Shown here one piece after another: positions 1 through 64,000 of a DNA stretch of 64,000 nucleotides. The notes below the pieces were generated by a model that saw only the letters and a list, made by a program, of their open reading frames with translations, did no database searches and was not told the DNA's origin. Source of the DNA: a virus; the IMG/VR virus record IMGVR_UViG_3300035703_000053, positions 19,754 to 83,753 of that record; one strand, 5' to 3'. A program made the translations under genes and the position numbers. The number at the start of each line of letters is the position of its first letter. The first letter of the stretch is position 1.

Positions 1-2
1 CC

Positions 3-386
3 TGGGAATTAAAAGGGATCAAGAATGTCCTTTCGTCTTTGTGGGAATTTCGTTACAAAAACGGAGAAACAAACTTGTTGCACCCCGAAGCGTTTGCCGA
101 TGAGTATATCTCAATTGAGGAATGTGGTAAACGGTTAAATGTGTCCGAGCAAACTATTAGAAATTGGATTGCAATTGGCAAAAAAAATCCAGCTAAAGGC
201 TGGAAGGAAGGTGTTCACTATGTCAATGTCGCCCCAGAGGAAGCGCGAAAAGTCGGAGTGCGTGTCCCTTGGAACCAATTGGTTCGTTCCTTCTCCCAAA
301 ACGAGAAAGTTACCAATGTTGACTTCCTGAATGGTGCAGCTTACGTTCCCAGACACAACCGACTTGACAATGGCTCACCGTTTTAA
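3..386 (+). CDS. Helix-turn-helix protein, 5' end outside window
   Basis: The reading frame is open to the left edge, so the N-terminus is missing; the first possible start inside the window is a TTG at 39. A MerR/excisionase-like helix-turn-helix is visible in the middle (ISIEECGKRLNVSEQTIRNW), followed by a basic stretch and a hydrophilic tail. It probably binds DNA as a small regulator or excisionase-like factor. The stop overlaps the next start by 17 bases, which suggests one transcript with the following plus-strand genes. No family could be named beyond the helix-turn-helix. Confidence 0.6.
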   Translation, partial: WELKGIKNVLSSLWEFRYKNGETNLLHPEAFADEYISIEECGKRLNVSEQTIRNWIAIGKKNPAKGWKEGVHYVNVAPEEARKVGVRVPWNQLVRSFSQNEKVTNVDFLNGAAYVPRHNRLDNGSPF

Positions 387-822
387 AAACATTGAAGTTC
401 ATCAAGTAACTCTTGATAACTACAGGGAAACATTAACAACATCTCTTGCGGATCAAGTTGAAATGTTTCTGCCTCCGGAGGGCTCGTTTGATGATGGTTG
501 CCTGCAACGGTACTTAGAAAATGTCTTTAATTACGAACAGGAAGACGCAAACTCGAGCATGACGCTTGCAAATCGACTTCGGTTTGCGTTTCAAGACATG
601 CAGCCGGACACAATTTGCGGCAAGTTTCCTTCTGCTGAACTTCCTTTGAAAAGGCGACTGAGGTGTGTTGCCGAATATCTTATTCGCTCAGGTGAATTTG
701 ATAAGCTGCGCGACGAAAAAGGACGACTCGTAAAAAAACGAGGTATTCTCGGTAAAATGGTGGTAATTTATACACCACTACCAAAGCTCATGGAATCTTT
801 AATTCGTCAAGGATTGGTTTAA
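370..822 (+). CDS. Hypothetical protein, 150 aa
   Basis: Not recognised. The ATG at 370 is preferred to the one at 331 because the longer form would overlap the upstream gene by 56 bases and adds residues that look like frame-shifted sequence. The protein is soluble, with an acidic first half and a basic middle (KRRLRC, KKRG), and may be mainly helical. It sits three bases before the next gene, in a tight plus-strand run leading to dcd. Confidence 0.6.
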   Translation: MAHRFKNIEVHQVTLDNYRETLTTSLADQVEMFLPPEGSFDDGCLQRYLENVFNYEQEDANSSMTLANRLRFAFQDMQPDTICGKFPSAELPLKRRLRCVAEYLIRSGEFDKLRDEKGRLVKKRGILGKMVVIYTPLPKLMESLIRQGLV

Positions 823-824
823 CA

Positions 825-1214
825 ATGAATAGGCGCGAAAAATTGCTAGCTTCAGCTATTGGTCCAGAGTTAAATGAGACCAAAGCCATGATGCTTGATG
901 CCACCATAAAACTAGTTCTTGGTGACATGGGGCAACATTATGTCAAAATGTGGCAGGCAGAGGGACCTGGAATTATGGTTTTTCAGCCGGACAGAAAGGA
1001 CCGTTCAATGTTTTTTATGACCCTAAAAGAACTTCATGCTGCACAAGAAAGTTGTGAAAAAGAAAATAATGGAGACATGGCAGAATCTTTTAGGCGTATT
1101 TTATCAGCGGCACAAAAAATTAACCCAATGGAAAAAGCTGGGTATGTAATCAACGATTCAGAAGGAATTCGGTATATTGAAATTGATTACAACCAAGAGA
1201 CTGACAAAAAATGA
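825..1214 (+). CDS. Hypothetical protein, 129 aa
   Basis: Not recognised. The protein is soluble, with no membrane segment; helical stretches at residues 1-45 and 65-100 flank a short beta-rich segment (GIMVFQPDRKDRSMFFM). The stop overlaps the next start by four bases (ATGA), a sign of translational coupling with the methyltransferase-like gene. Confidence 0.6.
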   Translation: MNRREKLLASAIGPELNETKAMMLDATIKLVLGDMGQHYVKMWQAEGPGIMVFQPDRKDRSMFFMTLKELHAAQESCEKENNGDMAESFRRILSAAQKINPMEKAGYVINDSEGIRYIEIDYNQETDKK

Positions 1215-1798
1215 GCCTGAAGGGTGCCAGGGTCAAGCGCGAAGATGTTGAGTGGATTAGCAATGCGGATCTTGTAGCTTGTGCTCATGAGTTAATGGGT
1301 GGAATTGACCTAGACCCTGCAAGCTCTAACCTTGCAAACGAGTATGTCCAAGCTGAAAAATACTACACGCCAACAGACGATGGTTTAAATTCTCAGCAGT
1401 GGCATGGAAAGGTTTATCTGTTTCCACCCTCCGGCGCTTACTTCTGGGACAAAAAGCAAGGGCGATGGAAGATGACAAGGACTTCTGCAATTTCCTTAAC
1501 ATCTTCACATGCAGTGTGGTTCCGCCGTTTGTACCACGCCTGGTTGACGCGTGAAATCAAAGAGGCACTTTATTTTACCAACTGTCCCGACATGATTCGT
1601 TATGATCAACGAATCTTTGATTTTCCTGTGTGTATCTTCAGGACAACACCAATGCTGGTACGCAGGACCAAAGACGAGGTGTCTTCTTATAAGACTTGCA
1701 CGTCTATTGCTGTATACATGCAACCCCATGAAAACCCAAGTGAGGCAACGGAAAAATTTGTTGAGATTTACTCGCCTAGGGGTCGGATCCTCTATTGA
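1211..1798 (+). CDS. Phage Dam-type N6-adenine methyltransferase homologue, catalytic motif altered
   Basis: The protein keeps the layout of the phage DNA N-6-adenine-methyltransferase family: IDLDPASS at residues 33-40, then A..YYTPTDDGLN at 48-60 and W-H-G-K-V at 64-68. Where active members have N-P-P-Y after this point, this protein has YLFPPSGAY (69-77), so the catalytic Asn is Phe and the Tyr is displaced. What is seen is the family framework with a changed catalytic tetrapeptide. It may still bind DNA or SAM, or act on another substrate, but normal adenine methylation is doubtful. It lies upstream of dcd in a nucleotide-metabolism group. Confidence 0.65.
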   Translation: MSLKGARVKREDVEWISNADLVACAHELMGGIDLDPASSNLANEYVQAEKYYTPTDDGLNSQQWHGKVYLFPPSGAYFWDKKQGRWKMTRTSAISLTSSHAVWFRRLYHAWLTREIKEALYFTNCPDMIRYDQRIFDFPVCIFRTTPMLVRRTKDEVSSYKTCTSIAVYMQPHENPSEATEKFVEIYSPRGRILY

Positions 1799-1831
1799 AT
1801 TGCGTATACTAAAAAACGAATTGGAATCAGC

Positions 1832-2419
1832 ATGAGCATCCTTGCCGATTGGGAGATCAAAAAGCTTGCCGAAGAAGAAGGTATGATTGATCCGTTCGTG
1901 GATCATCAAGTCAAACGAGAAGATGGCAAGCGACTTCTTAGCTATGGACTCAGCTCATACGGCTATGACATCAGGTTGTCTCCAAAGCAATGCCTTATTT
2001 TTGGCAAGGTGCAGGCTGGTGATTGCGACCCAAAAGACTTTGATCCCGATATTCTCAAGCCAGCGGAATTACAAGAAGATTCAAAAGGAAAATACTTCGT
2101 GCTTCCTCCGTACGGTTATTGCCTAGGCGTTGCAATGGAGCACATTAAACTTCCTCCAGACGTCACTGTTGTTGCTGTGGGTAAATCTACGTATGCCCGA
2201 TCGGGAATACTGGTAAATATCACCCCAGCGGAGGCGATGTGGCAAGGACATCTCACCCTTGAAATCAGTAACTGCACAGGGCTCTTTAACAGGGTTTATG
2301 CCAATGAGGGTATTACGCAGCTCTTGTTTTATCGCGGTGAACCCTGCAAGGTTACCTATCAAGATAGGAAGGGCAAGTACCAGGACCAGCCTTACGAAGT
2401 TGTTTATAGCAAAGTGTAA
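1832..2419 (+). CDS. dcd: dCTP deaminase
   Basis: Converts dCTP to dUTP, the first step toward dUMP and then dTMP. The 195-aa length fits the trimeric dCTP deaminase/dUTPase family. Visible signatures are SSYGYDIRLSP near residue 42, the GKSTYARSGI substrate loop near 117, and PAEAMWQGHLTLEISN with the conserved acidic residue near 138. Together with ThyX at 46.9 kb it gives the phage its own thymidylate supply. Its stop overlaps the next start by one base (TAATG). Confidence 0.93.
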   Translation: MSILADWEIKKLAEEEGMIDPFVDHQVKREDGKRLLSYGLSSYGYDIRLSPKQCLIFGKVQAGDCDPKDFDPDILKPAELQEDSKGKYFVLPPYGYCLGVAMEHIKLPPDVTVVAVGKSTYARSGILVNITPAEAMWQGHLTLEISNCTGLFNRVYANEGITQLLFYRGEPCKVTYQDRKGKYQDQPYEVVYSKV

Positions 2420-2631
2420 TGAAAGCTGAATTGCCTGACATTGCCGAAAGACTCGATATTGTCGAGTTAATTTTTAATCTTGTTATCAAACAGGAAAGTG
2501 AAGAGTTTTCAATTGTGCTTGATCAGTTCAAAGTAGAAAATGTGCAGTGGGTTTTGACTCAACTTTCCGATCCCATCGAACAACTTTTTGATTCTCTTGA
2601 ACTGGAATACGAAAAGGCTGTAGATTATTAA
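2419..2631 (+). CDS. Small acidic hypothetical protein, 70 aa
   Basis: Not recognised. It is an acidic, helical, soluble protein, translationally coupled to dcd through a TAATG overlap. It is the last gene of the left plus-strand group; its stop overlaps the convergent minus-strand gene by four bases. Confidence 0.55.
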   Translation: MKAELPDIAERLDIVELIFNLVIKQESEEFSIVLDQFKVENVQWVLTQLSDPIEQLFDSLELEYEKAVDY

Positions 2632-2999
2632 AAACTACGTCCAAATGACGGTAGTGGTTTCCTGGCATAGCCTGTGCTTCCCACCTGTCCGTATGTATCC
2701 CCAAGGCTAGGCAACTCGGTTCCATCGATGTTTGCCTGACGCCTTGGGGTTTTGCCACGAATTTGTGGCTCATCTATCGCAGCTTTTTGCCTGAACTTTC
2801 CTGCGGTTTTGGCTGCCCTGAAATATTTCTCTACACGCCCCTGTTTGTCATTAACAGACTCTGCGGACGACCTGTCCCCTGGAGCAACACGGCGTAAATC
2901 AGTGTCATACGCTTGCTCGGGACGCAAGTCTGATACCTCAGCTCCAGAGGTACCCGAGAGTTGCCGTGGATCGTAGAGCGGGTTAAATAAATCAGCCAT
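2628..2999 (-). CDS. Hypothetical virion-block protein, 123 aa
   Basis: Not recognised. The ATG at 2999 (MADLFNPLYDPRQ) is chosen over a longer form from 3041 that adds an unlikely Ile/Tyr-rich leader. The protein is Arg/Gly/Ser-rich with little hydrophobic core, similar in style to the disordered virion proteins farther right. It is the most distal gene of the minus-strand block and converges on the 2631 gene. Confidence 0.5.
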   Translation of the reverse strand: MADLFNPLYDPRQLSGTSGAEVSDLRPEQAYDTDLRRVAPGDRSSAESVNDKQGRVEKYFRAAKTAGKFRQKAAIDEPQIRGKTPRRQANIDGTELPSLGDTYGQVGSTGYARKPLPSFGRSF

Positions 3000-3039
3000 G
3001 ATAATATTGTAATAGGAATAAATCAAGACAATAAGTATC

Positions 3040-3381
3040 ATGCACGGCGCTGCAGGATTCCTTGATAGCTTTGTTCAAGACGAACTTAAGTGTCGTTGTT
3101 TAACTGAAGAGACTTTTGGTCAGCCTATTGACAATGCTGAAAATGACGTGCCACTATACGACCAGTACAACCGTGGTTTAGTTGCATGTCAGCAAGGTTT
3201 GGAGAGGAACCCATTAAATCTCGAGGGGCAACGTCCCGGAACGACGGGCTATATTCCGACAATGGAGCAGGGTCTTCAGATGGGAGCCTCGCCAAAACCC
3301 AAAGCCCTGATGCTGGAGCTGGAGGGGCCGAGCGAGGAAATGCTGGAAGAATCCCGCAAACGTCGTGGTTTACTGCGATAG
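3040..3381 (+). CDS. Hypothetical protein overlapping a DUF3310-like gene, 113 aa
   Basis: Not recognised. It starts with ATG at 3040, divergent from the minus gene that begins at 2999. The first 60 residues look like a real soluble protein (GFLDSFVQDELKCRCL); the end (EEMLEESRKRRGLLR) is helical and charged. The last 196 bases overlap the next frame, in which a DUF3310-like domain follows. It could be a separate protein, or the N-terminal part of a frameshift product; the sequence alone does not decide. Confidence 0.45.
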   Translation: MHGAAGFLDSFVQDELKCRCLTEETFGQPIDNAENDVPLYDQYNRGLVACQQGLERNPLNLEGQRPGTTGYIPTMEQGLQMGASPKPKALMLELEGPSEEMLEESRKRRGLLR

Positions 3382-3677
3382 AAGAAGACACTGAATGCCC
3401 TGGTGGAGTATGCCCAGTACCCTGGGCCACACAAGAAACTTCTCCTGTGGTCCAAGAGGATGTAGTCAATCATCCCTCGCATTACACAGAGGGTGGTATT
3501 GAATGTATTGACGCCATTGAAGCGGCATTAACCAACGAAGAGTTCCGTGGTTACTGCAAAGGTAATTGCATCAAATATATTTGGAGAGAACGCCACAAAA
3601 ACGGTACCGAATCACTGAAAAAAGCTCAGTGGTACTTGGATCGCCTTATTGTTCTTGACGAAAGTCAGAACGGCTGA
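3186..3677 (+). CDS. DUF3310 / T7 gp1.7-like nucleotide kinase-type protein, start uncertain
   Basis: The C-terminal 70 residues match the DUF3310 pattern: VNHPSHYTEGGIECIDAI, then GYCKGNCIKYIWRERHKNG and LKKAQWYLDRLI. Proteins of this family include T7 gp1.7, a nucleotide kinase. The only in-frame ATG is 3186, which gives a long low-complexity leader lying wholly over the upstream gene, so translation may start later at a GTG near 3405 or by frameshifting from the upstream gene. It ends convergently over the NblA-like gene by 13 bases. Confidence 0.7.
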   Translation: MSARFGEEPIKSRGATSRNDGLYSDNGAGSSDGSLAKTQSPDAGAGGAERGNAGRIPQTSWFTAIEEDTECPGGVCPVPWATQETSPVVQEDVVNHPSHYTEGGIECIDAIEAALTNEEFRGYCKGNCIKYIWRERHKNGTESLKKAQWYLDRLIVLDESQNG

Positions 3678-3973
3678 CACTCTTCTTCATCTTCACCATC
3701 GTCCTCGTCGTCGTATACGCATGCGGCGGCGAGTTCTTCTAGTTCAATATCAGTGGGAATATCAAAATCAAGCTCAATATTCTCTGATGCCATAATCTCT
3801 TTAACTGCGTGCCACTCCATCAGGCGTTGGTGATACAAGTTCAAAAGTGCTGCGTACAACTGCTCCCAAGTCATTTCTTGGGCATGCAACTCTGCTTTGC
3901 GCATGGAGAATTGAAGCTCCAAAGGAAGCTCAAACTCCCGTGGTTCAACTGAACGCTCCATGCCGCTTTGCAT
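3665..3973 (-). CDS. nblA: NblA-like phycobilisome degradation protein
   Basis: NblA is a small helical adaptor that directs Clp protease to phycobiliproteins so that the antenna is dismantled. Residues 14-62 follow the NblA pattern: FELPLELQFSMRKAEL, then the M-T-W-E-Q-L-Y-A-A-L-L turn and second helix, and H-Q-R-L-M-E-W-H-A-V-K-E-I-M at its end. The total of 102 residues is longer than the usual 60 because of an acidic tail with a D/E-rich cluster near residues 88-98. NblA genes are known in some cyanophages, so this is a host-metabolism gene and the best host clue in the window. Assignment is by motif only. Confidence 0.72.
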   Translation of the reverse strand: MQSGMERSVEPREFELPLELQFSMRKAELHAQEMTWEQLYAALLNLYHQRLMEWHAVKEIMASENIELDFDIPTDIELEELAAACVYDDEDDGEDEEECQPF

Positions 3974-3997
3974 GTTTGTAATGCAACTATTCTAATT

Positions 3998-4672
3998 CTA
4001 CCTGTCAAAGACAGCATTAAAGTCGTTTTCTGGGTACTCTTCTGGCGGGTATTCCTCCCACCAATTTTCAGCCACTTTGAAGTCATTAGCAAACCGAGAA
4101 AGCACATAAGGGTTGATGCGCTCTTCCAAGTTTTTAATTGCTTGTATTTCGTAGGGTGCTCCAGCATAGATGCGGAATGCTGTGAGCAAAATCTCAGACG
4201 AAGGTGGCATCAGCTCTCCGGAGTCCTGGAGCAACAAGCTGATTTCTTCTCTGCGCCTGTCAAGAAGGTTCCCGATGACGTTATGGTCTACATCAAAAAC
4301 CCACCGCGACATCTCTGCCGTAATTTCTGGCAGGTCGTCGGTTTCCAGGTTATCAACAATACTGCTGTAGAAAAAAGACTCCCATCCAATTGAATGGATA
4401 AACGAAATCAACGCCTGCCGTACTGAGTGCGTCAACACAATATTCAATTTTGTTAGCTGCGTATCAATTACGTCAACTTCGTGAAACAAATATTCCAACG
4501 CTTTTTCTTTACTGCAAAGTTGACCACGCTTTACAGGTGAACCATCGGGATAGAACTGTGTTCCGTAACCAATGGTGTACGGCTCTCCACCTGTAAACGG
4601 ATCAGGATAAGCCTTCTCGTTGAACCCCGAATACTTACAAATTAAATTAATTGAATCAGTGTAATCAGTCAT
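3998..4672 (-). CDS. GH24-type phage lysozyme (endolysin), atypical active site
   Basis: Predicted to cut the glycan strands of peptidoglycan during lysis. The N-terminus shows the T4-lysozyme fold signature around YSGFNEKAYPDP and YTIGYGTQF. At the position of the catalytic Glu that normally precedes Gly there is Ser; a Glu lies four residues later, and the Asp and Thr of the triad are present with a three-residue insertion between them. The ATG at 4672 is preferred to a TTG at 4684. At 224 aa it is longer than T4 lysozyme, with an acidic C-terminal part. No holin is obvious beside it. Confidence 0.72.
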   Translation of the reverse strand: MTDYTDSINLICKYSGFNEKAYPDPFTGGEPYTIGYGTQFYPDGSPVKRGQLCSKEKALEYLFHEVDVIDTQLTKLNIVLTHSVRQALISFIHSIGWESFFYSSIVDNLETDDLPEITAEMSRWVFDVDHNVIGNLLDRRREEISLLLQDSGELMPPSSEILLTAFRIYAGAPYEIQAIKNLEERINPYVLSRFANDFKVAENWWEEYPPEEYPENDFNAVFDR

Positions 4673-4706
4673 AGGGGGCAACAAGCGTTACCCCCAATAT
4701 ACACAA

Positions 4707-4835
4707 TTATTTTTTACCTTGTCCTCGATAAGCTTTTCTGCCTTTGCGGCGAGGGCGACTATTAATGCCGTGGCCAATAGAAGTTGTCTTGGGCTTGGAC
4801 TCAACGTGAACAGAAGTTGACTTTGGTTTTGCCAT
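4707..4835 (-). CDS. Small basic protein, 42 aa
   Basis: A complete 43-codon frame begins MAKPKSTSVHVESKPK and ends RPRRKGRKAYRGQGKK. It is Lys/Arg-rich and Pro/Ser-rich. It lies between the lysozyme and the next small basic gene in the same direction, six bases from that gene. I recall similar short basic proteins near structural genes of cyanophages but cannot name a family. It may be a minor DNA- or RNA-binding virion component. Confidence 0.6.
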   Translation of the reverse strand: MAKPKSTSVHVESKPKTTSIGHGINSRPRRKGRKAYRGQGKK

Positions 4836-4840
4836 GGTTT

Positions 4841-5128
4841 CTACCAGGTCGCGTTACAGCTCCACCACCCCGGAGTAAGTTTGTTTTTCTTATCCGAGCA
4901 GTTGTGGCGGGCCTTAAAGTTAGCACGGCGCTTCTCGTCGTGGTGTTGTGTGTAGTCTTCGTAACCCCTGGCACCAAAGCGCACAATCGCCTCCTTGCCG
5001 TTGTCACAAGCCTTGACCACGTACTTGTGCTTATCCCCAGCAGGGGCACGCTGTGGCTTATTACAGGCCATCTTATCTTTTTGATACCGCTTAGAAGCAG
5101 CAGCGGCTTTTCTATGTTTTTCAGCCAT
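4841..5128 (-). CDS. Conserved cyanophage-type small basic protein, 95 aa
   Basis: The core VVKACDNGKEAIVRFGARGYED followed by FKARHNC and a Trp-rich end (PGWWSCNATW) is a pattern I recall from phage proteins of unknown function (DUF5872-like). Cysteines and histidines are placed so that metal binding is possible. An alternative start is the internal Met at residue 20 (MACNKPQRAPAG), where such proteins often begin. It overlaps the upstream 899-aa gene by one base. Confidence 0.6.
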   Translation of the reverse strand: MAEKHRKAAAASKRYQKDKMACNKPQRAPAGDKHKYVVKACDNGKEAIVRFGARGYEDYTQHHDEKRRANFKARHNCSDKKNKLTPGWWSCNATW

Positions 5129-7827
5129 TAAAGTCCTTTAAACATTGAGGTAAATTCACCAAGAATTTGTTGTCCAGTTTTAGATTTGTAATCCTGGTCT
5201 TCCTCGTTCTCTGTATCAAGTTTAAAATAACTATCCAAACCTGTAGTTGATTCTTTTTTACTGGAAGTTGTACTGTCTTCTTCAGTATCAAAGAAACTTT
5301 CAATAGTACCAAGGGAGGCGAAGGGGTCACTGAAGTCAAGCTTGTTCAACTTTAGCGCTTCATTCGATCCTGACTTAGTAAGCACAGCCTGCTCTGAACG
5401 ATCTAAATCAGGGAAGAAGTTATTGTAAAACTCATCCTCTGATCCCTGAAATCCAGCAGATTGAAACACTTTATACAACTCGGTCTCTGGCTTTGCAGCT
5501 TCATCTTTATAGTCTTCTGCTCGCTCAATGTAAGTTAAGCCAAGCTTCTCTTGTGTTGGTCTTTGTTTTTTCTCATTGAGATATTTAATCTCTTCCCTGA
5601 TTTTTTGAGCGGATCCCGTACGCAATGTCTCAGCTACGTACTCTTTCAATTCATCAACTGTGCCTTTAAAATCGGTAATGCCATAACGCTTAAGTATCTC
5701 ATTCCAACTGTCCTTGTCGTTGGGATTCAGGCCTTTAAGAAGTTCGTCTGCAAACTCCTCTGGCTTAATAAATTGACCGAAGATCGTGCCCTGCTTCAAG
5801 GCTTCTTCTTTAAGTGCGGGAAGAATTTTTGTATAGATTTCATTCTGTACTTTGCTTGCATTTAAGATATCATCAGCTGCGTCATACCCCTTCCCTTGAC
5901 CTTTCACCTGGAAGTGCATGCGGGCAAACTCTTCTTTGTTGTTTAGATCAACACCAAACCTGTATGCCTGCTGAGTCCAATACCCATCGCCTTTCTTGGC
6001 TGCTTCCCAGTCTTCGGAGACGGTCTTAGCCTGGTCCAAATACGCACTCTCTCGTGCCTTATCCCCGGTGGGGTTAAAGTAAAACTCAGAATCAAAATAA
6101 CGATCACCTGTATTCTTCAATTGATCAAGATATTGTTTAGCCCTTAGTTCAGCGACAAGAGTCGCTGCATTAACCATGTCTTGTGTTTGGAAGGGGTTTT
6201 GTTCTTTCTGTCGCACATCAAGGTAGTCAACAAATTCATCCATCGAGCGAGACGTGTTAAAACGAGGAATTAAATAAGTGTCAATAAAGTTGCGTGCAAA
6301 TTCTCCATCAATTTGCACCATCTGCTGAGCTTCTCCATCCGAGTAACCAAGCTCAATAGCCTCATCATATTTATCTTTTAGTTTTGTATCAAACCATTGC
6401 TGCCAGTTATACGTTGCATTATTGTTTATACCAGTGATTCCTTTTAAACTTTTCTCCAGGGATTCCTCAGCTTTTCCTCCTGACGTGAAGGAAAGCATGC
6501 CGCCTACCCCCGTGTCTCCAAGGATTGAGTTGGTTAGTTCTTTGTTGATATTTGAAATTTCTGCGAAGCTATCAAATCCATTCAGCAGGCCAAGCATCTC
6601 TTCTTTCTGCTTTGCCTTCTTCATTTCGGCAATGGTATCCTTTAAAACGTTCTGAGCTAATGCACCGAAACGTTTTACATCAACAGTAGCCTTCTCACCA
6701 ACAGCTTGATTGATTGCATCTTCTAGTTCAGTGACGCCATACCCAGCGTTGATGTTGTACTTAAGACTTACCTGCTTGTCCTCTGGTCGATCAGACAACC
6801 TAAACAACGCAGCAAATTCATCTTTTTTGTCAGGGTTTAAAAACTTTTCTTTGGCTAATTTGCTCCAGTATGGATCTCCGTTTTTAGCTTTTTCCCACTC
6901 AGCAGCAATCTCTGGAACATTAATGAGACGATCAGTTTGTGTTGTGGAATCAACACCTAGTTGTAGATTTCGTACGTCCTGAAGGTCTCGATCAGTGGGA
7001 GCGCTTTCTTTATAAAGCTTGGCCGCAGCTGTTTCTTCGGTTGGATTTCCGCGTTTACCAGCGGGCTTGCCTTGTGTTGTGTAGTGTTGAAGATAATAAC
7101 CGTTTTCACCGTATCGCTCTGTTATATCAATGTCATCATTTGCTACAGCATTTTTCCATGCTTCAGCAACTTCTGGATTTTGTTCTTTGTAATATTTAGG
7201 GTCAAAATTTCCATATTGAGGCTTTGACCCTAACGCAACGTCCCAGCCTTGAAGCTTTTCTGTTCTATAAAACGTTTTGTAATATTCCTCTAGTGTTTTC
7301 TTTGTGTCTTCCTCGATATCTAGTTTTCTAATTTGATCACGCATTTGAACGTAATCGCCACCCTTGGTCACACCAGCAACAGAAACGACTGTGTTATATG
7401 CGTTGTTATTTTTACTAGCTTTTGCGTTATACTCTGTACCTTTTTGATTTAATTGTTCATTGTATTTGTTTGTTTCGCGTGTATCTTCTTGGGCCTGTTT
7501 TAGTGCATTTTCAGCTTCCCATGGATCGGGATTTGGTATGCCAGCGGCAATTAAAGAGTTGATGATATCCCAGTAGCTGTCATTAATGTCAACAGTGGCT
7601 GTACGTTTGTTTGTGACTAGTTGCCATTCATACTCTGGCTCGGCATATGGGCTGTATACGGGTTCTCCATTCTCCCAATCTGTTTTTGGTGGTAACTGAA
7701 CACGAACCCAGTCGCCAACATCCCGAGTTATAGATACGGTTTGAGCAACTGGACGATCAGTTTTGTGATCAGTTTTTTCGTATTCTACTTTCCATTTTTT
7801 TGTAACAGGATCATATTCGATTCCCAT
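5128..7827 (-). CDS. Large virion-block protein, 899 aa, with internal repeats
   Basis: Not recognised by family. It is hydrophilic and rich in charged, Gln and Tyr residues, with no signal peptide or membrane segment. A module with E-W-E-x-A-K-x-G-D-x-Y-W followed by D-E-F-A and a hydrophobic pair occurs at about residues 310-343 and again at 606-637. A F-D-P-x-Y-Y motif followed by N-P-E-V lies near 208-220, and a Y-F-D-S-E-F-Y-F-N-P relative near 577-586. Size, repeats and place in the late block suggest an internal virion or tail-associated protein. The C-terminus is acidic (TENEEDQDYKSK). Confidence 0.65.
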   Translation of the reverse strand: MGIEYDPVTKKWKVEYEKTDHKTDRPVAQTVSITRDVGDWVRVQLPPKTDWENGEPVYSPYAEPEYEWQLVTNKRTATVDINDSYWDIINSLIAAGIPNPDPWEAENALKQAQEDTRETNKYNEQLNQKGTEYNAKASKNNNAYNTVVSVAGVTKGGDYVQMRDQIRKLDIEEDTKKTLEEYYKTFYRTEKLQGWDVALGSKPQYGNFDPKYYKEQNPEVAEAWKNAVANDDIDITERYGENGYYLQHYTTQGKPAGKRGNPTEETAAAKLYKESAPTDRDLQDVRNLQLGVDSTTQTDRLINVPEIAAEWEKAKNGDPYWSKLAKEKFLNPDKKDEFAALFRLSDRPEDKQVSLKYNINAGYGVTELEDAINQAVGEKATVDVKRFGALAQNVLKDTIAEMKKAKQKEEMLGLLNGFDSFAEISNINKELTNSILGDTGVGGMLSFTSGGKAEESLEKSLKGITGINNNATYNWQQWFDTKLKDKYDEAIELGYSDGEAQQMVQIDGEFARNFIDTYLIPRFNTSRSMDEFVDYLDVRQKEQNPFQTQDMVNAATLVAELRAKQYLDQLKNTGDRYFDSEFYFNPTGDKARESAYLDQAKTVSEDWEAAKKGDGYWTQQAYRFGVDLNNKEEFARMHFQVKGQGKGYDAADDILNASKVQNEIYTKILPALKEEALKQGTIFGQFIKPEEFADELLKGLNPNDKDSWNEILKRYGITDFKGTVDELKEYVAETLRTGSAQKIREEIKYLNEKKQRPTQEKLGLTYIERAEDYKDEAAKPETELYKVFQSAGFQGSEDEFYNNFFPDLDRSEQAVLTKSGSNEALKLNKLDFSDPFASLGTIESFFDTEEDSTTSSKKESTTGLDSYFKLDTENEEDQDYKSKTGQQILGEFTSMFKGL

Positions 7828-7828
7828 G

Positions 7829-8191
7829 TTAAACAGCCACCGATAAGGTATCTACTTGATAAACAAAAACATCAATAGGTTCTTGTTTGATCCAAGAGTT
7901 GATTCTATCCATCTTAGCTTGCGTAAAGAATTCTTGTTTTTCAAACCACTCTTGTACTTTGCTGCTCGCTTTGGATGCATTACACTTGCGACAAGCTGGA
8001 ACAAGATTGTTTCTGTTACTGGAACCAGATCTAAAGCGGGGGATGACGTGGTCTAAGGATGTTGCCTGTTCGTCGCAATAAGCACATTTAGAGCCCCAGG
8101 CATCGTATATAGATTGGCGATATCTTTTCTTGGCTAGTTTAGGAGTTAGTTCAATGAGCAGGGCGAGAGGTTCTTGCTCGCTGTTGAACAT
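7829..8191 (-). CDS. HNH endonuclease
   Basis: A single HNH domain covers most of the 120 residues: SKCAYCDEQATSLDHVIPR supplies the first Cys pair and the D-H of the active site, and NNLVPACRKCNASK the Asn and second Cys pair. The C-terminal 45 residues are helical and charged. Free-standing HNH genes in phages are usually homing enzymes. It is the upstream neighbour of the 899-aa gene, starting one base after it ends. Confidence 0.88.
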   Translation of the reverse strand: MFNSEQEPLALLIELTPKLAKKRYRQSIYDAWGSKCAYCDEQATSLDHVIPRFRSGSSNRNNLVPACRKCNASKASSKVQEWFEKQEFFTQAKMDRINSWIKQEPIDVFVYQVDTLSVAV

Positions 8192-8273
8192 ACTATTAGC
8201 AGCCGTTAACTAATTTTAAGTCCGCCTTACATTGACCAGAATAAATAAAGAGATAAAATTTTGCTTAAACCTC

Positions 8274-8302
8274 TTGACAGGCTCTTGCAGTCCTGTAGGT
8301 TA
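8274..8302 (+). promoter_or_regulatory. Putative promoter for the 8327 gene
   Basis: A perfect TTGACA -35 at 8274-8279 is followed after 16 bases by TAGGTT (8296-8301), a poor -10. An 8-base palindrome GTGTACAC at 8306-8313 would lie at or just after the transcription start and may be an operator. The gene is an isolated plus-strand unit inside the minus-strand block, with its own terminator, which supports a dedicated promoter. Confidence 0.45.
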
Positions 8303-8326
8303 TGTGTGTACACGACTTCTCTAGTC

Positions 8327-8545
8327 ATGGCCAATCACCCTGGGTGGGTCTCCGTTCAACAAGCGGAAGAACTCCTTGGTATCGACCGCAAGCTTCTCTT
8401 CAAGTACCGCGACAATGGTACCCTGAAACTGGGTCCGCATTATGCAGCCTTCCCTGAGACCCGTTCACGTGATAGCTATCGCTGGAACGTAAGCGCCGTA
8501 CGCAAACAACTGCAGAAGATGAACGCTTGTGAAATGGCGTCCTGA
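8327..8545 (+). CDS. Small DNA-binding protein, 72 aa
   Basis: The ATG at 8327 (MANHPGWVSVQQAEELLG) is preferred to a start at 8261, which would lie in the promoter. The sequence VSVQQAEELLGIDRKLLFKYRDNGTL reads as a helix-turn-helix, followed by a basic W-N-V-S-A-V-R-K-Q helix. I recall close relatives from picocyanobacteria and their phages. It stands alone on the plus strand in the late region, between a promoter and a terminator, and is a candidate regulator of late genes. Confidence 0.65.
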   Translation: MANHPGWVSVQQAEELLGIDRKLLFKYRDNGTLKLGPHYAAFPETRSRDSYRWNVSAVRKQLQKMNACEMAS

Positions 8546-8564
8546 GGCTGCTCACAGATGACAC

Positions 8565-8590
8565 AAGACCCCTTCGGGGGTCTTTTTTAT
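8565..8590 (+). terminator. Rho-independent terminator after the 8327 gene
   Basis: An 8-bp stem AAGACCCC / GGGGTCTT with a TTCG tetraloop is followed by a run of Ts. The TTCG loop on a GC-rich stem is a typical strong terminator hairpin. It separates the single plus-strand gene from the convergent minus-strand gene that ends at 8587. Confidence 0.9.
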
Positions 8591-8808
8591 GCTGGGCCGA
8601 TGCCGCTGGCATAGGCTGCCCACGCATTACCTAGGGCTTGCATCGTTGAGGTTTCCCCTGTTTCGTATGGAAGATTTACTACGTCCCCTGGAGAATACAA
8701 AGTAGGACTTCCGCTGTAGTAAACTTCACTAAAACCAAATTTACTTGCCGCAAGTTGTTCTGCGGATAATACATAACGCGTTTCAACAACTTCACCAAAG
8801 TCAGCCAT
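8587..8808 (-). CDS. Hypothetical protein, 73 aa
   Basis: Not recognised. The ATG at 8808 (MADFGEVVETRYVL) is placed one base after the upstream stop; a longer form from 8835 would overlap that gene by 26 bases. It is soluble and Ala/Gly/Ser-rich with alternating beta-type residues, probably a small virion protein coupled to the 504-aa gene before it. Confidence 0.55.
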   Translation of the reverse strand: MADFGEVVETRYVLSAEQLAASKFGFSEVYYSGSPTLYSPGDVVNLPYETGETSTMQALGNAWAAYASGIGPA

Positions 8809-8809
8809 G

Positions 8810-10324
8810 TTAATTTGCTGGGTACTCACCTGCACTCGGATTGTAAAAAGCGCCGGTCTTATCCTGCATTCTAAAATTCTCTAATCTAATAAAAGAAGCT
8901 GGAACGTTCAATAGTTTTTGCATCATTGGAAGCATTACTGGTGATTGAAAATTCTTTGGTGGCACATCCATTAAGGCCATGCCTCTTACAGCTTGCATGT
9001 CATTTATGTGTTTATTTGTCACTGACATTTCATACACTAACCTTTGTTCCCATTCCGTAATACTTTCTTCTGTTGCAAAGGGTAGATCAGATGGCTCTGG
9101 CGGTAGAATACCTTCTTCAAAGCGAAGAGCGTAAATATGTTTGCAATAACGCATTTCATCTAATAACGGTGACCAGTAATCCGTATACGACGTTATTTGA
9201 TTATTTTTTGCCGTGTAGTCCACAAATGTGGTAGGACCTTCCGCTCTGCGTGCTGCACTAAAGTTGCGAAGATAACGTCCACCAAAGTCATTGTATACAC
9301 CAGGGTTATCAATAGATTGCGTTGCAAGTGCTAAGTCTCTGTTTTGATTGGCATCCGTCATGGCGCTGTTGTTAACAGAACCAGTATTAGGGTCCGTTAA
9401 TACTTCAGACCGTCCGTATTTTAAAAGTGCTGGTCTTGTAAAAGGAAAGCGTTTTTTCTCACTGCCTTCTAGATTCATCATAAAACTATAACTACGACGG
9501 CTAAAATCCTGGCATGTGCATGCATAACGTGTGCCTACTGTAAAAAACCTCCCAACCGAAAAAGTTTTAGTAGCGGGAGTTAAATAAAGATTGTCCGGAC
9601 TAGCTTCAAACGAACTGCTTTTTTGAAGTTTTAGAATCCCATTAGGACCATCAACATCAATTAAAATTGCCTGAACGTATCCATATCTTTTTGATGTGGA
9701 GGGGTCTAGCGTGTCTTTGGTGATAGGTGACCCACCAACAGCAAGAATTCGATCTTCTAAGATTTCACCCAGCAACGGCTTAATAGGGTCGCCGGATGGG
9801 TTTGGAACGTACAAAGGAGGGGGTAGTGGATTTGTTGTACTCCAGCTACCAGCTAATTGTACATACCAAAATTCATCATCTTCTGTAATTGATGCAATTG
9901 TTGCAGGGGTACCTATTGAATCCCTGACGTTATCAAAACGCAAAATAGATCCAATACGACAACCTACCCAGTGAACTCCAAATTCTTTTCCTGCTGTAAA
10001 AAATCCTTGTACAACACCAAGAATTAAAGGTTGTCGGCCTTCAGCAGGCGGGGTCCCGTCTGGGCTGGGTATCTGATATTCAAACGGATATGTCAATGCA
10101 TGCTGAATACCAACAGCAGTTGAAATCTCGTACCCACGGCGCCATCTGCTCCAGGCTGATTCCCGGTCCATGCGTACAATAGAGTTTGGAACGGAGCCCT
10201 TTGAAAACTCTGTTGTAATAGGCTTTATTTTATCAATGTCAGGTATGTCTTGCGCACCAAAGGTGCCAAAAGCTGTTCCTTTGTTTTTAAACGCACCAAA
10301 GGAATTACCCCCTTTGATTGCCAT
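8810..10324 (-). CDS. Virion-block protein with widely split SWIM-like Cys/His pairs, 504 aa
   Basis: Not assigned to a family. A CxC pair (YACTCQDF, Cys269 and Cys271) and a CxH pair (RYCKHIYALRF, Cys394 and His396) have the sequence style of SWIM zinc fingers, but about 120 residues separate them. Much of the rest is beta-rich with Pro/Gly loops and no hydrophobic helix. It lies in the late operon three bases after the gene that ends at 10328. A structural role in the virion (adaptor, tail or baseplate) is inferred from position and composition. Confidence 0.6.
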   Translation of the reverse strand: MAIKGGNSFGAFKNKGTAFGTFGAQDIPDIDKIKPITTEFSKGSVPNSIVRMDRESAWSRWRRGYEISTAVGIQHALTYPFEYQIPSPDGTPPAEGRQPLILGVVQGFFTAGKEFGVHWVGCRIGSILRFDNVRDSIGTPATIASITEDDEFWYVQLAGSWSTTNPLPPPLYVPNPSGDPIKPLLGEILEDRILAVGGSPITKDTLDPSTSKRYGYVQAILIDVDGPNGILKLQKSSSFEASPDNLYLTPATKTFSVGRFFTVGTRYACTCQDFSRRSYSFMMNLEGSEKKRFPFTRPALLKYGRSEVLTDPNTGSVNNSAMTDANQNRDLALATQSIDNPGVYNDFGGRYLRNFSAARRAEGPTTFVDYTAKNNQITSYTDYWSPLLDEMRYCKHIYALRFEEGILPPEPSDLPFATEESITEWEQRLVYEMSVTNKHINDMQAVRGMALMDVPPKNFQSPVMLPMMQKLLNVPASFIRLENFRMQDKTGAFYNPSAGEYPAN

Positions 10325-10327
10325 TAT

Positions 10328-11113
10328 TTAGAAGAAACCACCTTGTGCAATTACGTGAGCACCAGGAATGTAACCAGAACTGTTAGGACCGTCTGGAAAT
10401 ACGCCCACATAGACACGATCACCCCGCTCTAGATAAATACCCTTGTTGCGGAGGGGAGATGTTTCACCTAAGCCATTGGTATTACCTGCATGCATGACGG
10501 GCGCAGCAAGTTGCGGCATCACGTCTGAGCAATCAACTGTTTGTGTGTTGGCCGGTACCGTCTTGGCAAACAGTAGGCGATAATCCCCAGAAGCAGGAAT
10601 GGGTGTGGTCGTGCCGCGAGTGTGATAAAACACAAACGTTACTGCAGGTTGATTACCGTAAGCAACGCCGTTATACAGAAAACCAGAAGCAATACCACCG
10701 GAATAGTTAAGTGCTGTATTTACACCGGTGAGAGTACCCGAGCCTGTATAGGTGTAATAACCATAGCCACTGAACGGAGCGCCACCGCCAGTCAACACGC
10801 CGGTTTGTTGAACAAACACTACTTGTCCGCTGACTAATGAGATGGGAGTACCTGAAGTACCTGAGGCCACTGTGTAGTCTGTCGCACGATAAAAATCATT
10901 GCGTGTGATAGTGATTGAATCAACTACACCACCAGAATTATTGTCTTCGCTTAAGTTTGCATCCATGTCCACCAGTATGGACGGCGCCTGCCCACCTTGC
11001 ACAAACAAGGTATTAGTAGCGGCGGCACCTACGGTTTGAGTGGTAACACGAACCGTATCAAGTAATGGCCGATCAGAAAATACGGGGGACTTGTTGGTTC
11101 CAGTAGAGCTCAA
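10328..11113 (-). CDS. Beta-rich virion protein, 261 aa
   Basis: Not recognised. The protein is Gly/Thr/Ser/Val-rich with a repeating beta-strand pattern (VDSITITRNDFYRATDYTV) and almost no charged helix, as in phage decoration, fibre-tip or tail proteins. The C-terminus RGDRVYVGVFPDGPNSSGY is typical of exposed loops. Composition resembles the 14851 gene near the capsid gene, so an outer-surface role is plausible. Confidence 0.55.
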   Translation of the reverse strand: MSSTGTNKSPVFSDRPLLDTVRVTTQTVGAAATNTLFVQGGQAPSILVDMDANLSEDNNSGGVVDSITITRNDFYRATDYTVASGTSGTPISLVSGQVVFVQQTGVLTGGGAPFSGYGYYTYTGSGTLTGVNTALNYSGGIASGFLYNGVAYGNQPAVTFVFYHTRGTTTPIPASGDYRLLFAKTVPANTQTVDCSDVMPQLAAPVMHAGNTNGLGETSPLRNKGIYLERGDRVYVGVFPDGPNSSGYIPGAHVIAQGGFF

Positions 11114-11146
11114 AATTCTTACCCAATCTTTTTGTCAATTATAGCG

Positions 11147-11467
11147 TCAGGAATCAAGCCCAGGAGCTACTGCCAAAGCCTGAGTAAATCCTGCGGGCAA
11201 CCTTAACTTGCCCTCAATAAGACTTTGCGGGTTTCTTTGGATGTTTAAAAACCGTTCAAACAAAGTAGATGGATCAGCACTTTTGGATTCAAAAGCGCTT
11301 TTCTTGTCAAAGATAGCCCCTATCAACGTTGGACTTTTTCTTCCAAGTAAACCGGATGCGGCTCCTGTTGAAACAAAAGGATTGGATCTTGATCCAGTGC
11401 TGTATTCCAGCCACTCACTTGGAAGTGAGGATTCAAGGTAAGACCGTCGTTGAGAGGGGCGTATCAT
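11147..11467 (-). CDS. Hypothetical virion-block protein, 106 aa
   Basis: Not recognised. It is a Ser/Leu/Arg-rich soluble protein. It starts one base into the end of the SleB-like hydrolase gene (TAATG-type junction at 11467), so it is translationally coupled to it. No domain, signal peptide or membrane segment is visible. Confidence 0.5.
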   Translation of the reverse strand: MIRPSQRRSYLESSLPSEWLEYSTGSRSNPFVSTGAASGLLGRKSPTLIGAIFDKKSAFESKSADPSTLFERFLNIQRNPQSLIEGKLRLPAGFTQALAVAPGLDS

Positions 11468-12183
11468 TAAGAGAACAGCTCCATGTAATCAGACAAGTAC
11501 TGCTGGGGCATAGGCAGCGCTGTACTGATCGCACCAAGATTTAAATCTTGTGGATCAAAAGCACTCCGCTGTCGCAATACAGCCGGAACCATGTTTTTCA
11601 GAATGTCCTGAAGGAAATTGCCACCTAGAATATTGCCCTTTTGGCGTGAGCTTGCAGGAGCTTGTGCCGCATTTGAATTAGGGGAACCAGCTTGATTTAG
11701 AAGCTGTAACCCTTTTTGATATTTTTGTGGGTCCAGGGGATCAAAGTAGAAGTTACTTTGACCAGGGACTGGCATATAGTCGCCTGGCTTGCGTGCGCCA
11801 TAAGCGCTGGTGCCCCTAAAGGACTGTGCACCCCTAGACTTGCGAAACTGCTCACCAACAAATTGAGGATTGTTGACAATGTTGCGCAGTCGATTGAATT
11901 CACTTTCACCGCCTAAGACCTTTGCGCCAAATGCCGGATCGGCAAGTTGTTGCATGTTATAGCCTTTAACGGCTTCATACTGACCTGGTGCTGTGGCAAT
12001 GTTTCTTACATCAATTCCGCCCCAGTTTCCTTTCAGACGCCTGGAAAGAACGTTTGCGGCAACGGCGGCAACATCAGGAGAGTTCTGCCCGCCGCGAAAA
12101 CCTTCAAGGCCAGATAGGACGGTCAGAGCATTAAGCTCTTCTGGTTTAAGGTTAAAAAGCTCTTGAACAGTTCTTGGTGCCAT
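11467..12183 (-). CDS. SleB-like cell-wall hydrolase, 238 aa
   Basis: Residues about 12-80 follow the cell-wall hydrolase (SleB/Hydrolase_2) pattern: LTVLSGLEGFRGG with a catalytic-type Glu, then VAAVAANVLSRRLKGNWGGI, and ATAPGQYEAVKGYN, the counterpart of the usual PGQF segment. The later PGQSNFYFD corresponds to the end of that domain. A disordered Gln/Ser-rich C-terminus follows. The ATG at 12183 sits two bases after the upstream stop and is preferred to an upstream start at 12246. As a late virion gene it may open the cell wall during entry. Confidence 0.65.
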   Translation of the reverse strand: MAPRTVQELFNLKPEELNALTVLSGLEGFRGGQNSPDVAAVAANVLSRRLKGNWGGIDVRNIATAPGQYEAVKGYNMQQLADPAFGAKVLGGESEFNRLRNIVNNPQFVGEQFRKSRGAQSFRGTSAYGARKPGDYMPVPGQSNFYFDPLDPQKYQKGLQLLNQAGSPNSNAAQAPASSRQKGNILGGNFLQDILKNMVPAVLRQRSAFDPQDLNLGAISTALPMPQQYLSDYMELFS

Positions 12184-12185
12184 GG

Positions 12186-13097
12186 CTACATTTGTTTCAG
12201 TCGCAACATCTCGCGGTAAGCAAGTCCTGGGTTGGCTTTCACCCACTGCTGGAAGTTCTCGGGCGCCATGCCCGTCCCTGCACCCAGAGCTTGGAGCTCG
12301 CTCGCTAGGTTTCCTTTCTGCATCATACTCCTACCCAATTGCTGCTGGCCCTCATAGAAGGAAGAAAGAGGGACATTTGTAGGAGCAGAGTACTGCTGAG
12401 CAGCATTAAGTACTTCCTGAGAGAGTGTGCGGTTAAGAACATTTTCACGTTGTGCGGGAACACCGGCCCCGTTAGACAAAACTCCAGTTCCAATTGGTGA
12501 AGGAGGTGGAGGTGTCTGTTGTCCGGCTTGCGGCCCGCTAAAAAGACTTGAATTCAAGTCAGGGGCCGAAGGGGCTGGTCCAGGGGGAGCAGCACCCTCA
12601 AGATTGTATTGATAACGGTACTGCGTTGGTCCGTACCTGCCCCATTGCCCTGACCTGCCTGCAGCTTCTGAAACTTTTTGAGCACGACCTGCAGATGCTC
12701 GTTGTGGAGTATCTCCTTCAATCTGTCCCACTAAAAACATTGCTCCAGCCAAGCCTGTTGGTACTCCAGCAAGGCCGGCAACATTAGAAACAACTGGGTT
12801 GCGTAATCCAGGTACAGAAGAAAATACACTGGAAGGCTTGAATAAAGGTGCAGCTGCTGCTGGAACTCCACTGAGATTTCTTAAAACACCACGAGAGGTG
12901 TCAAGTATTGCACCAGGGATATTTCCTGCTTGACGAGTTAAATACTGCGCTTTTCCCTGCAGTAAACGCATAGGATCATCAAAAGGAACCGGTGGGGAGT
13001 TGGGGCCAGGGCGTAAACGACCTCCCAGAAAAACACGGGGAATGGGTGCTGCCGCTCCTTTTGATTGATTGAGTAGTTTTAAAAATGCTTTTAGCAT
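12186..13097 (-). CDS. Ala/Pro/Gly-rich virion-block protein, 303 aa
   Basis: Not recognised. The ATG at 13097 overlaps the upstream stop (TAATG), while the alternative start at 13106 is a GTG. A hydrophobic Ala/Gly/Val stretch near residues 75-125 (VAGLAGVPTGLAGAMFLVG) may insert in a membrane; Pro-rich low-complexity sequence follows, then a helical Gln-rich end. The layout resembles several proteins at 26-34 kb and fits an ejected internal virion protein. Confidence 0.55.
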   Translation of the reverse strand: MLKAFLKLLNQSKGAAAPIPRVFLGGRLRPGPNSPPVPFDDPMRLLQGKAQYLTRQAGNIPGAILDTSRGVLRNLSGVPAAAAPLFKPSSVFSSVPGLRNPVVSNVAGLAGVPTGLAGAMFLVGQIEGDTPQRASAGRAQKVSEAAGRSGQWGRYGPTQYRYQYNLEGAAPPGPAPSAPDLNSSLFSGPQAGQQTPPPPSPIGTGVLSNGAGVPAQRENVLNRTLSQEVLNAAQQYSAPTNVPLSSFYEGQQQLGRSMMQKGNLASELQALGAGTGMAPENFQQWVKANPGLAYREMLRLKQM

Positions 13098-13561
13098 TAT
13101 CGCCACACCTCACGTAAGTACAGCCGAGAGCCGATTGCTGTATCTGCTGGACCCGGCAGTGCCTGAATAAATTCAGCACCAGAACGTTCGTAACGATAAC
13201 GTGCCTGGAAAGGATCTTTGTAATTAGGTACGTAAAGAATACCAGCTAAACGATTTGTTTCGTATAGATAAATTTCGTCCCAAACTTTAAGGGCCTCTTT
13301 AGCATTGCTGGAGCGAATTGTACGATCAACGTCACCAGCAATACTTTCAAGACGCGTGGAGGGCGATGTAGCAACTTCCGTTTTCTTTTCGGCTGTGTCG
13401 CAACGACCAAGTTGAATTGAAATCTTATCGTAAAAATAAGAATCCGGCACTGTATTCATAGCCTCTTCCAGCCTGGCGTAATCACCAGCTGGTACAGAGA
13501 CAACAAAGTAACCCAGGTGATACCTTACTCTGCTTTTATCGTAATCGCTGAGCTGCATCAA
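13097..13561 (-). CDS. Possible head-tail connector or neck protein, 154 aa
   Basis: The start SDYDKSRVRYHLGYFVVSVPAGDYARLEEAM suggests a compact helical-beta protein; the middle is charged and the end contains a Tyr/Arg-rich segment. No family was recognised. Its size and its location between the peptidase and virion genes would suit a neck or completion protein, but this is a guess from context. Confidence 0.5.
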   Translation of the reverse strand: MMQLSDYDKSRVRYHLGYFVVSVPAGDYARLEEAMNTVPDSYFYDKISIQLGRCDTAEKKTEVATSPSTRLESIAGDVDRTIRSSNAKEALKVWDEIYLYETNRLAGILYVPNYKDPFQARYRYERSGAEFIQALPGPADTAIGSRLYLREVWR

Positions 13562-13595
13562 TACCTCCGCGTTTTTTCATTATAAAGCCGTGTAA

Positions 13596-14336
13596 TCACA
13601 TAAACTCATCTAACATTTCAGGCCTCAAAATATATTGGGAATACGGGTCACTTGTCCCAGCAAGAATAGAAGTTGGAATAAAACTATTCTTCTTGGCTAA
13701 AGCTTGTTGCAACAGGCTACCAACTAACGACTGAGCAAGGGTCTCTTTATTATCTTCTTTTGTGTTTGTTCCGAATAAGGATTGAAGCATAGTTAATGTG
13801 CGTGCATCATTTACACTTTGCTGTGGGTCACCAGGTAACACAGGGGCTGCGGGAACAGTGGTATCTCCTACCCTTGCTGTACCAGGGGCATTCTTTAGGT
13901 GAAAGACATCAACTTGGTAGCGGTTATCACCTGTGCGCAGCCTAGCTACATTACCCGCATTCCCGTAGTTTGAGAGACCCTCAACCGAGCCTGAGCCAAG
14001 AAAACGTAAATCAGTTCCTTCGGGAAGACTGTAATCTTCTCCTGCATGATAAGCCTGCCTTCCAGTAACAGGATGGGTGCGGTCTCCAACGGGACTCGTC
14101 AAAGGAGCATTTGGATTGGCCGCAAACTGGCCAGGTCCGGTCTGTCTGTATAGCTGCTGCCATTCTTGAGAACCTGGCAAACGAAATTGAATACGCTGAC
14201 CAACATCAGTGCGTGCTTGTGATAATGGAATTAACTTATTTGTTTTTATATCTCTAATTTCAAAATGCGCATGAGGACCAGTAACGCGACCGGTTCTGCC
14301 TACTTGATTTAAATATATTGCGGGACCAATTGACAT
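13596..14336 (-). CDS. M23-type peptidase domain in permuted order, 246 aa
   Basis: Both metal-binding motifs of the M23 (lysostaphin-type) family are present but in reverse order. The HxH motif, normally last, comes first in RTGRVTGPHAHFEIRD (His22, His24). The HxxxD motif, normally first, comes later in SPVGDRTHPVTGR followed by YHAGED (His97, Asp101), with the downstream Gly-rich strands and a final His (F-H-L, 146). This reads as a circular permutation of one M23 domain. A role in cutting peptidoglycan cross-links during entry is inferred from the family and the virion block. Confidence 0.7.
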   Translation of the reverse strand: MSIGPAIYLNQVGRTGRVTGPHAHFEIRDIKTNKLIPLSQARTDVGQRIQFRLPGSQEWQQLYRQTGPGQFAANPNAPLTSPVGDRTHPVTGRQAYHAGEDYSLPEGTDLRFLGSGSVEGLSNYGNAGNVARLRTGDNRYQVDVFHLKNAPGTARVGDTTVPAAPVLPGDPQQSVNDARTLTMLQSLFGTNTKEDNKETLAQSLVGSLLQQALAKKNSFIPTSILAGTSDPYSQYILRPEMLDEFM

Positions 14337-14360
14337 CTGACTTTTCTTTTTATTTTAAAA

Positions 14361-14385
14361 CTAAAAAACCCCTGAGATCCAGGGG
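14361..14385 (-). terminator. Rho-independent terminator after the HhH gene
   Basis: On the minus strand the hairpin CCCCTG / CAGGGG with a five-base loop is followed by TTTTTTAG. It lies 15 bases beyond the stop of the HhH gene and separates it from the M23 gene, so capsid-proximal transcription would end or be reduced here. Confidence 0.8.
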
Positions 14386-14399
14386 CGTTAGGAGATGGT

Positions 14400-14810
14400 T
14401 TAGACGCGGATTAGATCAGCGGCAAACACTGCATCCCAGTCAATTTTTTTGATTTGCTTGAGCTGCTCAAGATTATTAAACCTTTCACCCGATAAGGACA
14501 TTTGAAGGTCTTTAATATCTCGGGCTGTTTTCAAACCAATCCCCTTGATATGGTCTGCGATCATTTGGGCCGTGGCCGTATTGACGTTTAGGCGGTTATC
14601 AGGGGGAAACGAACGGGGCGTCTCTTTTGCTGCTTTGTCTTTTACTTGAAGAGTTTTAACTTTTTTAGTTGCCTCTTCATCGGGCTCAAGCTCACTTTTG
14701 TAAGCAGTGAAAATGCGATTGTCCTGGTCTTCAACCATGAACCATTCGCCGTTGTCAAACTCACTTACAATCCTGACACGAGCACCGTTCTTCTTGTGTT
14801 TGTAAAGCAT
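14400..14810 (-). CDS. Helix-hairpin-helix protein, 136 aa
   Basis: The C-terminal half carries a ComEA-like helix-hairpin-helix: LNVNTATAQMIADHIKGIG then LKTARDIKDLQ and FNNLEQLKQIKKID, a fold that binds DNA backbone without sequence specificity. The N-terminal 45 residues form a small beta-rich domain (ARVRIVSEFDNGEWFMVED), joined by a charged linker. It is flanked by a hairpin at its start and a terminator at its end, so it may be expressed separately from its neighbours. Confidence 0.72.
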   Translation of the reverse strand: MLYKHKKNGARVRIVSEFDNGEWFMVEDQDNRIFTAYKSELEPDEEATKKVKTLQVKDKAAKETPRSFPPDNRLNVNTATAQMIADHIKGIGLKTARDIKDLQMSLSGERFNNLEQLKQIKKIDWDAVFAADLIRV

Positions 14811-14811
14811 A

Positions 14812-14838
14812 AGGACCAGGGATTAAATCTCTGGTCCT
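14812..14838. repeat. Long inverted repeat abutting the HhH start codon
   Basis: AGGACCAGGGA and its near-complement TCTCTGGTCCT form an 11-bp stem with one G-T wobble and a TTAAA loop. It ends one base from the HhH start codon (14810) and 12 bases from the stop of the 267-aa gene. There is no clear T-run on either strand, so it looks less like a terminator than a processing, RNA-protecting or start-occluding hairpin. Confidence 0.6.
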
Positions 14839-14850
14839 AGTTTACCCTAA

Positions 14851-15654
14851 TCAGCTAACAGTGCGACCAGTCAGGTAGCCGTCAATGTCTTCGTAACCAG
14901 GAGCTTCATCGGGCTGGATGTAGCATACTTCCACAACCAGGTAACCAGTACGGCCAGCAGAGGCATCGCCACTGGAGATGTAGAAACCACCAGAAGTCGT
15001 GGTGCTGTTAGCAGTTTCCTTCGCAAACACCTTCAGGGTGGTAGCAGCGGTGGCAGCGTAGTTAACCACGGCACCAGACACACCTGCAGCACCGGTAGCA
15101 GTCAGGAAGGGGTTAGCGCTATAGCCTGCGGTGCCAGCGGCGAAGAAGATTTCGCCTGCCTGGGTACCAGAGGTGGTAGAAGTAATGTTGGCCTGAATCA
15201 CGGCCTCACCCACGCCAGAAGCGGCGGTGGGGTTGTTGGAGCTAACACGACCGAACGAAATAACATTACCGGTAGCGGCATACACACCAGAGGCCACGCG
15301 ACCATCGCCCCAGCCAGAGGCCACGGAAATAGTGGAGCGGTACACGTAAGCAGGCAGGGTGGAGCTACCAGAAATCACCATGCCGGTGATATCGGGGCGA
15401 GTGTCGTCCTGGCGATAAGGCGAAGGAACGATCACATTGGCAGAAGAAACTGCACCAACGCCAGAGGTGGCGGTTACAGGGACGTAACCACGCTGCTGGA
15501 AATAACGATAACCAGGGATGGCCAACACCGAAGTGGGGCCTCCCTTAGAACCGTCATCAGTACCGTCTTGGGTGTTATCGATGTTCTTATACCAGCCGTT
15601 CAGGGGCTCAGCCCAGTTGCCGGGATAAATTTTCTTGGCGGACAAATAAGTCAT
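14851..15654 (-). CDS. Probable capsid decoration or major virion protein, 267 aa
   Basis: Not recognised by family. It lies directly downstream of the major capsid gene (35-base gap) and has unusually uniform, C-ending codons like the capsid gene, suggesting high expression. Composition is Gly/Ala/Thr/Ser/Val-rich with a beta pattern and little charge, typical of capsid decoration proteins. The N-terminus LSAKKIYPGNWAEPLNGWYK is distinct from the repetitive remainder. Confidence 0.6.
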   Translation of the reverse strand: MTYLSAKKIYPGNWAEPLNGWYKNIDNTQDGTDDGSKGGPTSVLAIPGYRYFQQRGYVPVTATSGVGAVSSANVIVPSPYRQDDTRPDITGMVISGSSTLPAYVYRSTISVASGWGDGRVASGVYAATGNVISFGRVSSNNPTAASGVGEAVIQANITSTTSGTQAGEIFFAAGTAGYSANPFLTATGAAGVSGAVVNYAATAATTLKVFAKETANSTTTSGGFYISSGDASAGRTGYLVVEVCYIQPDEAPGYEDIDGYLTGRTVS

Positions 15655-15689
15655 TTATTTTTTCCTGTGTTTTAGTTATTGTTTAATGA

Positions 15690-17846
15690 TCAAACAGCAC
15701 CGTCGTCTTGGATAAAGCTGAACGCGGTGGTCACGAAGTCCTTGTTCAGGATTTCAAAACCAGCGTACAGTTGCCAAATCAGGATGATAAAGCGGCTGAA
15801 GTCATCGTTGTTGTTGATAAGCACCTGAGCGTTCGGGCCACCAATACCCACGCCAATGGCCTGAGGACCAAAGAAGTAACCCTGGGCGACTTCCTTGGAA
15901 GCATAGCTGGAGCCACCATCAAAAGAGGCACTCACACTCTTGATCGGGAAGTTGGTTGACTCGAAGAACTTGACGCCTTCAAACTGAACGCCAGTCGGCA
16001 TCACAGGCTCACCAGCCACAAAATAGGCTTGGCCAGCCTGGGGACCCATGTAGAAGCTGGAGTTGTTAGGCATCATGGGGTTACCCATGTACATGCCTTG
16101 ACCAGGGTTGCCAGCGTAACGGGCAATCTCACGGAAGTCCTGATCACGACGCAGATGCATCATGAAGGTAGGATCGCAGATGCAGCGATACAGACCATCA
16201 GCGTAGGTCGGAACGTTACGCTTACGGAGATCCTTAACAATGGTCAGCAGGTCGGTACGCACCTGGAACTGCTGAACCTCATTTCCGTACTCAGTGGAAG
16301 TGTAAGAAACACGACCGGAAGAATCCTTAGTCTTTCCACCAGCGAAGTAGTAGCCGCCTTGGGTAGTCGAGGCAGCACCGTTAGCTTCAGCTTTGGACAG
16401 TTCGTCAATGAAGACGCGGTCGCGCCAACGACGATAGTCGTCCAGCAGCGTCAGACTACCGATCGACTGGTGGAACATATTAAGGTTGCCGGTATCCAGC
16501 AGCAAACGCTGGGCGGTGACCAGGGTCTCACGAGCAATCTTGAAGGTCGAGGGCTGGGTCGGATCGCCCGGATCAGCAGGGCCGGTGTCAGTTTTGTTAC
16601 CCCAAGGGCTCTTTATCCCTTGGTTCTACAGCTTTACCATTGCTGCAGCTCAGACTATATCATCACCCTTCAATTAACTATTGAGTTGGGTGCGGGGCAC
16701 TCGTGTCGCCTTATCGTCCATTTCAGGTATCTGAAGTTTGGACTCGCTTAACCATTCAGAAACAGTTCCTGTTCGGTTAAGGTCGGCTTTGTATCCTAAG
16801 CAAGGAAGAATGTAAGGTTGTATTTTCTCAATTAAGTTTTTGCACTGTTGAGAATGCCACCTTAGATAATAACTTCCCGACACATGACGAACTTTTGTAT
16901 ATTTTGAGCCTGTTAAAGACTGAATCCAATCACCAACATTGTTGGTTTTTTCTTCATCTTCACAGACCGCAAGCCATGCTGACTTTTCAATTCTTATAGC
17001 CCCCGTTGGCCTGGTACGTTTTCGAACCTCAAGAGATCCGTCGTCCATCCAAAATAGAGCAAGTTCTTGAAGTCCAAGACCATCGAGAACTTTGGGTGAA
17101 ATGATCTTCTTGCCTATCGGATAAAGAAGTTCATACACTGGGGTCAGTATTTTCTTGTTTGTAACACCAAAACGAGCTGCCGGATATTTGCCTTTGTCAA
17201 CAAAGCATTTAATACTTGCTTTGGTTCCAAGAATTGCATTTAGCTTTTCCAGTTGCCAAACAGCATAGGCAAGGTGTTGCTGCTTCCTTTGAATATGTAG
17301 CGTTACGGATCCAGATCTTTTACATCTAGACAAACACCCATCACCAAGGGAGCATCCAATCAAGAATCTTTGGCTTTCAAGGTTCGTCATGGGGCCGACA
17401 ACGTTAGTCGTTGAACCTTCCATTTATTACTAAATGGCTTGGCTGCTGATTACCCTACCAGTATAGCTCTTTAGAGTACTGGCTGGGGGGCTTCCAGCAA
17501 TTCACCCCGTTTTCGACGCAGATTACGCTGCGAAGGAGCTTACCGGAGTACCAGCAAAAGCACTGGTAATGACGGATGTCAACTCTTTAAGCACAACAAG
17601 CACCTTTTCTTTGGTGATGTTGCGGCTGTTGGCGGTACCAATCGTTTGGTCAGCCACACGCTCGCGGCTGTCCTTCGTACCAGGGGTACCCCAGAACTTA
17701 TAGCGGTCCAGCTGAACGGTTTGACCAGGCTGGCGGGTAAAGTCGTGGACCACCACGGGCTCTACCGCCATCTCGGCAATGTAAGCAGGGTGGGGACGGT
17801 AAAGTTCCGCACCAAGAATCTTTGGAAAGTCGGTATCAAGAAACAC
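15690..17846 (-). CDS. Major capsid protein, split by a group I intron
   Basis: Two exons (17846-17582 and 16588-15690) join to one 387-aa frame. Exon 1 ends KVLVVLKE and exon 2 continues TGPADPGDPTQPSTF; splicing after GAGT and before ACACC makes the junction codon TAC, reading KEYTGPADP. The residues RVSYTSTEYGNEVQQF and GLYRCICDPTFMMHLRRDQ fit HK97-fold capsid proteins, although the subgroup is not certain. Start is GTG at 17846 with GGAGG ten bases upstream and a strong promoter at 17874-17902. Codon use is markedly C-rich, as in highly expressed genes. Without splicing, exon 1 would end 20 codons into the intron. Confidence 0.78.
16589..17581 (-). mobile_element. Group I intron in the major capsid gene
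   Basis: About 993 bases. Conserved core pieces are in the right order on the minus strand: P-like AATTGCTGGAAG (17502-17491), Q-like AATCAGCAGCCAAGCC (17451-17436), R-like GGTTCAACGACTAA (17417-17404) and S-like GATGATATAGTC (16664-16653), with GACTA of R complementary to TAGTC of S (helix P7). The proposed 5' exon ends in U, paired as U-G in a P1 formed by GAGTT and AGCTC, and the intron ends in G. The boundaries also restore the capsid frame, so both RNA features and coding agree. Confidence 0.85.
16674..17423 (-). CDS. LAGLIDADG homing endonuclease inside the capsid intron
   Basis: Two LAGLIDADG-type motifs are visible, FLIGCSLGDGCLS near residue 20 and ALFWMDDGSLEV near residue 123, each ending in the acidic catalytic residue; this is a one-chain enzyme of 249 aa. 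The start at 17423 overlaps the intron core just before the R element, so the gene and ribozyme share sequence; a later Met at residue 12 is an alternative. It would cut intron-less capsid genes to spread the intron. Confidence 0.88.
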   Translation of the reverse strand: MEGSTTNVVGPMTNLESQRFLIGCSLGDGCLSRCKRSGSVTLHIQRKQQHLAYAVWQLEKLNAILGTKASIKCFVDKGKYPAARFGVTNKKILTPVYELLYPIGKKIISPKVLDGLGLQELALFWMDDGSLEVRKRTRPTGAIRIEKSAWLAVCEDEEKTNNVGDWIQSLTGSKYTKVRHVSGSYYLRWHSQQCKNLIEKIQPYILPCLGYKADLNRTGTVSEWLSESKLQIPEMDDKATRVPRTQLNS

Positions 17847-17873
17847 TTTGGTTTATCCTCCAGTGTTTGAACA

Positions 17874-17902
17874 ATTATCGGGTGAAAGATTCGACATGTC
17901 AA
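17874..17902 (-). promoter_or_regulatory. Strong promoter upstream of the major capsid gene
   Basis: On the minus strand a perfect TTGACA (17902-17897) and GATAAT (17879-17874; 5 of 6 to consensus) are separated by exactly 17 bases. Predicted transcription would begin about 20 bases before the GTG start of the capsid gene, leaving room for the GGAGG ribosome-binding site. This would allow the capsid and decoration genes to be expressed above their neighbours. Confidence 0.75.
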
Positions 17903-17946
17903 ATGTCTTATCTAACACAAATTTTAGCAGTTGGTAATTTATTTAA

Positions 17947-18576
17947 TTACATATACTGCATGGTGGGCGGCTTAACACGCGCACCAGGGGAATTACTAGA
18001 GCCGTAAGATTCGGGATCTGTGATTTGTTGCTGTTGGAAACCAGGGACACCCATAGCTCCGGGGATGGCGCCAGCAGCAACACCACCTAGTCCGGCTAGA
18101 CCAGCAGCAGCCGGAACTGCAAGTCCTGCAAGGCCGTATTTAAGACCTTGTCCAACCGCTTTTGCACCGGGAGCTTCTAGACCTTGAATAGCTCCTGCAA
18201 GACCACCTAACGCAGCTGCACGTTTGCTTTCACCAGCCATTTGTGCACGAAGCTTATTAATGGCTTGTGCTTTAGCCGTTACCTCTGGAGTAGGCACCAC
18301 GCCTGTATGCTCCATTTGTAGTGGCGGGTATATATTTTGCGATGCCGAGGTTAACGCATTTACCACAGACTTTTGGCCTGTTTGTAATGCAGATGCTACA
18401 GGCTCCGCATACTTGCCAGCTAACTGGCGAGCCCCAACCAAACCTGCTGCTGCACCAGCGCCACCGGCAAGACCAGCAAGAAGTGCAGTACCTGGATCTT
18501 CGCCTTGGGAAGCAGCGTACCCTGCAGTAGCTAAACCACCAACAATGGGTACGCCGTATTTAAGAAGAGGGCGCAT
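17947..18576 (-). CDS. Ala/Gly-rich hydrophobic virion-block protein, 209 aa
   Basis: Not recognised. Two hydrophobic Ala/Gly/Leu/Val segments are seen, near residues 8-60 (including LLAGLAGGAGAAAGLVGARQ) and near 140-175 (GLAGLAVPAAAGLAGLGGVA), and could insert in or cross a membrane; a charged helical middle separates them. The tail is Pro/Ser/Gln-rich. It lies between the scaffold candidate and the capsid gene. A membrane-active internal or ejected protein is plausible. Confidence 0.55.
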   Translation of the reverse strand: MRPLLKYGVPIVGGLATAGYAASQGEDPGTALLAGLAGGAGAAAGLVGARQLAGKYAEPVASALQTGQKSVVNALTSASQNIYPPLQMEHTGVVPTPEVTAKAQAINKLRAQMAGESKRAAALGGLAGAIQGLEAPGAKAVGQGLKYGLAGLAVPAAAGLAGLGGVAAGAIPGAMGVPGFQQQQITDPESYGSSNSPGARVKPPTMQYM

Positions 18577-18580
18577 GACC

Positions 18581-19555
18581 TCACTCCATCACAAACAGTT
18601 TGTTTGCAATCACGTTCGGCTGAGCCTGGTTGATAACACGCCAGGCATTCTGGGGATCACGCGCCATCATTTCGTTGAACGTGTTCCAGAAGTTTTCAGG
18701 TTGTTGAGGAGCAGCGGCAGCAGGCGGTGCAGGGAACTGACCCATTTCAGGCTGAGCCACTTGAGTGGGATAACCACGCGTCTCAAGCTGGGCTTCGTTT
18801 TCGTATACAGGGTACGGACCTTCGGGACCGAAGAACTTCAGCGTGTAATCACTGAGTACATCAGGGTTGGTCAGAATCTCGTTATAAGCCAGATTCTCTT
18901 GGTGCTCGTTGACAGCAAAGTTGGCGTAGCCGGTGATTACGTTAGCGGCTTGATTTCCCCACGCGACGGCGCTGTCCAGCATTTGCTCCAGGTTTAGAGC
19001 GTAGTTGTTCAGCAGGGCCGGAGCCTCCAGTCCGAACGCGTCCATCACCTGGCGGCTTTCCTGGCTCATTCCCACCAGATCCGCGATTTGCTCCAAGGAA
19101 GGAGTCGAGGAGGTTTGGGAAGAGTTGGGCGAGTATGCCTGGTTGGGAGACCAGGTCTGCGGAGCCGATTGTTGCGTAGCTTGGCTGCTGGCCAGACCGT
19201 AATTGGCCGGGGAATACTGAGTCGTCGGTGTTGACGACTGACCCTGGAACGGGGACTGGACTGGTGCGCTCAGCAGGTTCACCACCTTGTTGAACGCCGA
19301 CTCCCAGGGATTCCCCGCCGAGGTTTCCGCCGGTTGGGATTGGGGGGCGTACTGAGTAGGGCTGGATTGGTAGCTGGGGCTCGCCTGAGGTACCGCTTGG
19401 GGGTAGCTGGTACCCACTTGGTACGCCACCGGACCCGCCTGGTAGCTGGCCGGAGCTGCTTGAGGTGCCGGAGCTGCCACCACGTAGCTGCTCGGAGCGA
19501 CGGCCGCTGGCGCTTGGCTCGTCTGTGGGATCGATTGGACGGTAGCGTCCTGCAT
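18581..19555 (-). CDS. Putative capsid scaffolding protein, 324 aa
   Basis: The first 150 residues are a Gln/Ser/Pro/Ala-rich disordered region; the rest is helical and acidic (LEQIADLVGMSQESRQVMDA), with a conserved-looking end near WNTFNEMMARDPQNAWRVI. Position between portal and major capsid genes is the usual place for a scaffold or head-assembly gene. A strong ribosome-binding site (AAAGGAGAT) lies seven bases before the ATG. The first 614 bases are shared with the 3' end of the portal gene in another frame. Confidence 0.6.
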   Translation of the reverse strand: MQDATVQSIPQTSQAPAAVAPSSYVVAAPAPQAAPASYQAGPVAYQVGTSYPQAVPQASPSYQSSPTQYAPQSQPAETSAGNPWESAFNKVVNLLSAPVQSPFQGQSSTPTTQYSPANYGLASSQATQQSAPQTWSPNQAYSPNSSQTSSTPSLEQIADLVGMSQESRQVMDAFGLEAPALLNNYALNLEQMLDSAVAWGNQAANVITGYANFAVNEHQENLAYNEILTNPDVLSDYTLKFFGPEGPYPVYENEAQLETRGYPTQVAQPEMGQFPAPPAAAAPQQPENFWNTFNEMMARDPQNAWRVINQAQPNVIANKLFVME

Positions 19556-21305
19556 AACTCATCTCCTTTTGTAGAGCTTCTAATGTGCGATACAGATATG
19601 GGGTTAAATCCAATCTCGGATCCGCAGCCATCGGTAAGTCCGGTGATTGCGGGTGGGGGGTCTGCATCATTCCACCCACTAGGCGAGCAAATTGAGAGTA
19701 TGCACCCTGCAATTCGTTCACCATCCTGAAGGGGAACCCCGATAACATCGCGGCCCGCTCCTCATCCGTTTTTGAAGGGAAGAGGTATTTCAGTGCTTCA
19801 ATGCTATCAACACCTAATTCCTGCAGATTTCGTACCACGATGGAGTTGTTGAGGATGTCTTGGGTTGAATCCTCATAAACAGGGCCCAACCAACGCCAAA
19901 GCATGGTCACATCACCATCTGGGATTAATCCCAAAACTCCGGGAGGGATTTGTTGTGTACGGAGACAAGCCATCATTAACTGCTTGACTCGATCTTCAAA
20001 AACATTAAGTGCTTCTTCATAAGCATTGATGTCTTCATCAGATGCGTTTTCCGGTAGATCCAGGGGGCGCTCTAATCCTGCTGCTGCGGCAAGCGTTTGA
20101 CGGAATAACTTTTCTTCTTGGAAAATGATTAATTCAAGACAACGACAAACACCATAGGTGTACACCGCGTTTGCTTTTTTCTTTGCTGTGGCGGAAACGC
20201 GACCAAACAGAGATTTGTATTCGGTTGCCGTCACGCCAGCAGAGATAGAAAGTTCGTCAACACCGCCAAGTGCTGTGCGAATTTCTTCTCGATATTGACG
20301 AGCAAACGAGTTCTGGTCCCCTGTAATAGCATCCGGAACAATATAACCAACACGGTCGTTAGGTTCCAGGTTTGCAATGACGCGGGGGACCCTGATAGTA
20401 CCGTCAACACCACGACTAATTGGATCTTGCTTGAATGTAGAGCGGCTCAACGCCGACATGCTGTTAAAGCCTGAGTTGGCTGCGATAGACGGCCTTTGAA
20501 CAACAGAGTCGCCTCCGGTCTCAATAAGGTCAGTTTTTGGACGAGAGGAAAGAAGTGTTGGATTACCAAAGAATGTGATGTTTTTCCGCATGGTGCGGAC
20601 AATTTCATCATGCGTGACGATGTGATTAGCGAGTGCATCAAACTCTCCCACGCCTTCGTTTGAGAAGCCTTTGGGATTGTTAAAGATTTCTACGCAAGGA
20701 ATGAATCCGAGAGTGTTTTTAAATGTCTTGGTTTTGCCAGGGATAGCCTGATGGTTAGTATCAAAAGAAATCTCGCCTTCCGAGTGGGTTTCTTCGATTG
20801 TTTTGCGCTTGATTGAAAGTCTGATATAACGTTTAATGCCTTGATTGCCAAGTGTAGCCATACCGGTAAGACTACTGGATGCAACATCTTGCTGATAACC
20901 AAAGCCATTACGCACCTTATAGCTATAGATGATTACAACTTCATCTAGCTCTCCGTCAATGTTGTAGAAACTTCTGTATTCGTGCTTGCGGAAGAAATAG
21001 AGGCGATAGTTGTTTTCTGTTGGACGAATATAAAAAATTCCTTGACCATCACAAAGGAAATAATCCCAGATGGAATCTAAGCGCGTATCTAGTTGGTTGT
21101 ATTTAATTATACGGTCGATGAAGTCTTTGCGTTGATTACCAAAGTTATCTTGAGCTGGAAAAAATTCAACCCCTTGGCGAATACCAAACAGTTTCATCTG
21201 CGAAAGATGAGAGGCGACAATGCCCGTATCAATCATTGACCCACCGTCTTTTTCAAGGTAGGAGTCAATAATTTCTTTAAGTCGGGATTTAGCGTCGCCT
21301 GCCAT
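18942..21305 (-). CDS. Portal protein, with a long Gly/Ser/Pro tail overlapping the next gene
   Basis: Residues 1 to about 580 look like a phage portal: MIDTGIVASHLSQMKLFGIR, a beta-rich DGQGIFYIRPTENNYRLYFF wing segment, IPCVEIFNNPKGFSNEGVGE, then long helices (RQYREEIRTALGGVDELS and after). The portal forms the 12-subunit ring at the DNA entry vertex and is next to terminase functions. From about residue 584 the sequence becomes a Gly/Ser/Pro/Gln-rich tail of some 200 residues that lies on top of the scaffold candidate in a different frame. The tail could be real or just an open alternate frame. Confidence 0.82.
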   Translation of the reverse strand: MAGDAKSRLKEIIDSYLEKDGGSMIDTGIVASHLSQMKLFGIRQGVEFFPAQDNFGNQRKDFIDRIIKYNQLDTRLDSIWDYFLCDGQGIFYIRPTENNYRLYFFRKHEYRSFYNIDGELDEVVIIYSYKVRNGFGYQQDVASSSLTGMATLGNQGIKRYIRLSIKRKTIEETHSEGEISFDTNHQAIPGKTKTFKNTLGFIPCVEIFNNPKGFSNEGVGEFDALANHIVTHDEIVRTMRKNITFFGNPTLLSSRPKTDLIETGGDSVVQRPSIAANSGFNSMSALSRSTFKQDPISRGVDGTIRVPRVIANLEPNDRVGYIVPDAITGDQNSFARQYREEIRTALGGVDELSISAGVTATEYKSLFGRVSATAKKKANAVYTYGVCRCLELIIFQEEKLFRQTLAAAAGLERPLDLPENASDEDINAYEEALNVFEDRVKQLMMACLRTQQIPPGVLGLIPDGDVTMLWRWLGPVYEDSTQDILNNSIVVRNLQELGVDSIEALKYLFPSKTDEERAAMLSGFPFRMVNELQGAYSQFARLVGGMMQTPHPQSPDLPMAADPRLDLTPYLYRTLEALQKEMSYAGRYRPIDPTDEPSASGRRSEQLRGGSSGTSSSSGQLPGGSGGVPSGYQLPPSGTSGEPQLPIQPYSVRPPIPTGGNLGGESLGVGVQQGGEPAERTSPVPVPGSVVNTDDSVFPGQLRSGQQPSYATIGSADLVSQPGILAQLFPNLLDSFLGANRGSGGNEPGKPPGDGRVRTGGSGPAEQLRSKPGANAGQRRRVGKSSR

Positions 21306-21342
21306 TATCGTGATCGTTTAATAGAATACTAACAAAATATTT

Positions 21343-21864
21343 TTAAATTGCGCCTGTTCCTAACTCGCCTTGTAAGCCAGGTCCTTGATAAGGACCAAAA
21401 TACGGGCGGATACCGGGGCGCATTGGTTGGGTCATGCCTTGCGGCCACCGATAATTTCGCAGAGGATTTACAGAATTGTTTTTACTTGGATCATACGGCA
21501 TCCGTTCATCTAAAAGATTAGTGCGTGCTGCGCCAGGTATGTCAGTCCAACTTTCTTGCGTGCCGCGATCTAAAATTTGTTGCCACGAAGGTTTTGCTTG
21601 TGCAATCAAGCCGTCTACGTTACCAATTCCCGCAAGTGGAAGTTGCGGTCCAGTGCGGCGAAGAAAAATTTCTTTTTCGTTTGGGTTATCTGTTTTTATC
21701 CCTTTGTTATAAATTTTTTGCTGTCGTTGATCACGTTTGAAGGCTTCGGGATCAATAGCACTACCTTCTCCACCAATAAAATTTCCGCCGGCCAAAAAGT
21801 TGCTATTGGGGAGGGCTCCAGCATTGCCCATGTCAACTGGTTGGCCGCCGTAAACCCTATACAT
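21343..21864 (-). CDS. Hypothetical virion-block protein, 173 aa
   Basis: Not recognised. It is a soluble, Pro/Gly/Arg/Asn-rich protein with little predicted helix, ending in a Pro-rich stretch (QPMRPGIRPYFGPYQGPG). The start MYRVYGGQPVDMGNAG is reached by a simple ATG. It lies between the AbrB-like gene and the portal gene and is probably a minor virion protein. Confidence 0.5.
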   Translation of the reverse strand: MYRVYGGQPVDMGNAGALPNSNFLAGGNFIGGEGSAIDPEAFKRDQRQQKIYNKGIKTDNPNEKEIFLRRTGPQLPLAGIGNVDGLIAQAKPSWQQILDRGTQESWTDIPGAARTNLLDERMPYDPSKNNSVNPLRNYRWPQGMTQPMRPGIRPYFGPYQGPGLQGELGTGAI

Positions 21865-21887
21865 ATTTCTTAAAAGTTTTTTTTATT

Positions 21888-22070
21888 CTACTCTTCTAAA
21901 ACTTCATAACCAAACGAATCATGGACTTTGGTTAGCACAACTCCTTCGCCACGCAAATCCCAATTCAAAACATCGCCTTCTTGCCAGCCAAGCTCTTCAA
22001 TCAATTCTTCGGGAAATGTAATGAACTGATCTCCGTTTTCGTCTTCCTGTACTTCAACAATGTAGCTCAT
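21888..22070 (-). CDS. AbrB/MazE-type swapped-hairpin protein, 60 aa
   Basis: The pattern QFITFPEELIEELGWQEGD followed by LNWDLRGEGVVLTKV matches the AbrB/SpoVT/MazE swapped-hairpin fold, a DNA-binding domain that works as a dimer. No toxin gene of the MazF or VapC kind lies beside it, so a transcription-regulator role is likelier than an antitoxin. The start overlaps the end of the upstream membrane protein by four bases (ATGA). Confidence 0.75.
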   Translation of the reverse strand: MSYIVEVQEDENGDQFITFPEELIEELGWQEGDVLNWDLRGEGVVLTKVHDSFGYEVLEE

Positions 22071-22369
22071 TTTGACAAAAGCTTTTCCATTAGCTTATCA
22101 AGCTTAATATTGATCTGCTTGAAGTTATCGTGCATTTCTTGGATTTCCCTTAGAAAGTCCACCTTAAGAACATACTCCAAAGGCATGCGATTGATTTGGT
22201 TTTCCAGGGAGTTAACCCGGTTTTCTTGTGCAGACAACATTAGATGAACCTGCTTGATCCGTTCGTGTGCACGGCTTAAGATTCTGTTGGCTACCCAGGA
22301 ACCCCCGGTAAAGGCAGAAACAGCAGCCGTAAGCCCGAGGGCTAGGTATTCTGGGCCCACAAGTAACAA
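22067..22369 (-). CDS. Membrane-anchored coiled-coil protein, 100 aa
   Basis: An N-terminal hydrophobic segment (LALGLTAAVSAFTGGSWVAN) is followed by an amphipathic heptad-like helix to the end (ILSRAHERIKQVHLMLSAQE and onward), so it is anchored by one membrane segment with a coiled coil on one side. The first codon is TTG; GTG at codon 4 is an alternative. Such small proteins in phages can be holin- or spanin-like, but the cassette is not next to the lysozyme, so the role remains open. Confidence 0.55.
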   Translation of the reverse strand: MLLVGPEYLALGLTAAVSAFTGGSWVANRILSRAHERIKQVHLMLSAQENRVNSLENQINRMPLEYVLKVDFLREIQEMHDNFKQINIKLDKLMEKLLSK

Positions 22370-22391
22370 CGCATTTTTTTAATTCTAAAAC

Positions 22392-23918
22392 CTAGTAATC
22401 AAGATGTAACTCGCCCTTACGCATAAGACCATTAACCAACCAGACCAATGCATCAACGCAGTCGTCGTGACTGCTAACACCAAAGTTGGTCAATTCTTCA
22501 AACATTGCAGTAAAGTTTCTAAACCGATTGAAAATAATTTTGCGATCTTCAAACATACCAATAATGCCTCTGAAACGAGCAAGTTTATCAGCCCTGAAAC
22601 CTTTAACCGGGTGCCAATGCAAGTTATACAAGCTTTCATTGGTTAAACAAATTCGTTTGAAATCGGCCTCCAGGGATGCCTGGTATGCAACTGCTTCACT
22701 CCAGATGTCACACGTTGAATAAGTAGGGAAATAATTACCTGCTTCATCTCGACCAAGAATTGACCAATCATTAAGCAATTCTTTAAGAGCATCAAGTTTT
22801 TCCAGATTACCCATGACGCGCAACCGGCGATAATCAATAATATGTATCTTGTCTCCAATGCGTCCACCAAGAATCATCACTGTATAGTCATTTTTTTCCT
22901 TTGTTCCAACAGAAAGGTCAACGCCAATACCAAGAGTGTCAAACTCTGTTGCAATTTCAGCTTTAACAATTAACTCTGGTGCCAGGGAGAGTTCATTTTG
23001 CCTGACAATTTGATTCATGTACTGGAATGAAAAAGCAATAGGAGCTTGCCGTTTCTTTTCTTTTAAGTACTCTAATGACCACATCTCTGGCCAATAAGAC
23101 AGCTCATCCCCTGTTACTGGATCTGTTTTAATGGCAGGAAGAACGATTTGCTGCCAGTTGTTTTGTTCATTGAAAGTGGTTGCATGAATATCGTCGTGAC
23201 GGAAGCGAGTACCGAGACAAATCGCCCGCCCGCCTTCAAACATAGTTGGCGAGATCACAGCATTCCAGTTGTCCTGCATCATCTTTCTGATGTCAGGGTT
23301 GGCAATATCCGCAGAACTTTTAATAGCGTCGTCAATACAGATTAAGTGACTACGCTTAGAAGTCACTGAACCTTTTAGGCCTGCGGCACATAATGTAAAT
23401 TGTTCGTCACCGGTAACATCAATGCCGGCAAACTTGTGATCAATAGACCAATACTCGTTGCTAGTAACGTTTTTTAAAAGACGGACTGTTGGAAATACTT
23501 CTTGATATCGTTTGCTTTCAATGATTCGTTTGATGGTTGCAGACTTTGAACGAGCAATGTCAACGGTATATGACAGGTAAAGCACCTGCAAGGGTTTCTT
23601 TGCTGTTGTGTGGACGCCTATAGCCCAAGCGGCAAACAAGCCCAGTACGGTGCTCTTGGCTGAGCCCCTAGGAGCTAAAAGGTCAATGTTTGGCCCAGCA
23701 ATTTTTACCAGGCAAGAACTGTCTTGTCCTGTTACAAACTTATGGTGCCACTCTTTGTGGTGTTCTGCGGGAGGCTTATCAGCTACGTATTCACAAAAGT
23801 ATCCAAAGTCTTCGCGTGCCCTCTGGATATCTTTAATATTTTTGGGATCTTTAATTAACTTCCTTTGTGCAGCTGCTTTGGCGTTACGGCGATGTGCTAG
23901 GTGTACGTAAGCAGGCAC
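22392..23918 (-). CDS. Terminase large subunit
   Basis: ATP-driven motor and nuclease that packages DNA into the prohead. The ATPase Walker A is LAPRGSAKST (residues 81-90) and the Walker B HLICIDDAIK (191-200, Asp196/Asp197). The nuclease domain begins GIGVDLSVG (Asp334) with a further Asp344 and ends near SSHDDCVDALVWL. The length of 508 aa is normal. It is preceded by a 54-aa gene and a candidate small subunit. Strong assignment from motifs. Confidence 0.93.
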   Translation of the reverse strand: MPAYVHLAHRRNAKAAAQRKLIKDPKNIKDIQRAREDFGYFCEYVADKPPAEHHKEWHHKFVTGQDSSCLVKIAGPNIDLLAPRGSAKSTVLGLFAAWAIGVHTTAKKPLQVLYLSYTVDIARSKSATIKRIIESKRYQEVFPTVRLLKNVTSNEYWSIDHKFAGIDVTGDEQFTLCAAGLKGSVTSKRSHLICIDDAIKSSADIANPDIRKMMQDNWNAVISPTMFEGGRAICLGTRFRHDDIHATTFNEQNNWQQIVLPAIKTDPVTGDELSYWPEMWSLEYLKEKKRQAPIAFSFQYMNQIVRQNELSLAPELIVKAEIATEFDTLGIGVDLSVGTKEKNDYTVMILGGRIGDKIHIIDYRRLRVMGNLEKLDALKELLNDWSILGRDEAGNYFPTYSTCDIWSEAVAYQASLEADFKRICLTNESLYNLHWHPVKGFRADKLARFRGIIGMFEDRKIIFNRFRNFTAMFEELTNFGVSSHDDCVDALVWLVNGLMRKGELHLDY

Positions 23919-23951
23919 AGTATTAATTCAGTGTATTAACTGAATCGTAGC

Positions 23952-24116
23952 CTATTTAGACTTAGATTTGGAACGTTTACTCTCTTGGTACTTACGGGCC
24001 TTGTCAAGAGCAGCTTTACGCTTTTCTTTGTCCGACATCTCAGTACCGTCTTCGTTCTTGGCTTCTTTTTTCTTGAGGTATTCAAGAAATTGAGGTGGCA
24101 TTTTGCTACTAGCCAT
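23952..24116 (-). CDS. Small charged protein, 54 aa
   Basis: A complete frame of 54 residues begins MASSKMPPQFLEYLKKKEAK and ends with a Lys/Ser-rich tail. The pattern of a P-P-Q-F-L-E segment, a charged middle and a basic end resembles short conserved proteins beside terminase genes in cyanophages, as far as I recall. It is the gene immediately upstream of the terminase large subunit. Confidence 0.55.
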   Translation of the reverse strand: MASSKMPPQFLEYLKKKEAKNEDGTEMSDKEKRKAALDKARKYQESKRSKSKSK

Positions 24117-24167
24117 CAGCAAATAATCTGCAGAAGTTAAATTACTTTATGTTTATTTTAACTGGGA

Positions 24168-24785
24168 CTACTCTTCTAACTGCATTCGAGACCAAACGCT
24201 CATTGAAGCTTCTTCCAAGGGACCTTCGTAGGGGTCATCTTTGAAAATCATAAGCAACTCACGGATGGCACGATCAGCACCAGCCATCAGCAAGCCCTTG
24301 CGATCTTTAGTAGATGTAAATTGCTCAACCTGTGCAATAGTCCCTCGTAACTCTTTTTGTAGTGCTGCGATACGTGCAACACCTGCATCTCGTTTTACGA
24401 TTTTGTTTTCAATGTCTTCCCGAAGTTTTCGCATATCTTCCAGCATCTCCTCAATTTCCCCCAGTAGGGTTTTGCGGTGATCTGGTTTTCTATAGTTTTG
24501 TTTGATCCAAAGGTCGCACGCTGTGATACTACCGGTGTAACCAAGGAACCTAGCGTAAAGATAAATTTCTACAACCGAATAATTGTCTTCGGCAAAATAG
24601 CAGAAAGTTTCTTGTTCTGCTGCATCTAAATTATCGACCCAGTGCTCAAAGAGCTCAATATCGATAAGCTCGTTGGGCCTGATTGTAGTCTCGCTCTTCG
24701 TCTCTTTGTCTGTACTGCTGTTGCTGCTCGGCAGAGGTGCGGGACTCTTCTGCACCTTTACCGATGGTTTCTCGCTCTTGTTCAC
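24168..24785 (-). CDS. Candidate terminase small subunit, 205 aa
   Basis: After a disordered N-terminus, residues 38-100 are helical (LIDIELFEHWVDNLDAAEQE, VVEIYLYARFLGYTG) and could form a DNA-binding fold; residues 105-180 are a long charged coiled-coil-like helix. These features and position two genes before the large subunit fit a small terminase subunit, but no family signature was seen. The first 44 codons overlap the upstream 82-aa frame; there is no other ATG before the helical part. Confidence 0.45.
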   Translation of the reverse strand: MNKSEKPSVKVQKSPAPLPSSNSSTDKETKSETTIRPNELIDIELFEHWVDNLDAAEQETFCYFAEDNYSVVEIYLYARFLGYTGSITACDLWIKQNYRKPDHRKTLLGEIEEMLEDMRKLREDIENKIVKRDAGVARIAALQKELRGTIAQVEQFTSTKDRKGLLMAGADRAIRELLMIFKDDPYEGPLEEASMSVWSRMQLEE

Positions 24786-24903
24786 CAGCAGTCTCCATTT
24801 TTTTCTTAGAGAATTCGTAAGCCACGCCAGCAGCCTGACGATATTTGTCTAGATCAAACCAATCATCAACATCGGTTTGCCCTGCGGGAACGGTGCTAGC
24901 CAT
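24655..24903 (-). CDS. Hypothetical protein, 82 aa
   Basis: Not recognised. It starts MASTVPAGQTDVDDWFDLDKY, then becomes highly charged and Gln/Glu/Arg-rich, as a single soluble helix (SAEQQQQYRQRDEERDY). It overlaps the next gene by 131 bases in a different frame, and both frames look natural, so one stretch may be coding twice. Confidence 0.5.
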   Translation of the reverse strand: MASTVPAGQTDVDDWFDLDKYRQAAGVAYEFSKKKMETAGEQERETIGKGAEESRTSAEQQQQYRQRDEERDYNQAQRAYRY

Positions 24904-24949
24904 GGCTTGTAAATCTTACAAAAAGTAAAAATTTTAACTATGCAAAAAT

Positions 24950-25096
24950 TTAAACATAATTAATGGGTTTGTTTTCCAGGGAACTTTGGCGCTGTTGTTC
25001 GTTTTTGGAACTAGTAAGTCGCTGGAGCAACTGTTCAAACTTATTGATATCAAAGGAATCGTTTCCTTCAGGCTGTGAGGCAGAAGTAGATAGCAT
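24950..25096 (-). CDS. Small protein, 48 aa, paralogous to the next gene's C-terminus
   Basis: A complete frame starts MLSTSASQPEGNDSFDINKF and continues EQLLQRLTSSKNEQQRQSS. The segment F-D-I-x-x-F-x-x-L-L-Q-R-L-x-x-S-K followed by QQRQ is repeated in the gene just upstream (25102-25398), where the counterpart reads FDIDRFDTLLQRLEGSKGRQ. It starts five bases after that gene ends. The shared motif may be a docking helix for a common partner. Confidence 0.55.
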   Translation of the reverse strand: MLSTSASQPEGNDSFDINKFEQLLQRLTSSKNEQQRQSSLENKPINYV

Positions 25097-25101
25097 GGTT
25101 A

Positions 25102-25398
25102 TTAGAAATTACTCATCATAGAAGCAAGGCCTTGGGCAAAAATGTCACGACGGCCTTCAACGGATTTTTGACGCTGTTGGCGACCCTTGGAGCCTTCCAA
25201 GCGTTGAAGAAGCGTATCAAACCGATCAATATCAAAGTCATCAGCACCAAACTGCTTTTCTGCAGCTTGCTCTTTTAACGCATTGCGCTTAGCTTCATTG
25301 ATTTCACCACGCTTGAATGCGTCTTCAATAGCACTTACTTTACCTGCATAGACATTGTAATCCTCTCCTTTGCCAGTTTCCCACCAATTGCGAGCCAT
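25102..25398 (-). CDS. Hypothetical protein with a repeated C-terminal motif, 98 aa
   Basis: The ATG at 25398 (MARNWWETGKGEDYNVYAGK) is preferred to the one at 25410. The protein is charged and helical; its last 40 residues share the F-D-I-x-R-F-x-x-L-L-Q-R-L pattern with the 48-aa gene that follows. Not recognised otherwise. It belongs to the run of minus-strand virion-block genes between terminase and the Ala-rich proteins. Confidence 0.55.
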   Translation of the reverse strand: MARNWWETGKGEDYNVYAGKVSAIEDAFKRGEINEAKRNALKEQAAEKQFGADDFDIDRFDTLLQRLEGSKGRQQRQKSVEGRRDIFAQGLASMMSNF

Positions 25399-25450
25399 GT
25401 TGATAACCAATTAAGTGAACTTCTTGTTTATTATAGCAAATGTACCAATA

Positions 25451-26344
25451 TCAAGAAAAATTAAACGAACCAATAAGAGCCTTGTACATATCACCGCTTG
25501 AGGAAATACGCTGAACTTCTTTAGCACCTTGATTCCTAAGGTCTTGTACCTCTTTATCAATAGCACCTTGTAAACCAGTCAAACCAGCACTATATAAGTA
25601 CTGCCTGGTATCACGGATGTTTTGAGTTTGCTCTTCAATTTCAGCAGGTGTACCAGTAAAGCTGTCACCAATTTGCGGAAGTTCGACACCAGCCCTGGAC
25701 GCAATCTCGCCTTTATAAGTAGGAAGAAGATTTTGGGAAAATTTAAACGCACGCTTGCCGGTTCTCTCTCCGGCTTGATCGGTCGTTTGTTGTCCATACA
25801 TTGTGTCGTAATAGTTGTCGAGATAACTTTTATTGAATTTTTTTTGAAACTCGGGACTTTTAAGGATCGAATCCCGAAGGTCATCGTTACTTTTGTAATA
25901 ACCCTGGTTAAAGCGTTCCAGGGCCTTTTGTTTTTCTTCTGCTGTTGCAGAGCGCCCCAGGTTTTCTTCGTATGCTGCTTCAATGGCCGTTGAACGCTGA
26001 CCAGGAAGCAGTTCTTTGGTATAGATGTCAGTCAGCGCTGTAATATCTTCCTCAGGAGGATTTAGACTGTATTTAGATGCATAATCACGAAGTTGTGAAG
26101 TTGCATCTTGATAGTTAAGAAGACCCTGGCGCATTTGCGATTCAATGCCGCTACGCAAACCACCGTAGGCAAGTTGTGCCGACGCTTTTCTTGCCGCTTC
26201 TTTATTTATTGCTGCTTCTTTTTCTTCCTGCGCACGCTGATCAGCAAGACTTTCTTTTTCTTGTTGATACCTCAAATATTTCTCAAAGGAGTCATCCTTT
26301 GGAATATTGGGTGGTTGATAGTTAACCGTACGACTTCCGCCCAT
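25451..26344 (-). CDS. Virion-block protein with a DUF4214-like segment, 297 aa
   Basis: Residues about 122-180 (AAYEENLGRSATAEEKQKAL and then ILKSPEFQKKFN) follow the DUF4214 pattern, a helical module common in bacterial surface proteins and some phage proteins. The N-terminus is highly charged helix (QQEKESLADQRAQEEKEAA); the C-terminus is also helical. Probably an internal or tail-associated virion protein; the DUF4214 match is weak. Confidence 0.5.
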   Translation of the reverse strand: MGGSRTVNYQPPNIPKDDSFEKYLRYQQEKESLADQRAQEEKEAAINKEAARKASAQLAYGGLRSGIESQMRQGLLNYQDATSQLRDYASKYSLNPPEEDITALTDIYTKELLPGQRSTAIEAAYEENLGRSATAEEKQKALERFNQGYYKSNDDLRDSILKSPEFQKKFNKSYLDNYYDTMYGQQTTDQAGERTGKRAFKFSQNLLPTYKGEIASRAGVELPQIGDSFTGTPAEIEEQTQNIRDTRQYLYSAGLTGLQGAIDKEVQDLRNQGAKEVQRISSSGDMYKALIGSFNFS

Positions 26345-26356
26345 TTTTACCTCCTG

Positions 26357-26851
26357 TTAGACAACCATAGAACTAACATTTGTTGGAGCTTTAGGCCCAA
26401 ACATTGCAGCCATGCCGCCTTCAATTTGTGCCTGGTTGCGCTTCATATTAAGCAGGTTTTCAAACCTTTGAGCAGCTTGTGCCTCAGGACTGATTTTGGC
26501 AAAACGCGAACGACGCGCTCCTTCTGTAATGCCTGCAAGTTCTTTTTCAAACCCTGGACCTAACTCCCACTCACGCCCGCGTTGCTGTCGACCAAATTCA
26601 AGGTCAGCAGCTGTTTGGCCAAAGACTCGTGCGCCGAGGTTTTCACCGAGTTGAGCATACATGCCCTCTCGGTTAAGCATTGCACTTGTTTCAAGTGCGG
26701 AGTTTTGTGCCCGGAGTTGTGCCTCCAGACCGGAGCGCATAATATCTTGCTGGCGCTGCTGGCTAGCAATCTGAAATGGCAAGCCAACTAGGCCAATACC
26801 TGCTGAAACCAGCGGACCACCAGCTCCTGACCAAAATCCCGATGCCGCCAT
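26357..26851 (-). CDS. Ala/Gln-rich helical virion-block protein, 164 aa
   Basis: Not recognised. It has an N-terminal Gly/Val hydrophobic segment (GAGGPLVSAGIGLVGLPFQI), then long Gln/Arg/Glu-rich helices. The design, a short membrane-philic start followed by helices, is shared with neighbours at 12186, 27441 and 28351, and suggests internal proteins ejected with the DNA. It is 13 bases upstream of the 297-aa gene, in the same direction. Confidence 0.5.
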   Translation of the reverse strand: MAASGFWSGAGGPLVSAGIGLVGLPFQIASQQRQQDIMRSGLEAQLRAQNSALETSAMLNREGMYAQLGENLGARVFGQTAADLEFGRQQRGREWELGPGFEKELAGITEGARRSRFAKISPEAQAAQRFENLLNMKRNQAQIEGGMAAMFGPKAPTNVSSMVV

Positions 26852-26898
26852 TTAATCGACCTTAATTATTTGTATTTTAATACAGGTATTCAAGACAA

Positions 26899-27444
26899 CT
26901 AACCAAAGTAACGAGAGATGGGAACTCCGTAGCTCGCGCCTTGGATTTGTTGACGAGGGAATGTGCGATACGTTTCAGACACAACACCCGGGATATCTCC
27001 GTACAACCTAGCCATTAACTCGCGTTCACCAGCACCACCAAAGGCTGATGCAATAGTTCCAGGGAGTTTATTAATTTGATTGTACATTGATGTGATGCCC
27101 AGACTTTCTTTACCTAGTTCCTGGGCACGTTTTGCATTTTCATATTGAATATCGGCGTTCATTTTTAAAAGTTTTTGGTAATCTTCCGGAGATGTCTTTT
27201 GAGATTCAGCAATAAGGCCGACTAGTCCAATAGCTTTTTCGTCGGGAGTTGCGTCTGCGTATCCAGGTGTATTACGGAGCTCGGCAATCTTTTCGACCAG
27301 GGTTTTGTTTTGTGTGGGTTGTGCAGAGCCAGGTGAAACAAGCTGAGGTGTATTAGCACCAAGGCCAAACATGCCTAATTTTTCTCCCGCAGACCAGCGG
27401 AAGTTATTTGGATTGAATGCTTGTTGATAATATCCCATGATCAA
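26899..27444 (-). CDS. Hypothetical virion-block protein, 181 aa
   Basis: Not recognised. It starts near ATG 27444 or 27438 (MGYYQQAFNPNNFRWSAGEK) and overlaps the end of the upstream gene by four bases, a sign of coupling. A Pro/Gln-rich start is followed by helices (KTLVEKIAELRNTPGYADAT) and an Arg-rich end. No membrane segment. Confidence 0.5.
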   Translation of the reverse strand: MIMGYYQQAFNPNNFRWSAGEKLGMFGLGANTPQLVSPGSAQPTQNKTLVEKIAELRNTPGYADATPDEKAIGLVGLIAESQKTSPEDYQKLLKMNADIQYENAKRAQELGKESLGITSMYNQINKLPGTIASAFGGAGERELMARLYGDIPGVVSETYRTFPRQQIQGASYGVPISRYFG

Positions 27445-28307
27445 CCAAAGCTAATGGACGGCGCTTGCAGGGTTGAGCCAGAGTATGGGTTGGCGCTGAT
27501 CGCAGTACGAAGAGTAGCGCCTGCTTCAGCCATGCCTTGACCAGCTAACTTAAACGAGCCGGCTTGCCGTCCCAGGGTCTGATAGGCAGCTGACTGAGTG
27601 TTAATTAAAGCTTGTTGATTGATCAGCTGTTGACGCATTGTGCGTTCAGCTAAAGGCTGAAGAGATTTCTGGAGTTGAATATAGGAATTAACTTGATCTT
27701 GCATTGCTTGGCGATCAAGCCCTAGCTGGGACTGACCAATTGCACCTTGCCGTTGAACCTCATACTCAAGGTCGCGCTGACGCTGAATACGCTCGCGGGC
27801 CGCATCTGAAACAGGAATTTCAGGCGTTAAAGGAGTTCTGGGTACAGAAATATCGGCACCACCAGCGCCTTTCTTGCCTTCTTCTGCAGCCCCAAACAAA
27901 GATGCAGTACCTGCTTGTGCAGCGGCAGGAGCAAGTAATTGCAGTGCACCACCAGCTAGCTTCATTGGCAGGCTACCTTTCATCAGTAAATTACTGAAGG
28001 GCGCCGTAATGGCTGCTGCACCAAGACCAGCGGCGGTACTAGCAATACCTGGTACAAGCCCTTGTTGCTGGAAGGTTTGCAGTGCGCCAGGGGCAAGACC
28101 AATGGCCGTGGCACCATAGCCGGCAGCGGCACGCATTCTGCCTTGCGCAGCGGGGGCATCTAAGTTCTGCAGACCTTGCTGAAGATATTCACCTGCACCT
28201 CCCATGGCTTCACCCAGACGACGCTGGTAATAGCGCGTACGTGCGCCTAATAAAGTCAGTGGATCGTCTAAAGGGTTTAGCCTAGAACTAGGAGCCTGAT
28301 CCGCCAT
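27441..28307 (-). CDS. Ala/Gly-rich virion-block protein with hydrophobic core, 288 aa
   Basis: Not recognised. Residues about 60-140 form a long Ala/Gly/Leu-rich hydrophobic region (GIASTAAGLGAAAITAPFSN), flanked by charged Gln/Arg helices. This looks like an internal virion protein that could form a membrane channel. A 43-base gap precedes it, in which TATAAA (28330s) could act as a -10, but no good -35 was found. Confidence 0.5.
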   Translation of the reverse strand: MADQAPSSRLNPLDDPLTLLGARTRYYQRRLGEAMGGAGEYLQQGLQNLDAPAAQGRMRAAAGYGATAIGLAPGALQTFQQQGLVPGIASTAAGLGAAAITAPFSNLLMKGSLPMKLAGGALQLLAPAAAQAGTASLFGAAEEGKKGAGGADISVPRTPLTPEIPVSDAARERIQRQRDLEYEVQRQGAIGQSQLGLDRQAMQDQVNSYIQLQKSLQPLAERTMRQQLINQQALINTQSAAYQTLGRQAGSFKLAGQGMAEAGATLRTAISANPYSGSTLQAPSISFG

Positions 28308-28350
28308 ATCTAACTGTATTTATATGTTTAAATTCTATCAGTATTGATAT

Positions 28351-29310
28351 TTAATACATTGGAAGTTGTGTATCATTTTGGCTAGCTGCAATAGCTTGGT
28401 TTGCAAGCACACCAGCGATTGCACCAGCTGCTCCACCTAATAAACCACCGACCGTGCCACGGACTCCTTGGCCTTTGGGATGGATTTTTGTAGGAATGTT
28501 TTCGGGAATATTAGACAGCAAGGCCATTTGTTGTGCTTGCGGGGGACGCGGTGCAGAAGCAAGTGCTGTACGTGCGCCAATTACGCCTCCAACCGCTGTC
28601 GTGACCGTAGGTATGCTGACCGGATATCCAAAGAGCCTAGCTTCGGGTACCCCTTGTAAATTCTCTGGTGTTACTTTGGCAACTCCCAAAATACCCGCTT
28701 GGTTGTATAAGAAGTCCATATAGTTTGCATAACGTTTTTTTGTGAGTGTTGGGATTTCTTCTTGTGCTTTTTCGTAAGCCAACGGACGCCCCTGTCTGCC
28801 TTGGATAAAACGTTCGAATATTTCTGTGCCCGGTTCAATTGATTGGGTTGGATCTTCTGAGTCGGGACGATTTTGTTTAAAGCCTTTTGGTCTGCCTAGC
28901 TCAGAGATATTAGTTGGATCGTATGCACCAGACAGGGCAAATGCTGGTGTAAGTATTGATGCACCGATGGCTGCTGACGTATATCTAGGAAGAGTTTTAT
29001 TTGGGTCAATAAATTTTTGCGTTGCTTTTTCGGCAATAGAAATGGGATGGTTGTAACGCCAATACACACCTCGCGTTTCATCTGCAACAATGTCACCTAA
29101 AACTCGCGATGCATACGCACCTAAAAATGCCTTAGGTGTTTCTTTAAAATTAATACCTTGAGCCTGGAGAATTTTTTGAAATTCTTTGTCTTGAATAGTG
29201 TTGACGCCGTAGGAAGGATTGACTTCCGCAGCTTGATACATGGCCCTTTTTCCGGCCCGAAAGCCGGGTATAAAGCCTTTAGTAGCTTGGCCTGGGAGCT
29301 GTGATGTCAT
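28351..29310 (-). CDS. Virion-block protein with C-terminal glycine-zipper-like segment, 319 aa
   Basis: Not recognised. Most of the protein is mixed charged/helical, with a hydrophobic patch near residue 110 (SAAIGASILTPAFALSGAYD). The C-terminus ends in VRGTVGGLLGGAAGAIAGVL, a glycine-zipper-like segment often found in proteins that insert in membranes. It overlaps the upstream gene by four bases, so they are likely translated together. Confidence 0.5.
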   Translation of the reverse strand: MTSQLPGQATKGFIPGFRAGKRAMYQAAEVNPSYGVNTIQDKEFQKILQAQGINFKETPKAFLGAYASRVLGDIVADETRGVYWRYNHPISIAEKATQKFIDPNKTLPRYTSAAIGASILTPAFALSGAYDPTNISELGRPKGFKQNRPDSEDPTQSIEPGTEIFERFIQGRQGRPLAYEKAQEEIPTLTKKRYANYMDFLYNQAGILGVAKVTPENLQGVPEARLFGYPVSIPTVTTAVGGVIGARTALASAPRPPQAQQMALLSNIPENIPTKIHPKGQGVRGTVGGLLGGAAGAIAGVLANQAIAASQNDTQLPMY

Positions 29311-29852
29311 TGCATTGACTGCAGGAGTTCCAGGGTTTCCGGTGGCAAAGTAATGCCTGGATAATGAAACTCTTGGAATTGAGTTCCAGGGGAAAGGGGT
29401 TGTGCGTTGATGAGATTATTTACGCGTTGCCGTTGAGCTACTTGTTGGTTGATTTGACGCTCTTGTGATTGTTGCGCTGGTTGCAACTGCTGTTGCTGCT
29501 GGTATAGCGCACCTTGAGTGACGTAATCAACCAAGGGCATTGACGCAAGTGAAGCAATTAAATTAACACCTGTTTCAACACTGGAAGGAGAATATGGAAT
29601 TTCACGTTTGGTGACGACGCCATCTTTTCCTTTAATTGTGGCCATACCCCCTGGCGTACCAGGAAACATCTTGCGAGTTGCACCAACCAAAGGATAGTTA
29701 AGCAAGAAGTCGCCTGCGGCATACGCAGCACCAGCAGCTGGGCCACCCGCCATGGTACCAACAGCAAAGTTCAGTGCTGCTCCAGGGAGCGCTGCTTTTG
29801 CTGCTTGTCTTGAAGTTTGGCTTGTTAGTAACCGCCCCAGCTCCTTAAGCAT
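29307..29852 (-). CDS. Ala-rich N-terminal, Gln-rich C-terminal virion-block protein, 181 aa
   Basis: Not recognised. Residues 14-60 are Ala/Gly-rich and hydrophobic (ALPGAALNFAVGTMAGGPAA), residues 118-150 are a Gln-rich low-complexity helix (ALYQQQQQLQPAQQSQERQI), and the end is hydrophobic-amphipathic. A SD-like AGGAGG occurs just before the ATG (29855-29862 on the minus strand). Probably an internal virion protein. Confidence 0.5.
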   Translation of the reverse strand: MLKELGRLLTSQTSRQAAKAALPGAALNFAVGTMAGGPAAGAAYAAGDFLLNYPLVGATRKMFPGTPGGMATIKGKDGVVTKREIPYSPSSVETGVNLIASLASMPLVDYVTQGALYQQQQQLQPAQQSQERQINQQVAQRQRVNNLINAQPLSPGTQFQEFHYPGITLPPETLELLQSMQ

Positions 29853-29881
29853 ATATCCTCCTTTGTCTCTTTATTTTAGCT

Positions 29882-30547
29882 TTAGCTATTCAATGTTTTA
29901 CCTGGGGAGGTATTTGTTTCTACACTTGTATCATCAGCAGTTGTCTCGCCAGCGCTCTCTTCTTTTTTAGCGGTATCTGATTGAACTTTAAATTGTCCTT
30001 TTCTGTCAAGCAACTGTGCAATAGACGGTTTATCTTGTACTTCATTCTCTGCACGTTTTTCCGCCATTGCCATTAAGTAGCCATTAGGATCAGGATTGCG
30101 CATCCGTGGCATAGGGTTTTTAGCTACTTTGCCAGGATTTAAAGTTGGACTAAGTTTATATGCTTCGATCCACTGGGGATTGAAATCTGGTTGGTCTTGT
30201 GGACGTTGCTGTGTGCGTGCACGACCTTCGTTAAAGTCATAATCTTCTGGGCGGTTGAATCGACCAAGACCGTCAAACAGCTCGTACTCAGGGGTTACTT
30301 TTTGATTGTCATCAAAAAAAGGAGAGTTACTTACAAAATTAAGAGTTGGGTTGAGTGTTGTTTTGCGAGTCATTGCTCGCTTGGTTAGGTCCTCAGAACT
30401 AAACCTTGACGGGTTCCAAGGGTAAGCACCAGAGCTTGGTTTAGATCTAAACAGTTCATCAAAATCTAACCGCTTAGGGATTTCTCCTTGACGATTAAAT
30501 GGGTTTCGGATGTAACGTCCAAGATCTAAGCGTGGGTCTTGAGCCAT
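29882..30547 (-). CDS. Disordered, charged virion-block protein, 221 aa
   Basis: Not recognised. The protein is hydrophilic, rich in Pro, Asn, Arg and Asp, with few long helices, and ends in a Thr/Ser/Asp tail (AGETTADDTSVETNTSPGK). The start codon shares a base with the stop of the 72-aa gene upstream (TAATG), so both are coupled. Confidence 0.5.
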   Translation of the reverse strand: MAQDPRLDLGRYIRNPFNRQGEIPKRLDFDELFRSKPSSGAYPWNPSRFSSEDLTKRAMTRKTTLNPTLNFVSNSPFFDDNQKVTPEYELFDGLGRFNRPEDYDFNEGRARTQQRPQDQPDFNPQWIEAYKLSPTLNPGKVAKNPMPRMRNPDPNGYLMAMAEKRAENEVQDKPSIAQLLDRKGQFKVQSDTAKKEESAGETTADDTSVETNTSPGKTLNS

Positions 30548-30765
30548 TAGTTTTTAGCTTTTTCTTTTTTGTTTTTATGTAAGCCTACAAGCGTTTGACG
30601 CAACCTGGCTTGTTTCACCGTTTTTTCATCATATTTATCTGGGTTAGACAAGACGTTCTCTTGTAATTGCGCGGTGGTAATACCCTTCTTTTTTGCTTTA
30701 GCAGTAAAAGCACCTTCTTGAATATCGGCACCTTGAATCCATTTTTTATCTTTTTTTTCAACCAT
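30547..30765 (-). CDS. Small Lys-rich protein, 72 aa
   Basis: The sequence KWIQGADIQEGAFTAKAKKK and NPDKYDEKTVKQARLRQTLVGL recalls a short conserved viral protein family in which W-I-Q, G-A, T-A-K-A and V-K-x-A-R-L motifs appear in the same order; I recall it from phages and giant viruses but its function is unknown. It is strongly basic and could bind nucleic acid. It lies two bases after the 1095-aa gene. Confidence 0.6.
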   Translation of the reverse strand: MVEKKDKKWIQGADIQEGAFTAKAKKKGITTAQLQENVLSNPDKYDEKTVKQARLRQTLVGLHKNKKEKAKN

Positions 30766-30767
30766 GA

Positions 30768-33700
30768 TTAACGACGCAAAGCAGAACGCATTAATTGTTG
30801 AATCATCCCTTCAGATGGCGCTTGATAAGGCCGAAGGGCATTTTGTCCCACTCCCTTGAGTTTAACACCTTGAATTGATGCGGGTCCTTCCATGCGCTCT
30901 GCTGCAGCTGAGATATAGTTGCCGATATGACGTGCAACGGCATCAGCACGTGCTTGTTCTGGTGAAATTCCCTGAGGGATGGTAGCGTTACGGCGAGCGT
31001 AACCAGCCATTTCAGTACTCATAGGGGTTTTACGTTCTGTGGGCATCGGTGCTGGCGCTTGAAGAGGAGGGCTAGAAGGGCCTTGCTGGGGAGGAGGAGT
31101 GGCCGAAGTGGGCCCAGGTTGCATGCCACGTTTGTATGCTGCTTGTGCCATCAAGCGATTACCCGCTTCTTGTAATTGAGACCCTGTTACACCATAACGT
31201 GAAATTGTTTGTGATTCAGATAAAGTTCCAACACCTGCTGGGATTGCACCCATTCCTCCTCCAAGTTGTAATCCACCCCTGGACACACGGCCACCAGGTG
31301 TGAGGTTTGCAGTTAATGCAAATTGATTAAGTTGTTCCAATTGAGAGCCGGAACGGGGTTCTAAATTAACGCGTAACTGTTGATTTGGATATTGATAGTC
31401 ACCTGTATTGACGCGAGAAGCGGGACCCATTGCTGCTGCAGCAGCTCCTGTGTACGGATTTTGAGTACGTGCAAAAGAACCGGGAGACTTAACAGGAAAA
31501 CCAACCGGAGGCGTTTCAAGATAAGGACGCGACCCAACAGAGCCTGGCTCGTTTACAGCAGGCCTTCCCGCACCAGGCTGAAGACGTTGTGGCGCCATCT
31601 CATTACGTTCAGCAAAAAATGTAAGCGGGCCTTCATATGTTTCTGTATCAACTTCTTGTGCGGAAACTCCACCCGCGCCGCTCACCTTTGTTTTACCTGG
31701 TAATGGAACCGCTTCCATGTTGATATATTCTGGGTCAACAATAGGCGTTTCACGGATTTGACCTGTTTTAAAAGTTTTGCGATTTACAAGGGGGCGACCT
31801 TGTTCGTTAACTTTTGCCGGTTTTACATAAATGTTTGTTTCTTTTAACCCAGGTTGAATGTTGTTAATAAAGTCAAAAGCTGCAGAAGATAAATATCTTT
31901 TTTCATTTTGCTGAAGAACAGGAAGTGTTATTTGTTTAGACGTTTTTAAATAGTTATCTAAACTTTGAATCAAATATGTTTGGCGTTCCAAGGCGGAACC
32001 ACCACCTTGTGCCGACCACATTTCTGCGGCATTGTTTAAGACTCCGTTTAGTTCATTCCTGTTTAAAGAAATGTCACGAAGATTGGGATCAGCGCCGACA
32101 CGACCTCGTAACGGTTGTTCGCCAGCAACTTTAGTTTTTGCTTGATTTACATACCAATTACCTTTTTCGTCTTGAATGAGACGTTCTTGGGCTGTCATGT
32201 ATTTAGTTACAGGTTGAGTTGTGATTTCAGAGGAGGGTTCGGAGGTTGCTGGTTGATAACGACCCAGCAGTTTACCTCCTGAGGTAGGGTCATAGCTTGG
32301 ATCATCAACGGTGATTGAACCTTGATAGGAACCTAAAGAACGCACTCGTCCTGTTTTTGTATCAACAATACGAATTGGTTTACCTGCAATATTGGTACGT
32401 GTTTCTTTGTTGCGTGTACCAGTGCCAGTTAAATAAGCTCTTCCGGTTTGTGGATCAAAAGTCCAACCAGCTGCCGGATCGCCTTCTAAAGTTTCACGCG
32501 CCGGAAGTACACGGTCAATTTCTCGTTCTTGGCGCATGGATCCAGGTAACGCACCACTGGACTCTGATATTTGTCCAGGAACTGTTGTTGTGCCGCTTTT
32601 TGTTCTTTCTTGGAACCCTTTAGTTAAAACAAATCCGCCAGGACCTTCTACATCTCCGTAATCAGCTGCATTTGCTTCGTAGTCTGTACCACGGCCACGA
32701 TTAAGGTTTAAATCTTCTAAGTCAGCAGTAGTATCAATTTCAAATTGACCGGTAGTTGGGTTATAAGCATATACATCACTACCAAACTCACCAACAATTC
32801 CCTCGCCTGCATTGCGTTCGGTCATGCCGCCGCCTTCGGCCATTACCTCGTAATCTAAATTCCTACCTACACGTCCACCACGAACAGCAAGCGTTGTACC
32901 AAGTAGGTCTTTAACGTTTTTAGTAGGAACAGTAGGGTCAAGTAAAGCAGCAACATCGAGTTGAGTTAATGGCTCCATAGAACCAGGGCGGTAGTCGCTA
33001 GCTGAAGCTGAGATACGATGGAAAATTTCTTCTTGCGTTAAGCCATGACTTGGACCCATTACTTGTAAAGCCCTTGCGTTTTTAGGTGCTTTACTCCTTT
33101 GAGTTGCGAGTGCCCAGGCAGCGGCCTTTTGTGCCGCAGCCTCAGCTGAAATAGCTTCGGCTTGTTGGCTAAAAGTTTTAAACCCGCTGATTTTTCTTTG
33201 TTCTGCGCCAGGGGATTGAGCAAAATTTTCAATTTGATCGGTTGGTAACCCATCTGGTAATTGAGAGGCAACTTGATTAATTGCTGTACCAGGTTCGTAG
33301 CCACTCATTTGAGAGGGCTGAGCCTCTTGCATCATTAAATGTTGTTTTTCAGCGACGTCGTCTTCAAGTGTTTCAATTTGAGACATGTCATAATCTTCAT
33401 TACGTTGAAGTTGTGTTTTAATTCGACCAGTAACTTGGTCTTCCCCGGATTCAACTGCATTTGCAAGTTGGTCACGTGTTTGGGCTAATAAGTTGTTTTG
33501 GATTTCCGTAAGATCAGCAAATGATCCAGGTTGGTTTGCACGTTTAGGTAGTTTTGTTGCTTGGCCTTGAGGAATTTCTGCTAAGGAGCCAGTAGATTCA
33601 ACGTATGCGCGTGGGCTAAAGCCTTCGGCTGGTTGCCTGGATTGAATGCGAGGAGCAGGAGGTGGGGTAGATGGCCTCACTACAGGCAGACCAGCTGATT

Positions 33701-34055
33701 TGGTAGGTGCGGGCGCTTGGGGAATAGGCTCTGCTGCTGCACGCCTCACTGCAGCACCACTGAGGTCAACAGTGGCTGGTTTTACGGCAGAGGCTGCAGC
33801 TTGAGCAGGGGGAGTACCGCGTAAAAAACGAGTGGCGCCATACGCACCAGCCCCTAAGCCAGCTAAAGCAGCTCCTACGCCCAGAGCTTGGGCCAAATTA
33901 AAACCTTGGTTTTCCTCTTGGGACGGAGATTTGAGTTGATTACGACGAAATGCCAGGACCTCAGGGGCCATTTGAGCCTGTTCTTCCGGATCACGGGGGA
34001 TTGGTGCTCCAGTGGCGCGGCTATATGCGTAGAAATCGGCCTGAGATAACGCCAT
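30768..34055 (-). CDS. Very large virion-block protein, 1095 aa
   Basis: Not recognised. It is the first gene of the minus-strand block, next to a divergent promoter. Residues 55-75 are an Ala/Gly hydrophobic segment (ALGVGAALAGLGAGAYGATR), a possible membrane anchor. Residues 75-160 are Pro/Ala-rich; a large middle region is Thr/Gly/Asn-rich and possibly beta (GKPIRIVDTKTGRVRSLGSY); the end is Gln/Pro/Met-rich. No enzymatic motif was found. It may be an internal virion or fibre-anchoring protein. Confidence 0.6.
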   Translation of the reverse strand: MALSQADFYAYSRATGAPIPRDPEEQAQMAPEVLAFRRNQLKSPSQEENQGFNLAQALGVGAALAGLGAGAYGATRFLRGTPPAQAAASAVKPATVDLSGAAVRRAAAEPIPQAPAPTKSAGLPVVRPSTPPPAPRIQSRQPAEGFSPRAYVESTGSLAEIPQGQATKLPKRANQPGSFADLTEIQNNLLAQTRDQLANAVESGEDQVTGRIKTQLQRNEDYDMSQIETLEDDVAEKQHLMMQEAQPSQMSGYEPGTAINQVASQLPDGLPTDQIENFAQSPGAEQRKISGFKTFSQQAEAISAEAAAQKAAAWALATQRSKAPKNARALQVMGPSHGLTQEEIFHRISASASDYRPGSMEPLTQLDVAALLDPTVPTKNVKDLLGTTLAVRGGRVGRNLDYEVMAEGGGMTERNAGEGIVGEFGSDVYAYNPTTGQFEIDTTADLEDLNLNRGRGTDYEANAADYGDVEGPGGFVLTKGFQERTKSGTTTVPGQISESSGALPGSMRQEREIDRVLPARETLEGDPAAGWTFDPQTGRAYLTGTGTRNKETRTNIAGKPIRIVDTKTGRVRSLGSYQGSITVDDPSYDPTSGGKLLGRYQPATSEPSSEITTQPVTKYMTAQERLIQDEKGNWYVNQAKTKVAGEQPLRGRVGADPNLRDISLNRNELNGVLNNAAEMWSAQGGGSALERQTYLIQSLDNYLKTSKQITLPVLQQNEKRYLSSAAFDFINNIQPGLKETNIYVKPAKVNEQGRPLVNRKTFKTGQIRETPIVDPEYINMEAVPLPGKTKVSGAGGVSAQEVDTETYEGPLTFFAERNEMAPQRLQPGAGRPAVNEPGSVGSRPYLETPPVGFPVKSPGSFARTQNPYTGAAAAAMGPASRVNTGDYQYPNQQLRVNLEPRSGSQLEQLNQFALTANLTPGGRVSRGGLQLGGGMGAIPAGVGTLSESQTISRYGVTGSQLQEAGNRLMAQAAYKRGMQPGPTSATPPPQQGPSSPPLQAPAPMPTERKTPMSTEMAGYARRNATIPQGISPEQARADAVARHIGNYISAAAERMEGPASIQGVKLKGVGQNALRPYQAPSEGMIQQLMRSALRR

Positions 34056-34083
34056 TTGGTTTTATTACGTATATTTTGATCTG

Positions 34084-34130
34084 TTGTCATTCTATTGTTG
34101 ACAAATCTGGGGAATAGAGGAGTTATATTA
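34084..34130. promoter_or_regulatory. Divergent promoter with inverted -35 elements
   Basis: Between the minus-strand late block (first codon at 34055) and the plus-strand block lie TTGTCA (34084-34089) and its inverse TGACAA (34099-34104), nine bases apart. The right arm overlaps a perfect TTGACA (34098-34103) with TTATAT or TATATT 19-20 bases downstream for plus-strand transcription. The left arm read on the minus strand gives ATGACA with TAATAA after 17 bases. A repressor binding the palindrome would cover both -35 boxes. Confidence 0.5.
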
Positions 34131-34157
34131 AAAGAAATAGCTTTGATTACGCACCAG

Positions 34158-34373
34158 ATGGACGCTGGTACCAGGCAAAAACGAATTGAAGCCCTAGAAG
34201 CGATTAAAAACAACGCTCTTAAGTTGGCACGTGAGGGGCGTGACTCGTTGGAAGTGCGTGATTTTGTAACAGAAGCTAAAAAAGAATTGGCATATGAGCT
34301 TCCCGATGAAGAAGCTTTTGTAAAAGCAAAGAATGCAACATTGGCCTATAAGAGGGCAAAAGAGGAAAAATAA
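34158..34373 (+). CDS. Small charged helical protein, 71 aa
   Basis: The ATG at 34158 (MDAGTRQKRIEALEAIKNNA) is preferred to 34095, which lies in the -35 region. It is highly charged and helical throughout, with no recognised family. It is the first plus-strand gene after the divergent promoter, which makes an early or regulatory role possible. Confidence 0.55.
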   Translation: MDAGTRQKRIEALEAIKNNALKLAREGRDSLEVRDFVTEAKKELAYELPDEEAFVKAKNATLAYKRAKEEK

Positions 34374-34492
34374 AATTTTTAAAATTTGTAAAAAATAAAA
34401 ATAAAACAAGGGCAAGTTAGGGTTTAAAGTTAGGGAATATTGGATATTTTACCGACATAAATTAGTTTTTAGTTAATTTTTAATGTTGTGCG

Positions 34493-34512
34493 GCCCAAGT
34501 ATGGGCTTTTTT
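34493..34512 (+). terminator. Rho-independent terminator
   Basis: GCCCA / TGGGC with a four-base AGTA loop is followed by TTTTTTATT. It ends transcription from the promoter at 34.1 kb after the 71-aa gene, so the leader-gene array to the right probably has its own promoters or depends on read-through. Confidence 0.75.
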
Positions 34513-34645
34513 ATTACCTATTTGTAGTTAGGGCGGCCCCTATAGGGCCCAAATAGGATTAAAAATTACCTGACGCTTCTCCAACCAGCTAACCGAAGTG
34601 GAATGTGGGAAGAAAAAAAAGAATAGGTGAGTGGTTGAATATTGT

Positions 34646-34675
34646 ACGGGGGCTGCGCATCCGTTAATAACGCAG
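34646..34675 (+). promoter_or_regulatory. Pseudoknot leader, family 1, copy 1
   Basis: ACGG (34646-34649) can pair with CCGT (34661-34664), and CTGCG (34653-34657) with CGCAG (34671-34675), in the interleaved order of an H-type pseudoknot. The core GGGGGCTGCGCATCCGT is repeated exactly near 35070. It lies 22 bases before the ATG of the 78-aa gene at 34698. Function as a translation or attenuation control is inferred. Confidence 0.6.
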
Positions 34676-34697
34676 AGTTCTACCACAGGTTAGTTCA

Positions 34698-34934
34698 ATG
34701 ACTGAGCGTGTGAAGCGTTTTGAGAGGGCAGCGAGCATGTTGGTTGCTGGCTGTAAGGTTAGCGTGTTGGTAAGTGAGTTACCGCAGGGTAACGTGCAAG
34801 CATGGCTAGCTGAATTGAAAGGTTACGTAATGTTTGGTCACACTGATCCAGGGGATGAGTGGATTTATAAAGTTTACGTTACTGTGAAGAACGGTCGAGC
34901 AGTAGCGCAGGCGAAAGTAGTGTACGTTAATTGA
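34698..34934 (+). CDS. Hypothetical protein, 78 aa
   Basis: Not recognised. The ATG at 34698 follows the family-1 pseudoknot. Helical N-terminus (RVKRFERAASMLVAGCKVSV) and a beta-rich end with V/K/A alternation (VYVTVKNGRAVAQAKVVYVN). No ribosome-binding site of the GGAG type is seen within 12 bases, so initiation may depend on the leader. Confidence 0.55.
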   Translation: MTERVKRFERAASMLVAGCKVSVLVSELPQGNVQAWLAELKGYVMFGHTDPGDEWIYKVYVTVKNGRAVAQAKVVYVN

Positions 34935-34938
34935 GGAT

Positions 34939-35062
34939 AAGTTGGTTTAATCCGACATTATCTGATAAGTAATTGTACTTACTTGTCAATTGTCAGCGTT
35001 TCCTGACACGACTTTTCGGCTACCCGGCGCGAGGCTTGCGGGAAAGACCGTGTGACAGCTGG
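34939..35062 (+). promoter_or_regulatory. Structured leader with mutually exclusive helices
   Basis: TGTCAG (34991-34996) pairs with CTGACA (35003-35008), but CTGACACG (35003-35010) can instead pair with CGTGTGACAG (35049-35058, two-base bulge). Inside the second helix lie CCCG and CGGG arms. A first hairpin GTTGG / CCGAC lies at 34943-34958. The two main helices exclude each other, as in the family-3 elements. It lies ahead of the family-1 pseudoknot and the 58-aa gene. Confidence 0.45.
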
Positions 35063-35067
35063 TAGTA

Positions 35068-35095
35068 ACGGGGGCTGCGCATCCGTACAACGCAG
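35068..35095 (+). promoter_or_regulatory. Pseudoknot leader, family 1, copy 2
   Basis: ACGG (35068-35071) with CCGT (35083-35086) and CTGCG (35075-35079) with CGCAG (35091-35095) interleave as in copy 1. The loop between CCGT and CGCAG is ACAA here and TAATAA in copy 1, while the stems are identical. It ends 23 bases before the ATG of the 58-aa gene, the same spacing as copy 1. Confidence 0.6.
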
Positions 35096-35118
35096 AACAT
35101 TCCATCGCATTCAACGCA

Positions 35119-35295
35119 ATGATTTATTCGGTATGCATTAAGAGTTCGTTGTCGTATCAAGATTTCTTGTTTGCCAAAACATTGTATAGCTCAGTAGAGA
35201 AAGAGTTTTCTACTGAGCAACAAGCTCAACAATATATCCAATCTTTTGAAGATTGGGAGCGTAACTATTTACATATAGAAGTGTTTCCGTTCTAA
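35119..35295 (+). CDS. Small hypothetical protein, 58 aa
   Basis: A complete 59-codon frame from ATG 35119 begins MIYSVCIKSSLSYQDFLFAK and ends WERNYLHIEVFPF. It is soluble, with a helical charged middle (VEKEFSTEQQAQQYIQ). It follows the second family-1 pseudoknot and precedes the first T-arm element. No known family. Confidence 0.6.
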   Translation: MIYSVCIKSSLSYQDFLFAKTLYSSVEKEFSTEQQAQQYIQSFEDWERNYLHIEVFPF

Positions 35296-35303
35296 GTTTT
35301 AAC

Positions 35304-35372
35304 GCCTGATGGTGCAGGAAGGGTTCGACTCCCTTCCCAGGCATTGCCCCCAGCGGAGATGGGCACCGCACA
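35304..35372 (+). promoter_or_regulatory. T-arm/pseudoknot element, family 2, copy A
   Basis: GCCTG (35304-35308) pairs with CAGGC (35338-35342) around a 7-bp arm GGAAGGG / CCCTTCC with the loop TTCGACT, the same as a tRNA T-loop. There is no gap between arm and closing stem, as in the tRNA acceptor/T-arm stack. A second module follows: GCCC (35346-35349) with GGGC (35361-35364), and GCGG (35353-35356) with CCGC (35366-35369), an H-type pseudoknot. This copy lacks the small P2 hairpin of copies B-D. Confidence 0.6.
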
Positions 35373-35373
35373 A

Positions 35374-35388
35374 CAGGAGTTTCCTGTG
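35374..35388 (+). promoter_or_regulatory. Hairpin enclosing the ribosome-binding site and start
   Basis: CAGGA GTT TCCTG forms a 5-bp hairpin that holds the AGGAG ribosome-binding site, with the GTG start overlapping its 3' edge. The second such hairpin at 35861-35874 (ATGGA GTTA TCCAT, start ATG 35873) has different stem bases but the same arrangement. Both would hide the ribosome-binding site until the stem opens. Confidence 0.5.
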
Positions 35389-35481
35389 GACTACACACCA
35401 GTCGGTCAGGTTATTGCACCTTACGTTTCACTGGTTGCAATATTCATTGCTGCCTTTGTAATAGGTTACGTAACCGACTGA
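35386..35481 (+). CDS. Single-pass membrane microprotein, 31 aa
   Basis: A GTG start at 35386 with AGGAG seven bases upstream opens a 31-codon frame: MDYTPVGQVIAPYVSLVAIF followed by IAAFVIGYVTD (first residue from GTG). The central 18 residues are a clean transmembrane helix, with a short charged end. Its TGA lies in the closing stem of the next family-2 element. A host-membrane role is plausible. Confidence 0.55.
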   Translation: MDYTPVGQVIAPYVSLVAIFIAAFVIGYVTD

Positions 35482-35553
35482 TCCGTATAAGCGGGTGACC
35501 AGGTGCAAACCCTGGTCCAGTTATTGCCCCCAGCGGAGATGGGCACCGCACAA
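35477..35553 (+). promoter_or_regulatory. T-arm/pseudoknot element, family 2, copy B
   Basis: A three-way junction: closing stem ACTG (35477-35480) / CAGT (35518-35521), small hairpin CCG TATAAG CGG (35483-35494), and T-arm GACCAGG / CCTGGTC with the loop TGCAAAC (35497-35517). Then follows the same pseudoknot as copy A: GCCC/GGGC with GCGG/CCGC (35526-35549). The last 31 bases are identical to copy A. The upstream stop codon is inside the closing stem, and the next ATG is 14 bases downstream. Confidence 0.6.
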
Positions 35554-35566
35554 TCCACTGCAAAGC

Positions 35567-35782
35567 ATGTACATCATCTTTGTTAATGGCGAACAGCATA
35601 GCTGCTATGGCTCTAACGAATACGTTGAGGCCATAGAAGAAGCTGCTCAGCTGGACCACATGTACAACTCACCTGAGTTGAACGGTGGCGTCCAGGGCGC
35701 CACAGCGGTCGAGATTCTGACTGTATCAGGCAGGATACTGTCTGATGCAGAGCTTGATGCTCGTGCAGCTATGGCTGACTAA
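35567..35782 (+). CDS. Hypothetical protein, 71 aa
   Basis: The ATG at 35567 (MYIIFVNGEQHSCYGSNEYV) is the first that leaves the family-2 element outside the gene; a frame open from 35495 would run through it. It is an acidic protein with a beta start and helix (EAIEEAAQLDHMYNS). No ribosome-binding site is visible between the pseudoknot and the start. Family unknown. Confidence 0.6.
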   Translation: MYIIFVNGEQHSCYGSNEYVEAIEEAAQLDHMYNSPELNGGVQGATAVEILTVSGRILSDAELDARAAMAD

Positions 35783-35856
35783 CTGATCCGTACACACGGA
35801 CTGGGAGGTGTGAGCCCTCCCTCAGTTATTGCCCGACCGTAGGGATGGGCTCCTAC
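35781..35856 (+). promoter_or_regulatory. T-arm/pseudoknot element, family 2, copy C
   Basis: Closing stem AACTGA (35781-35786) / TCAGTT (35822-35827), hairpin CCGT ACAC ACGG (35788-35799) and arm GGGAGG / CCTCCC with loop TGTGAGC (35803-35821). The pseudoknot is GCCC (35831-35834) / GGGC (35847-35850) with GTAGG (35839-35843) / CCTAC (35852-35856). Compared with A and B the second pseudoknot stem has changed on both strands (GCGG/CCGC to GTAGG/CCTAC), as have the T-arm and P2, keeping the pairing. Confidence 0.65.
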
Positions 35857-35872
35857 ACACATGGAGTTATCC

Positions 35873-36157
35873 ATGGATTTGACTACAGGTTGGCAGCAAC
35901 ATCCCAACGTGCCTGGTGGTTACCACCTGGTTTACGTTGATGATCTGGTCGGTGACTTATCCATTGTTACTGGACCGAGAGGTTCAGGGCTAATGGCATC
36001 TAACGACCCAGGTCAGGAACCTACTTATGAAGTGTGGTTTCCAGGGATGGCTGATCCAACCGGTCACCTAACACTTGATGAGATCAAAGGGATCATCAAG
36101 TACATGCGTCAACGTGAGCAGGAGCGTATGAACTACTGCTACAACGAAGACAACTGA
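35873..36157 (+). CDS. Hypothetical protein, 94 aa
   Basis: The ATG at 35873 (MDLTTGWQQHPNVPGGYHLV) has GGAG six bases upstream, hidden in the hairpin ATGGA GTTA TCCAT; ATG 35861 in the same frame is the alternative. The protein is beta-rich and soluble, with a helical end (LDEIKGIIKYMRQREQERMN). Family unknown. Confidence 0.6.
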   Translation: MDLTTGWQQHPNVPGGYHLVYVDDLVGDLSIVTGPRGSGLMASNDPGQEPTYEVWFPGMADPTGHLTLDEIKGIIKYMRQREQERMNYCYNEDN

Positions 36158-36220
36158 TCCGTATAAGCGGGAGGCAGGGTGCAAACCCCTGCCCAGTTAT
36201 TGCCAACCACTGAGGTTGGC
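36152..36220 (+). promoter_or_regulatory. T-arm element, family 2, copy D
   Basis: Closing stem AACTG (36152-36156) / CAGTT (36194-36198), hairpin CCG TATAAG CGG (36159-36170), and T-arm GGCAGGG / CCCTGCC with loop TGCAAAC (36173-36193). The downstream module here is a simple 7-bp hairpin GCCAACC / GGTTGGC (36202-36220); I could not find a pseudoknot partner for its loop. The next ATG is 11 bases away. Confidence 0.6.
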
Positions 36221-36231
36221 TTGCAAACACA

Positions 36232-36405
36232 ATGGGCATTCGCAAAACTTTGGCCAATGCACTTAACTCGACAGCAGCAATGCTGGAGAGTGACACATCT
36301 AAAGAGTACATCAGCGCCAAGCTGAGTGAGTACCGTATCCGTGCGGCAGCAATCATGATGCCAAAGGATATGGCATTCATCATTACTCCTAAGACAGACA
36401 TTTGA
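36232..36405 (+). CDS. Small hypothetical protein, 57 aa
   Basis: ATG 36232 opens MGIRKTLANALNSTAAMLES and the frame ends ITPKTDI at 36405. Helical, Ala/Met/Lys-rich, soluble. It starts 11 bases after the hairpin of family-2 element D, with no ribosome-binding site of the GGAG type. Family unknown. Confidence 0.55.
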   Translation: MGIRKTLANALNSTAAMLESDTSKEYISAKLSEYRIRAAAIMMPKDMAFIITPKTDI

Positions 36406-36436
36406 TCTCAACAGTCAACTTAATTCAATTCAGCTT

Positions 36437-36664
36437 ATGTTTATCTATCAACCAAAGGATGCACTTGATCGTGTCGTATGGTATGGAGGTGAATCTACTC
36501 AGCTCCACTATGAGCAGGAAGTAGATGGATGGGACGGCAATCCTGATTGGATTGAACGTTCAGTTCGTACTCTTGGTGGTGGTATACCAGCGGGAGTATC
36601 TGAACTACAAGCCGAGCTTGTGGATTATTACAACTACTGTCAGTGCGCAGTTAACTACGATTGA
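36437..36664 (+). CDS. Hypothetical protein, 75 aa
   Basis: Not recognised. MFIYQPKDALDRVVWYGGES starts 31 bases after the preceding stop; that short gap has no obvious structure. Trp/Tyr/Asp-rich, acidic, with a helical end (SELQAELVDYYNYCQCAVNY). Its stop is directly followed by the first family-3 element. Confidence 0.55.
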   Translation: MFIYQPKDALDRVVWYGGESTQLHYEQEVDGWDGNPDWIERSVRTLGGGIPAGVSELQAELVDYYNYCQCAVNYD

Positions 36665-36665
36665 C

Positions 36666-36723
36666 TCCTGTAATTAACCCTTTGCTTTGGCAGAGGGTTT
36701 CCTACAGGATTCAACAATCCTGT
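36666..36723 (+). promoter_or_regulatory. Strand-exchange leader, family 3, copy 1
   Basis: Outer stem TCCTGTA (36666-36672) / TACAGGA (36703-36709) encloses an internal loop ATT/TCC and an inner stem AACCCT / AGGGTT. The 3' outer strand can instead form an 8-bp hairpin ACAGGATT (36704-36711) / AATCCTGT (36716-36723) with a CAAC loop. The two states exclude each other. It lies between the 75-aa and 79-aa genes, 25 bases before the latter's ATG. Confidence 0.65.
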
Positions 36724-36748
36724 CACTCAACTCAACTAGGACTCAACA

Positions 36749-36988
36749 ATGACTCCTGCATACGTTGAACGGCTACTTACACAAGATGCTCGACTGCTTG
36801 CCAGGAGAGATTCCCCTGCCATTGACCAAGATCTTGAGCAGCAGCGTCAAGCTGCACTCGAAATCTTTTTCAAATGGCAGGATGATGCCTGTCAATTTGA
36901 AGACGTTATACCGTTCTGTGTTGTGCTCCAGCGCAAAGTAAATCTCAATCGAGATTTGCTACGTTGGGAACGCCAGAACGCAGACTGA
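36749..36988 (+). CDS. Hypothetical protein, 79 aa
   Basis: Not recognised. MTPAYVERLLTQDARLLARR begins a fully helical, charged, Gln/Arg/Leu-rich protein. It sits between the first and second family-3 elements, and its stop is one base before the second. Confidence 0.55.
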   Translation: MTPAYVERLLTQDARLLARRDSPAIDQDLEQQRQAALEIFFKWQDDACQFEDVIPFCVVLQRKVNLNRDLLRWERQNAD

Positions 36989-36989
36989 C

Positions 36990-37060
36990 TTCTGTACTTA
37001 ACCTTCCGTTGATATGAATTCGTATCGGCGGTAGGTTTTCTACAGGACTCAACATCCTGT
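36990..37060 (+). promoter_or_regulatory. Strand-exchange leader, family 3, copy 2
   Basis: Outer stem TTCTGTA (36990-36996) / TACAGGA (37041-37047, one G-T pair), internal loop CTT/TTC, inner stem AACC / GGTT with further CCG / CGG pairing around an AT-rich loop. Alternative hairpin ACAGGA (37042-37047) / TCCTGT (37055-37060). It precedes the OB-fold-like gene at 37104. Confidence 0.6.
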
Positions 37061-37103
37061 CACCAGTACATACGTACTACCAATCCAATTCAACACAACG
37101 GTC

Positions 37104-37523
37104 ATGTTTAGCAACACCATTATCGGTCGCGTTGTTTACATGGAGCCTGCCGTGCATGAAGGTAGGGAATTCCTGGCTATCAAGCTGGCAGTATCCGATA
37201 TCTCTGGCAACGAGATCCGTATTAAATTCAACAACTCGAACGGGTTGTTTACTGCGTACAAGAATGGCACACTCGTTATTGGTCACCAGCTAATCCTTAC
37301 TCAGTTCGACGTTCGTCTTAATAGCATTCGTACGCATTACCTCAAAGATGGCCTGCTTCATCAGCTGAGGTATCCGGAGATTGCACTGACGAAGGTCAGA
37401 GCTTTTATGGGTTCAGCTCCAAGGCAGAAGGCAGAAGTGCCTCATGCCTACACCGATAACCAACAGGTGGAAGAGCTGACACCATACGGTGGCGAACCAA
37501 CGCTAGAGACTGTACCGTTCTGA
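37104..37523 (+). CDS. OB-fold-like protein with SSB-type tail, 139 aa
   Basis: The first 105 residues are beta-rich with an OB-fold rhythm (IIGRVVYMEPAVHEGREFLA, then IKLAVSDISGNEIRIKFNNS), and the protein ends ETVPF after an acidic/Pro-rich linker, like the P-F tip of bacterial SSB that recruits partner proteins. A second SSB-like gene is at 51456. It may be a single-strand DNA- or RNA-binding accessory protein; the fold is inferred from pattern. Confidence 0.5.
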   Translation: MFSNTIIGRVVYMEPAVHEGREFLAIKLAVSDISGNEIRIKFNNSNGLFTAYKNGTLVIGHQLILTQFDVRLNSIRTHYLKDGLLHQLRYPEIALTKVRAFMGSAPRQKAEVPHAYTDNQQVEELTPYGGEPTLETVPF

Positions 37524-37524
37524 A

Positions 37525-37591
37525 GTCTGCACTTAACCCTTCTGTCGAGAGACAGTGGGTTTTCTGCAGACATCTCACCGCAGGTGTCTGT
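37525..37591 (+). promoter_or_regulatory. Strand-exchange leader, family 3, copy 3
   Basis: Outer stem GTCTGCA (37525-37531) / TGCAGAC (37565-37571), internal loop CTT/TTC, inner stem AACCC / GGGTT capped by CTGTC GAGA GACAG. Alternative helix GCAGACA (37566-37572) / TGTCTGT (37585-37591). Compared with copy 1, all three strands have changed together so that both alternative pairings survive. It starts two bases after the stop of the 139-aa gene. Confidence 0.65.
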
Positions 37592-37611
37592 ACTATCCAT
37601 CAGCTCAACTT

Positions 37612-37815
37612 ATGAAACATGTAATCAAGCTCAAGCCTAAACACTATGTTCACCTCGATTCTTACGGTGAGTCTCATGAGACTCGCGGTAGTGAGGTGAT
37701 TGTCCTGGCCTTGGGTATACTCATCAGTGCACTCACCGTAGGTGCATTACTTGGCACTGATATTACTCAACCTACTCAACAGAACCATGGCAATTCACAT
37801 CGCACTGATCGTTGA
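37612..37815 (+). CDS. Single-pass membrane protein, 67 aa
   Basis: ATG 37612 (MKHVIKLKPKHYVHLDSYGE) follows the third family-3 element by 20 bases. Residues 28-48 (VIVLALGILISALTVGALLG) form one transmembrane helix; a polar Gln/Asn/His-rich tail follows. It overlaps the next gene by 29 bases. Function unknown. Confidence 0.55.
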   Translation: MKHVIKLKPKHYVHLDSYGESHETRGSEVIVLALGILISALTVGALLGTDITQPTQQNHGNSHRTDR

Positions 37816-38014
37816 TGCTACTGGCCGCTATGCCCATGTTTGGGGAGAAGCTTCAAGTTGGGATGACTTCATTGACCAACTTGAAGAACTAGGCGCAGAA
37901 GTAATTGAAGAACAAACTTCTGATTGGGAAGGTTATACCAAGGAAGAGATAGATGAAGATTGTATTTCAATTGGTAAGTTATTAATTGATACAGACTTTG
38001 TACCTTATGAATAG
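37787..38014 (+). CDS. Acidic hypothetical protein, 75 aa
   Basis: The ATG at 37787 (MAIHIALIVDATGRYAHVWG) is preferred to 37742, which lies inside the membrane protein gene. It is a small alpha/beta-type acidic protein (FIDQLEELGAEVIEEQTSDW) without a recognised family. Confidence 0.55.
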   Translation: MAIHIALIVDATGRYAHVWGEASSWDDFIDQLEELGAEVIEEQTSDWEGYTKEEIDEDCISIGKLLIDTDFVPYE

Positions 38015-38160
38015 GCCACCCATAACTGGAGTGGAATGACTCCAGATTTGAGTAGGCTCCCCCTGGCCCCCGGCCAACAGCCAGCACCAGGGATATGGCT
38101 GTTTAGTGTTTGACTTTACTTTATTAAGTATTTGAGTATTTGAAGTTTATTCAATTTACT
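38015..38160 (+). other. Intergenic structured region
   Basis: CTGGAG / CTCCAG (38028-38047) forms a 6-bp hairpin, and CCCTGG / CCAGGG near 38060-38094 encloses GGCC...GGCC and further pairing, similar in style to other leaders here. No credible gene lies in it. It is followed by the family-4 pseudoknot at 38170. Confidence 0.4.
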
Positions 38161-38163
38161 TAT

Positions 38164-38223
38164 ATGGATGGACCTGAGCATGTCCTTAAACTGCTCAGCA
38201 AACTTATCTATTACACACCATGA
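38164..38223 (+). CDS. Possible 19-aa leader peptide
   Basis: ATG 38164 opens MDGPEHVLKLLSKLIYYTP and stops at a TGA that overlaps the next gene's ATG (38220). The frame runs through the family-4 pseudoknot at 38170-38198. It could be a leader peptide coupling translation to the 90-aa gene, or chance; evidence is only the overlap. Confidence 0.25.
   Translation: MDGPEHVLKLLSKLIYYTP
38170..38198 (+). promoter_or_regulatory. Compact pseudoknot, family 4, copy 0
   Basis: GGAC (38170-38173) pairs with GTCC (38182-38185), and CTGAGCA (38174-38180) with TGCTCAG (38192-38198), separated by the invariant TTAAAC loop. The order is interleaved (H-type pseudoknot). In the five other copies the first stem is CGTC / GACG, so both stems are supported by paired changes. 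It lies 21 bases before ATG 38220. Confidence 0.65.
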
Positions 38224-38492
38224 CTACACTTGAAGATTTTGCACAAGAAAACGCTATATATCCTTGGCTTGCCAATGATTGTATGGCGGATAATGCTTTA
38301 GATCAGAACTACAACGCTGACTTGCTTGATTCCATGGCTGACATGGCCTACGAACAAGAGCAAGCCATGCGTGAATCAAATGAAGATGACTGGACCCTTG
38401 TAGATCGAACCGATGGAATTGTATCGGTAGATCTACTTAATGGCTATGTAAACTTATTTGAAGACATTATCCATGATGACGAAACACACTGA
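38220..38492 (+). CDS. Acidic hypothetical protein, 90 aa
   Basis: Not recognised. MTTLEDFAQENAIYPWLAND starts a very acidic protein, helical in the middle (DLLDSMADMAYEQEQAMRES). It follows a family-4 pseudoknot and overlaps the start region of the next small membrane-type frame. Confidence 0.6.
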   Translation: MTTLEDFAQENAIYPWLANDCMADNALDQNYNADLLDSMADMAYEQEQAMRESNEDDWTLVDRTDGIVSVDLLNGYVNLFEDIIHDDETH

Positions 38493-38499
38493 TCCCACA

Positions 38500-38871
38500 A
38501 TGGATGACATAATTATTGTCATCCTTGCAATCATTTCAATCATCATTACTGAACTAATCTCATGCTTCACCCCATCACTCAAGAAATCGCTGCAACCTTC
38601 GGGTACCAACCCTTCGACTCAGAAGAAGGTCAGCAGCAGTACCAAGCAGAGTGCGACTTCCAGAACGCACCAAAGGGAGCAATCCCCTGCACTGGTAACG
38701 TCTACAGAAACAAGCAGGGAGTCCTGCGTTGTTACTGGATTCCAGCCGGAGGTAACTACTCGGCCCAAGACAAGGAGGAACTCGAAGGCTGGTACGACAT
38801 CCCAAGCAACGAAGATATCGAGGAGTGGGTGTTCGACAGCATCTGTTTCACACCAGCAGATGATGAAGTAG
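38500..38871 (+). CDS. Membrane-anchored basic Ser/Thr-rich frame overlapping the next gene
   Basis: ATG 38500 opens a sharp transmembrane helix (MDDIIIVILAIISIIITELI), then a Ser/Thr/Lys/Arg-rich tail of about 100 residues that overlaps the 38562 gene by 310 bases in another frame. The helix region lies before that gene and so is not explained by it; the tail might be only an open alternate frame. Starts at 38473 and 38476 are also possible. Confidence 0.35.
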   Translation: MDDIIIVILAIISIIITELISCFTPSLKKSLQPSGTNPSTQKKVSSSTKQSATSRTHQREQSPALVTSTETSRESCVVTGFQPEVTTRPKTRRNSKAGTTSQATKISRSGCSTASVSHQQMMK

Positions 38872-38918
38872 AACCAGACCACCCTGATAGCTGGCTCTCA
38901 ATCCTTGGATTGATTTAA
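38562..38918 (+). CDS. Hypothetical acidic protein, 118 aa
   Basis: Not recognised. MLHPITQEIAATFGYQPFDS begins a Trp/Tyr/Asp/Glu-rich soluble protein; the middle has GNVYRNKQGVLRCYWIPAGG (beta) and the end is acidic with D-D-E-V-E-P-D-H-P-D. A structured gap follows. Confidence 0.65.
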   Translation: MLHPITQEIAATFGYQPFDSEEGQQQYQAECDFQNAPKGAIPCTGNVYRNKQGVLRCYWIPAGGNYSAQDKEELEGWYDIPSNEDIEEWVFDSICFTPADDEVEPDHPDSWLSILGLI

Positions 38919-38975
38919 CCTATGTCATATAACGCAAGTGTAATGATGACATATGCCATTCGCGAATAGCGAATA

Positions 38976-39020
38976 TGTAAGTACCAGGGGTATTGCCAGA
39001 TAACCACTGGCCTACCCCCT
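38976..39020 (+). repeat. Long hairpin in an intergenic gap
   Basis: CAGGGGTA and TACCCCCTG form an outer stem around GCCAG / CTGGC, leaving a seven-base loop. It lies in the 170-base gap between the 118-aa and 110-aa genes and may be an RNA leader of the same general type as the families described, though not a repeat of any of them. Confidence 0.5.
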
Positions 39021-39087
39021 GCACCCCCGGCAGAAGTACCAGGAGATAACTTCTATTAGTAAATAACCTAACCAATGCATTAAGCCA

Positions 39088-39420
39088 ATGGCACAAACCA
39101 AATCATCTCAACGTAAACAACAACCATCTCCTGATTACCCTCAAGGTAAGCACACAGTTACATTCACAGACATAGATGAAGAAGATTGGTGGTTAATCAC
39201 AAACTTATTCAAAGGACGTATTGATTACTTTAATCAACGTTTACAAGAAATTCAACATTCTAAAGATCCGGATTTAATACGGAGAAACACAGAGTGGCTA
39301 GAAGAAACAATAGAACGTTTGGAGATTAGACTACATCAGTTCGAAGATCAGATCAGTCCTACATACTTTAAGCGTAAGCGTGCAGAACATGCCGCTCGCA
39401 TAAAGCAACCAAACATTTAA
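39088..39420 (+). CDS. Charged helical protein, 110 aa
   Basis: Not recognised. After a Lys/Gln/Ser-rich start, residues 35-100 are a charged double helix (RIDYFNQRLQEIQHSKDPDL, EWLEETIERLEIRLHQFEDQ) that could form a coiled-coil hairpin. It ends in a basic tail. Codon use is AT-rich like its neighbours. Confidence 0.6.
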   Translation: MAQTKSSQRKQQPSPDYPQGKHTVTFTDIDEEDWWLITNLFKGRIDYFNQRLQEIQHSKDPDLIRRNTEWLEETIERLEIRLHQFEDQISPTYFKRKRAEHAARIKQPNI

Positions 39421-39422
39421 AC

Positions 39423-39461
39423 ACTGGGCATTCATGTATATACATGTTGTAAGTCCCAGGG
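39423..39461 (+). repeat. Intergenic hairpin with a palindromic tip
   Basis: CTGGG (39423-39427) pairs with CCCAG (39456-39460); inside lies CATGTATATACATG, a self-complementary 14-mer. It lies two bases after the 110-aa gene and 30 bases before the next ATG. No T-run follows, so it is more likely a leader structure than a terminator. Confidence 0.45.
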
Positions 39462-39491
39462 GGTTTAGAAATTACTCAACACACTCTTGTC

Positions 39492-39818
39492 ATGACAAAC
39501 AAAGTCTTGAAGTTTGAACCAACCATCTATAAGAAATCAGATGGTACAGAGGTTGTATTCCAAGTCAATGATTCCACACGCATTGACATGATCATTACAG
39601 AACTACAAGCTATCTATGCACGTGAACAGAAACGTGACTTGATGGCACTGCACCTTCCATATGAAGCACCTGAGCTGCTGCTGGAAGCCATTGGTCTGCT
39701 TGAGAAAGCAACTGAGTGGGGTGAACCAACAGACGATGATCTATGTGGTGAGCCACCAGTGACCATGGCTGAGATGCACTCAGCTGCATGGAAGGAACAT
39801 CAAGAAGCACACCGGTAA
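39492..39818 (+). CDS. Hypothetical protein, 108 aa
   Basis: Not recognised. MTNKVLKFEPTIYKKSDGTE is beta-rich; residues 30-70 are helical (RIDMIITELQAIYAREQKRD), and the end is acidic and helical. It is followed by a 110-base gap with one long hairpin. Confidence 0.6.
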   Translation: MTNKVLKFEPTIYKKSDGTEVVFQVNDSTRIDMIITELQAIYAREQKRDLMALHLPYEAPELLLEAIGLLEKATEWGEPTDDDLCGEPPVTMAEMHSAAWKEHQEAHR

Positions 39819-39856
39819 CCATTCACATACCGCAAGGTTAAGAACTGGTTAACACA

Positions 39857-39899
39857 GTGGTCATGGCTTGACACCACCCGGTAGACTGGCCGTGACCAC
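39857..39899 (+). repeat. Seven-base-pair closed stem in an intergenic gap
   Basis: GTGGTCA (39857-39863) and TGACCAC (39893-39899) close a 29-base loop that contains GGC / GCC-type pairing and ACCACCCGGT. A 7-bp closing stem resembles a tRNA acceptor, but no T-arm or anticodon arm is present. It lies 30 bases before the ATG of the 67-aa gene. Confidence 0.4.
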
Positions 39900-39928
39900 A
39901 CACTCAACCTCTACAAAACCTACATTAA

Positions 39929-40132
39929 ATGTCCGACAAAATCAGCATTCCAAACTCAATCAACTCCAACAATCTTGCTGCAATGCAACTTGTAGCCAAG
40001 ATGAAAGAGTCTGCAGACAAGCATGGTATTGGCTTCATTGGGGGATTTATATCTCCCGATGGAGAGAAATTTATTATGACGAATATGGATGATGAAGATT
40101 CCCAGGCCTTGCTGCCTGAGAATCTTAAGTGA
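39929..40132 (+). CDS. Hypothetical protein, 67 aa
   Basis: Not recognised. MSDKISIPNSINSNNLAAMQ starts a small alpha/beta-like protein with GIGFIGGFISPDGEKFIMTN and an acidic end. The competing frame at 39868 lies in the hairpin region and is rejected. Confidence 0.55.
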   Translation: MSDKISIPNSINSNNLAAMQLVAKMKESADKHGIGFIGGFISPDGEKFIMTNMDDEDSQALLPENLK

Positions 40133-40157
40133 ATCTTAAATTACACACTTGAAAACA

Positions 40158-40454
40158 ATGGATGATCGTGAAGCAATGATTGATGAAATCATTGATAAAT
40201 TCAATTTTGAGAAAGTGCACATTGCTATGACTGCACTTGATTGGAAATGGAAACCAACAGTTAGTAACACACCAGCTGTTCCATCAATCTCCAGGCTTAA
40301 GGAGATGGCTCGTCACTTGTTAAGTGAAGCTATCAACCATAAGGTTGTAGGTAGCGGAGGTTTCGAAGCTAAGTACATACCTAAGGTTGATAATGATCCA
40401 GAGTATTTCCATTTGAAATTCATTCTTTGCGAAGCTGATTCCTACGATGACTAA
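40158..40454 (+). CDS. Hypothetical protein, 98 aa
   Basis: Not recognised. The ATG at 40158 (MDDREAMIDEIIDKFNFEKV) or 40149 can start it. The N-terminal half is helical and acidic; then I-S-R-L-K-E-M-A-R-H-L-L and a Gly-rich loop (KVVGSGGFEAKYIPK), a pattern that recalls host-like small phage proteins. It overlaps the next gene by eight bases. Confidence 0.55.
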   Translation: MDDREAMIDEIIDKFNFEKVHIAMTALDWKWKPTVSNTPAVPSISRLKEMARHLLSEAINHKVVGSGGFEAKYIPKVDNDPEYFHLKFILCEADSYDD

Positions 40455-40770
40455 TCAAGAACACAACGGCAACCGTACGTGTATCTCGATGACTGACCTC
40501 TCCCCCGCCGCTGCTGCTGTCAGGGCCGCTTACTCGGAAGGCTGCTATTTGCTGATGCCGCACCGCAAGCATCAACTGGATGGCATGGCTTGCCCTGGGC
40601 TAACCTCCGCCATCCGCGCTATTGCGGATCAGGTGGTGCCAGAGGAACCGGAGCCAGATCAATCAGCTATGACGTTTTCAGATTGGAATCTCAAAACTGA
40701 AAGCTGGGATGCCCGCATGGCTACTCGCTCCGCGATCCTCGCCATTGCCTACGAGCTGGAGGCTGTTTGA
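40447..40770 (+). CDS. GC-rich picocyanobacterial-type small protein, 107 aa
   Basis: MTDLSPAAAAVRAAYSEG (from the second Met, 40489) and the end RSAILAIAYELEAV match the style of a family seen often in picocyanobacteria and their phages, and are paralogous to 45330 (FSPAAQAVLDAA ... EILAIAVELE). Base composition is clearly richer in GC than the surrounding genes, suggesting a separate, host-derived origin. Function unknown. Confidence 0.6.
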   Translation: MTNQEHNGNRTCISMTDLSPAAAAVRAAYSEGCYLLMPHRKHQLDGMACPGLTSAIRAIADQVVPEEPEPDQSAMTFSDWNLKTESWDARMATRSAILAIAYELEAV

Positions 40771-40970
40771 TGATTAAACCTAAATCACCCATCAACTTCG
40801 ATAAAACTATTGCAGGATTTAATATCACGGAACATGGTATCAAATCATTTACTAAGTCAATTAAACTTGGTCCGTTACAAGTAACATTTAACGCCAGAGA
40901 ATCTGGTGTACGTGCATCTGTATCATTACCTGGTACAGGACTATCACGTCGTAACATCAAGTTACTTTGA
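40770..40970 (+). CDS. DUF4236-like small protein, 66 aa
   Basis: FTKSIKLGPLQVTFNARESG followed by VRASVSLPGTGLSRR recalls the N-terminal repeat of DUF4236 proteins (K-S-I-K-L-G-P, S-x-S-G-V, G-T-G-L-S). The protein is beta-rich and basic. The ATG at 40770 overlaps the upstream stop (TGATG). A family-4 pseudoknot follows. Confidence 0.5.
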   Translation: MIKPKSPINFDKTIAGFNITEHGIKSFTKSIKLGPLQVTFNARESGVRASVSLPGTGLSRRNIKLL

Positions 40971-40976
40971 TTGACT

Positions 40977-41002
40977 CGTCCTGGGCATGACGTTAAACTG
41001 CC
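40977..41002 (+). promoter_or_regulatory. Compact pseudoknot, family 4, copy 1
   Basis: CGTC pairs with GACG, and GGCA with TGCC, interleaved around the TTAAAC loop (CGTCCTGGGCAT, then GACGTTAAACTGCC). It lies 23 bases before ATG 41026. Same topology as the other five copies. Confidence 0.65.
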
Positions 41003-41025
41003 TATGTTCACTCAACTTAAATCAC

Positions 41026-41202
41026 ATGGAACCAGGACTTACTTTCTTTGACAGGCTGTCAATTGCGAATTGCGCCAAGCAACGAGCAGAACAGAACTGT
41101 TGCGACAGACGTCGTTTTACCGACGAGTTTTTCACTGCGCGCATGTGGGCTCGCTATCGGTGCTACATCACACGTGAGATTCAATTCGTGGAGCCTGATT
41201 GA
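41026..41202 (+). CDS. Small Cys/Arg-rich protein, 58 aa
   Basis: The ATG at 41026 (MEPGLTFFDRLSIANCAKQR) leaves the family-4 element outside the gene; a start at 40987 would lie in it. The protein is basic, with several Cys and aromatic residues. It is coupled to the next gene by a TGATG overlap. Family unknown. Confidence 0.5.
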   Translation: MEPGLTFFDRLSIANCAKQRAEQNCCDRRRFTDEFFTARMWARYRCYITREIQFVEPD

Positions 41203-41450
41203 TGTCTGTACTTGCAGTCGAACACACTACTATTGATGGTAACGATGTTACTGTTACAGCAGTTGTTGATGAGATGCGTTTGCTTTATCGAGCAACACAT
41301 CTTGATCCTGAAGAGTATGCTCCTGCATTGTGCCAGGTATATTTCACAGTGGATGAGGGAGAACAAATCCCTACTGACGAAGATGGCTTCTGTCAGTATC
41401 TTGATTCACTCAATCTTGACTGGCAACTACTCCCTATAGAGAACGACTGA
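41202..41450 (+). CDS. Hypothetical protein, 82 aa
   Basis: Not recognised. MSVLAVEHTTIDGNDVTVTA is beta-rich, the rest acidic (PEEYAPALCQVYFTVDEGEQ). The ATG at 41202 overlaps the previous stop; the stop of this gene overlaps the next ATG, so three genes are coupled. Confidence 0.55.
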   Translation: MSVLAVEHTTIDGNDVTVTAVVDEMRLLYRATHLDPEEYAPALCQVYFTVDEGEQIPTDEDGFCQYLDSLNLDWQLLPIEND

Positions 41451-41680
41451 TGATTGGATTATCAATTGAATTCAAACGCTGGTACATTGTTATCAGGGGC
41501 CCCAAGGGTAGAATTTATTTGGCCACTGGATTTGCCAGAAGCATGCCTGTGTTTATGCCAACAGGTACACTGACTCTTGGCGACCATATAGATGACAGTC
41601 ACTCTGCAATCCTTGCAGATGAATGGAGAGAAGATGAAACGGATGAGGAACTGTTACAACAGTTAAAGGACATCCGTTGA
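41450..41680 (+). CDS. Hypothetical protein, 76 aa
   Basis: Not recognised. MIGLSIEFKRWYIVIRGPKG begins a beta-rich half, followed by an acidic helical end (DEWREDETDEELLQQLKDIR). Translationally coupled to 41202. A family-4 pseudoknot begins six bases after its stop. Confidence 0.55.
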   Translation: MIGLSIEFKRWYIVIRGPKGRIYLATGFARSMPVFMPTGTLTLGDHIDDSHSAILADEWREDETDEELLQQLKDIR

Positions 41681-41685
41681 TCACA

Positions 41686-41712
41686 CGTCCTGGACATGAC
41701 GTTAAACTGTCC
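41686..41712 (+). promoter_or_regulatory. Compact pseudoknot, family 4, copy 2
   Basis: CGTC / GACG and GGACA / TGTCC, interleaved, with loop TTAAAC. Against copy 1 the second stem has changed G-G-C-A/T-G-C-C to G-G-A-C-A/T-G-T-C-C on both sides. It lies 30 bases before ATG 41743. Confidence 0.65.
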
Positions 41713-41742
41713 GCTACACTACGAACTTACTTCGAACTCACC

Positions 41743-43422
41743 ATGGAATTTCAACTGCCATCTAACCTCAAGACTGAGCTAATCCCTTATGATGCCACGC
41801 TTAAGCAGCTGGCTAAACTTACCAAACAACCTGGTACTAAAGCAGCTAAGCCTAAGTACCCACTTGGTAATGTTAACGATTTAATTCCTGAAGACATTGT
41901 TGATCCTGCTGTATTGCAACAAGTTGTTGATCGCATCAACAATGTTTATGCACAAGATCGTTGCCATACGTTTAGACCAACAGACGAAGGTGTTAAATCA
42001 ACAGCTATCTTGTATCACTACGAACAACTGTGGATAGCTGCGTGGCTACCACCTGAGGGTGAAGAGAATGTATATGTATATGGATATGCTTATGCATTTA
42101 AAGATACAGAATCTGCACGTAAATTAAATCGTGACTTGATTGCTAATAATCAAATTGATACATTTAACAAGGTTAGTTACGGTCGCAGTCAATTCTTTGT
42201 ACGTAAACGTTACGTCACTGTAGATGATATTAAGAATGGTGATGACATACGTAATTGGAATCATAAATATATGTCATATGGTAAAGGTATAAACATTCGT
42301 CCTACTGTTATTTACTTTGAGAACGCATTGCGTCAAACAATTCCGCAATGGCAGGACTCACGTTATATTTTTGAGCGTCTTAAAGATTCATCTATTCTTA
42401 ATGTGTTGTTTGAAGGTAGGGGACAAGTTGATTCATACTTTAAAGATAAGCGTAATAGCTGGTTGCCTAGTGCCAGTGCAGTCATTGATCTGCTTGACAA
42501 CAATATTATTAACTTATCTCCAGCACCTGCTAATACTATTCGTCACATTGTAGATAAACCATTTTTCCGTAAGTGGATTCAACAACAGTGTGATGAAGTG
42601 CTAGCTATTTATAACAACAAAGATAATAAATCACGCAAGGCTATTCAACGTCCGTGGAACATAATTACTTTATTGTTTAATCGTCTTGCATATGTCAATA
42701 GGATTTGGCCTGACTGCCCTATTGATTACTACCAAAATAATATTGATACACTACTGACAATAGACTTTGGTTATTTTTCCAATAGGGCAGTTGATTATTG
42801 GCTGAATACATACATGCCAGTTGCTTCATTCTTTAATATTCTTAACAAGTTTAAAGAACAGAATACTAGTAACGGTTATACAAACAATGAGACAGGTTTG
42901 ACAATTGCCACTCTATATAATTGGCGTGACACATATCAAATGCTTGGTCAGATTCTTAGCGCTGACAAAACTATTGAACCACCACGTCGTTGGCGTCTCA
43001 ATGAATTCCATGATCATGTACAAGCAGAAGCATGGAAAATCCAACATCCTAATAGTTCATTGCCCCAGGATTTATTCCCTGCTCCAGTACGTATTACATA
43101 CAACGAACAGACCTGGTCATTCTTTCAGCCTATTGATACACATCAACTATCTAGCTGGGGTCAGGCTGTACGTAACTGCGTTGGTAATGCATCTAGCTAT
43201 GCAGAAGGTGTACGCAAGAAGAAACACTTTATTGTTCTGTGTATCATTGATGGCAAACCAACATTTACTGTGCAGCTCACCGTTGATAACGGCATGATGT
43301 CTGTCACGCAGATTGTTGGTACATCTAATGCCAGGCTTAGCTCTGATCAGCAAGCTGAATACACAGAAGCCTTCCGCCTTGCCTTGCAAGCACGGGAATC
43401 TGAGCTAGGATCAAAGGGTTGA
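41743..43422 (+). CDS. PcfJ-like protein, 559 aa
   Basis: The C-terminal part has the PcfJ pattern: QLSSWGQAVRNCVGNASSYA, then KHFIVLCIIDGKPTFTVQL and VTQIVGTSNARLS, in the order H-C-V-G-like segment, beta strands, and a G-x-x-N motif. PcfJ-like proteins occur on plasmids and in phages with unclear roles. The N-terminal 420 residues are Asn/Tyr/Lys-rich and not recognised. The ATG at 41743 (MEFQLPSNLKTEL) is preferred to 41677, which overlaps the pseudoknot. Confidence 0.7.
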   Translation: MEFQLPSNLKTELIPYDATLKQLAKLTKQPGTKAAKPKYPLGNVNDLIPEDIVDPAVLQQVVDRINNVYAQDRCHTFRPTDEGVKSTAILYHYEQLWIAAWLPPEGEENVYVYGYAYAFKDTESARKLNRDLIANNQIDTFNKVSYGRSQFFVRKRYVTVDDIKNGDDIRNWNHKYMSYGKGINIRPTVIYFENALRQTIPQWQDSRYIFERLKDSSILNVLFEGRGQVDSYFKDKRNSWLPSASAVIDLLDNNIINLSPAPANTIRHIVDKPFFRKWIQQQCDEVLAIYNNKDNKSRKAIQRPWNIITLLFNRLAYVNRIWPDCPIDYYQNNIDTLLTIDFGYFSNRAVDYWLNTYMPVASFFNILNKFKEQNTSNGYTNNETGLTIATLYNWRDTYQMLGQILSADKTIEPPRRWRLNEFHDHVQAEAWKIQHPNSSLPQDLFPAPVRITYNEQTWSFFQPIDTHQLSSWGQAVRNCVGNASSYAEGVRKKKHFIVLCIIDGKPTFTVQLTVDNGMMSVTQIVGTSNARLSSDQQAEYTEAFRLALQARESELGSKG

Positions 43423-43429
43423 AGCCAAC

Positions 43430-43463
43430 AGCCAGCATCCTCGTCACTGCTGGCTTTCATTCT
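43430..43463 (+). terminator. Rho-independent terminator after the PcfJ-like gene
   Basis: AGCCAGCA (43430-43437) and TGCTGGCT (43448-43455) form a perfect 8-bp stem followed by TTCATTCTT. It lies eight bases after the PcfJ-like stop. The T-run is imperfect, so efficiency is uncertain. Confidence 0.65.
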
Positions 43464-43464
43464 T

Positions 43465-43716
43465 ATGTCAGGGTCCATTGCTCCAGGTGCAGACGATGAT
43501 CAACAGCCACTATCAGTGGAGGATCAACGGCTGCTTGCAATGGCCCTGGCCAACCTTGGTCAATACATTCATGACAACTCACCACACTATGAGTTGATTG
43601 AAGATCCAAGGAACGATGATGACTATGACACCTGGGAGGTGGGTATGGAACCACTACCAGGTGATCATACTTGGCGGTCTAATTCCATAGACGTAAGTCC
43701 AAGTAACGGGGTGTGA
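43465..43716 (+). CDS. Acidic hypothetical protein, 83 aa
   Basis: Not recognised. MSGSIAPGADDDQQPLSVED followed by QRLLAMALANLGQYIHD is helical; the end is acidic and Pro/Ser-rich. Its last ten bases overlap the 5' end of the tRNA-Leu gene. Confidence 0.5.
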   Translation: MSGSIAPGADDDQQPLSVEDQRLLAMALANLGQYIHDNSPHYELIEDPRNDDDYDTWEVGMEPLPGDHTWRSNSIDVSPSNGV

Positions 43717-43792
43717 TGAAATTAGAAACCATGACTGACTTAAAATCAGTTGGCCTTTGGCCTTGCAGGTGCAAGTCCTGTCACCCCGACCA
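43707..43792 (+). tRNA. tRNA-Leu (anticodon TAA)
   Basis: Acceptor CGGGGTG (43707-43713) pairs with CACCCCG (43782-43788); discriminator A and encoded CCA (43789-43792). Anticodon arm ACTGA CTTAAAA TCAGT (43734-43750) gives anticodon TAA. The long variable arm GGCC TTT GGCC marks the Leu/Ser/Tyr class. The T-arm is GCAGG TGCAAGT CCTGT. The D-arm is reduced: a 3-bp ATG/CAT stem and a loop lacking the conserved GG. It overlaps the previous gene's stop. The tRNA may aid reading of the phage's UUA/UUG codons. Confidence 0.82.
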
Positions 43793-43813
43793 CTTACATA
43801 CTTAACTCAAACC

Positions 43814-44176
43814 ATGAACATCTTTGCTTGTTTCAAACACATTGTTCCAGAGTTCCATGCATACAGTGATGAAGACAAACGCTACAACATCGGTGCTACA
43901 TGGACTGGGCAAGATGGTTTGCATGACTATCATAATATTGAATTGAAGTATGTCCATAACTCTGAGCGTCTTGCGCTTCAGGGTGATCCACAACCTGATG
44001 GTAGCTGGAAGTATGTAGAACCCAATGGCAATGTCCATATCATTAGCGCTGAGCGTGCCAAGCATTTCATGGAAGCTACGCAACACAACGCAACAATCAT
44101 GTGCAACATGCTTGACCGCCTCAGAGACTTAGGTGTGACTGGTGAGACACTGGACACCAGTGCTGAACCCGTCTAG
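43814..44176 (+). CDS. Hypothetical protein, 120 aa
   Basis: Not recognised. ATG 43814 (MNIFACFKHIVPEFHAYSDE) comes after the tRNA; a longer frame from 43757 would run through it. It is a His/Asp/Asn-rich alpha/beta protein with a helical end. A terminator follows. Confidence 0.55.
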   Translation: MNIFACFKHIVPEFHAYSDEDKRYNIGATWTGQDGLHDYHNIELKYVHNSERLALQGDPQPDGSWKYVEPNGNVHIISAERAKHFMEATQHNATIMCNMLDRLRDLGVTGETLDTSAEPV

Positions 44177-44196
44177 TATTCATGTGGAATGTTCAG

Positions 44197-44224
44197 GCCC
44201 CGGTGCAAGCCGGGGTCTTTCTCT
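44197..44224 (+). terminator. Rho-independent terminator
   Basis: CCCCGG and CCGGGG form a GC-rich 6-bp stem with loop TGCAAG, followed by TCTTTCTCT. It lies 20 bases after the stop at 44176 and before the GC-rich gene group. Confidence 0.7.
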
Positions 44225-44247
44225 ATGACACAACCCAACTTAAAACC

Positions 44248-44619
44248 ATGACACAACAACATCCCATAACCCCACCGCCGGAGCTGGTGCAGCAGTGGGA
44301 AGCTGACTGGCATTGTTCCGGCAATACAAACGGAGACGGATTTACGCGTTTTGTTGCGACTTGCGCTGCCCAATGGGGAGCCGACATGGAGCTGGCGGCC
44401 TGTTGCAGACAACTTACGGATCCCAAGTGGTACGACGAAATCAAGAACTTGCGTGGGCCTTTCCGCGCAGCAGAACTCCGCGCCGCCCGCCGCCCCAAGC
44501 CTCAAACGTTGAACAGTATTGCCTTGCAAATGCTGGGCACCATTGAGCGCGACGCGCACTACTTACCCGAGATCACCGACACCATTCGCCGCGCACTTAA
44601 CCAGCTTTCTGATAGCTAA
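44248..44619 (+). CDS. GC-rich picocyanobacterial-type protein, 123 aa
   Basis: ATG 44248 (MTQQHPITPPPELVQQWEAD) is chosen because the longer frame begins before the terminator. P-I-T-P-P-P-E-L-V-Q-Q-W and FVATCAAQWGADMELAACCR are signatures I recall from small proteins common in picocyanobacteria and cyanophages. GC-rich codons contrast with the AT-rich genes around. Function unknown. Confidence 0.6.
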   Translation: MTQQHPITPPPELVQQWEADWHCSGNTNGDGFTRFVATCAAQWGADMELAACCRQLTDPKWYDEIKNLRGPFRAAELRAARRPKPQTLNSIALQMLGTIERDAHYLPEITDTIRRALNQLSDS

Positions 44620-44626
44620 CATTACT

Positions 44627-45094
44627 ATGGAATTGACACTACTAGAGGTCCACCGTTTTTGGTCAAAGGTTGATGTAGTGACAGCCGATATGTGCTGGCA
44701 GTGGACTGGCTACTGCCTTCCGTTTGGCCATGGCCAGGCTTGGCTACAGGGAAAAACTTTTTTATCCCACCGTGTCGCTTACTCCTTGGCACAAGGACAA
44801 GTGCCTCCAAAGTTGCATGTTCGCCACCTTTGCGACAACCCTTGCTGTTGCAATCCTGCTCATCTTGCGCTTGGATCAGATCAGGATAATTCAGACGATA
44901 AATGTCGACAAGGTAGGCAGGCCCGTGGCTCTGGCAATGGGCGGTCAAAGCTTTCCGATCAAGAGGTGCTATGTATCTATAAATCAAGCAAGACACAAGA
45001 GGAGCTTGCATCGGAATTTGGCATACACCAATCAATGGTGAGTCGCATTAAGAACGGTGTTTACTGGAATTGGCTAACTGGAGCAACTCGATGA
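44627..45094 (+). CDS. HNH homing endonuclease with HTH tail, 155 aa
   Basis: The N-terminal domain has the HNH pattern HRVAYSLAQGQVPPKLHVRH followed by LCDNPCCCNPAHLALGSDQD, typical of phage HNH_3 endonucleases; the C-terminus (LSDQEVLCIYKSSKTQEELA then SEFGIHQSMVSRIKNGVYW) is the repeated helix-turn-helix used by homing enzymes for site binding. It sits inside the GC-rich small-gene group and could have moved it. Confidence 0.88.
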   Translation: MELTLLEVHRFWSKVDVVTADMCWQWTGYCLPFGHGQAWLQGKTFLSHRVAYSLAQGQVPPKLHVRHLCDNPCCCNPAHLALGSDQDNSDDKCRQGRQARGSGNGRSKLSDQEVLCIYKSSKTQEELASEFGIHQSMVSRIKNGVYWNWLTGATR

Positions 45095-45333
45095 CTGACT
45101 TCCGAACACTTTGCGCTGAGCTTGTTGACTGTTTGGAAAAAGCCAACTGGCCCTTGCGGCATAAGACTGTCTTTGGGATCTGCCTTGACGACGCCCGAGC
45201 CGCTTTGACTCAGCCCGAGCCGCAGGGGCCGACGGATGAGGAGCTGTTTGAACTCTTCAATGAGAACGACTGGAACTACATCAGCCCAGAAACTTTCCTT
45301 GACATTGCTCGTTCTGTACTGGAGTTACGATGA
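45091..45333 (+). CDS. GC-rich picocyanobacterial-type protein, 80 aa
   Basis: ATG 45091 (MTDFRTLCAELVDCLEKANW) overlaps the HNH stop (ATGA). The string LTQPEPQGPTDEELFELFNE recalls a motif that is widespread in picocyanobacterial small proteins. The protein is helical and acidic. It belongs with 40447, 44248 and 45330 as a GC-rich group. Confidence 0.6.
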   Translation: MTDFRTLCAELVDCLEKANWPLRHKTVFGICLDDARAALTQPEPQGPTDEELFELFNENDWNYISPETFLDIARSVLELR

Positions 45334-45593
45334 CTGAACCTTTCTCCCCCGCCGCGCAGGCGGTGTTGGATGCTGCCTTCACACTGGCCGACAACTTTGA
45401 CCGTGATGTCACCGAAGCGGAAATGATCGCCGCCGCCCTCCGCGCTGCTGCTGATCAGCTTCCACTTCAGCCGCTGACGAGGGATCCCGCCGATCCGTTT
45501 GAGCAGGGGCTTCGTCAAGGCCAGGAACTGAGCCGCGTTGAAATTCTCGCCATCGCCGTTGAGCTGGAAACCTCTACCACTGAAAACCGATGA
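45330..45593 (+). CDS. GC-rich picocyanobacterial-type protein, 87 aa
   Basis: Begins MTEPFSPAAQAVLDAAFTLA and ends EILAIAVELETSTTENR. Paralogue of the 40447 gene. Ala-rich helical protein with one Pro-rich loop (LTRDPADPFEQG). It overlaps both neighbours by four bases (ATGA), so translation is coupled. Function unknown. Confidence 0.6.
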   Translation: MTEPFSPAAQAVLDAAFTLADNFDRDVTEAEMIAAALRAAADQLPLQPLTRDPADPFEQGLRQGQELSRVEILAIAVELETSTTENR

Positions 45594-45904
45594 CTGACTC
45601 AGTGCTTAATCTTGATTTAGTTGATCAGGTATTTGAACGTATACCTGAATGGACATGGACTACCGTACGTGATGCAATTGTTGCAAACCTTGTTGACAAC
45701 ATGCCAGGTGCAGTAGTTGAACGGTTGACTGGTACCTATGACAACTTTGATTTAGCTGAAAAGATTCTGATTGATTATTACTCACCAGCAGATAAATACA
45801 AAGATTTAATTGTTGATTCATTCAAGATCATTGGTGATGAAAACACTTTGTATTTATTGGATTCATTACAACTAGATAAGATTCCAGAACCAACGGAAGA
45901 CTGA
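45590..45904 (+). CDS. Hypothetical protein, 104 aa
   Basis: Not recognised. MTDSVLNLDLVDQVFERIPE begins an acidic helical protein, ending in DEN and E-P-T-E-D. Codon use returns to the AT-rich phage type. Coupled to both neighbours through overlaps. Confidence 0.55.
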   Translation: MTDSVLNLDLVDQVFERIPEWTWTTVRDAIVANLVDNMPGAVVERLTGTYDNFDLAEKILIDYYSPADKYKDLIVDSFKIIGDENTLYLLDSLQLDKIPEPTED

Positions 45905-46254
45905 TGCGGTGTCGTCAATGTAACAGCAGTAACACACGTGTTACATGCACAGATCATTACGGTCAATACACCAAGCGTTATTGCCGTTGTCTTGATTGCA
46001 ACCACAAGTTCAGAACCATTGAACAGTATGAAGTATTAAAGCCTGGACCTCCCAAAGGGAAGCCACGTTCTGGAAAGATTGCTCGTGGTTCCAGCCATGG
46101 GCAAGCAGTCTTTACGGAACAGGACATTCGCAACATGCGTCTTATGTACGAATCAAAAAACCATACGTTGCAAGAAATTGCAGATAAGTATGGAACCTCT
46201 AGGGCTTACGCTTCTAAGATTATTAACCGGAAGCAGTGGACTCATGTCACGTAA
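45904..46254 (+). CDS. NrdR-like zinc ribbon joined to a helix-turn-helix, 116 aa
   Basis: The N-terminus MRCRQCNSSNTRVTCTDHYG and RYCRCLDCNHKFRTIEQYE is like the NrdR zinc ribbon (two CxxC pairs, R-x-C-x-x-C, F-x-T-x-E). Instead of the NrdR ATP-cone, residues 75-115 hold a helix-turn-helix (NHTLQEIADKYGTSRAYASK) like those in homing-enzyme tails. It may regulate transcription or be a DNA-binding remnant of a mobile element. Confidence 0.7.
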   Translation: MRCRQCNSSNTRVTCTDHYGQYTKRYCRCLDCNHKFRTIEQYEVLKPGPPKGKPRSGKIARGSSHGQAVFTEQDIRNMRLMYESKNHTLQEIADKYGTSRAYASKIINRKQWTHVT

Positions 46255-46474
46255 ATCAAAGTCTCAATACCAATTCAATGTTGGTGACCGTGTTGCTGAA
46301 CGTCCCAAGCCCCATGGGATATTCACGCAATGTGATGAAGCGTGTAAGCGTATTGCACAATATTGCAGCCAGTGGTATGGTGTAGTACTTAATACCGACA
46401 AACAGTGTCTTGCTTTTGAATTTTTCACAGAATACTTTGAGGGTTTGGGAACTATTGCTAATGAGAACTTATGA
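46244..46474 (+). CDS. Hypothetical protein, 76 aa
   Basis: Not recognised. ATG 46244 (MSRKSKSQYQFNVGDRVAER) overlaps the previous gene by 11 bases; a longer frame from 46079 is the wrong frame of the zinc-ribbon gene. FNVGDRVAERPK with a later beta stretch suggests a small SH3-like barrel, a guess from pattern. Confidence 0.5.
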   Translation: MSRKSKSQYQFNVGDRVAERPKPHGIFTQCDEACKRIAQYCSQWYGVVLNTDKQCLAFEFFTEYFEGLGTIANENL

Positions 46475-46653
46475 AAAACTTCTGGAATAGACGAATGATG
46501 TGGTTCTGGTGTTTTGAGAGTTGGATAAAACTTATGAAGAATTCTTCAGAATTTTATGAGAGTTTTGAATGTAATAGACACTTTTTTTGGTTGTGTTTGA
46601 ATAACTATAATCAAGTTTTTGGTACGAATGATGAATTTGCGAAAGATAAATGA
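46471..46653 (+). CDS. Trp/Phe-rich hypothetical protein, 60 aa
   Basis: Not recognised. MKNFWNRRMMWFWCFESWIK is rich in aromatic residues; the rest is Asn/Ser/Glu-rich. Coupled to its neighbours by four-base overlaps (ATGA). Could associate with membranes through its aromatic start, without a clear transmembrane helix. Confidence 0.45.
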   Translation: MKNFWNRRMMWFWCFESWIKLMKNSSEFYESFECNRHFFWLCLNNYNQVFGTNDEFAKDK

Positions 46654-46883
46654 GAAAACGACTTAGAACCCCTCCGAAATGTAGAGGACAACTTGGTAAA
46701 ACTGGTGCTACTAAAACTCACTTTGTAGAGCAGTATCAGGTGTATTTTGATGATTGGACTTATTGTGATGTTTCTGTCTGGATTGAGCACGGAGAAAACG
46801 AAAAGAATAGTCACAATATGGCACTACAAGTTGCCAAAAGTGAATTTCCAGATTTGAATGTTGAATGTGTTTATTACTGCTGA
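46650..46883 (+). CDS. Hypothetical protein, 77 aa
   Basis: Not recognised. MRKRLRTPPKCRGQLGKTGA is basic, followed by beta-rich VEQYQVYFDDWTYCDVSVWI and a helical part ending in V-Y-Y-C. Three Cys and two His may bind metal. Coupled to the previous gene by ATGA. A 47-base gap precedes thyX. Confidence 0.5.
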   Translation: MRKRLRTPPKCRGQLGKTGATKTHFVEQYQVYFDDWTYCDVSVWIEHGENEKNSHNMALQVAKSEFPDLNVECVYYC

Positions 46884-46930
46884 TGAATTGAAGGCACTAT
46901 GATGACTGACCAACAAACCCTTGATAAACA

Positions 46931-47587
46931 ATGAGTAATGTCAAATTAATTTGGGCAACACCTAATGCTGAACAATTGATTGTAAAGATGGCACGCGTTA
47001 GTGCGCCCGCCAATCAAGACAATATGGATACAGCACCACGGTTGTTGAAGTACCTGATTAAACACAAACATTGGTCGCCGTACGAGATGGCTAATCTTTG
47101 TGTTGAAATCGAAACAACTCGTGGTATTTCAGCACAGATACTTAGGCATCGTTCATTCTCGTTCCAGGAATTTAGTCAACGTTATGCCGACGTTGGTGAA
47201 CTTGGTTCATCTATTGTTCCACACCTACGTAGGCAAGATGGTAAGAACCGACAGAACAGCATTGATGATTTATCGTCTGATGTAATTGCTGGTTATTATC
47301 GTCGCATTGGTCATCTCTTTGAAGATGCAGAGCATCTATATAGGGAGATGGTTAGTGCAGGTGTTGCTAAAGAATGTGCGCGTAACGTATTGCCTATTGC
47401 AACAAAAACTAGGATGTATATGAATGGTACCATCAGGTCTTATATCCATTATCTACAGGTTCGTACTCATGAATCAACCCAATTGGAGCACAGACAAATT
47501 GCAGAACAAATCAAAGACATCTTCTGTGAACAGTTCCCTATCATTGGGGAGGCAGTGTTCTCAGCAGAGGGTGCAGCCTCACGATGA
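46931..47587 (+). CDS. thyX: FAD-dependent thymidylate synthase
   Basis: Makes dTMP from dUMP using FAD and NADPH. The ThyX motif RHRSFSFQEFSQRY (residues 72-85, R-H-R-x7-S) is complete. The N-terminus and length (218 aa) fit the family. With dCTP deaminase at 1.8 kb it forms a pathway from dCTP to dTMP. An AGATCAAG / CTTGATCT hairpin follows at 47614-47642. Confidence 0.95.
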   Translation: MSNVKLIWATPNAEQLIVKMARVSAPANQDNMDTAPRLLKYLIKHKHWSPYEMANLCVEIETTRGISAQILRHRSFSFQEFSQRYADVGELGSSIVPHLRRQDGKNRQNSIDDLSSDVIAGYYRRIGHLFEDAEHLYREMVSAGVAKECARNVLPIATKTRMYMNGTIRSYIHYLQVRTHESTQLEHRQIAEQIKDIFCEQFPIIGEAVFSAEGAASR

Positions 47588-47613
47588 TCAGTTCGCAAGG
47601 CTGTTCGTTTTCT

Positions 47614-47642
47614 AGATCAAGGAAACCACAAAAACTTGATCT
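47614..47642 (+). terminator. Hairpin after thyX, weak terminator or RNA stabiliser
   Basis: AGATCAAG and CTTGATCT form a perfect 8-bp stem with a 13-base loop rich in A. There is no T-run, so it may stabilise the thyX transcript or be part of the following leader, in which CCCTCAGGG and the family-4 element lie. Confidence 0.45.
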
Positions 47643-47693
47643 CCCTCAGGGCTGACGTGGTTCTTCTGCACCCCATCTGTAGTATAGTTCTAC

Positions 47694-47719
47694 CGTCCTG
47701 GGTACGACGTTAAACTGCC
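47694..47719 (+). promoter_or_regulatory. Compact pseudoknot, family 4, copy 3
   Basis: CGTC / GACG and GGTA / TGCC (one G-T pair) interleave around TTAAAC. It lies 44 bases before ATG 47764, or five before the alternative ATG 47725. It is the least regular copy in the second stem. Confidence 0.6.
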
Positions 47720-47763
47720 TATCAATGATTAGAAAAACTAATCAATCCATTCATCTCAACATC

Positions 47764-48546
47764 ATGAAACTTCTTAAGTTTTCCAAGGGTAACGGTAAGC
47801 TGAGCAATCGTCTTATCTTCTCACTACCTGCGGGATACGCATGTCCTAACGCTGGTGTATGCAAGACCTTTGCTGACCGTACCTCAGGTCTCATTGTCGA
47901 TCTGCCGCAGCTCACAGGCACTGTTGCGCCAGAGTACAGATGCTTTGCTGCTATGGCAGAGACTAGGCCAACCGTGCGTGAAGCTCGTTGGCATAACTGG
48001 GATCTCTTGCGTACCACCATGTATTCAGATGGTGAGCAGGCTGTGTTGATGCGTGACTTAATTGATATGTCACTCATGGCACAACCTGTGAAGAAGCTTG
48101 TGCGTATTCATGAGTCCGGTGACTTCTGGTGCGAGAACTATCTCAAGGCTTGGCTGATGGTTGCAGACCAGCGGCCACAACAAACTTTCTATGCCTATAC
48201 CAAATCACTAGGCATGTGGCACAACTTGAAGGATCAGATCCCGCCCAACTTCTATCTCACTGCATCGTACGGCGGTACACTTGACTACATGCTGGAGAAG
48301 AATACAGATGTGTATCAGCGCATTGCATATGTTGTGTACACAGAGCAAGAGGCGGCAGAGCTAGGACTTGAGATTGATCATGACGATAGCCACTGTCTAG
48401 GTGACAAACCTTTTGCACTTCTTGTGCACGGCAACCAGCGTGCTGGGTCTGATGCGATGAAGGCTCTAACTCAACGCAAGAAGGAAGGTGGGTTTGTTGG
48501 TTACAACTCCAAAAGAAAATCTGTAAAACCTTGCGTTACAAAATAA
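47764..48546 (+). CDS. GP88-like phage protein, 260 aa
   Basis: The pattern FSLPAGYACPNAGVCKTFAD (Cys-rich), then RIHESGDFWCENYLKAWLMV and TFYAYTKSLGMW resembles the gene-88 (GP88) family of actinobacterial and other phages, whose function is unknown. Conserved Cys residues may form a metal or iron-sulphur site. ATG 47764 (MKLLKFSKGNGKLSNRLIFS) is chosen over 47725. Confidence 0.65.
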   Translation: MKLLKFSKGNGKLSNRLIFSLPAGYACPNAGVCKTFADRTSGLIVDLPQLTGTVAPEYRCFAAMAETRPTVREARWHNWDLLRTTMYSDGEQAVLMRDLIDMSLMAQPVKKLVRIHESGDFWCENYLKAWLMVADQRPQQTFYAYTKSLGMWHNLKDQIPPNFYLTASYGGTLDYMLEKNTDVYQRIAYVVYTEQEAAELGLEIDHDDSHCLGDKPFALLVHGNQRAGSDAMKALTQRKKEGGFVGYNSKRKSVKPCVTK

Positions 48547-48581
48547 ATCGTGTACGATCTGTCAGTCTTCTTGATTGACAG

Positions 48582-48815
48582 ATGTCTTACATGCTTGCGT
48601 GCTGGAGGTGGGGTAAACCTTACGGGGTGACTGCCTCCAGCAGTTCTAATAAGTTTGAGTTGATTCCGTTAGACTCGGATTCAGCATTATCAAAAGTGTT
48701 CAGCCATCCATACAGGGCTGGTGCACAAAACATCTTGAGCTGGATCCAAAACAATGACACAGAAATTAACGGTGAAGAACTCACAATTCAAGATCTCGCC
48801 AGGTTCCAGCACTGA
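48582..48815 (+). CDS. Hypothetical protein, 77 aa
   Basis: Not recognised. MSYMLACWRWGKPYGVTASS begins a Ser/Leu-rich protein with a helical acidic end. It overlaps the first 62 bases of the DNA polymerase gene in another frame. Confidence 0.45.
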   Translation: MSYMLACWRWGKPYGVTASSSSNKFELIPLDSDSALSKVFSHPYRAGAQNILSWIQNNDTEINGEELTIQDLARFQH

Positions 48816-51402
48816 TACATTTCTTATCTTTGATTGTGAGACGGACGGCCTCTATGATGCAGTGACAACTATCCATTGTCTTGTCATCTACGATGTCGTC
48901 CGACAACAAACTTTTAGCTATGGGCCTGACCGCATTGCTGATGCTCTTGCTCACCTGGCAACTGCTGATGTTTTGATTGGCCACAACATTATCTTTTATG
49001 ACATTCCTGTCATTGAAAAACTTTATTCAAGTTACGCATTTAAATCTACAAACCTTTCATTTAAATCCAAGCACGTCATCGACACACTTGTATGTACAAG
49101 ATTGATCTGGCCCAAGGAAGTTCTCTATGAACTTGACACAGAACAATATCCGCAGGTTCCAAAGGGCTTGCGTGGATCCGCATCACTTAAGGCATGGGGA
49201 TGGAGGCTGGCCGATCATAAGATCGACTTCAAAGATTTCTCTGAATACAGCCAAGAGATGCTTAAGTACTGTATGGCACCCCATCACAAGGTTTTGCGTG
49301 ATGACCTCCGCTGGATTGAATGCGGTTCTATTAATGTTGGTGATGCTATTCTTGGTTTCGATGAATACGGACCAAACAGAAAATTCAAAGCTACAAAAGT
49401 ACTCGTAAAAAACTTTGATGAAGCTGAGCTATTTGAAGTTGTTTTAGAGTCAGGTAAAGTATTTCATGTAACCAAAGAACATAGATGGCTGACTTCATTA
49501 GTCCGTACTGACGGCACTGGTTACCTTCAAGGTAATTGGGTAGAAACTCAGAACCTCCGTACAGATAGTTCTTGCGGCTCAAAAGTACCAAGATTTTTTG
49601 AGCCTTGGGAAGAAGACCTTTCTAAAGATGCTGGCTGGCTGGCAGGAATGTTTGATGGTGAAGGTACTATCTCAAAGAAACGTGTTGACTTTAGTATTGC
49701 TCAAAGACCTGGTATTACATTAAAGAGGCTTGAAGAACTTCTTTGTACTAAATACAATAAAGACTGTGTAAAACATGTCATTAAAAAAAATTCAGATTGT
49801 TTGTCTTTACGTTTTACAGGTAATCAATATTCAAAGATTGAGTTTCTTGGCAAGATTAGGCCAGAGAGATTGATAAATAAATTTAGTTTTGATCAAATGG
49901 GGCGCATGGAAATTAAATCTTCGTGTTTAGTGGATCGTGTCATATCCGTTAAAAGCATTGGCAAAGGAACAATAGTTAAGTTGACAACTGATTCTTCTAC
50001 TTTTGTATTAGATGGTTATCCAATGCACAACTGCCAGCAGGACGTGGCAGTCACTAAGAAGCTTTATGAACTTATCCAAAAACAAAACTATCCAGAAGCA
50101 GCGCTCAAGCTGGAGCATGAACTTGCTGTCTCCATTAACAAACAAATTAGAGCAGGTATTCCTTTTGATGTTGATGCATGCCTTGATCTCGTGGATGATC
50201 TACGAGCAAAGGAAAAAGAACTTGAGTTACAACTAAAGGAAATTTTTCCACCTATTAAACACGAATCAATTTTTGTTCCAAAGGTAAACAACAAGAAACG
50301 TGGTTATGTTAAAGGTCAACCCTTCACTAAAGTTACGTATCAGGAGTTTAATCCTGGGTCTCGCGATCAGATTGTACAGCGTCTCACAGAAAAATATGGA
50401 TGGCAGCCCGAAGCCACCACTGAGAAAGGTAATCCAATTCTTAATGATGATGTACTTGAAACTTTGCCGTACCCAGAAGCAAAACCATTAGCTGAATATA
50501 TGTTGATCAAGAAACGTCTTGGTCAGATTGCTGATGGTAATAATGCTTGGCTCAAGTTAGTAACTGAAGACTGCAAGATCCATGGTGATGTAGTCACTAA
50601 TGGATGTATAACAGGAAGGGCATCTCATCGGACACCAAACATGGCTCAGGTTCCAGCAAGCTATTCACCTTATGGGAAGGAATGTCGCAGCCTTTTCTAT
50701 GCACCAAACAATTGGGATCTTATTGGTATTGATGCCAAAGCACTAGAGCTACGTTGTCTAGCTGGTTATCTTGCTCTCTGGGATGACGGTGAATACGCAA
50801 GTATAGTCACTAATCCCGATATTGATATTCATGTTTATAACCAGCAGATGTTTGGTGTTGCTACACGTGATATATCAAAGAGACTGCTATACGCCCTATT
50901 ATATTCTTGTGGTGCAATGAAAGCTGGTACACTAATTGATCCGAATGAAAAAGATGAAACAGTTCTCAGAAGACTAGGAAGTAATGCAATCAATTCATTC
51001 ATGAAAGGTGTGCCGGCACTTAAGAAACTTAAAGAGCAGATTGAAGAAAAGATTGCAACGCGTGGTTATCTCAAGGGATTAGATGGTCGTGTGTTGTATT
51101 GCCGTTCTGCATTCAAAGGATTGAACGTATTACTACAGGCAAGTGGCGCAGCAATCATGAAGCAAGTAGTAGTGAATGTACATAACAACATTGAGAACAG
51201 TCTTGGACTAGAGCATGGCCAGGATTGGGAGCAACTCTTGTTCATACACGATGAGATTGAGGTGGCATGTAGTCCCAGATACACAGAAGACATCAAGACT
51301 GAAGCACTGAAAGCCTTTGAGGAAGCTGGAGAATTCTTTAGCTTCCGTTGTCCTATTGAGGGAGATGCTAAAGTTGGTCGCACTTGGTACGATGTTCACT
51401 AA
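48754..51402 (+). CDS. Family A DNA polymerase with 3'-5' exonuclease, containing an intein
   Basis: Replicative PolI-type enzyme. Exonuclease motif I is IFDCET (Asp27, Glu29), motif II GHNIIFYD (Asn78, Asp83), and motif III Y-C-Q-Q-D (Tyr172, Asp430 in the precursor) is interrupted by an intein. Polymerase motif A is GIDAKALELR (Asp660, Glu666), motif B RDISKRLLYALLYSCG (Lys709, with Tyr713 where E. coli has Phe762), and motif C FIHDEIEV (832-834). The precursor of 882 aa matures to 628 aa, T7-like in size. No DnaE or family B polymerase is in the window. Confidence 0.92.
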   Translation: MTQKLTVKNSQFKISPGSSTDTFLIFDCETDGLYDAVTTIHCLVIYDVVRQQTFSYGPDRIADALAHLATADVLIGHNIIFYDIPVIEKLYSSYAFKSTNLSFKSKHVIDTLVCTRLIWPKEVLYELDTEQYPQVPKGLRGSASLKAWGWRLADHKIDFKDFSEYSQEMLKYCMAPHHKVLRDDLRWIECGSINVGDAILGFDEYGPNRKFKATKVLVKNFDEAELFEVVLESGKVFHVTKEHRWLTSLVRTDGTGYLQGNWVETQNLRTDSSCGSKVPRFFEPWEEDLSKDAGWLAGMFDGEGTISKKRVDFSIAQRPGITLKRLEELLCTKYNKDCVKHVIKKNSDCLSLRFTGNQYSKIEFLGKIRPERLINKFSFDQMGRMEIKSSCLVDRVISVKSIGKGTIVKLTTDSSTFVLDGYPMHNCQQDVAVTKKLYELIQKQNYPEAALKLEHELAVSINKQIRAGIPFDVDACLDLVDDLRAKEKELELQLKEIFPPIKHESIFVPKVNNKKRGYVKGQPFTKVTYQEFNPGSRDQIVQRLTEKYGWQPEATTEKGNPILNDDVLETLPYPEAKPLAEYMLIKKRLGQIADGNNAWLKLVTEDCKIHGDVVTNGCITGRASHRTPNMAQVPASYSPYGKECRSLFYAPNNWDLIGIDAKALELRCLAGYLALWDDGEYASIVTNPDIDIHVYNQQMFGVATRDISKRLLYALLYSCGAMKAGTLIDPNEKDETVLRRLGSNAINSFMKGVPALKKLKEQIEEKIATRGYLKGLDGRVLYCRSAFKGLNVLLQASGAAIMKQVVVNVHNNIENSLGLEHGQDWEQLLFIHDEIEVACSPRYTEDIKTEALKAFEEAGEFFSFRCPIEGDAKVGRTWYDVH
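49270..50031 (+). mobile_element. LAGLIDADG-containing intein in the DNA polymerase
   Basis: The intein runs from Cys173 to Asn426 of the precursor (254 aa). It begins C-M-A-P-H-H-K-V and ends GYPMHN, the usual His-Asn end, followed by Cys427 as the +1 residue. The homing domain carries the motif GWLAGMFDGEGTIS near residues 294-306. Splicing joins KY to CQQDV, rebuilding exonuclease motif III. Inteins are often found in conserved catalytic motifs, as here. Confidence 0.9.
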
Positions 51403-51407
51403 TGTCC

Positions 51408-51433
51408 CGTCCCAGGTAAGACGTTAAACTGCC
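51408..51433 (+). promoter_or_regulatory. Compact pseudoknot, family 4, copy 4
   Basis: CGTC / GACG and AGGTA / TGCCT (one G-T pair) interleave around TTAAAC. It lies between the polymerase stop and the SSB gene, 22 bases before its ATG. Confidence 0.6.
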
Positions 51434-51455
51434 TTAACACTTTCTTTTTGATCCG

Positions 51456-52265
51456 ATGAATTTTGCAACAGTTTGTGCACAACTTGCCGAGGATCCTCGG
51501 GAGGTTTATACCAGTGCAACCTCAACTGCTATCCGCTGTAACGTGATGTTGCCTCCAGTAGGTAACAAAGCACCGACTCTGATTGAACTGAATGCTTACG
51601 GCAAAACTTCCGAGCGACTTGCGCGTCTCCAAAAGAACGCACAGATTTACATTCACGGCGCCAAGCTACGTTTCGATCTTGACGCAAGAGCGTACTCACT
51701 ACATGGAGGAGTTATTGCACAAGTTAACGATCAGTTCCCAATCCTCAACACAGTCATCCTTAGTGGACGTTGTGTAAAAGATATTGATACTGCCGATCAA
51801 CGTGCATTTAAAACTACTGCGTCAGGTCTGATGATTTGTAATCAGACATTGGCAGTAAGCACCGGAAGGAATCAATCAGACTTGTTCAACTTCTATGCCA
51901 TCAATTCCCATGAAGACAAGCTAAACCAGGCTCAGCTGCTAGCTGACTTCACGCGCAAGGGCGTGGGGCTGACGATCCAGGGTCGGTTGGTTACCGATGC
52001 CTGGAAGGACAATGACTCTGGTGAGAAGAAAGCTGTGACTAAGATACAGCTAGTGTCAATGACTCTTGCACCTAAGCCCCAGGGTAGTGGGCAAGAAATC
52101 AAACCGCAAACTACGGTTAGCTCATCGGAGAATGTGACTTCCCTTTGGGGTGGTCGCACTGTGGAAGAGTCACAAGATGTGTGGAATCAAGCATCTGGTG
52201 GTGGACTTCCCGATCTGCCGGGCCAATATGGTACGGCACCTGACCTTGACGAAATCCCTTTCTGA
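51456..52265 (+). CDS. ssb: Single-stranded DNA-binding protein with two OB folds
   Basis: Binds replication intermediates. The first OB fold (residues 3-90) includes NFATVCAQLAEDPREVYTSA; the second (98-208) includes VILSGRCVKDIDTADQ and TIQGRLVTDAWKDND, close to the standard SSB pattern. The end DLDEIPF is the acidic tip that docks partner proteins. Two OB folds in one 269-aa chain is longer than most phage SSBs. It is two genes after the polymerase and preceded by a family-4 pseudoknot. Confidence 0.8.
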   Translation: MNFATVCAQLAEDPREVYTSATSTAIRCNVMLPPVGNKAPTLIELNAYGKTSERLARLQKNAQIYIHGAKLRFDLDARAYSLHGGVIAQVNDQFPILNTVILSGRCVKDIDTADQRAFKTTASGLMICNQTLAVSTGRNQSDLFNFYAINSHEDKLNQAQLLADFTRKGVGLTIQGRLVTDAWKDNDSGEKKAVTKIQLVSMTLAPKPQGSGQEIKPQTTVSSSENVTSLWGGRTVEESQDVWNQASGGGLPDLPGQYGTAPDLDEIPF

Positions 52266-52268
52266 ACC

Positions 52269-52511
52269 ATGGCGCTCCAAATGAACATTACTGAACTTGA
52301 CTTCAGTTTGCTTGATGCAATTGCCTATGAGTATTTCATGGACAATCTAAATGAATGTATTGAAGTGAACAGCGAAGATGGCGCTGATGTACTATCTCAA
52401 TCTGTTGAACTTCTTGCAGAACTTTCATTCTGTATTGGAGAAATGTTTGTACAAAAACGTCTGAACTATCTTGAGCGCAAGCACAAAAAAGAACAGGAGA
52501 GCAATGACTAA
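52269..52511 (+). CDS. Acidic helical protein, 80 aa
   Basis: Not recognised. MALQMNITELDFSLLDAIAY begins a helical acidic protein with a charged Lys/Glu end (RLNYLERKHKKEQESND). It lies three bases after SSB and overlaps the next gene by eight bases. Confidence 0.55.
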   Translation: MALQMNITELDFSLLDAIAYEYFMDNLNECIEVNSEDGADVLSQSVELLAELSFCIGEMFVQKRLNYLERKHKKEQESND

Positions 52512-52713
52512 TTTTAAATTGGTAAAACGTGCGTTTACATTTACTTTTGTGGAAGATGACTTTAGTTGCGTTCTTGAGAGTCAAGCTGTAACCACTGATG
52601 AAGTTATGGTACACCTCATTCAATTTCTTCGGGGGTGTGGGTACCAGGATGAAAGCATCTATGACGCAATGCGTGAGGCGATTGATGAGCGTGATGCTTT
52701 CAACAAATGCTGA
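52504..52713 (+). CDS. Hypothetical protein, 69 aa
   Basis: Not recognised. ATG 52504 (MTNFKLVKRAFTFTFVEDDF) is preferred to 52471, which overlaps more. Beta-rich start, helical end (MREAIDERDAF). Coupled to the previous gene. Confidence 0.55.
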   Translation: MTNFKLVKRAFTFTFVEDDFSCVLESQAVTTDEVMVHLIQFLRGCGYQDESIYDAMREAIDERDAFNKC

Positions 52714-52778
52714 AATGGCCCTGCACACTGGCCTCCGGACGGCCTTAAAAGCGTCGATGTCCAAACCCTGAAAAAACC

Positions 52779-53894
52779 ATGACTACAACTCCGGTTGACA
52801 TGATGTCTGAAGAATGGATGGACAACATCCAGGCTTCTGCTGCTTCTAATTATGGTTCTGTTCCTTCTCTGAAAACTTCTACAAAAATGACTGTGAAGAA
52901 AACGTCTGCTCTTGCAACTCGTGGTATCGAGTCTTTCAAACTATTTCAATCTAAAGAGTTTGTATCTGGTTACCAGAATCTGGTGACAATTCAGCCGTTG
53001 AATAAGTCTAAGACTCGTGGTTGGTTTGTTCGTAACTCTGACCTGGATACTTGCGGCTGGAGTGCAACTGAAGATCAGTTTGCCAAAGGTTCTGTTATCT
53101 GGAACTACAAGCAAACATTTGGTATGGCACCTAACACTTCTGTTGAAGAGGGCCTTAATTTCACTGAGCCTCGTCTCCAGATCCTATTGCGTTCTCCCCT
53201 CATGGTTGAGGAAACCACAGGGATGCGTCAAACGATTGGAACCTTTGACGATCCAGATGTCAAAGAATTGTTTGAAGCCGATAAGATTGCATCCGACCTT
53301 GCCAACAGCAAGGGCGAGATGTACAAGCGTAAGTACAGTGTACGTACAAAGTATCTGGTGTATATCCTGACCCAGGACAATAAGCGTGCTCACAAAATTC
53401 CTATGGTGCTTACCCTCAAGGGTCTTAATGGTACTGACGTCAGCGACAAAGTCAAGCTGTACGAAAGGGAAATGTCTAAGTGCTTGAGCAAGGCACTAGA
53501 CGCTGAAGTACCACTGAGCTTTAATGAAAAGTTCTATGCCACTACCGTATTTGCTCCGGTACTTGCCAATGAGATGCGCGGCGCCAACAACGTTGAGATC
53601 TGTGCAATTGAATCTTTTGACATACCTGATTACAGCAACCAAGAAGCCGCTGTCGAATCACTAAATCGCTTGTCAATTCCTGATGAAGATCGTGAATCTA
53701 CTTGGAAGTTCCAAGAGTTGTTCCAGGATTACATCAACCAGCATTCTCGGCAAGATGCAGAGAAACTTGGTGGTGCATATGGAATTAAAACTGGTGTAGA
53801 GATTCTGCCTGTATCTCGCACCACGGATGCAGTTGATGTGAAAGCATTAGCTGGTAGCTATGATGTCACGGGTGAGGATGCTAGTCTGTCGTGA
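52779..53894 (+). CDS. Conserved-looking protein of unknown function, 371 aa
   Basis: No family is assigned with confidence. The sequence from IQPLNKSKTRGWFVRNSDLD onward alternates beta strands and loops; RKYSVRTKYLVYILTQDNKR, and then a helical end, suggest a compact multi-domain protein. I recall cyanobacterial proteins with a similar W-F-V and K-Y-x-V-Y layout (DUF5895-like) but the match is weak. It follows the SSB group and may act in replication. Confidence 0.5.
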   Translation: MTTTPVDMMSEEWMDNIQASAASNYGSVPSLKTSTKMTVKKTSALATRGIESFKLFQSKEFVSGYQNLVTIQPLNKSKTRGWFVRNSDLDTCGWSATEDQFAKGSVIWNYKQTFGMAPNTSVEEGLNFTEPRLQILLRSPLMVEETTGMRQTIGTFDDPDVKELFEADKIASDLANSKGEMYKRKYSVRTKYLVYILTQDNKRAHKIPMVLTLKGLNGTDVSDKVKLYEREMSKCLSKALDAEVPLSFNEKFYATTVFAPVLANEMRGANNVEICAIESFDIPDYSNQEAAVESLNRLSIPDEDRESTWKFQELFQDYINQHSRQDAEKLGGAYGIKTGVEILPVSRTTDAVDVKALAGSYDVTGEDASLS

Positions 53895-54114
53895 CTTTCT
53901 TTGGGATGCTATTGAAATGACTTGAGTAATTCTCGTTCATTAATTCCATAGCATCCCTGACTAATCCTTTAATTGCCATCTGCCGTGTTGTTGCAATCTT
54001 TGTCAGCAGCACGGCAATTTCTTTTAGCTCACTAAGTGATGTACATTCATTAATTGTTCTGAACATCTTTTCTTGCCAGAACAAATCTTCTGGAGACGAT
54101 TCGAAATGTAACAT
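53881..54114 (-). CDS. Small helical protein on the opposite strand, 77 aa
   Basis: The only minus-strand gene between 34.1 and 62 kb. MLHFESSPEDLFWQEKMFRT and NECTSLSELKEIAVLLTKIA form a helix-rich acidic/basic protein of a style common in cyanophages, but no family name is secure. It converges on the 371-aa gene (overlap 14 bases) and diverges from the 65-aa gene. Confidence 0.55.
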   Translation of the reverse strand: MLHFESSPEDLFWQEKMFRTINECTSLSELKEIAVLLTKIATTRQMAIKGLVRDAMELMNENYSSHFNSIPKKVTTD

Positions 54115-54194
54115 GCTATTAATTTGGTTTTGTTTATTCTACTCACATAGTTAAATCCTGTTTTGAATTAAAGGTTGTATTTAGAAACACATTC

Positions 54195-54392
54195 ATGAAG
54201 CCCGAACACAAAGCAATGTTTAAGTATGGAGGATCCTTTGGCCTGGTTGGTGCAGGGCTGCTTGCTGCTGTGGGCACTCCTGTGGCATGGGCTGCGCTGG
54301 CTTACGGAACCTACAAGGTATCCAAGGCGGCGTACCAAAACGCCAAGCTCAGTGCTATGCTCCAGGAAGACGACGGCAATTGGCGCGTCTAG
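54195..54392 (+). CDS. Small membrane protein, 65 aa
   Basis: A hydrophobic segment at residues 12-42 (GGSFGLVGAGLLAAVGTPVA and on) can cross the membrane once or as a hairpin; ends are charged. A GGAGGATCC stretch occurs within the gene, not before it. Family unknown. Confidence 0.55.
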   Translation: MKPEHKAMFKYGGSFGLVGAGLLAAVGTPVAWAALAYGTYKVSKAAYQNAKLSAMLQEDDGNWRV

Positions 54393-54416
54393 TCAATCTC
54401 AACCTAATCTCAACCT

Positions 54417-55355
54417 ATGTCTACCCAAGTACAAGAAGAACTTAACGCAGCGCAAGCGTGCATCTACACACGTACCAACATTGCGCGTGCGTACCAGGGC
54501 TTTGATGACACCGAAGTTGCTGGCATTTATTTGCGAGGTGATCATTGTGTTGTGGTGCATCGCGATGGTGTTGAGCAGACTTTTGAGCGGTCATTGATTA
54601 AAGCTGCGCACCAGTCTTATACTCATAGACTCAAAGACTTCTTTTCTTACCTTGGTCCCCATTATCGTGGCCCTAGTGTATGGCATAACAATGCTTACAT
54701 TATGTTTAAGGGCTGGCACTACACACACTCACTCGGACACCTGACTTCAAATGCAAAACTACAACAGCACTGGGCCGACAAATTTATACACCTATCAGAC
54801 TCTGCCAAAGTCACAACCCTCCTCCAGTCCAACCAAACGGACCTGGGGCATCTGGTTGCGCCGGACGGGATGCGGCTTTCAAATCGGCCGATTGATATGG
54901 ACGCTGAGTTGGTGGAAAACGAAAGTTCCATTCAGGCACCTGAACCTTGGTGTTCATGCGGGTCCTTTCAGCGTCAGCTCAACAATGTGGATTTGTTCCG
55001 ACAAGAGATTGAAGGATTCAAGCCATGGTGCATCCACTTGACTTGGTTCCACAAGTACCGTGAACTGTTGTGCAAACGCACAGAAGCACGTAACGCATCA
55101 ACCAGTGGAACGCCAGATAAGTGTGTAGCCTGGTGGTATGCACCACCTGCAGACCACACCAATGATGGACGCTTTGTGCTTTTGTATACCAAGTCTGGTG
55201 CACAGGCTCCGTTGACGCACTGGCGTACCTACAAACCAAAGGAAATTTTTACTCAGCACCAGGCGTGGGATTTGTTTTTCAGTATGATGGAGGCTGGCTA
55301 CGTACCATTTCCTGGTGTTGCTTTGCCTCAACTTCAATCAGCAATTAAGAAATGA
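54417..55355 (+). CDS. SWIM zinc-finger protein, 312 aa
   Basis: Cys179-x-Cys181 (EPWCSCGSF) and Cys205-x-His207 (KPWCIHLTW) form a SWIM zinc finger, CxCx23CxH, a DNA- or protein-binding fold found in transposases and MEKK-type proteins. The rest is not recognised, with an acidic, aromatic C-terminal half (GRFVLLYTKSGAQ). A regulatory or DNA-binding role is likely. Confidence 0.7.
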   Translation: MSTQVQEELNAAQACIYTRTNIARAYQGFDDTEVAGIYLRGDHCVVVHRDGVEQTFERSLIKAAHQSYTHRLKDFFSYLGPHYRGPSVWHNNAYIMFKGWHYTHSLGHLTSNAKLQQHWADKFIHLSDSAKVTTLLQSNQTDLGHLVAPDGMRLSNRPIDMDAELVENESSIQAPEPWCSCGSFQRQLNNVDLFRQEIEGFKPWCIHLTWFHKYRELLCKRTEARNASTSGTPDKCVAWWYAPPADHTNDGRFVLLYTKSGAQAPLTHWRTYKPKEIFTQHQAWDLFFSMMEAGYVPFPGVALPQLQSAIKK

Positions 55356-55385
55356 AAACACACGACATCTCAAAGAACTAAATAA

Positions 55386-55637
55386 ATGACTGATGACATT
55401 CTTGATTATGCTCGTCAGCTTGCAACTAAACCTATGACCAACAACTCAAACAACAACTGGCTTCGAAAATTAAAGATTGAATGTATTGAAGAACAAGAGG
55501 ATGGTAGCTTGACTATCCAAATTGAATGGGATGAAACAGACCCAGACCTTGAGTACTGGGTATCATTAGGGAAGGAAGGACAAAAAACCTTTTTCCTTGA
55601 TTTGTTAACCAACGCAATCACTAGCCATGGCAATTGA
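55386..55637 (+). CDS. Hypothetical protein, 83 aa
   Basis: Not recognised. MTDDILDYARQLATKPMTNN, then beta-type IECIEEQEDGSLTIQIEWDE and a helical end. It overlaps the next gene by 11 bases. Confidence 0.55.
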   Translation: MTDDILDYARQLATKPMTNNSNNNWLRKLKIECIEEQEDGSLTIQIEWDETDPDLEYWVSLGKEGQKTFFLDLLTNAITSHGN

Positions 55638-55941
55638 TCTTTACGGCATTGATGAAGATCGTTACATTGAAATCTTTAAAGAGAAAGCTGGATTGTTGTA
55701 TCGCACTATGCGGGAAATGATTCGGGTATCTCTTGAAGAGCAAGTGGATCTTAACCACTGGCCGCACGAAACAATTTGGCGTATGTATGAAAGCATTTCA
55801 TATGATGCAAACGAAGAAGCTCGGCAGATTACAAAAAAGGAATGCCCAAGCAAACTTCCTGACTATGATCTGGGTCCAACCAGGGGTGAACTGATGGATG
55901 AAATCCAAAACATCAAAAAGATGTTGGACACACCTGAGTGA
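55627..55941 (+). CDS. Acidic helical protein, 104 aa
   Basis: Not recognised. MAIDLYGIDEDRYIEIFKEK starts a helical acidic protein; the end has LGPTRGELMDEIQNIKKMLD. A family-4 pseudoknot begins five bases after its stop. Confidence 0.6.
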   Translation: MAIDLYGIDEDRYIEIFKEKAGLLYRTMREMIRVSLEEQVDLNHWPHETIWRMYESISYDANEEARQITKKECPSKLPDYDLGPTRGELMDEIQNIKKMLDTPE

Positions 55942-55946
55942 TCAGT

Positions 55947-55973
55947 CGTCCTGGTCATGACGTTAAACTGACC
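55947..55973 (+). promoter_or_regulatory. Compact pseudoknot, family 4, copy 5
   Basis: CGTC / GACG and TGGTCA / TGACCA interleave around TTAAAC. The second stem is the longest perfect one among the CGTC-type copies. It lies 32 bases before ATG 56006. Confidence 0.65.
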
Positions 55974-56005
55974 AACTCATCAGTCTAACTTACGACTTCA
56001 GTTTA

Positions 56006-56125
56006 ATGTTTGAAGCAATCTTTTCTACTGTTCTTCCTGTTTTCAAAGATCTTCTTATAACAGCAGCCGCAGCGCTGCTGGCGTATGGACTCAACAAACT
56101 TCAGTCTTACTTTCAAACCATCTGA
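56006..56125 (+). CDS. Membrane microprotein, 39 aa
   Basis: ATG 56006 opens MFEAIFSTVLPVFKDLLITA and continues AAALLAYGLNKLQSYFQTI. Residues 9-28 form one transmembrane helix with charged ends; it looks holin-like in size but is far from the lysozyme. Together with the preceding pseudoknot it suggests a regulated small membrane protein. Confidence 0.55.
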   Translation: MFEAIFSTVLPVFKDLLITAAAALLAYGLNKLQSYFQTI

Positions 56126-56128
56126 GCT

Positions 56129-56833
56129 ATGACTCAAATTACTCAAACTAAAATCAAAGATCTAAATGTCCTCCAGCTTTATGAACACTATGGTGCCTTG
56201 GAACGCAGTCTTCCTTTGCTTACTCCTGAGTCCCAAGAGCTGGCAAAGGCTGAGCTGGAGTCTTGCTCCAGGCTTCGGTCTGAAAAGATTGATCGCATCT
56301 ATTACGCAATGGCAGCCCATGAGGATGCATTGGAGCGTATTAAGAAAGAAGGTGAGCTGATTACGCAAGCTAAGCGTCATCACGAGTCTCAACTCAATTC
56401 CCTCAAGGGATTGTTAAATTGGTTGCGTCGAGCCTTGCCACTAGACTCGAACAAAATCACAGGTCGCAACTACCAGTTTGTCCTTGTCAAAAAGAGATCA
56501 CTCACCGTTGAAATCAAGTCCGACCCAGAAGACTGGGACGCTGACCAAAGACAGTCTTATTGCGTTGAAGAAGAAGTCACCACAACCAAACGAGTTGTGT
56601 TACGTTCATTATCAGGAGACGTCCTCGAAGAGAGGGTCGAACCTACAACCAAAACTAAAATTGTTCCCAACCTCGATGCCATACGCAGCGCCCATCAAGC
56701 AGGTGAAAGGCTCCCAGCTGGAGTCAAAGTTTTACAAGAGTACAGCATCCGATCTAAACGGATCTACGGAAACGACTCCTCAATGGAACTGGAAGCATCC
56801 CAGTATCCAGGACAGCTTCTACCTGAAGATTGA
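56129..56833 (+). CDS. Siphovirus Gp157-like protein, 234 aa
   Basis: The helical layout matches the Gp157 family: LYEHYGALERSLPLLTPESQ, a long coiled coil (KAELESCSRLRSEKIDRIYY, AHEDALERIKKEGELITQAK), then LKGLLNWLRRALPLDSNKIT and FVLVKKRSLTVEIK. Gp157 proteins are associated with phage DNA replication/recombination in siphophages; the exact role is not established here. It lies three bases after the microprotein. Confidence 0.7.
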   Translation: MTQITQTKIKDLNVLQLYEHYGALERSLPLLTPESQELAKAELESCSRLRSEKIDRIYYAMAAHEDALERIKKEGELITQAKRHHESQLNSLKGLLNWLRRALPLDSNKITGRNYQFVLVKKRSLTVEIKSDPEDWDADQRQSYCVEEEVTTTKRVVLRSLSGDVLEERVEPTTKTKIVPNLDAIRSAHQAGERLPAGVKVLQEYSIRSKRIYGNDSSMELEASQYPGQLLPED

Positions 56834-57101
56834 AGCGCCACATAATGTTGATGATGCACGAATCAAAATGGACTGCCATCAACATGCAGTGACTGACTTT
56901 AATCTTCAGCTAGAGATGAATGATCTTGAATACGAAATGCTCAAGGATAATGGTGAGGTGTTGCCATACAACACCGCAAAGGCTGATGACCTAGAACAAA
57001 AGAAACTTAAGTTGTTCTTTGGTAAGAGGTTCCATCAGAATGCAGCTAATGCTTATTGGTATTGGTTGGTTAAGACCCAAAATAAATACGATTACAATTA
57101 A
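56478..57101 (+). CDS. Hypothetical protein overlapping the Gp157-like gene, start uncertain
   Basis: From about 56770 the frame encodes a plausible charged protein (HPSIQDSFYLKIEAPHNVDD, then LEMNDLEYEMLKDNGEVLPY) that runs beyond the Gp157 gene. Before that, 350 bases lie over that gene in another frame with a basic Ser/Lys-rich leader; no ATG exists between the Met at 56683 and Met 56868. Either a non-ATG start near 56770-56830 is used or the two genes overlap widely. Confidence 0.5.
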   Translation: MSLSKRDHSPLKSSPTQKTGTLTKDSLIALKKKSPQPNELCYVHYQETSSKRGSNLQPKLKLFPTSMPYAAPIKQVKGSQLESKFYKSTASDLNGSTETTPQWNWKHPSIQDSFYLKIEAPHNVDDARIKMDCHQHAVTDFNLQLEMNDLEYEMLKDNGEVLPYNTAKADDLEQKKLKLFFGKRFHQNAANAYWYWLVKTQNKYDYN

Positions 57102-57121
57102 ATAACTACTGAGGGGTTTCC

Positions 57122-57382
57122 ATGACTGACGATAATCTAGTCAAACTATTGGCTGGGTTTACCAGTGATGGGACCCCTCTCCAAGCATTAATTGGTAACC
57201 GTCAAGAATGGGGCGTTACTATTTTGACTGCTGCAATGCTGGCAAATGAAAACCTTGCTGGCCAAATGACAGCAGAAGAAATGGTTGATGGAGCTATTAA
57301 TTATTACAATGTAATTCAAGAACGTCTTGGTTACTACCAGAAATGTCAAGCACATTCTCTTGAGCGCCTGCTAAATAATTGA
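57122..57382 (+). CDS. Hypothetical protein, 86 aa
   Basis: Not recognised. MTDDNLVKLLAGFTSDGTPL is followed by a helical body (LTAAMLANENLAGQMTAEEM) and a helical end. A GAGG-type ribosome-binding site lies at 57111-57115. Family unknown. Confidence 0.6.
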   Translation: MTDDNLVKLLAGFTSDGTPLQALIGNRQEWGVTILTAAMLANENLAGQMTAEEMVDGAINYYNVIQERLGYYQKCQAHSLERLLNN

Positions 57383-57421
57383 GTTTTCTTGCTAGTGTAT
57401 TAAAGTCCTTAAACCCAACCA

Positions 57422-57619
57422 ATGGAAACCATTGCTGTTCCTAGGTTAACCGTATCTTTTGCGGTTGATCTGGAAGTAGAGTACAACGCTTTTGAAGGTA
57501 AAACACCACAGGATGTGGCTATTGCCCTTCAAGATGAGCTGGATGATTTGTTATTTGAGACCAGCCCAGCTGTTAAAGGTGTGTTCACTTCTATTACTGC
57601 AATTGATTCCAATGGATGA
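57422..57619 (+). CDS. Hypothetical protein, 65 aa
   Basis: Not recognised. METIAVPRLTVSFAVDLEVE and the rest are beta-rich and acidic. It overlaps the next gene by eight bases. Confidence 0.5.
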   Translation: METIAVPRLTVSFAVDLEVEYNAFEGKTPQDVAIALQDELDDLLFETSPAVKGVFTSITAIDSNG

Positions 57620-57902
57620 TCTAGTAAAGAAACTTAATACTGCCGGTGCTTTTGATTCGCCTTGGCTTCAGGAGCAACTCCGTAACTGGAACGTGGTTGA
57701 CGAACAGAAGAAAGCAGACTTTATGGAACGTCTGTACGAGGTGTACAAACCAACCAACAACTGCTACACGGGTCTGTGGGAACGTTTCTGTTTGACAGAG
57801 GCTGGCTCGGCAATGCGCGAGCGGTACTTCGAGATGCTTGCAGCTATCAAGGAGTATGAGGAGTTGGTAACAAAACAAAAAGAACGTGAAGCTGCCGTTT
57901 AG
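57612..57902 (+). CDS. Hypothetical protein, 96 aa
   Basis: Not recognised. ATG 57612 (MDDLVKKLNTAGAFDSPWLQ) is preferred to a longer frame from 57492 that lies over the previous gene. Charged helical protein ending in a Lys/Glu-rich helix (EELVTKQKEREAAV). A terminator follows. Confidence 0.55.
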   Translation: MDDLVKKLNTAGAFDSPWLQEQLRNWNVVDEQKKADFMERLYEVYKPTNNCYTGLWERFCLTEAGSAMRERYFEMLAAIKEYEELVTKQKEREAAV

Positions 57903-57929
57903 TTCCCGTTGAGCAGACTAGACTTTAGA

Positions 57930-57961
57930 GACGTGCCAGCATTGTGGTGCGTCTTTTTTCT
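57930..57961 (+). terminator. Rho-independent terminator
   Basis: GACGTGCCA (57930-57938) and TGGTGCGTC (57945-57953) form a 9-bp stem with two G-T pairs, then TTTTTTCTT. The T-run ends two bases before the ATG at 57963, so the next gene would be cut off from upstream transcription unless read through. Confidence 0.8.
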
Positions 57962-57962
57962 T

Positions 57963-58355
57963 ATGGAAACCAACACTACTAAACCAATGGAAACAATTAA
58001 AAACTGGCAAGAATGGTATAACAAACATCGTGTAGATGTGATTAATGAGCCCGGAGAAACCAAAAAATCACGTGAATCTTTGCATGACACCAGCAACGCA
58101 GTAGATACCCTACCTGCCTGGCGTGATTACTATAAAGAACTTATTAAAAATCCAACAGAAACTTCTGTGTTTAAAGAGAGGGCTATTGCTCATTTCTCAG
58201 ATACACTTGCTGAGTTTGCAAATGAATTAACGGCTACTGAGGTGATTGACTGCTTTCTTTCTGCTGCAACTGAACAACTTAATCAAATTGAAAAAGAACG
58301 TTCACGTGCATTGGATATTGTAAAACTTATTCAGAGTGTTAAAGATGAGAACTAA
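57963..58355 (+). CDS. Charged helical protein, 130 aa
   Basis: Not recognised. METNTTKPMETIKNWQEWYN starts immediately after the terminator T-run; the internal ATG at 57987 is the alternative. Helical, mixed-charge protein with a coiled-coil-like end (QLNQIEKERSRALDIVKLIQ). It overlaps the next gene by 11 bases. Confidence 0.55.
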   Translation: METNTTKPMETIKNWQEWYNKHRVDVINEPGETKKSRESLHDTSNAVDTLPAWRDYYKELIKNPTETSVFKERAIAHFSDTLAEFANELTATEVIDCFLSAATEQLNQIEKERSRALDIVKLIQSVKDEN

Positions 58356-58590
58356 AGAATATTATCCTGAATGGATTTGCGATCAGTGTGGTGTGACTTA
58401 TGGTATCTGGTATAAAGGCCATGCTTATATTGGCCCTCCTTCTTGGAGGGCCACATATCATATGGGTAAGTGTCAGGTGTGTGAAACAGAGAATGTGCCT
58501 GTAACAGAACCAAGGGATTATGGTGGGTTAAGTCATAAAGAAATGCGTGAGATTCATGCACAAAAAAAGAAAAAGAAACAGGTGGAATAG
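58345..58590 (+). CDS. Small zinc-ribbon protein, 81 aa
   Basis: Two CxxC pairs (ICDQCGVTYGIWYKG, GKCQVCETENVPV) 30 residues apart form a zinc ribbon; two His in between may add. The end is basic and Lys-rich. ATG 58345 is preferred to 58336. Probably a nucleic-acid-binding accessory protein. Confidence 0.6.
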   Translation: MRTKEYYPEWICDQCGVTYGIWYKGHAYIGPPSWRATYHMGKCQVCETENVPVTEPRDYGGLSHKEMREIHAQKKKKKQVE

Positions 58591-58626
58591 TTAGTAAATT
58601 AGAATTACTGAAGCAAATAAATTAGT

Positions 58627-59961
58627 ATGAACATTCGATACGTCAATGATTACGGTGATGGAACGTCAGGATATTTAAACTATGGATCAGGTGTTGTTGT
58701 CACAACCGCTAGTGGACAACCCATTGAAGTAACCACTGAGCCAAGTGGTGTTCTTTCAGTGCAGGGTGGTGGGACAGGTAGTGATGCATTTGGGCGTTTA
58801 CGTACCGCAGCACCTTTGACACTGTTTGATTCCAGCCATAGATACAAAGATAATGGTTTATGGGTTACATCCAGTGGAACTGGTGGTGCTACATCATTTG
58901 ATAGTAATGCTGGTCTTGTTACATTAAACACAACTACTACGTCTGGTTCACAAATTATTCGAGAAACAACAAAAGTATTTTCTTATCAACCAGGGAAATC
59001 TTTGTTGATAATGTCTACGTTTGTTATGAACGCTGCCAAGGCAGGGCTTCGACAACGCGTAGGTTACTTTGGTGCTAATAACGGTATTTACCTAGAACAA
59101 GACGGTACGTCTTCTCCGTCTTTTGTTGAACGTAGTTACGTAACTGGGTCTGTAACAGAAACACGTGTTGCGCAAGGTGACTGGAATATCGACCCATTAA
59201 ATGGTACTGGACCTTCTGGTTTAACACTTGACTTAACTAAAGCTCAAATTCTTTGGATGGATGTTGAGTGGCTAGGACTTGGCACAGTAAGAATTGGTTT
59301 TGTAATCAACGGTAAACTTATTCATTGCCATTCGTTCCATCATTCAAATTTAATTGCATCAACTTATATCACTACAGCATCTTTACCTTTGCGTTATGAA
59401 ATTACCAATACGGCCACAACTGCATCTTCTAGTACATTAAAACAAGTTTGTTCAACCGTTGTGTCAGAGGGTGGTTATGAACTGCGAGGACAACAACAAT
59501 CTATTGGTACTGCAATCACATCTCCATATAGCCTTACAACTGCCGGTACTTTTTATCCTGTAATTTCAATTCAATTAAAATCAACAACACTAGATGCAAT
59601 TGTTATTCTGACTGCATTGTCTATTATGGCTGCAGGTGGTACAGCCAATTATTGCTGGCGTGTATTAGCAAAGGCAACAACTTCTGGTGGTGGCTGGGTA
59701 AGTGCAGGTACTGATTCAGCTGTTGAATATAACCTTACCGGTACTTCAAGTAGTGGCGGCCGGGTAATGGCACAAGGCTACTTCAGTGCATCAAACCAAG
59801 GGACATCAACAATTGATGTATTAAAAGAAGCTTTGTTTAAATTTCAGTTAGAACGTGACGGTCTTGCTGGTACGCCTTATGAAATTAGTTTGTTGATCAG
59901 TGCCAGTGCAAATACATCAACCGTACATGCCGCATTAGATTGGGAAGAAATAAGTCGCTGA
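58627..59961 (+). CDS. Conserved-type virion structural protein, 444 aa
   Basis: The region GTGSDAFGRLRTAAPLTLFD followed by SSHRYKDNGLW belongs to a pattern I recall from structural proteins of diverse large phages; it is Gly/Ser/Thr-rich and beta-type with no helical anchor. It is the only long structural-type gene on the plus strand, far from the late block, so it may be expressed on another schedule or be a later-acquired tail/capsid gene. Confidence 0.65.
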   Translation: MNIRYVNDYGDGTSGYLNYGSGVVVTTASGQPIEVTTEPSGVLSVQGGGTGSDAFGRLRTAAPLTLFDSSHRYKDNGLWVTSSGTGGATSFDSNAGLVTLNTTTTSGSQIIRETTKVFSYQPGKSLLIMSTFVMNAAKAGLRQRVGYFGANNGIYLEQDGTSSPSFVERSYVTGSVTETRVAQGDWNIDPLNGTGPSGLTLDLTKAQILWMDVEWLGLGTVRIGFVINGKLIHCHSFHHSNLIASTYITTASLPLRYEITNTATTASSSTLKQVCSTVVSEGGYELRGQQQSIGTAITSPYSLTTAGTFYPVISIQLKSTTLDAIVILTALSIMAAGGTANYCWRVLAKATTSGGGWVSAGTDSAVEYNLTGTSSSGGRVMAQGYFSASNQGTSTIDVLKEALFKFQLERDGLAGTPYEISLLISASANTSTVHAALDWEEISR

Positions 59962-60089
59962 TCAGCCCCAGGGGGAACCTAAGGCTCTTGCTAAGGCAAA
60001 AACTCCGGGTTAAGCAATGCTAATGAGACACAGCGTTGTCACACCCATTGATCCTGCTACTATGACTGGGCACCTCAGGGCTTCAATCT

Positions 60090-60392
60090 ATGACCCATCC
60101 AGAAACCATAACTATTGACGGCGTACTGTATGTGCGCCAAGATTCAATTCCAAAAGGCAAGCGCGCTGTTGTAGTGGTTGACCGTGGTTGGATTTTTGCT
60201 GGTGACGTAACCAGAGAAAATGGCCGCATTAAACTGAGCCGCGCACTTCATGTTTTTAAGTGGGAATCCATTGGCTTTGCCAAAATGGTTGAAACAGCAA
60301 AAGCAGATCTTCGACCTATTGCAGACGTAGATATTCCCGAAGGAGCAGAAATCTTTGCAGTGCCAGTGAAAGATCAATGGGGGCTCAAATGA
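60090..60392 (+). CDS. DUF6948-like protein, 100 aa
   Basis: DGVLYVRQDSIP, then RAVVVVDRGWIFAGDVTREN and KLSRALHVFKWESIGFAKM form a compact beta domain that I recall as the DUF6948 pattern in phages and cyanobacteria, followed by a Gly-rich protein as here. Function unknown. ATGA overlap with the next gene shows coupling. Confidence 0.65.
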   Translation: MTHPETITIDGVLYVRQDSIPKGKRAVVVVDRGWIFAGDVTRENGRIKLSRALHVFKWESIGFAKMVETAKADLRPIADVDIPEGAEIFAVPVKDQWGLK

Positions 60393-60652
60393 CATCTAAT
60401 GCGTTGATGCGCCCTATTGGCAACGGCTACGGCAACGGCAACGGCTACGGCGGCAACGTCTACGGCGGCTACGGCTACGGCTACAGCGACGGCCACGGCT
60501 ACGGCTACGGCTACGGCTACGGCTACGGCTACGGCTACGGCTACGGCTACAGCGACGGCCACGGCTACAGCGGCGGCTACGGCGACGGCTACGGCTACGG
60601 CTACGGCCAAGGCCACGGCACTTGCTCTCCAAATCGCAAAAGGAGACCTTGA
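60389..60652 (+). CDS. Gly/Tyr-repeat protein, 87 aa
   Basis: After MTSNALMRPIGN the protein is a run of Gly-Tyr and Gly-Asn/Asp/His dipeptides to near the end (CSPNRKRRP), encoded by GGC-TAC hexamers. Such Gly/Tyr-rich chains are flexible and may phase-separate, form adhesive surfaces or bind RNA. The array is prone to copy changes that keep the frame. It is coupled to the DUF6948-like gene and to the following DNA-binding gene. Confidence 0.6.
   Translation: MTSNALMRPIGNGYGNGNGYGGNVYGGYGYGYSDGHGYGYGYGYGYGYGYGYGYSDGHGYSGGYGDGYGYGYGQGHGTCSPNRKRRP
60417..60610 (+). repeat. GGCTAC-type hexanucleotide repeat array
   Basis: Nine perfect tandem GGCTAC copies lie at 60497-60550, within a longer run of related hexamers (GGCAAC, AGCGAC, GGCCAC, GGCGAC). 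Each unit adds Gly-Tyr or a variant to the frame. In the other frames the array encodes Ala-Thr or Ala-Val runs, which explains several spurious open frames on both strands. Confidence 0.9.
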
Positions 60653-60816
60653 TGCCCAAAAGCCCTTACGAAGGCGGCAAAAAACGTCGCCACCTTACGC
60701 TTTCAGACCAGGCCTACAACCATCTTGGAGGCCTGGTCAAAGGGGCCAAGCTTTCGCGCTCTGAAGCTCTTGAACACCTCATTGGATTGGAAACAAATAA
60801 GCCGCTGAGGTGTTAA
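60652..60816 (+). CDS. Small ribbon-helix-helix-like protein, 54 aa
   Basis: ATG 60652 (MPKSPYEGGKKRRHLTLSDQ) starts a basic protein; RHLTLSDQAYNHLGGLVKGA followed by LSRSEALEHLIGL has the beta-helix-helix pattern of ribbon-helix-helix DNA-binding proteins. It may regulate the Gly/Tyr-repeat cassette to which it is joined. Confidence 0.55.
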   Translation: MPKSPYEGGKKRRHLTLSDQAYNHLGGLVKGAKLSRSEALEHLIGLETNKPLRC

Positions 60817-60849
60817 TGACTGATAAACTGGTAGTAATGATAGAAACTT

Positions 60850-61413
60850 ATGTATACCCCCGGTCCTCAACAGTACCAGCCTGCTAAAACCCCTCAGCTT
60901 CAAGCTGTTCCTCAGCCCCAGGTACAAGAGAAGCCTAAGGCTCCTGCAAAAGCTAAGACTCCTGGCAATGACGTTGGGGCTTTTATTCAGCAGTGTATTT
61001 CTCTTTGTGCATACATTAAAGAACTAGAGACCCAAAGTCACTTAATCCACCTCAACTACGAGGGTGGTAACTTTCTTGGGGTACATGCATTCTTAAAAGA
61101 TCAATATAAAGCCCATCTAGAACAGTTTGATACTCTTGCTGAGTTTGTTCGCTCGATGGATTATCTCCTCCCGCAATGTGGTTCTGGACTTAAAGATGCT
61201 GCTCCCCCGATGCAAACAGTGACTTCATATAAAGGCACTGACATGCTTGGCGTGTATTACAAAAATCTTGAAGAGCTTGGCATGAAAACCAAAAAGCTGG
61301 AGCCTGTAGCTGCCAAAGTGGGTGCTATTGATATTCAGAATTACATGGCTGAGTTATGTGGAGAAGCGTTTAAGGCGGCTTGGTTTATTAAAGCAACCTT
61401 GAGGAATGGATGA
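60850..61413 (+). CDS. Dps-like mini-ferritin
   Basis: Dps proteins form 12-subunit shells that oxidise and store iron and protect DNA. The segment SHLIHLNYEGGNFLGVHAFL to FDTLAEFVRSM aligns with the E. coli Dps core: His51, His63, Asp78 and Glu82 correspond to His67, His79, Asp94 and Glu98 with exactly the same spacing (12, 15 and 4). The end EAFKAAWFIKATLRN matches the last Dps helix. Residues 1-40 form a Pro/Lys-rich tail that may bind DNA. At 187 aa it is slightly longer than host Dps. Confidence 0.75.
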   Translation: MYTPGPQQYQPAKTPQLQAVPQPQVQEKPKAPAKAKTPGNDVGAFIQQCISLCAYIKELETQSHLIHLNYEGGNFLGVHAFLKDQYKAHLEQFDTLAEFVRSMDYLLPQCGSGLKDAAPPMQTVTSYKGTDMLGVYYKNLEELGMKTKKLEPVAAKVGAIDIQNYMAELCGEAFKAAWFIKATLRNG

Positions 61414-62018
61414 TGGATATTTTTGATCCCGCTTCTTTATCTAATTTACCAACAAACTTTGGCGACGTTGCCATGAGTCGTGGACAAGCTCGTCAAATCA
61501 TTGATCGATTTACGCAAGAAGCTGTAAGGAAAAACATAACTCCTGATGCGTTTCAAGAAGGTTTGTATTATCTGGGGCAAGTAGGACAAAGCCCAGATTT
61601 TACTCGAAGCAAAATTCGAAACACATTAAAAAGCCCAATGGGCAGATTAATACTCGAAAATCCACAACTGGCAACGCAAGCAGCTGGCCAGTTTGGTGAT
61701 TTGGTTACAGGTGTTAATCCTGCATTAGCAGGTAAACATATGGGATTGGTAAATCAATTAATGCAAGAAGCCAAAAAAGATAACTTGTTGCGATCTGATG
61801 TAACTTATGACGAAATTAAACGTGAAGTACAACAACCTATGTATGGTGCTTTACAAGATTGGGTAAAAGATAAAAAAAGTAACACGGCTGCAATAGAGGT
61901 TTTAAAAGAATCATACTTAGGAAAAAATATAACGCCCGGTACAGTAAGCCGTATCTTTCCTAAAGGTATGCCAAAAACCGGGCTTCCTCAATACGCATTG
62001 GGAATACCTTTTAAATAG
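61410..62018 (+). CDS. Hypothetical protein, 202 aa
   Basis: Not recognised. ATG 61410 or 61413 (MDIFDPASLSNLPTNFGDVA) overlaps the Dps stop. Helical, Gln/Lys-rich soluble protein with Gly/Pro-rich end (TGLPQYALGIPFK), similar in style to virion proteins. Coupling to the Dps-like gene suggests joint expression. Confidence 0.55.
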   Translation: MMDIFDPASLSNLPTNFGDVAMSRGQARQIIDRFTQEAVRKNITPDAFQEGLYYLGQVGQSPDFTRSKIRNTLKSPMGRLILENPQLATQAAGQFGDLVTGVNPALAGKHMGLVNQLMQEAKKDNLLRSDVTYDEIKREVQQPMYGALQDWVKDKKSNTAAIEVLKESYLGKNITPGTVSRIFPKGMPKTGLPQYALGIPFK

Positions 62019-62270
62019 TTAATCGCTCCAGTGCTCAAGCCTATGGCAGTTGCAGCACAGCGGGATGCATTTACTCATCTCTTCTTCTATCCTGCTCCAG
62101 CTGTACCCGTGGCTGACCATGTTTGAAATATTGTGATCCTTGTCACCAATGTGGTGGAACTCAAGGACACGATGATCCTTTATGCCACACTTCTTGCAGG
62201 ACAAAGTCTTTTTGTACTCCAAGAACTTGTTGCGATTCTCTTGAAGCTTTGGCTTGGAAGTGGGCACCAA
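62019..62270 (-). CDS. Small HNH endonuclease, 83 aa
   Basis: LSCKKCGIKDHRVLEFHHIG (first Cys pair, H-H) and SKCIPLCCNCHRLEHWS (second Cys pair) give a minimal HNH domain. The first codon is TTG or GTG; no ATG is available, and an upstream stop limits the frame, so the N-terminus may be lost or use a rare start. It abuts the convergent plus-strand gene. Confidence 0.75.
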   Translation of the reverse strand: MVPTSKPKLQENRNKFLEYKKTLSCKKCGIKDHRVLEFHHIGDKDHNISNMVSHGYSWSRIEEEMSKCIPLCCNCHRLEHWSD

Positions 62271-62300
62271 GCTGGTAAATAGCTGTTGTAAATATAACAG

Positions 62301-62969
62301 TTATTCTTCGTTTGGCGTCTTCCAAAAATACTCATCAGATTCACCAAGCCTACCCCACTTAGGCGCGTGTTCTACATCGAAATAACGAGTAGAGACCTTA
62401 AAATCAGGCGTCTTTAAGTCATGATTGGTAAGAGATGGATCACACATGCGGCACCTGTTATTGGGGTAGGCACCAATCTGCCCGTTTTCTAAAACAACAA
62501 TATTATGGGACTTGTGCTCATCGGGGAATTCAGCAAAGTAAAAATCAGGTTCGTTTCGATGAGGGTGATAGTTGTCAATTGTGAACAGATAGTTGCCTTT
62601 CATTACGCCGGCGCTACGGGTCATCACTTGAAACTCCATGTTAAAGATCAAGTTTTTTTCAATGACTGTAAGCCCATGGTCAAATCCATTCCAGAACTGA
62701 AGGTCTGTTAACCCTAAATCAGGGGTTGGACTTTCTGGTTTTTCCGGATAGTTGGGGTCCCAGGACAAGAACGCACTGATAGGCAGCTTGTCATAAAGTG
62801 CACCATACTCAGTCAAGTAAGTTTCAAAATATAGAGCACGTCCTGTTAAAGACTTGCAGGTTACCCAATAACCTGGGGTGTATTCCCCGTGTCCATCGTG
62901 TAGATCACGAAGATACTCCCTTCGTACCCAAACTTTTACTGGTGGTACGTTGGCTACCAAGGTGGTCAT
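62301..62969 (-). CDS. Hypothetical protein, 222 aa
   Basis: Not recognised. MTTLVANVPPVKVWVRREYL starts a beta-rich soluble protein; His/Tyr/Asp residues (NYHPHRNEPDFYFAEFPDEH) may bind metal. The end has Cys pairs (NNRCRMCDPS). It lies between the HNH gene and the tRNA-like region, in the same direction as the HNH gene. Confidence 0.55.
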   Translation of the reverse strand: MTTLVANVPPVKVWVRREYLRDLHDGHGEYTPGYWVTCKSLTGRALYFETYLTEYGALYDKLPISAFLSWDPNYPEKPESPTPDLGLTDLQFWNGFDHGLTVIEKNLIFNMEFQVMTRSAGVMKGNYLFTIDNYHPHRNEPDFYFAEFPDEHKSHNIVVLENGQIGAYPNNRCRMCDPSLTNHDLKTPDFKVSTRYFDVEHAPKWGRLGESDEYFWKTPNEE

Positions 62970-62998
62970 TAGGTTTGTTCAGATCTATTTAATATAGA

Positions 62999-63099
62999 GC
63001 ACACAGAAGGGACTCGAACCCTTATCGCATTAACTGTTTATAGCACTGCGTCCAGTGCATCAACAGATGCCGCCCTATCCAATTGGTTCGCACTGTGTG
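62999..63099 (-). ncRNA. tRNA-like RNA without a normal anticodon arm (1)
   Basis: On the minus strand CACACAG / CTGTGTG forms a perfect 7-bp acceptor, and AAGGG TTCGAGT CCCTT a standard T-arm stacked on it. The D region contains CCAATTGGATAGGG but only two plausible pairs. In place of the anticodon arm is a long irregular hairpin: GCAT, CTGTT, GCACTG with loop GACG and CAGTGC, AACAG, ATGC. No 7-base anticodon loop is present and no CCA is encoded. It resembles the tRNA-like end of tmRNA in style, but no tmRNA is evident. Confidence 0.55.
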
Positions 63100-63101
63100 A
63101 A

Positions 63102-63173
63102 TCGGTCGTGCTGGAATCGAACCAGCTTTCCACGTAGCTTGTCGCCCCGTCCTTACCAATAGACTACCGACCG
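63102..63173 (-). ncRNA. tRNA-like RNA without a normal anticodon arm (2)
   Basis: CGGTCGG pairs with ACGACCG (one mismatch) as an acceptor; T-arm GCTGG TTCGATT CCAGC is perfect; D-arm GTC TATTGGTAAG GAC is short but has the GG. The 22 bases expected to hold the anticodon arm do not form a stem with a seven-base loop. It lies three bases from the first tRNA-like RNA. It could be a decayed tRNA or a tRNA-mimic kept for its acceptor/T-arm. Confidence 0.55.
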
Positions 63174-63565
63174 AGTGACCCCCTGGTTTGTGCATCATCC
63201 GGCGTCCCGGAGCTAGGCATAGGGGGTGTTGCATGATGCAAAGCTTCAGGGCTTTACTTGCTTCAGGGCGTTTCATGCATGATCCGTCGCGCTTGCCAAA
63301 TCGGTCCCCGGCGCACCCGTGAATCAATCGGGCGGAGGTGATCAACCCTCCGGCCTGGAAACCCAGGACTTAGACGCAAACCAGGACAGGCAAGTACGCC
63401 TTCATGGGCTGGTTGCACCCTACCGACAGAGCAGTAGGGGTGGTTGATGGATCAGGTGTGTCGCCTTCTAGGCTATGTGCCTAACGCGCACAGGGACCTG
63501 ACCTCTATCACTCGTAATCATACAACAAAAAATAACACTGTGCAAATATTGTATGCAGCAGAATA
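63174..63565. other. Non-coding, GC-rich structured region
   Basis: No credible gene in 390 bases. Features include the large pseudoknot at 63178-63240, two GCTTCAGGGC direct repeats (63243-63252 and 63260-63269), and hairpins GGAGG / CCTCC (63334-63351), CCTGG / CCAGG (63354-63367), GCAAACCAG / CTGGTTGC (63376-63415) and ACCCTAC / GTAGGGGT (63417-63441). The density of pairing suggests one or more structured RNAs; strand is not clear. Confidence 0.5.
63178..63240. ncRNA. Large H-type pseudoknot
   Basis: ACCCCCT (63178-63184) pairs with AGGGGGT (63221-63227), and TGCATCAT (63191-63198) pairs with ATGATGCA (63233-63240), in interleaved order. A small CCGG CGTC CCGG hairpin lies between. Stems of 7 and 8 perfect bp make chance unlikely. 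It sits directly beside the two tRNA-like RNAs. Confidence 0.55.
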
Positions 63566-63865
63566 TTATGACGCAAACACCCTCACCGGCTGCTCAGGGC
63601 TTACCACGTACTGCTCCCACTCCTGTGGAAGGTCACCCACGTAGTTGCAGTGCCAGCCATCCAGCACCGTTGGAGAGGTGATCACCTCACCGGTCTTAGG
63701 GTCGTATTCGCCGCCACGGACGATGACGCCAATGCAGTCGAGGGCGTGTGTGTGACTAGCGGTGAGGATCCGCACGGTGCCATCCTCATCGGTGGCGGTG
63801 AAGCCGGCCTCGGCCAGGGCAGCCATGCCGGTGGTCTCGTCGGGGAAGCGGAGGAAGTGGGTCAT
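63566..63865 (-). CDS. GC-rich protein of picocyanobacterial type, 99 aa
   Basis: MTHFLRFPDETTGMAALAEA is a start I recall from small proteins near cyanophage tail-fibre genes; the rest is mixed alpha/beta (GDLPQEWEQYVVSPEQP). Composition is much more GC-rich than the plus-strand block. The start overlaps the preceding tail gene's stop (ATGA). Confidence 0.6.
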   Translation of the reverse strand: MTHFLRFPDETTGMAALAEAGFTATDEDGTVRILTASHTHALDCIGVIVRGGEYDPKTGEVITSPTVLDGWHCNYVGDLPQEWEQYVVSPEQPVRVFAS

Positions 63866-64000
63866 TGCGTGAGGGCTTGGAGAGTGGAGTTACTCAGGCG
63901 CTGGGGGAAGTAGGTGAGGCGGCGGATGGTGCCGTTTACGGATTGGCCAGATGCGAAGTTCTGCCCAATGTGGATTCTGTCTGGTGTTGGAACTGTTGCT
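63862..64000 (-). CDS. C-terminal end of a tail-fibre or lectin-like protein (cut by window edge)
   Basis: The last 45 codons read ATVPTPDRIHIGQNFA, then SVNGTIRRLTYFPQRLSNST and LQALTQ. The pattern I-H-I-G, N-G-x-I-R-R-L-x-Y-F-P-x-R-L-S-N, L-Q-x-L-T is a common C-terminus of large concanavalin A/LamG-like phage tail proteins. The rest of the gene lies beyond 64000 on the same strand. Confidence 0.7.
   Translation of the reverse strand, partial: ATVPTPDRIHIGQNFASGQSVNGTIRRLTYFPQRLSNSTLQALTQ

Follow-up and report, generated by a model that had tools for sequence, protein, structure and literature searches.

A family of tRNA-like RNA elements in the messages of cyanophages

Four elements that separate consecutive small genes in a stretch of viral DNA are, judging from comparison with their homologues, members of one cis-acting RNA family of cyanophages that extends well beyond this stretch. 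The comparison shows that selection acts on an mRNA segment that takes the form of the top half of a tRNA with an acceptor-like end; this segment often overlaps a stop codon and often has a pseudoknot after it. The family consists of two separable modules, the first of which copies the tRNA top half. The elements lie between small early genes in some cyanophages and before the capsid gene in others, and may mark places where host tRNA enzymes cut or handle viral messages.

Results

Four elements between consecutive small genes

The window analysed here is a stretch of 64,000 nucleotides comprising bases 19,754-83,753 of an 83.7-kb virus record. Elements A (35304-35371), B (35476-35551), C (35781-35858) and D (36152-36226), all on the plus strand, separate consecutive small genes. 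A first-pass annotation had described four elements at these positions, each combining a T-arm with a downstream pseudoknot or hairpin; all of them are present as placed, and the description is correct in nearly every detail. In the phage group of the window, a tRNA-like module 1 is followed after about 3 nt by module 2, either an H-type pseudoknot or a plain hairpin.

The tRNA-like module of element A (35304-35342) has acceptor-like strands at 35304-35308 and 35338-35342 (GCCTG/CAGGC) and a T-stem of 35317-35323 with 35331-35337 (GGAAGGG/CCCTTCC), which closes the T-loop TTCGACT (35324-35330). In its H-type pseudoknot (35346-35369), stem S1 pairs 35346-35349 with 35361-35364 (GCCC/GGGC) and stem S2 pairs 35353-35356 with 35366-35369 (GCGG/CCGC). 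The tRNA-like module of element B (35476-35522) is composed of acceptor-like strands at 35476-35480 and 35518-35522, a mini-hairpin at 35483-35494 (CCG and CGG around TATAAG) and a T-stem of 35497-35503 with 35511-35517 around a T-loop at 35504-35510; its H-type pseudoknot (35526-35549) contains S1 (35526-35529 with 35541-35544) and S2, in which GCGG pairs with CCGC at 35546-35549. The mini-hairpin layout given in the first-pass annotation holds for B and had to be corrected for A, which carries a short loop with GG (35311-35312, in the D-loop-like stretch) instead of a mini-hairpin.

In element C, the tRNA-like module (35781-35827) has acceptor-like strands at 35781-35785 and 35823-35827, a mini-hairpin carrying an A19-like base (35796) and a T-loop (35809-35815) with a U56-like base (35811), so that A-U replaces G-C at this contact. 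Its T-arm has six pairs and a T-T mismatch at the base. The H-type pseudoknot (35831-35856) pairs 35831-35834 with 35847-35850 in S1 (GCCC/GGGC) and GTAGG (35839-35843) with CCTAC (35852-35856) in S2. Element D has a tRNA-like module (36152-36198) with acceptor-like strands at 36152-36156 and 36194-36198, a T-stem of 36173-36179 with 36187-36193 and a T-loop at 36180-36186. Instead of a pseudoknot it carries a plain 7-bp hairpin at 36202-36220, recognised in the sequence and folded, in which GCCAACC and GGTTGGC enclose ACTGA.

The elements had been described as spanning the end of one gene to the next start. Their intergenic placement stands; the stop codon of the upstream gene, however, lies inside or overlaps B (TGA, 35479-35481), C (TAA, 35780-35782) and D (TGA, 36155-36157), and is found just upstream of A (35293-35295). 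The stop in B belongs to a 31-codon hydrophobic reading frame between A and B (35386-35481, plus strand), taken from the open reading frame list and read by eye; it begins with GTG, and homologous starts were seen.

Compensated changes support a structured RNA

Scans of IMG/VR with exact patterns returned 87 stretches with the pseudoknot pattern and at least 120 with the mini-hairpin pattern. Model R1 was seeded with an alignment of 34 equal-length homologues that included copy B and excluded A, C and D. Standard pairs occupy 99.1% of the paired cells of this alignment, against 81.8% after shuffling and at most 46.8% with partners slid; since the seed was chosen partly by pairing, the 99.1% leans towards structure. 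The both-side changes do not: they occur in 15 of 23 pairs and are distributed across all five helices, including pseudoknot stem 2. R1 recovers the excluded copies A (E 1.5e-12), C (1.5e-11) and D (1.5e-16), besides B (1.8e-22), which is part of the seed. At E≤10, it finds nothing beyond A-D in the window or the whole 83.7-kb record. Across virus loci, R1 gave 243 matches in 91 sources (loci L005-L092, the window and two halves of the Synechococcus phage S-EIV1 record) and 195 in 100 sources (L094-L193; L001-L004 and L093 were excluded), not all of them independent because some contigs are present in more than one locus. Between one and six copies per record were counted in 39 long records (40 loci) that had been picked because they bear copies. 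A model search of the kind proposed in the first-pass annotation recovered A, C and D together with many homologues, and compensated substitutions, whose absence would have spoken against the annotation, were found in the 34-sequence alignment and in the relations described below.

Pairing is also kept where it was not selected for. Among 117 unique listed matches to the mini-hairpin pattern, which makes no demand on the T-arm, 111 form all seven T-stem pairs and two further ones form six, giving 113 with 27 different stems. In the same 117 matches, G-U far exceeds A-C, both in the T-stem (15 versus 2) and in the outer stem (66 versus 4), which identifies the sense-strand RNA as the conserved entity. 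Similarly, without selection for S2, all four S2 pairs are formed in 186 of 267 pseudoknot-motif matches (those of 386 in which the first S1 pair is formed), as compared with 87 after the 3′ strands had been exchanged at random between matches; the full pairings comprise 11 different pairs, some seen only once. Folding of single sequences is weak evidence: z values for A-D are −0.62, −1.42, −2.26 and −3.60, and the minimum-energy folds of A and C differ from the proposed ones. The case therefore rests on covariation, and by this comparison the view that these are structured intercistronic RNA elements is borne out.

Module 1 resembles the top half of a tRNA

A hand-made descriptor gave 461 raw matches, against 39 in reversed sequence; 357 were unique, and 317 were kept for stack analysis by retaining 27 loop sequences and requiring a TT(G/A)CC-like tail. 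The unique totals of the individual analyses vary (248, 259, 228 and 293) because different stretches were used for de-duplication.

In tRNA, the acceptor and T-stems comprise 7+5 bp. The corresponding stack of module 1 measures 11-12 bp in most classes. With 7-bp T-stems (178 copies), pairing is 85% at position 12 from the T-loop and 16% at position 13; with 6-bp T-stems (50 copies), the values are 82% and 42%. Among 5-bp T-stems, the stack ends at position 12 when the spacer is 17 nt (86%, then 0%), fades from 92% to 58% and 17% with a spacer of 14, and ends at 11 bp with a spacer of 15, where 69% pair again at position 13. The register used does not accommodate the 16 copies of two classes in which one base is skipped. 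At the discriminator place the stack is followed by an unpaired base, usually A, and then by UU rather than CCA. A precedes UU in 258 of 292 copies, a tail that was partly imposed here, as in the stack analysis, by the TT(G/A)CC-like requirement. The tRNA-like combination of a 12-bp stack with an A-type discriminator was thus found outside the 11-bp class.

The same ruler is seen in the T7-like cyanophages introduced below, for which the base was located by means of TT and the stack had to measure 10-13, with 12 not imposed. Exactly 12 nt separate the T-loop from the A73-like base in 28 of 33 unique elements, corresponding to tRNA positions 61-72 ahead of position 73, and A occupies the latter in 25 of 30. 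CCA follows the A73-like base in none of the 33. Other parts of a tRNA are missing or different. The +1 base (A 136, G 84, T 51, C 22; n=293) and the 1-72 pair are not tRNA-like, and an anticodon arm is absent: the acceptor-like strand and the T-stem are 16 nt apart in the largest class (153 of 317) and 8 nt apart in the class of copy A.

The T-loop has 7 nt of the UNNRA or AUCRA type, and the small loop supplies bases equivalent to D-loop positions 18 and 19. Elbow contacts were analysed in 158 of 228 elements with a mini-hairpin of the common form; the other 70 were left out. For 19-56, i.e. the last loop base of the mini-hairpin and T-loop position 3, 69 distinct combinations comprised 57 G-C, seven A-U and five non-standard ones, so that this first set displays a covarying Watson-Crick pair. 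The A-U state is present on three different hairpin stems; in the window, C has A-U, whereas B and D have G-C. For 18-55, the loop base preceding the 19-like base is G in seven of ten combinations with T at T-loop position 2; where that position is G, it is A or C in 57 of 59. Because related sequences are not independent, the Fisher values of 5e-8 and 9e-7 serve as no more than a guide. A-like copies combine GG with a TTCG loop and lack the mini-hairpin, and the class with ATCGAAT or ATCAAAT loops mostly retains a GCGTGA-like hairpin. Module 1 is very probably a mimic of the tRNA elbow. The likeness to a T-arm recognised by the first-pass annotation is borne out, and the length ruler, the A73-like base and the D-loop/T-loop contacts make it stronger than was stated there.

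Distribution among cyanophages

Among annotated phage records, that of S-EIV1 alone shows similarity to the DNA of this region (E limit 0.01); a megablast search gave no match for the region. Two copies were located in S-EIV1, at 43720-43795 and 43425-43501 (minus strand). When individual copies served as queries, T7-like cyanophages emerged as a second group. S-SBP1 carries three copies, between gp01 and gp02 and between gp02 and gp03 (the first early genes) and upstream of the major capsid gene; S-CBP42 has one, upstream of the capsid gene. Of four copies in MedDCM-OCT-S45-C4, those before psbA and the capsid gene are weak (E 0.0015 and 0.006). In P-SSP7 and Syn5, the descriptor finds one copy before each capsid gene and none in either reversed genome; three further matches inside P-SSP7 genes were taken as chance. 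R1 assigns E 1.4e-4 to the P-SSP7 copy, 0.85 to the Syn5 capsid copy and 9e-5 to another Syn5 copy at 2699. An early copy with a TAG stop in the acceptor-like strand was recognised by eye in P-SSP2 and P-SSP3 (R1 E 0.54).

To survey capsid genes more broadly, the best 80 loci from each of two scans were combined (160), of which 121 had at least 500 nt upstream. Among these T7-like loci from the best-80 sets, 45 of 121 have a strict descriptor match upstream of the capsid gene, as compared with 0 of 121 reversed stretches and 0 of 121 stretches inside the gene. Of the 76 loci without a strict match, nine have some T-arm, against three in reversed sequence, and about seven of the nine are copies with an imperfect outer stem, the gene start having been approximated for some loci. 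The module is thus facultative at this site. Its T-loop is located approximately 126-249 nt before the capsid gene.

The T7-like set reproduces the 18-55 relation (eight G-T, no G-G, two other-T and 19 other-G), partly at one genomic place where GGTTAGG accompanies TTC loops and GGTTAAG accompanies TGC loops. The 19-56 relation is weaker there, with G-C in 17 of 29 assigned hairpins and non-standard combinations in the rest. Outside viruses, a 20-base pseudoknot pattern matched two stretches on genome contigs (Oscillospiraceae and Hydrogenophaga); both were judged to be chance because R1 gave only one weak match (Hydrogenophaga, E 0.072), without module 1.

Stops, starts and neighbouring genes

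Of 259 unique elements, 251 could be assigned an upstream stop codon, which in 145 of these 251 lies at helix position +2 or +3, inside the acceptor-like strand. A noisy reading frame test places a stop codon within the module for 23 of the 33 unique elements of T7-like phages. Some starts in the survey of 259 elements were mis-called owing to an ATG inside the pseudoknot; in a further count, start calls were mended for the pseudoknot type only. In this count, 142 of 143 called starts of the pseudoknot type are 30-49 nt past the helix, and sequences resembling a ribosome-binding site stand before the start in 74 of 143 copies of the pseudoknot type and in 12 of 137 of the hairpin type. About 50 of the hairpin-type starts, placed within the hairpin or shortly after it, appear to be mis-called. 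The absence of a binding site, suggested for two copies in the first-pass annotation, is therefore common but not general.

In 34200-37100, sigma-70-like sites are absent (0 versus 4.8 in shuffles) and terminator-like sites number four (3.0 in shuffles). TATAAT-like boxes precede the second element in 6 of 70 cases, against three in the control. Comparison of the neighbouring proteins with protein families gave nothing above the curated cut-off. In T7-like phages, the reading frame that ends in the module often encodes, by a noisy assignment, a very small protein that carries the motif YRGV(A/V)Y; three of four tested are DUF4278-like, below the Pfam cut-off.

Discussion

The stack preserved in module 1 is what elbow-binding machines, RNase P and RNase Z among them, measure. 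The best explanation we can offer, at slightly less than even confidence, is that the element is read by the tRNA-handling machinery of the host and punctuates polycistronic phage mRNA. The machinery would recognise the elbow and measure the stack, and its part would most likely be played by RNase Z, with a cut behind the A73-like base, or by RNase P. Both enzymes are attributed to cyanobacteria in PMC10989914. Cleavage at the tRNA-like elements is itself put forward tentatively, as a mechanism that we would not count on. If it occurs, the polycistronic transcript would be cut gene by gene, and a cut by RNase Z would leave a downstream message beginning about 2 nt before the pseudoknot or hairpin, which could shield the new 5′ end; 5′ structures of this kind stabilise mRNAs. 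The upstream stop codon would survive such a cut, but would often lie downstream of one made by RNase P. As the upstream stop often lies in the acceptor strand, the ribosome finishing the upstream gene would unfold the element, and processing might in this way be coupled to translation.

Each candidate enzyme meets a difficulty. Structure 2-3 nt past the presumed cut could hinder RNase Z, and a cut at the 5′ edge by RNase P would often remove the upstream stop codon, at a place where neither the +1 base nor the 1-72 pair is tRNA-like. The exceptions to stack length and register, the non-standard 19-56 combinations and the lack of a strict match before most T7-like capsid genes also speak against this explanation.

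Rather doubtful is the most far-reaching form of this proposal, in which gene-by-gene tRNA punctuation would be a practice of two cyanophage groups, the S-EIV1 relatives and the T7-like cyanophages: elbow mimics overlapping stop codons would be cut or bound by host enzymes, and the released messages would begin with a pseudoknot or hairpin. In mitochondria, tRNAs serve to punctuate the transcripts, and early mRNA of T7 is cut between genes by RNase III. The T7 sites are located between early genes and near the capsid gene, and the cyanophage elements likewise occupy such places in a related phage type; the parallel could fit the positions in S-SBP1. In contrast to the tRNA-like cyanophage elements, the T7 sites are double-stranded hairpins for RNase III.

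The first-pass annotation had suggested that ribosomes are recruited. In this unlikely alternative, which has several points in its favour, the next gene would be started by ribosomes drawn in by the tRNA-like fold and the pseudoknot, or by ribosomes retained there after terminating at the embedded stop codon. Copies span the interval from stop to start, the starts of the pseudoknot type keep a narrow distance from the helix, and SD-like sequences go more with this type than with the hairpin type. Moreover, a tRNA-mimicking viral IRES binds bacterial ribosomes, as stated in PMC5723415. On the other hand, an ordinary SD-like sequence is present in one of every two copies of the pseudoknot type, and it is the acceptor/T half that is copied, not the anticodon stem. 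The anticodon stem is the part that sits in the decoding site. The module is tied instead to the upstream stop, at a fixed helix place in more than half of the copies with an assigned stop, and lies more than a hundred nucleotides before the capsid gene in T7-like phages, which together fit a simple ribosome-entry element poorly.

REP-like hairpins act as stabilisers of mRNA. Placement beside the stop codon would suit a similar role without any cleavage, in which the fold after the stop blocks 3′ exonucleases and the structure before the start shields the next gene; host RNase E rises in Prochlorococcus infected by P-SSP7, according to PMC10989914. We regard this as improbable, as a plain GC-rich hairpin would suffice for the purpose and the stack length, the A73-like base and the elbow contacts would be left unexplained. 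Several copies in early transcripts, up to six in records picked as copy-bearing, might also be taken for decoys that occupy a host tRNA-binding factor or a tRNA-targeting defence, but this is very improbable: S-EIV1, S-CBP42 and others manage with one or two copies, a decoy would not need the fixed placement between stop and start, and the anticodon arm is lacking. Scarcely credible is a DNA-level repeat, i.e. an attC-like or boundary recombination site or a promoter-bearing repeat of the kind described between halovirus HF2 genes in PMC8707807: the elements are repeated, partly palindromic and situated between small gene cassettes, but the G-U excess in the stems shows a strand preference not expected of an integron attC site, copies within one genome differ in sequence yet keep their pairing, and sigma-70-like sites are absent, so that both the recombination and the promoter reading were rejected.

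Punctuation by host tRNA-handling machinery, the reading we prefer, has precedents elsewhere. The t-elements of plant mitochondria, the MALAT1 mascRNA and the tRNAs that punctuate mitochondrial transcripts are cut by RNase P and RNase Z, as known from experiment. They share with the present elements a tRNA-like fold in a longer transcript at gene borders. The cyanophage elements differ in that they have no anticodon arm, often embed a stop codon and are followed by a pseudoknot or hairpin, and in that their cleavage is only predicted. The tRNA-like domain of tmRNA comprises an acceptor stem, a T-arm and D-loop contacts without an anticodon arm, and the RNA also contains pseudoknots. All of these traits recur here, the pseudoknots being nearby; unlike tmRNA, the elements possess neither CCA nor a tag frame, and the order of the parts differs. 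ARAGORN and Rfam detected no tmRNA, and neither ARAGORN nor the Rfam model RF00005 found a tRNA at 35304-36226.

None of the Rfam 15 covariance models reached its gathering threshold in the whole window. At E≤10, no related family matched 34600-37100, where five unrelated sub-threshold matches occurred, two of them overlapping A or C. Structured RNAs of phages or cyanophages include STAXI, a repeated pseudoknot, as well as manA, wcaG and PhotoRC-II, as described in PMC2864571; in 34600-37100, none of the cyanophage families in Rfam reached E≤10. Repeated elements before phage genes, some with inverted repeats, are also represented by the Start Associated Sequences and extended Start Associated Sequences of cluster K mycobacteriophages, which precede a subset of non-structural genes and whose function is given as unknown in PMC3203893. 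These consist of a 13-bp sequence and 17-bp inverted repeats in phages of other hosts, whereas the cyanophage elements are tRNA-like. Among the papers that our searches of the open literature brought up, none describes such elements in phages in its title or the opening of its abstract. The first-pass annotation, which knew of no named class with this architecture, is in agreement with both searches. In kind, the elements would be tRNA-like structures; as far as our literature search goes, the family appears to be new in place and architecture.

Our study describes an RNA family that has no match in Rfam and, in two groups of cyanophages, evolves through compensated changes. Since it includes the model phages P-SSP7 and Syn5, its role is testable at once. 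Exploitation of tRNA recognition is a strategy known from mitochondria and RNA viruses, and if the proposal is true, DNA phages borrow it to organise polycistronic mRNA. The natural variants at 18-55 and 19-56 show which contacts of the elbow are interchangeable.

Structured elements and repeats near the tRNA-like elements

A second structured element, distinct from the tRNA-like one and described by the pattern (C/A)GGGGGCTGCGCATCC(G/T)..ACGCAG, is present in two copies in the window (34647-34675 and 35069-35095) and occurs at 70 unique places among the fetched loci. Across these 70 places the hairpin loop and the 5′ flank covary in pseudoknot fashion, the flank/loop combination being CGG/CCG in 45, AGG/CCT in 23 and CAG/CTG in one. 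The distance to the next ATG is about 48-50 nt in most cases, and in some loci a tRNA-like element or pseudoknot module follows directly on the 3′ side.

In the pseudoknot-type copies of the tRNA-like element, a small hairpin 3′ of the pseudoknot was often seen by eye to hold the start codon and an SD-like GGAG, for example at 35374-35388 of the window (CAGGAGTTTCCTGTG, CATGGAGTTATCCATG). Two more intergenic regions of the window, 36665-36749 and 36989-37103, contain inverted repeats nested in one another, likewise found by eye. Here, the nested repeat TCCTGTA..AACCCT..AGGGTT..TACAGGA is accompanied by a second hairpin, CAGGAT..ATCCTG, and then TCAC. By visual inspection, Synechococcus phage S-EIV1 has a comparable layout. 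Also by eye, two intergenic stretches of S-EIV1 (locus L005, 8267-8313 and 8957-9021) have the form CCTGGG..GGT(A/G)TAAGTCCCAGG and contain a T-loop-like sequence.

Tiny ORF and tRNA genes

Upstream of the capsid gene in T7-like loci we observed a tiny ORF with the motif YRGV(A/V)Y (e.g. L198, 3898-4004), which is DUF4278-like with a score under the cut-off. By this loose motif it was found in 73 of the 160 capsid-gene loci (the best 80 from each of two scans), and it occurs both with and without the tRNA-like element. As to tRNA genes in the window, a tRNA-Cys call with anticodon ACA (63101-63174, minus strand) came from ARAGORN only and had no Rfam support; a tRNA-Leu(UAA) gene at 43707-43792 (plus strand) is supported by Rfam.

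Follow-up and report, generated by a model that had tools for sequence, protein, structure and literature searches.

A minus-strand array of RNA modules in an S-EIV1-like cyanophage

The window analyzed in this study comprises 64,000 nucleotides, corresponding to bases 19754-83753 of an IMG/VR virus record (IMGVR_UViG_3300035703_000053) of 83,753 bases. A virion protein of the record is 80% identical to that of Synechococcus phage S-EIVl, and a 222-aa 'ferredoxin' family gene (phrog_3704; window 62301-62969, minus strand) is 83% identical to its S-EIVl counterpart. Judged by these identities, the source virus is an S-EIV1-like freshwater Synechococcus phage. The 222-aa gene adjoins the RNA array described below, and related coding sequences lie directly upstream of the array in L064, L015, L038, L127, and others. 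A low-complexity repeat tract at 60374-60764 of the window can be read through in several frames, as Gly-Tyr, Ala-Thr or Ala-Val repeats.

The initial annotation had placed a large structured non-coding RNA at 63174-63565, in a gene-free region next to tRNA-like RNAs. We likewise found no credible ORF in the region, and a tRNA-like gene does abut it. The true unit is larger and spans approximately 63000-63509 on the minus strand, with a promoter at 63517-63545. It is a mosaic array of independent small RNA modules behind a sigma-70-like promoter, arranged in the order module A (with module D inside), I, B, C, abiF-type hairpin, and two tRNA-like elements:

63517-63545, minus strand: sigma-70-like promoter (TTGCAC 63545-63540, 17-nt spacer, TATGAT 63522-63517), 7 nt before module A
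63446-63509, minus strand: module A, hairpin GATAGAG-GTCAGG...CCTGAT-CCATC
63458-63491, minus strand: module D, with the core GTTAGGCACATAGCCTAGAAGG, located within the apical loop of module A
63375-63444, minus strand: module I, hairpin CCCTA-CTGCTCTGTCGG-TAGGG (63439-63418) plus CAACCAG...CCTGGTTTGCG
63316-63371, minus strand: module B (AAGTCCTGGGTTTCCAGGCC...), sequence conserved in ~12 loci
63287-63316, minus strand: module C (GCGCC...GGCAAGCGC), with arm variants GCGC/GCGC and GAGC/GCTC found by eye
63230-63286, minus strand: non-conserved spacer with the GCTTCAGGGC repeats and one arm of helix 2
63175-63229, minus strand: extended form of an abiF-type antitoxin-like RNA, CACCCCCT-A-UGC-(21 nt including an apical hairpin)-GCA-CAAACC-AGGGGGU-CAC
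63101-63174, minus strand: tRNA-like element 1, with acceptor, D, and T arms (ARAGORN 'tRNA-Cys aca')
63000-63099, minus strand: tRNA-like element 2, with a 7-bp acceptor CACACAG/CTGTGTG, a T arm, and a long insert with a GCACTGGACGCAGTGC hairpin (read from the sequence)

In 31 of 52 loci, module A is preceded at a distance of 5-8 nt by a TATAAT-like box with at most two mismatches, compared with ~14% expected from other offsets. These loci include the window (TATGAT) and S-EIVl, and the box is a perfect TATAAT in four loci. In the T4-like group, the promoter position before module A is occupied by ATATATAAAAGT, possibly a late promoter. Because the box occurs at a fixed place, transcription of the minus strand from ~63509 is probable, and module A would then probably form the 5' end of the transcript.

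One helix of the predicted pseudoknot is conserved

The annotated RNA had been built around a pseudoknot of 7 + 8 bp. The arms of helix 1 (ACCCCCT, 63178-63184, and AGGGGGT, 63221-63227) and of helix 2 (ATGATGCA, 63233-63240, and TGCATCAT, ~63192-63199, the latter read from the sequence) are present as claimed, and so are both copies of the GCTTCAGGGC direct repeat (63243-63252 and 63260-63269). Dinucleotide shuffling of the region produced a perfect interleaved 7 + 8 bp pair within 80 nt in 64 of 2000 trials (3.2%), and 10 of the 161 other 392-nt stretches taken from the window also contain one. The pseudoknot by itself is therefore weak evidence, and comparative support was needed. The folding z-scores of the region (-1.69 for the plus strand and -2.48 for the minus strand) favor the minus strand; being modest, they were set aside as proof of structure.

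Plain blastn searches of the region against phages returned the tRNA-like part only, or nothing. Searching with GATGATGCACAAACC, a 15-mer of the second arm, gave exact matches in many IMG/VR contigs, some of which proved to be truly homologous over long distances. Comparison with relatives, which the initial annotation had named as a refuting test, separated the two helices. Helix 1 survived: relatives conserve it as the outer stem of the abiF-type hairpin. Helix 2 was refuted and occurs in this genome only: the 18 other extended copies form no more than 5-7 of the eight pairs with their upstream sequence, and L005, a 90%-identical relative, has unrelated sequence where the helix 2 arm and the GCTTCAGGGC repeats lie.

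The modules covary and are reordered among relatives

Compensatory stem changes among relatives were observed for modules A, D, and I, the abiF-type hairpin, and tRNA-like element 1. For module A, in its general form GATAGAG-N6-...-N6'-CCATC, 35 distinct sequences with 11 arm pairs were 99.5% paired, compared with 73% when partners were shuffled (0/1000 shuffles). The outer arms of module D vary between CTC/GAG, GTC/GAC, CGC/GCG, and ATC/GAT, and all 12 sequences are fully paired (100%; 0/1000 shuffles); this module is also found free-standing, for example before the tRNA-Pro of phage DSL-LC02. Module I combines an invariant 12-nt loop with six different arm pairs, all of them paired, a result matched by 3 of 1000 shuffles. 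Modules B and C are proposed as RNA modules because of their sequence conservation.

A further module, E, is absent from the window and frequent in relatives. It is an 80-nt RNA with four helices, three of which covary (34 sequences, 19 pairs, 100% paired; covariation 0.363 vs. 0.191). The copy at L128:3075-3154 (plus strand) was aligned with 33 other phage and IMG/VR copies. Module E was located in 82 IMG/VR contigs; phages S-CREM1 and DSL-LC03 also carry it, and it corresponds to no Rfam family. A scan of genome contigs gave one match, in a contig binned as Microbacteriaceae. L131 (CALGUV010000127.1), binned as Microbacteriaceae, carries cyanophage-type modules B and E and is probably a mis-binned phage contig. 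In plasmids, no array modules were found beyond tRNA matches.

Among 35 arrays of relatives, 17 different module orders occur, and modules are gained and lost even between close relatives. Homologues thus have modules in common, not one fixed molecule. The proposal of a structured non-coding RNA holds, given the homologues, the compensatory changes, and the promoter; that of a single large RNA is not supported, given the reordering. A large ornate RNA of the GOLLD/ROOL kind, which the initial annotation had brought into play, would suit the phage location near tRNAs and the dense structure. The GOLLD and ROOL models gave no match at gathering score, nor at E values up to 5, and no other Rfam family matched the region at gathering score. 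Together with the variable module order and the lack of conservation of helix 2, these results render such a molecule very unlikely.

The hairpin next to the tRNA-like elements is of the abiF type

We built a model, R1, from 81 phage abiF hairpins with canonical core, excluding the window copy. Its single match in the window was the hairpin at 63175-63229 (34.4 bits, E 1.4e-8). The Rfam model RF03085 scored the same hairpin with 26.7 bits. Since this is under the gathering cut-off of 37, we name the element abiF-type and do not file it as RF03085. The hairpin has the abiF layout, that is, a 6-bp outer stem, an unpaired A, a 3-bp inner stem, and a 6-nt CAAANC strand; the canonical apical loop CUCAACGAU is missing, and the window copy and 18 relatives have a hairpin instead. 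Its 3' arm is common to 37 IMG/VR contigs. The 81 phage hairpins covary, with 124 double-change cells versus 47 in shuffled alignments and a covariation score of 0.400 versus 0.155 (slid versions, at most 0.153).

Compact and extended abiF forms have flanks and stems in common. An extended hairpin also occurs in the AbiF leader of an Acinetobacter plasmid, where ATGCCTAG-(apical hairpin)-GCACAAATC is enclosed by CCTGCC/GGCAGG and followed by a run of T, 23 nt upstream of the AbiF start codon. The extended apex is thus no oddity of phages. No abiF RNA was found upstream at a Rhodococcus AbiF locus, which means that a recognizable abiF RNA does not occur at every AbiF. Taken on sequence and covariation, the identity of the window hairpin as an abiF-type RNA is well supported.

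Insertions within insertions (D inside A, hairpins in the abiF apex), the HNH and GIY-YIG genes nearby, and near-perfect palindromes such as CCATTTTGTTGACGTCAACAAAATGG would also be compatible with selfish palindromic insertion elements that gather beside tRNA genes with the help of homing endonucleases. We consider this very unlikely, as the modules of the window array essentially occur once each and both loops and stems are under purifying selection.

tRNA-like elements follow the hairpin

Element 1 starts without a gap after the abiF-type RNA. A 3-bp stem capped by a GACAA pentaloop stands where a tRNA has its anticodon arm; a 5-bp anticodon stem, a 7-nt loop, and U33 are missing, and RF00005 did not match at gathering score. 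In 18 aligned sequences, collected by requiring GACAA while the letters of the closing stem were free to vary, the stems were 99.4% paired, with a covariation of 0.70 versus 0.19 after shuffling; more copies exist beyond these 18. By its sequence, element 1 is not a functional tRNA. Acceptor, D, and T arms kept by compensatory change without an anticodon loop are what one expects of a processing tag, not of a decoder. Annotation tools mislabel this non-decoding family as tRNA-Cys or miss it.

Element 2 has homologues in L005 and S-EIVl. Neither ARAGORN nor the Rfam tRNA model called it, and it gave a weak mascRNA-like match. The tRNA-like tails are putative RNase P/Z signals. Directly after the abiF RNA, L210 and L214 have tails of ~45-50 nt with little beyond acceptor and T arm, and L019, L054, and L127 have tRNA-Pro-like sequences (TTTGGGA loop) with GGCAGTA replacing TTCGANN in the T arm.

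The invariant loops on changing stems in modules A, D, I, and E are typical of protein-binding sites, and GACAA is also the loop of P22 boxB. The modules might accordingly be trans-acting RNAs for packaging, replication, or binding of phage or host proteins, with no link to defense. We give this explanation a low probability, because it leaves the abiF module unexplained and sits poorly with the gain and loss of modules between close relatives.

Orphan abiF RNAs are widespread in phages

The canonical abiF core, with covarying stems, is present in at least 120 IMG/VR contigs and matches 68 named phage records, among them phages of Mycobacterium, Aeromonas (T7-like), Synechococcus, Salicola, Acinetobacter (Acj61), Roseobacter (CRP-143), and Arthrobacter. 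Orphan copies without an AbiF gene were found in cyanophages, mycobacteriophages, and T7-like and T4-like phages. No Abi_2 protein was detected in sets of 26, 13, and 38 phage records or in six further named phages; many of the IMG/VR records are fragments, but the search covered the full length of eleven named phage records that carry the RNA. The whole 83,753-base source record likewise has no Abi_2 (PF07751) toxin gene. The control (OY726013) gave the expected hit, an Abi_2 gene 20 nt from the abiF RNA, which directly precedes it in the Phocaeicola plasmid.

According to ARAGORN, a tRNA follows the abiF RNA directly (-2 to +4 nt) in 63 of 144 distinct phage copies, a count inflated by related sequences, at a tRNA density of 0.29 per kb. 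These tRNAs represent about a dozen isotypes. Orphan abiF RNAs also occur in the tRNA clusters of Bromden and Mimi, and a compact relative in S-CREM1 (52.2 bits), annotated as abiF, lies four bases before tRNA-Gly. The variety of isotypes and phage families argues for repeated selection of the abiF-tRNA arrangement. In the remaining 81 copies, no tRNA was called within 20 nt. T7-like copies without a tRNA reside in capsid-operon leaders (L218:1504-1540, L344:1501-1537, L341:1502-1539), between the connector, scaffold, and capsid genes, and in PZL-Ah8 the abiF RNA comes just after the T7-type promoter-like CTGACTATAGGGA. Capsid-operon leaders and tRNA clusters are likely loci with strong expression.

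The tight fusion of abiF hairpins to tRNAs, and the promoter-like box directly before module A, could also be read as a cis-acting processing or regulatory leader, whose hairpins do no more than shape the maturation, stability, or dosage of the adjacent tRNAs or tRNA-like RNAs, without contact with AbiF, and whose likeness to abiF reflects ancestry and not function. Such a leader is unlikely in view of the copies with no nearby tRNA, including those in capsid operons, and because loop identity with AbiF-linked RNAs is kept despite changing flanking partners.

A region of the lactococcal phage sk1 is said, in a title, to protect phage 712 from AbiF. Neither sk1 nor 712 has an abiF RNA by RF03085 or R1, and sk1 was discarded as a natural test of a counter-AbiF role. 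Phage sk1 has a second tRNA (L349 27645-27717, plus strand; Rfam 39.9 bits), whereas 712 has one; the second tRNA is possibly relevant to the reported protection.

A proposed decoy for AbiF, freed by tRNA processing

The abiF RNA RCd22 binds AbiF and neutralizes its toxicity in trans, and stem mutations abolish this effect (PMC12373285). The structure of an AbiFr antitoxin, 8VZ6, has been described (PMC12737573). The extended hairpin would thus be of the type that binds AbiF, a HEPN ribonuclease toxin, and silences it. As the phage record holds no AbiF gene, the most likely role of the RNA is that of a trans-acting decoy antitoxin that counters AbiF-type abortive infection of the host. The tRNA-like element, which directly continues the 3' end of the hairpin, is most likely a processing signal for RNase P (and RNase Z), and cleavage there would free and protect the abiF-type RNA. 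We assign a probability of roughly 0.6 to this reading, in which a phage transcript carries an RNA decoy for AbiF that tRNA processing sets free. The remaining modules of the transcript probably act in trans as well. More tentatively, and with the odds against it, the array may be an RNA counter-defense island, in which modules A, D, I, B, C, and E and the abiF hairpin serve as decoys, each for a separate host defense that is RNA-gated or targets tRNAs, are swapped between phages as cassettes, and are freed by tRNA or non-decoding tRNA-like tags.

The cultured phage S-EIVl has an unannotated array (L346:16205-16560, plus strand) with module A, an extended abiF-type hairpin, a GACAA tRNA-like RNA, and a second tRNA-like RNA, and the decoy idea is therefore testable. 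The array overlaps the end of the annotated CDS AHV82151. ARAGORN calls no tRNA there, and R1 gave no match, the S-EIVl copy being too extended for the model.

Comparison with known systems

In a literature search confined largely to open-access journal papers, we found no description of the modular array, of modules A, D, I, and E, of the GACAA tRNA-like family, of a widespread abiF-tRNA fusion, or of a counter-defense role for orphan abiF RNAs. The analysis adds several undescribed structured RNA families, namely A, D, and I, and E outside the window. Cyanophages are known for the manA and wcaG RNAs (RF01745, RF01761; PMC2864571), structured RNAs among tRNAs, some beside the modules described here; they differ from the window modules in sequence and fold and have no match in the window. 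The abiF sRNA of S-CREM1 (PMC9964418) is of the same RNA type and likewise precedes a tRNA directly in a cyanophage tRNA cluster. It was assigned by an Rfam match and without a mechanism, and the other modules and tRNA-like RNAs are unannotated in that report.

With the abiF RNA (RF03085)/AbiFr, the antitoxin RNA in type III-like AbiF systems, the window hairpin shares the outer stem, the single A, the inner stem, the CAAANC strand, and an extended apex that recurs before an AbiF gene. It differs in its score under the cut-off, in the replacement of CUCAACGAU by a hairpin of 19-21 nt, in the lack of an AbiF gene in the phage, and in the fusion of the phage RNA to a tRNA-like RNA. AbiF itself is regarded as the ancestor of Cas13 (PMC12737573).

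Two known phage RNAs follow the same logic, by which an antitoxin RNA without its toxin in a phage is most simply a decoy. Pseudo-ToxI of phage TE (PMC5086642) imitates an antitoxin RNA and counteracts an abortive-infection toxin; it arose in escape mutants against ToxIN, whereas the window RNA is a conserved, widespread natural element related to the AbiF RNA. Racr RNA anti-CRISPRs (PMC10651486) are also solitary phage copies of the RNA of a defense system, but mimic CRISPR repeats, whereas the window element resembles abiF RNA. Orphan abiF RNAs in unrelated phages, mostly unannotated and often fused to tRNAs, suggest that phages commonly answer AbiF with an antidote of their own.
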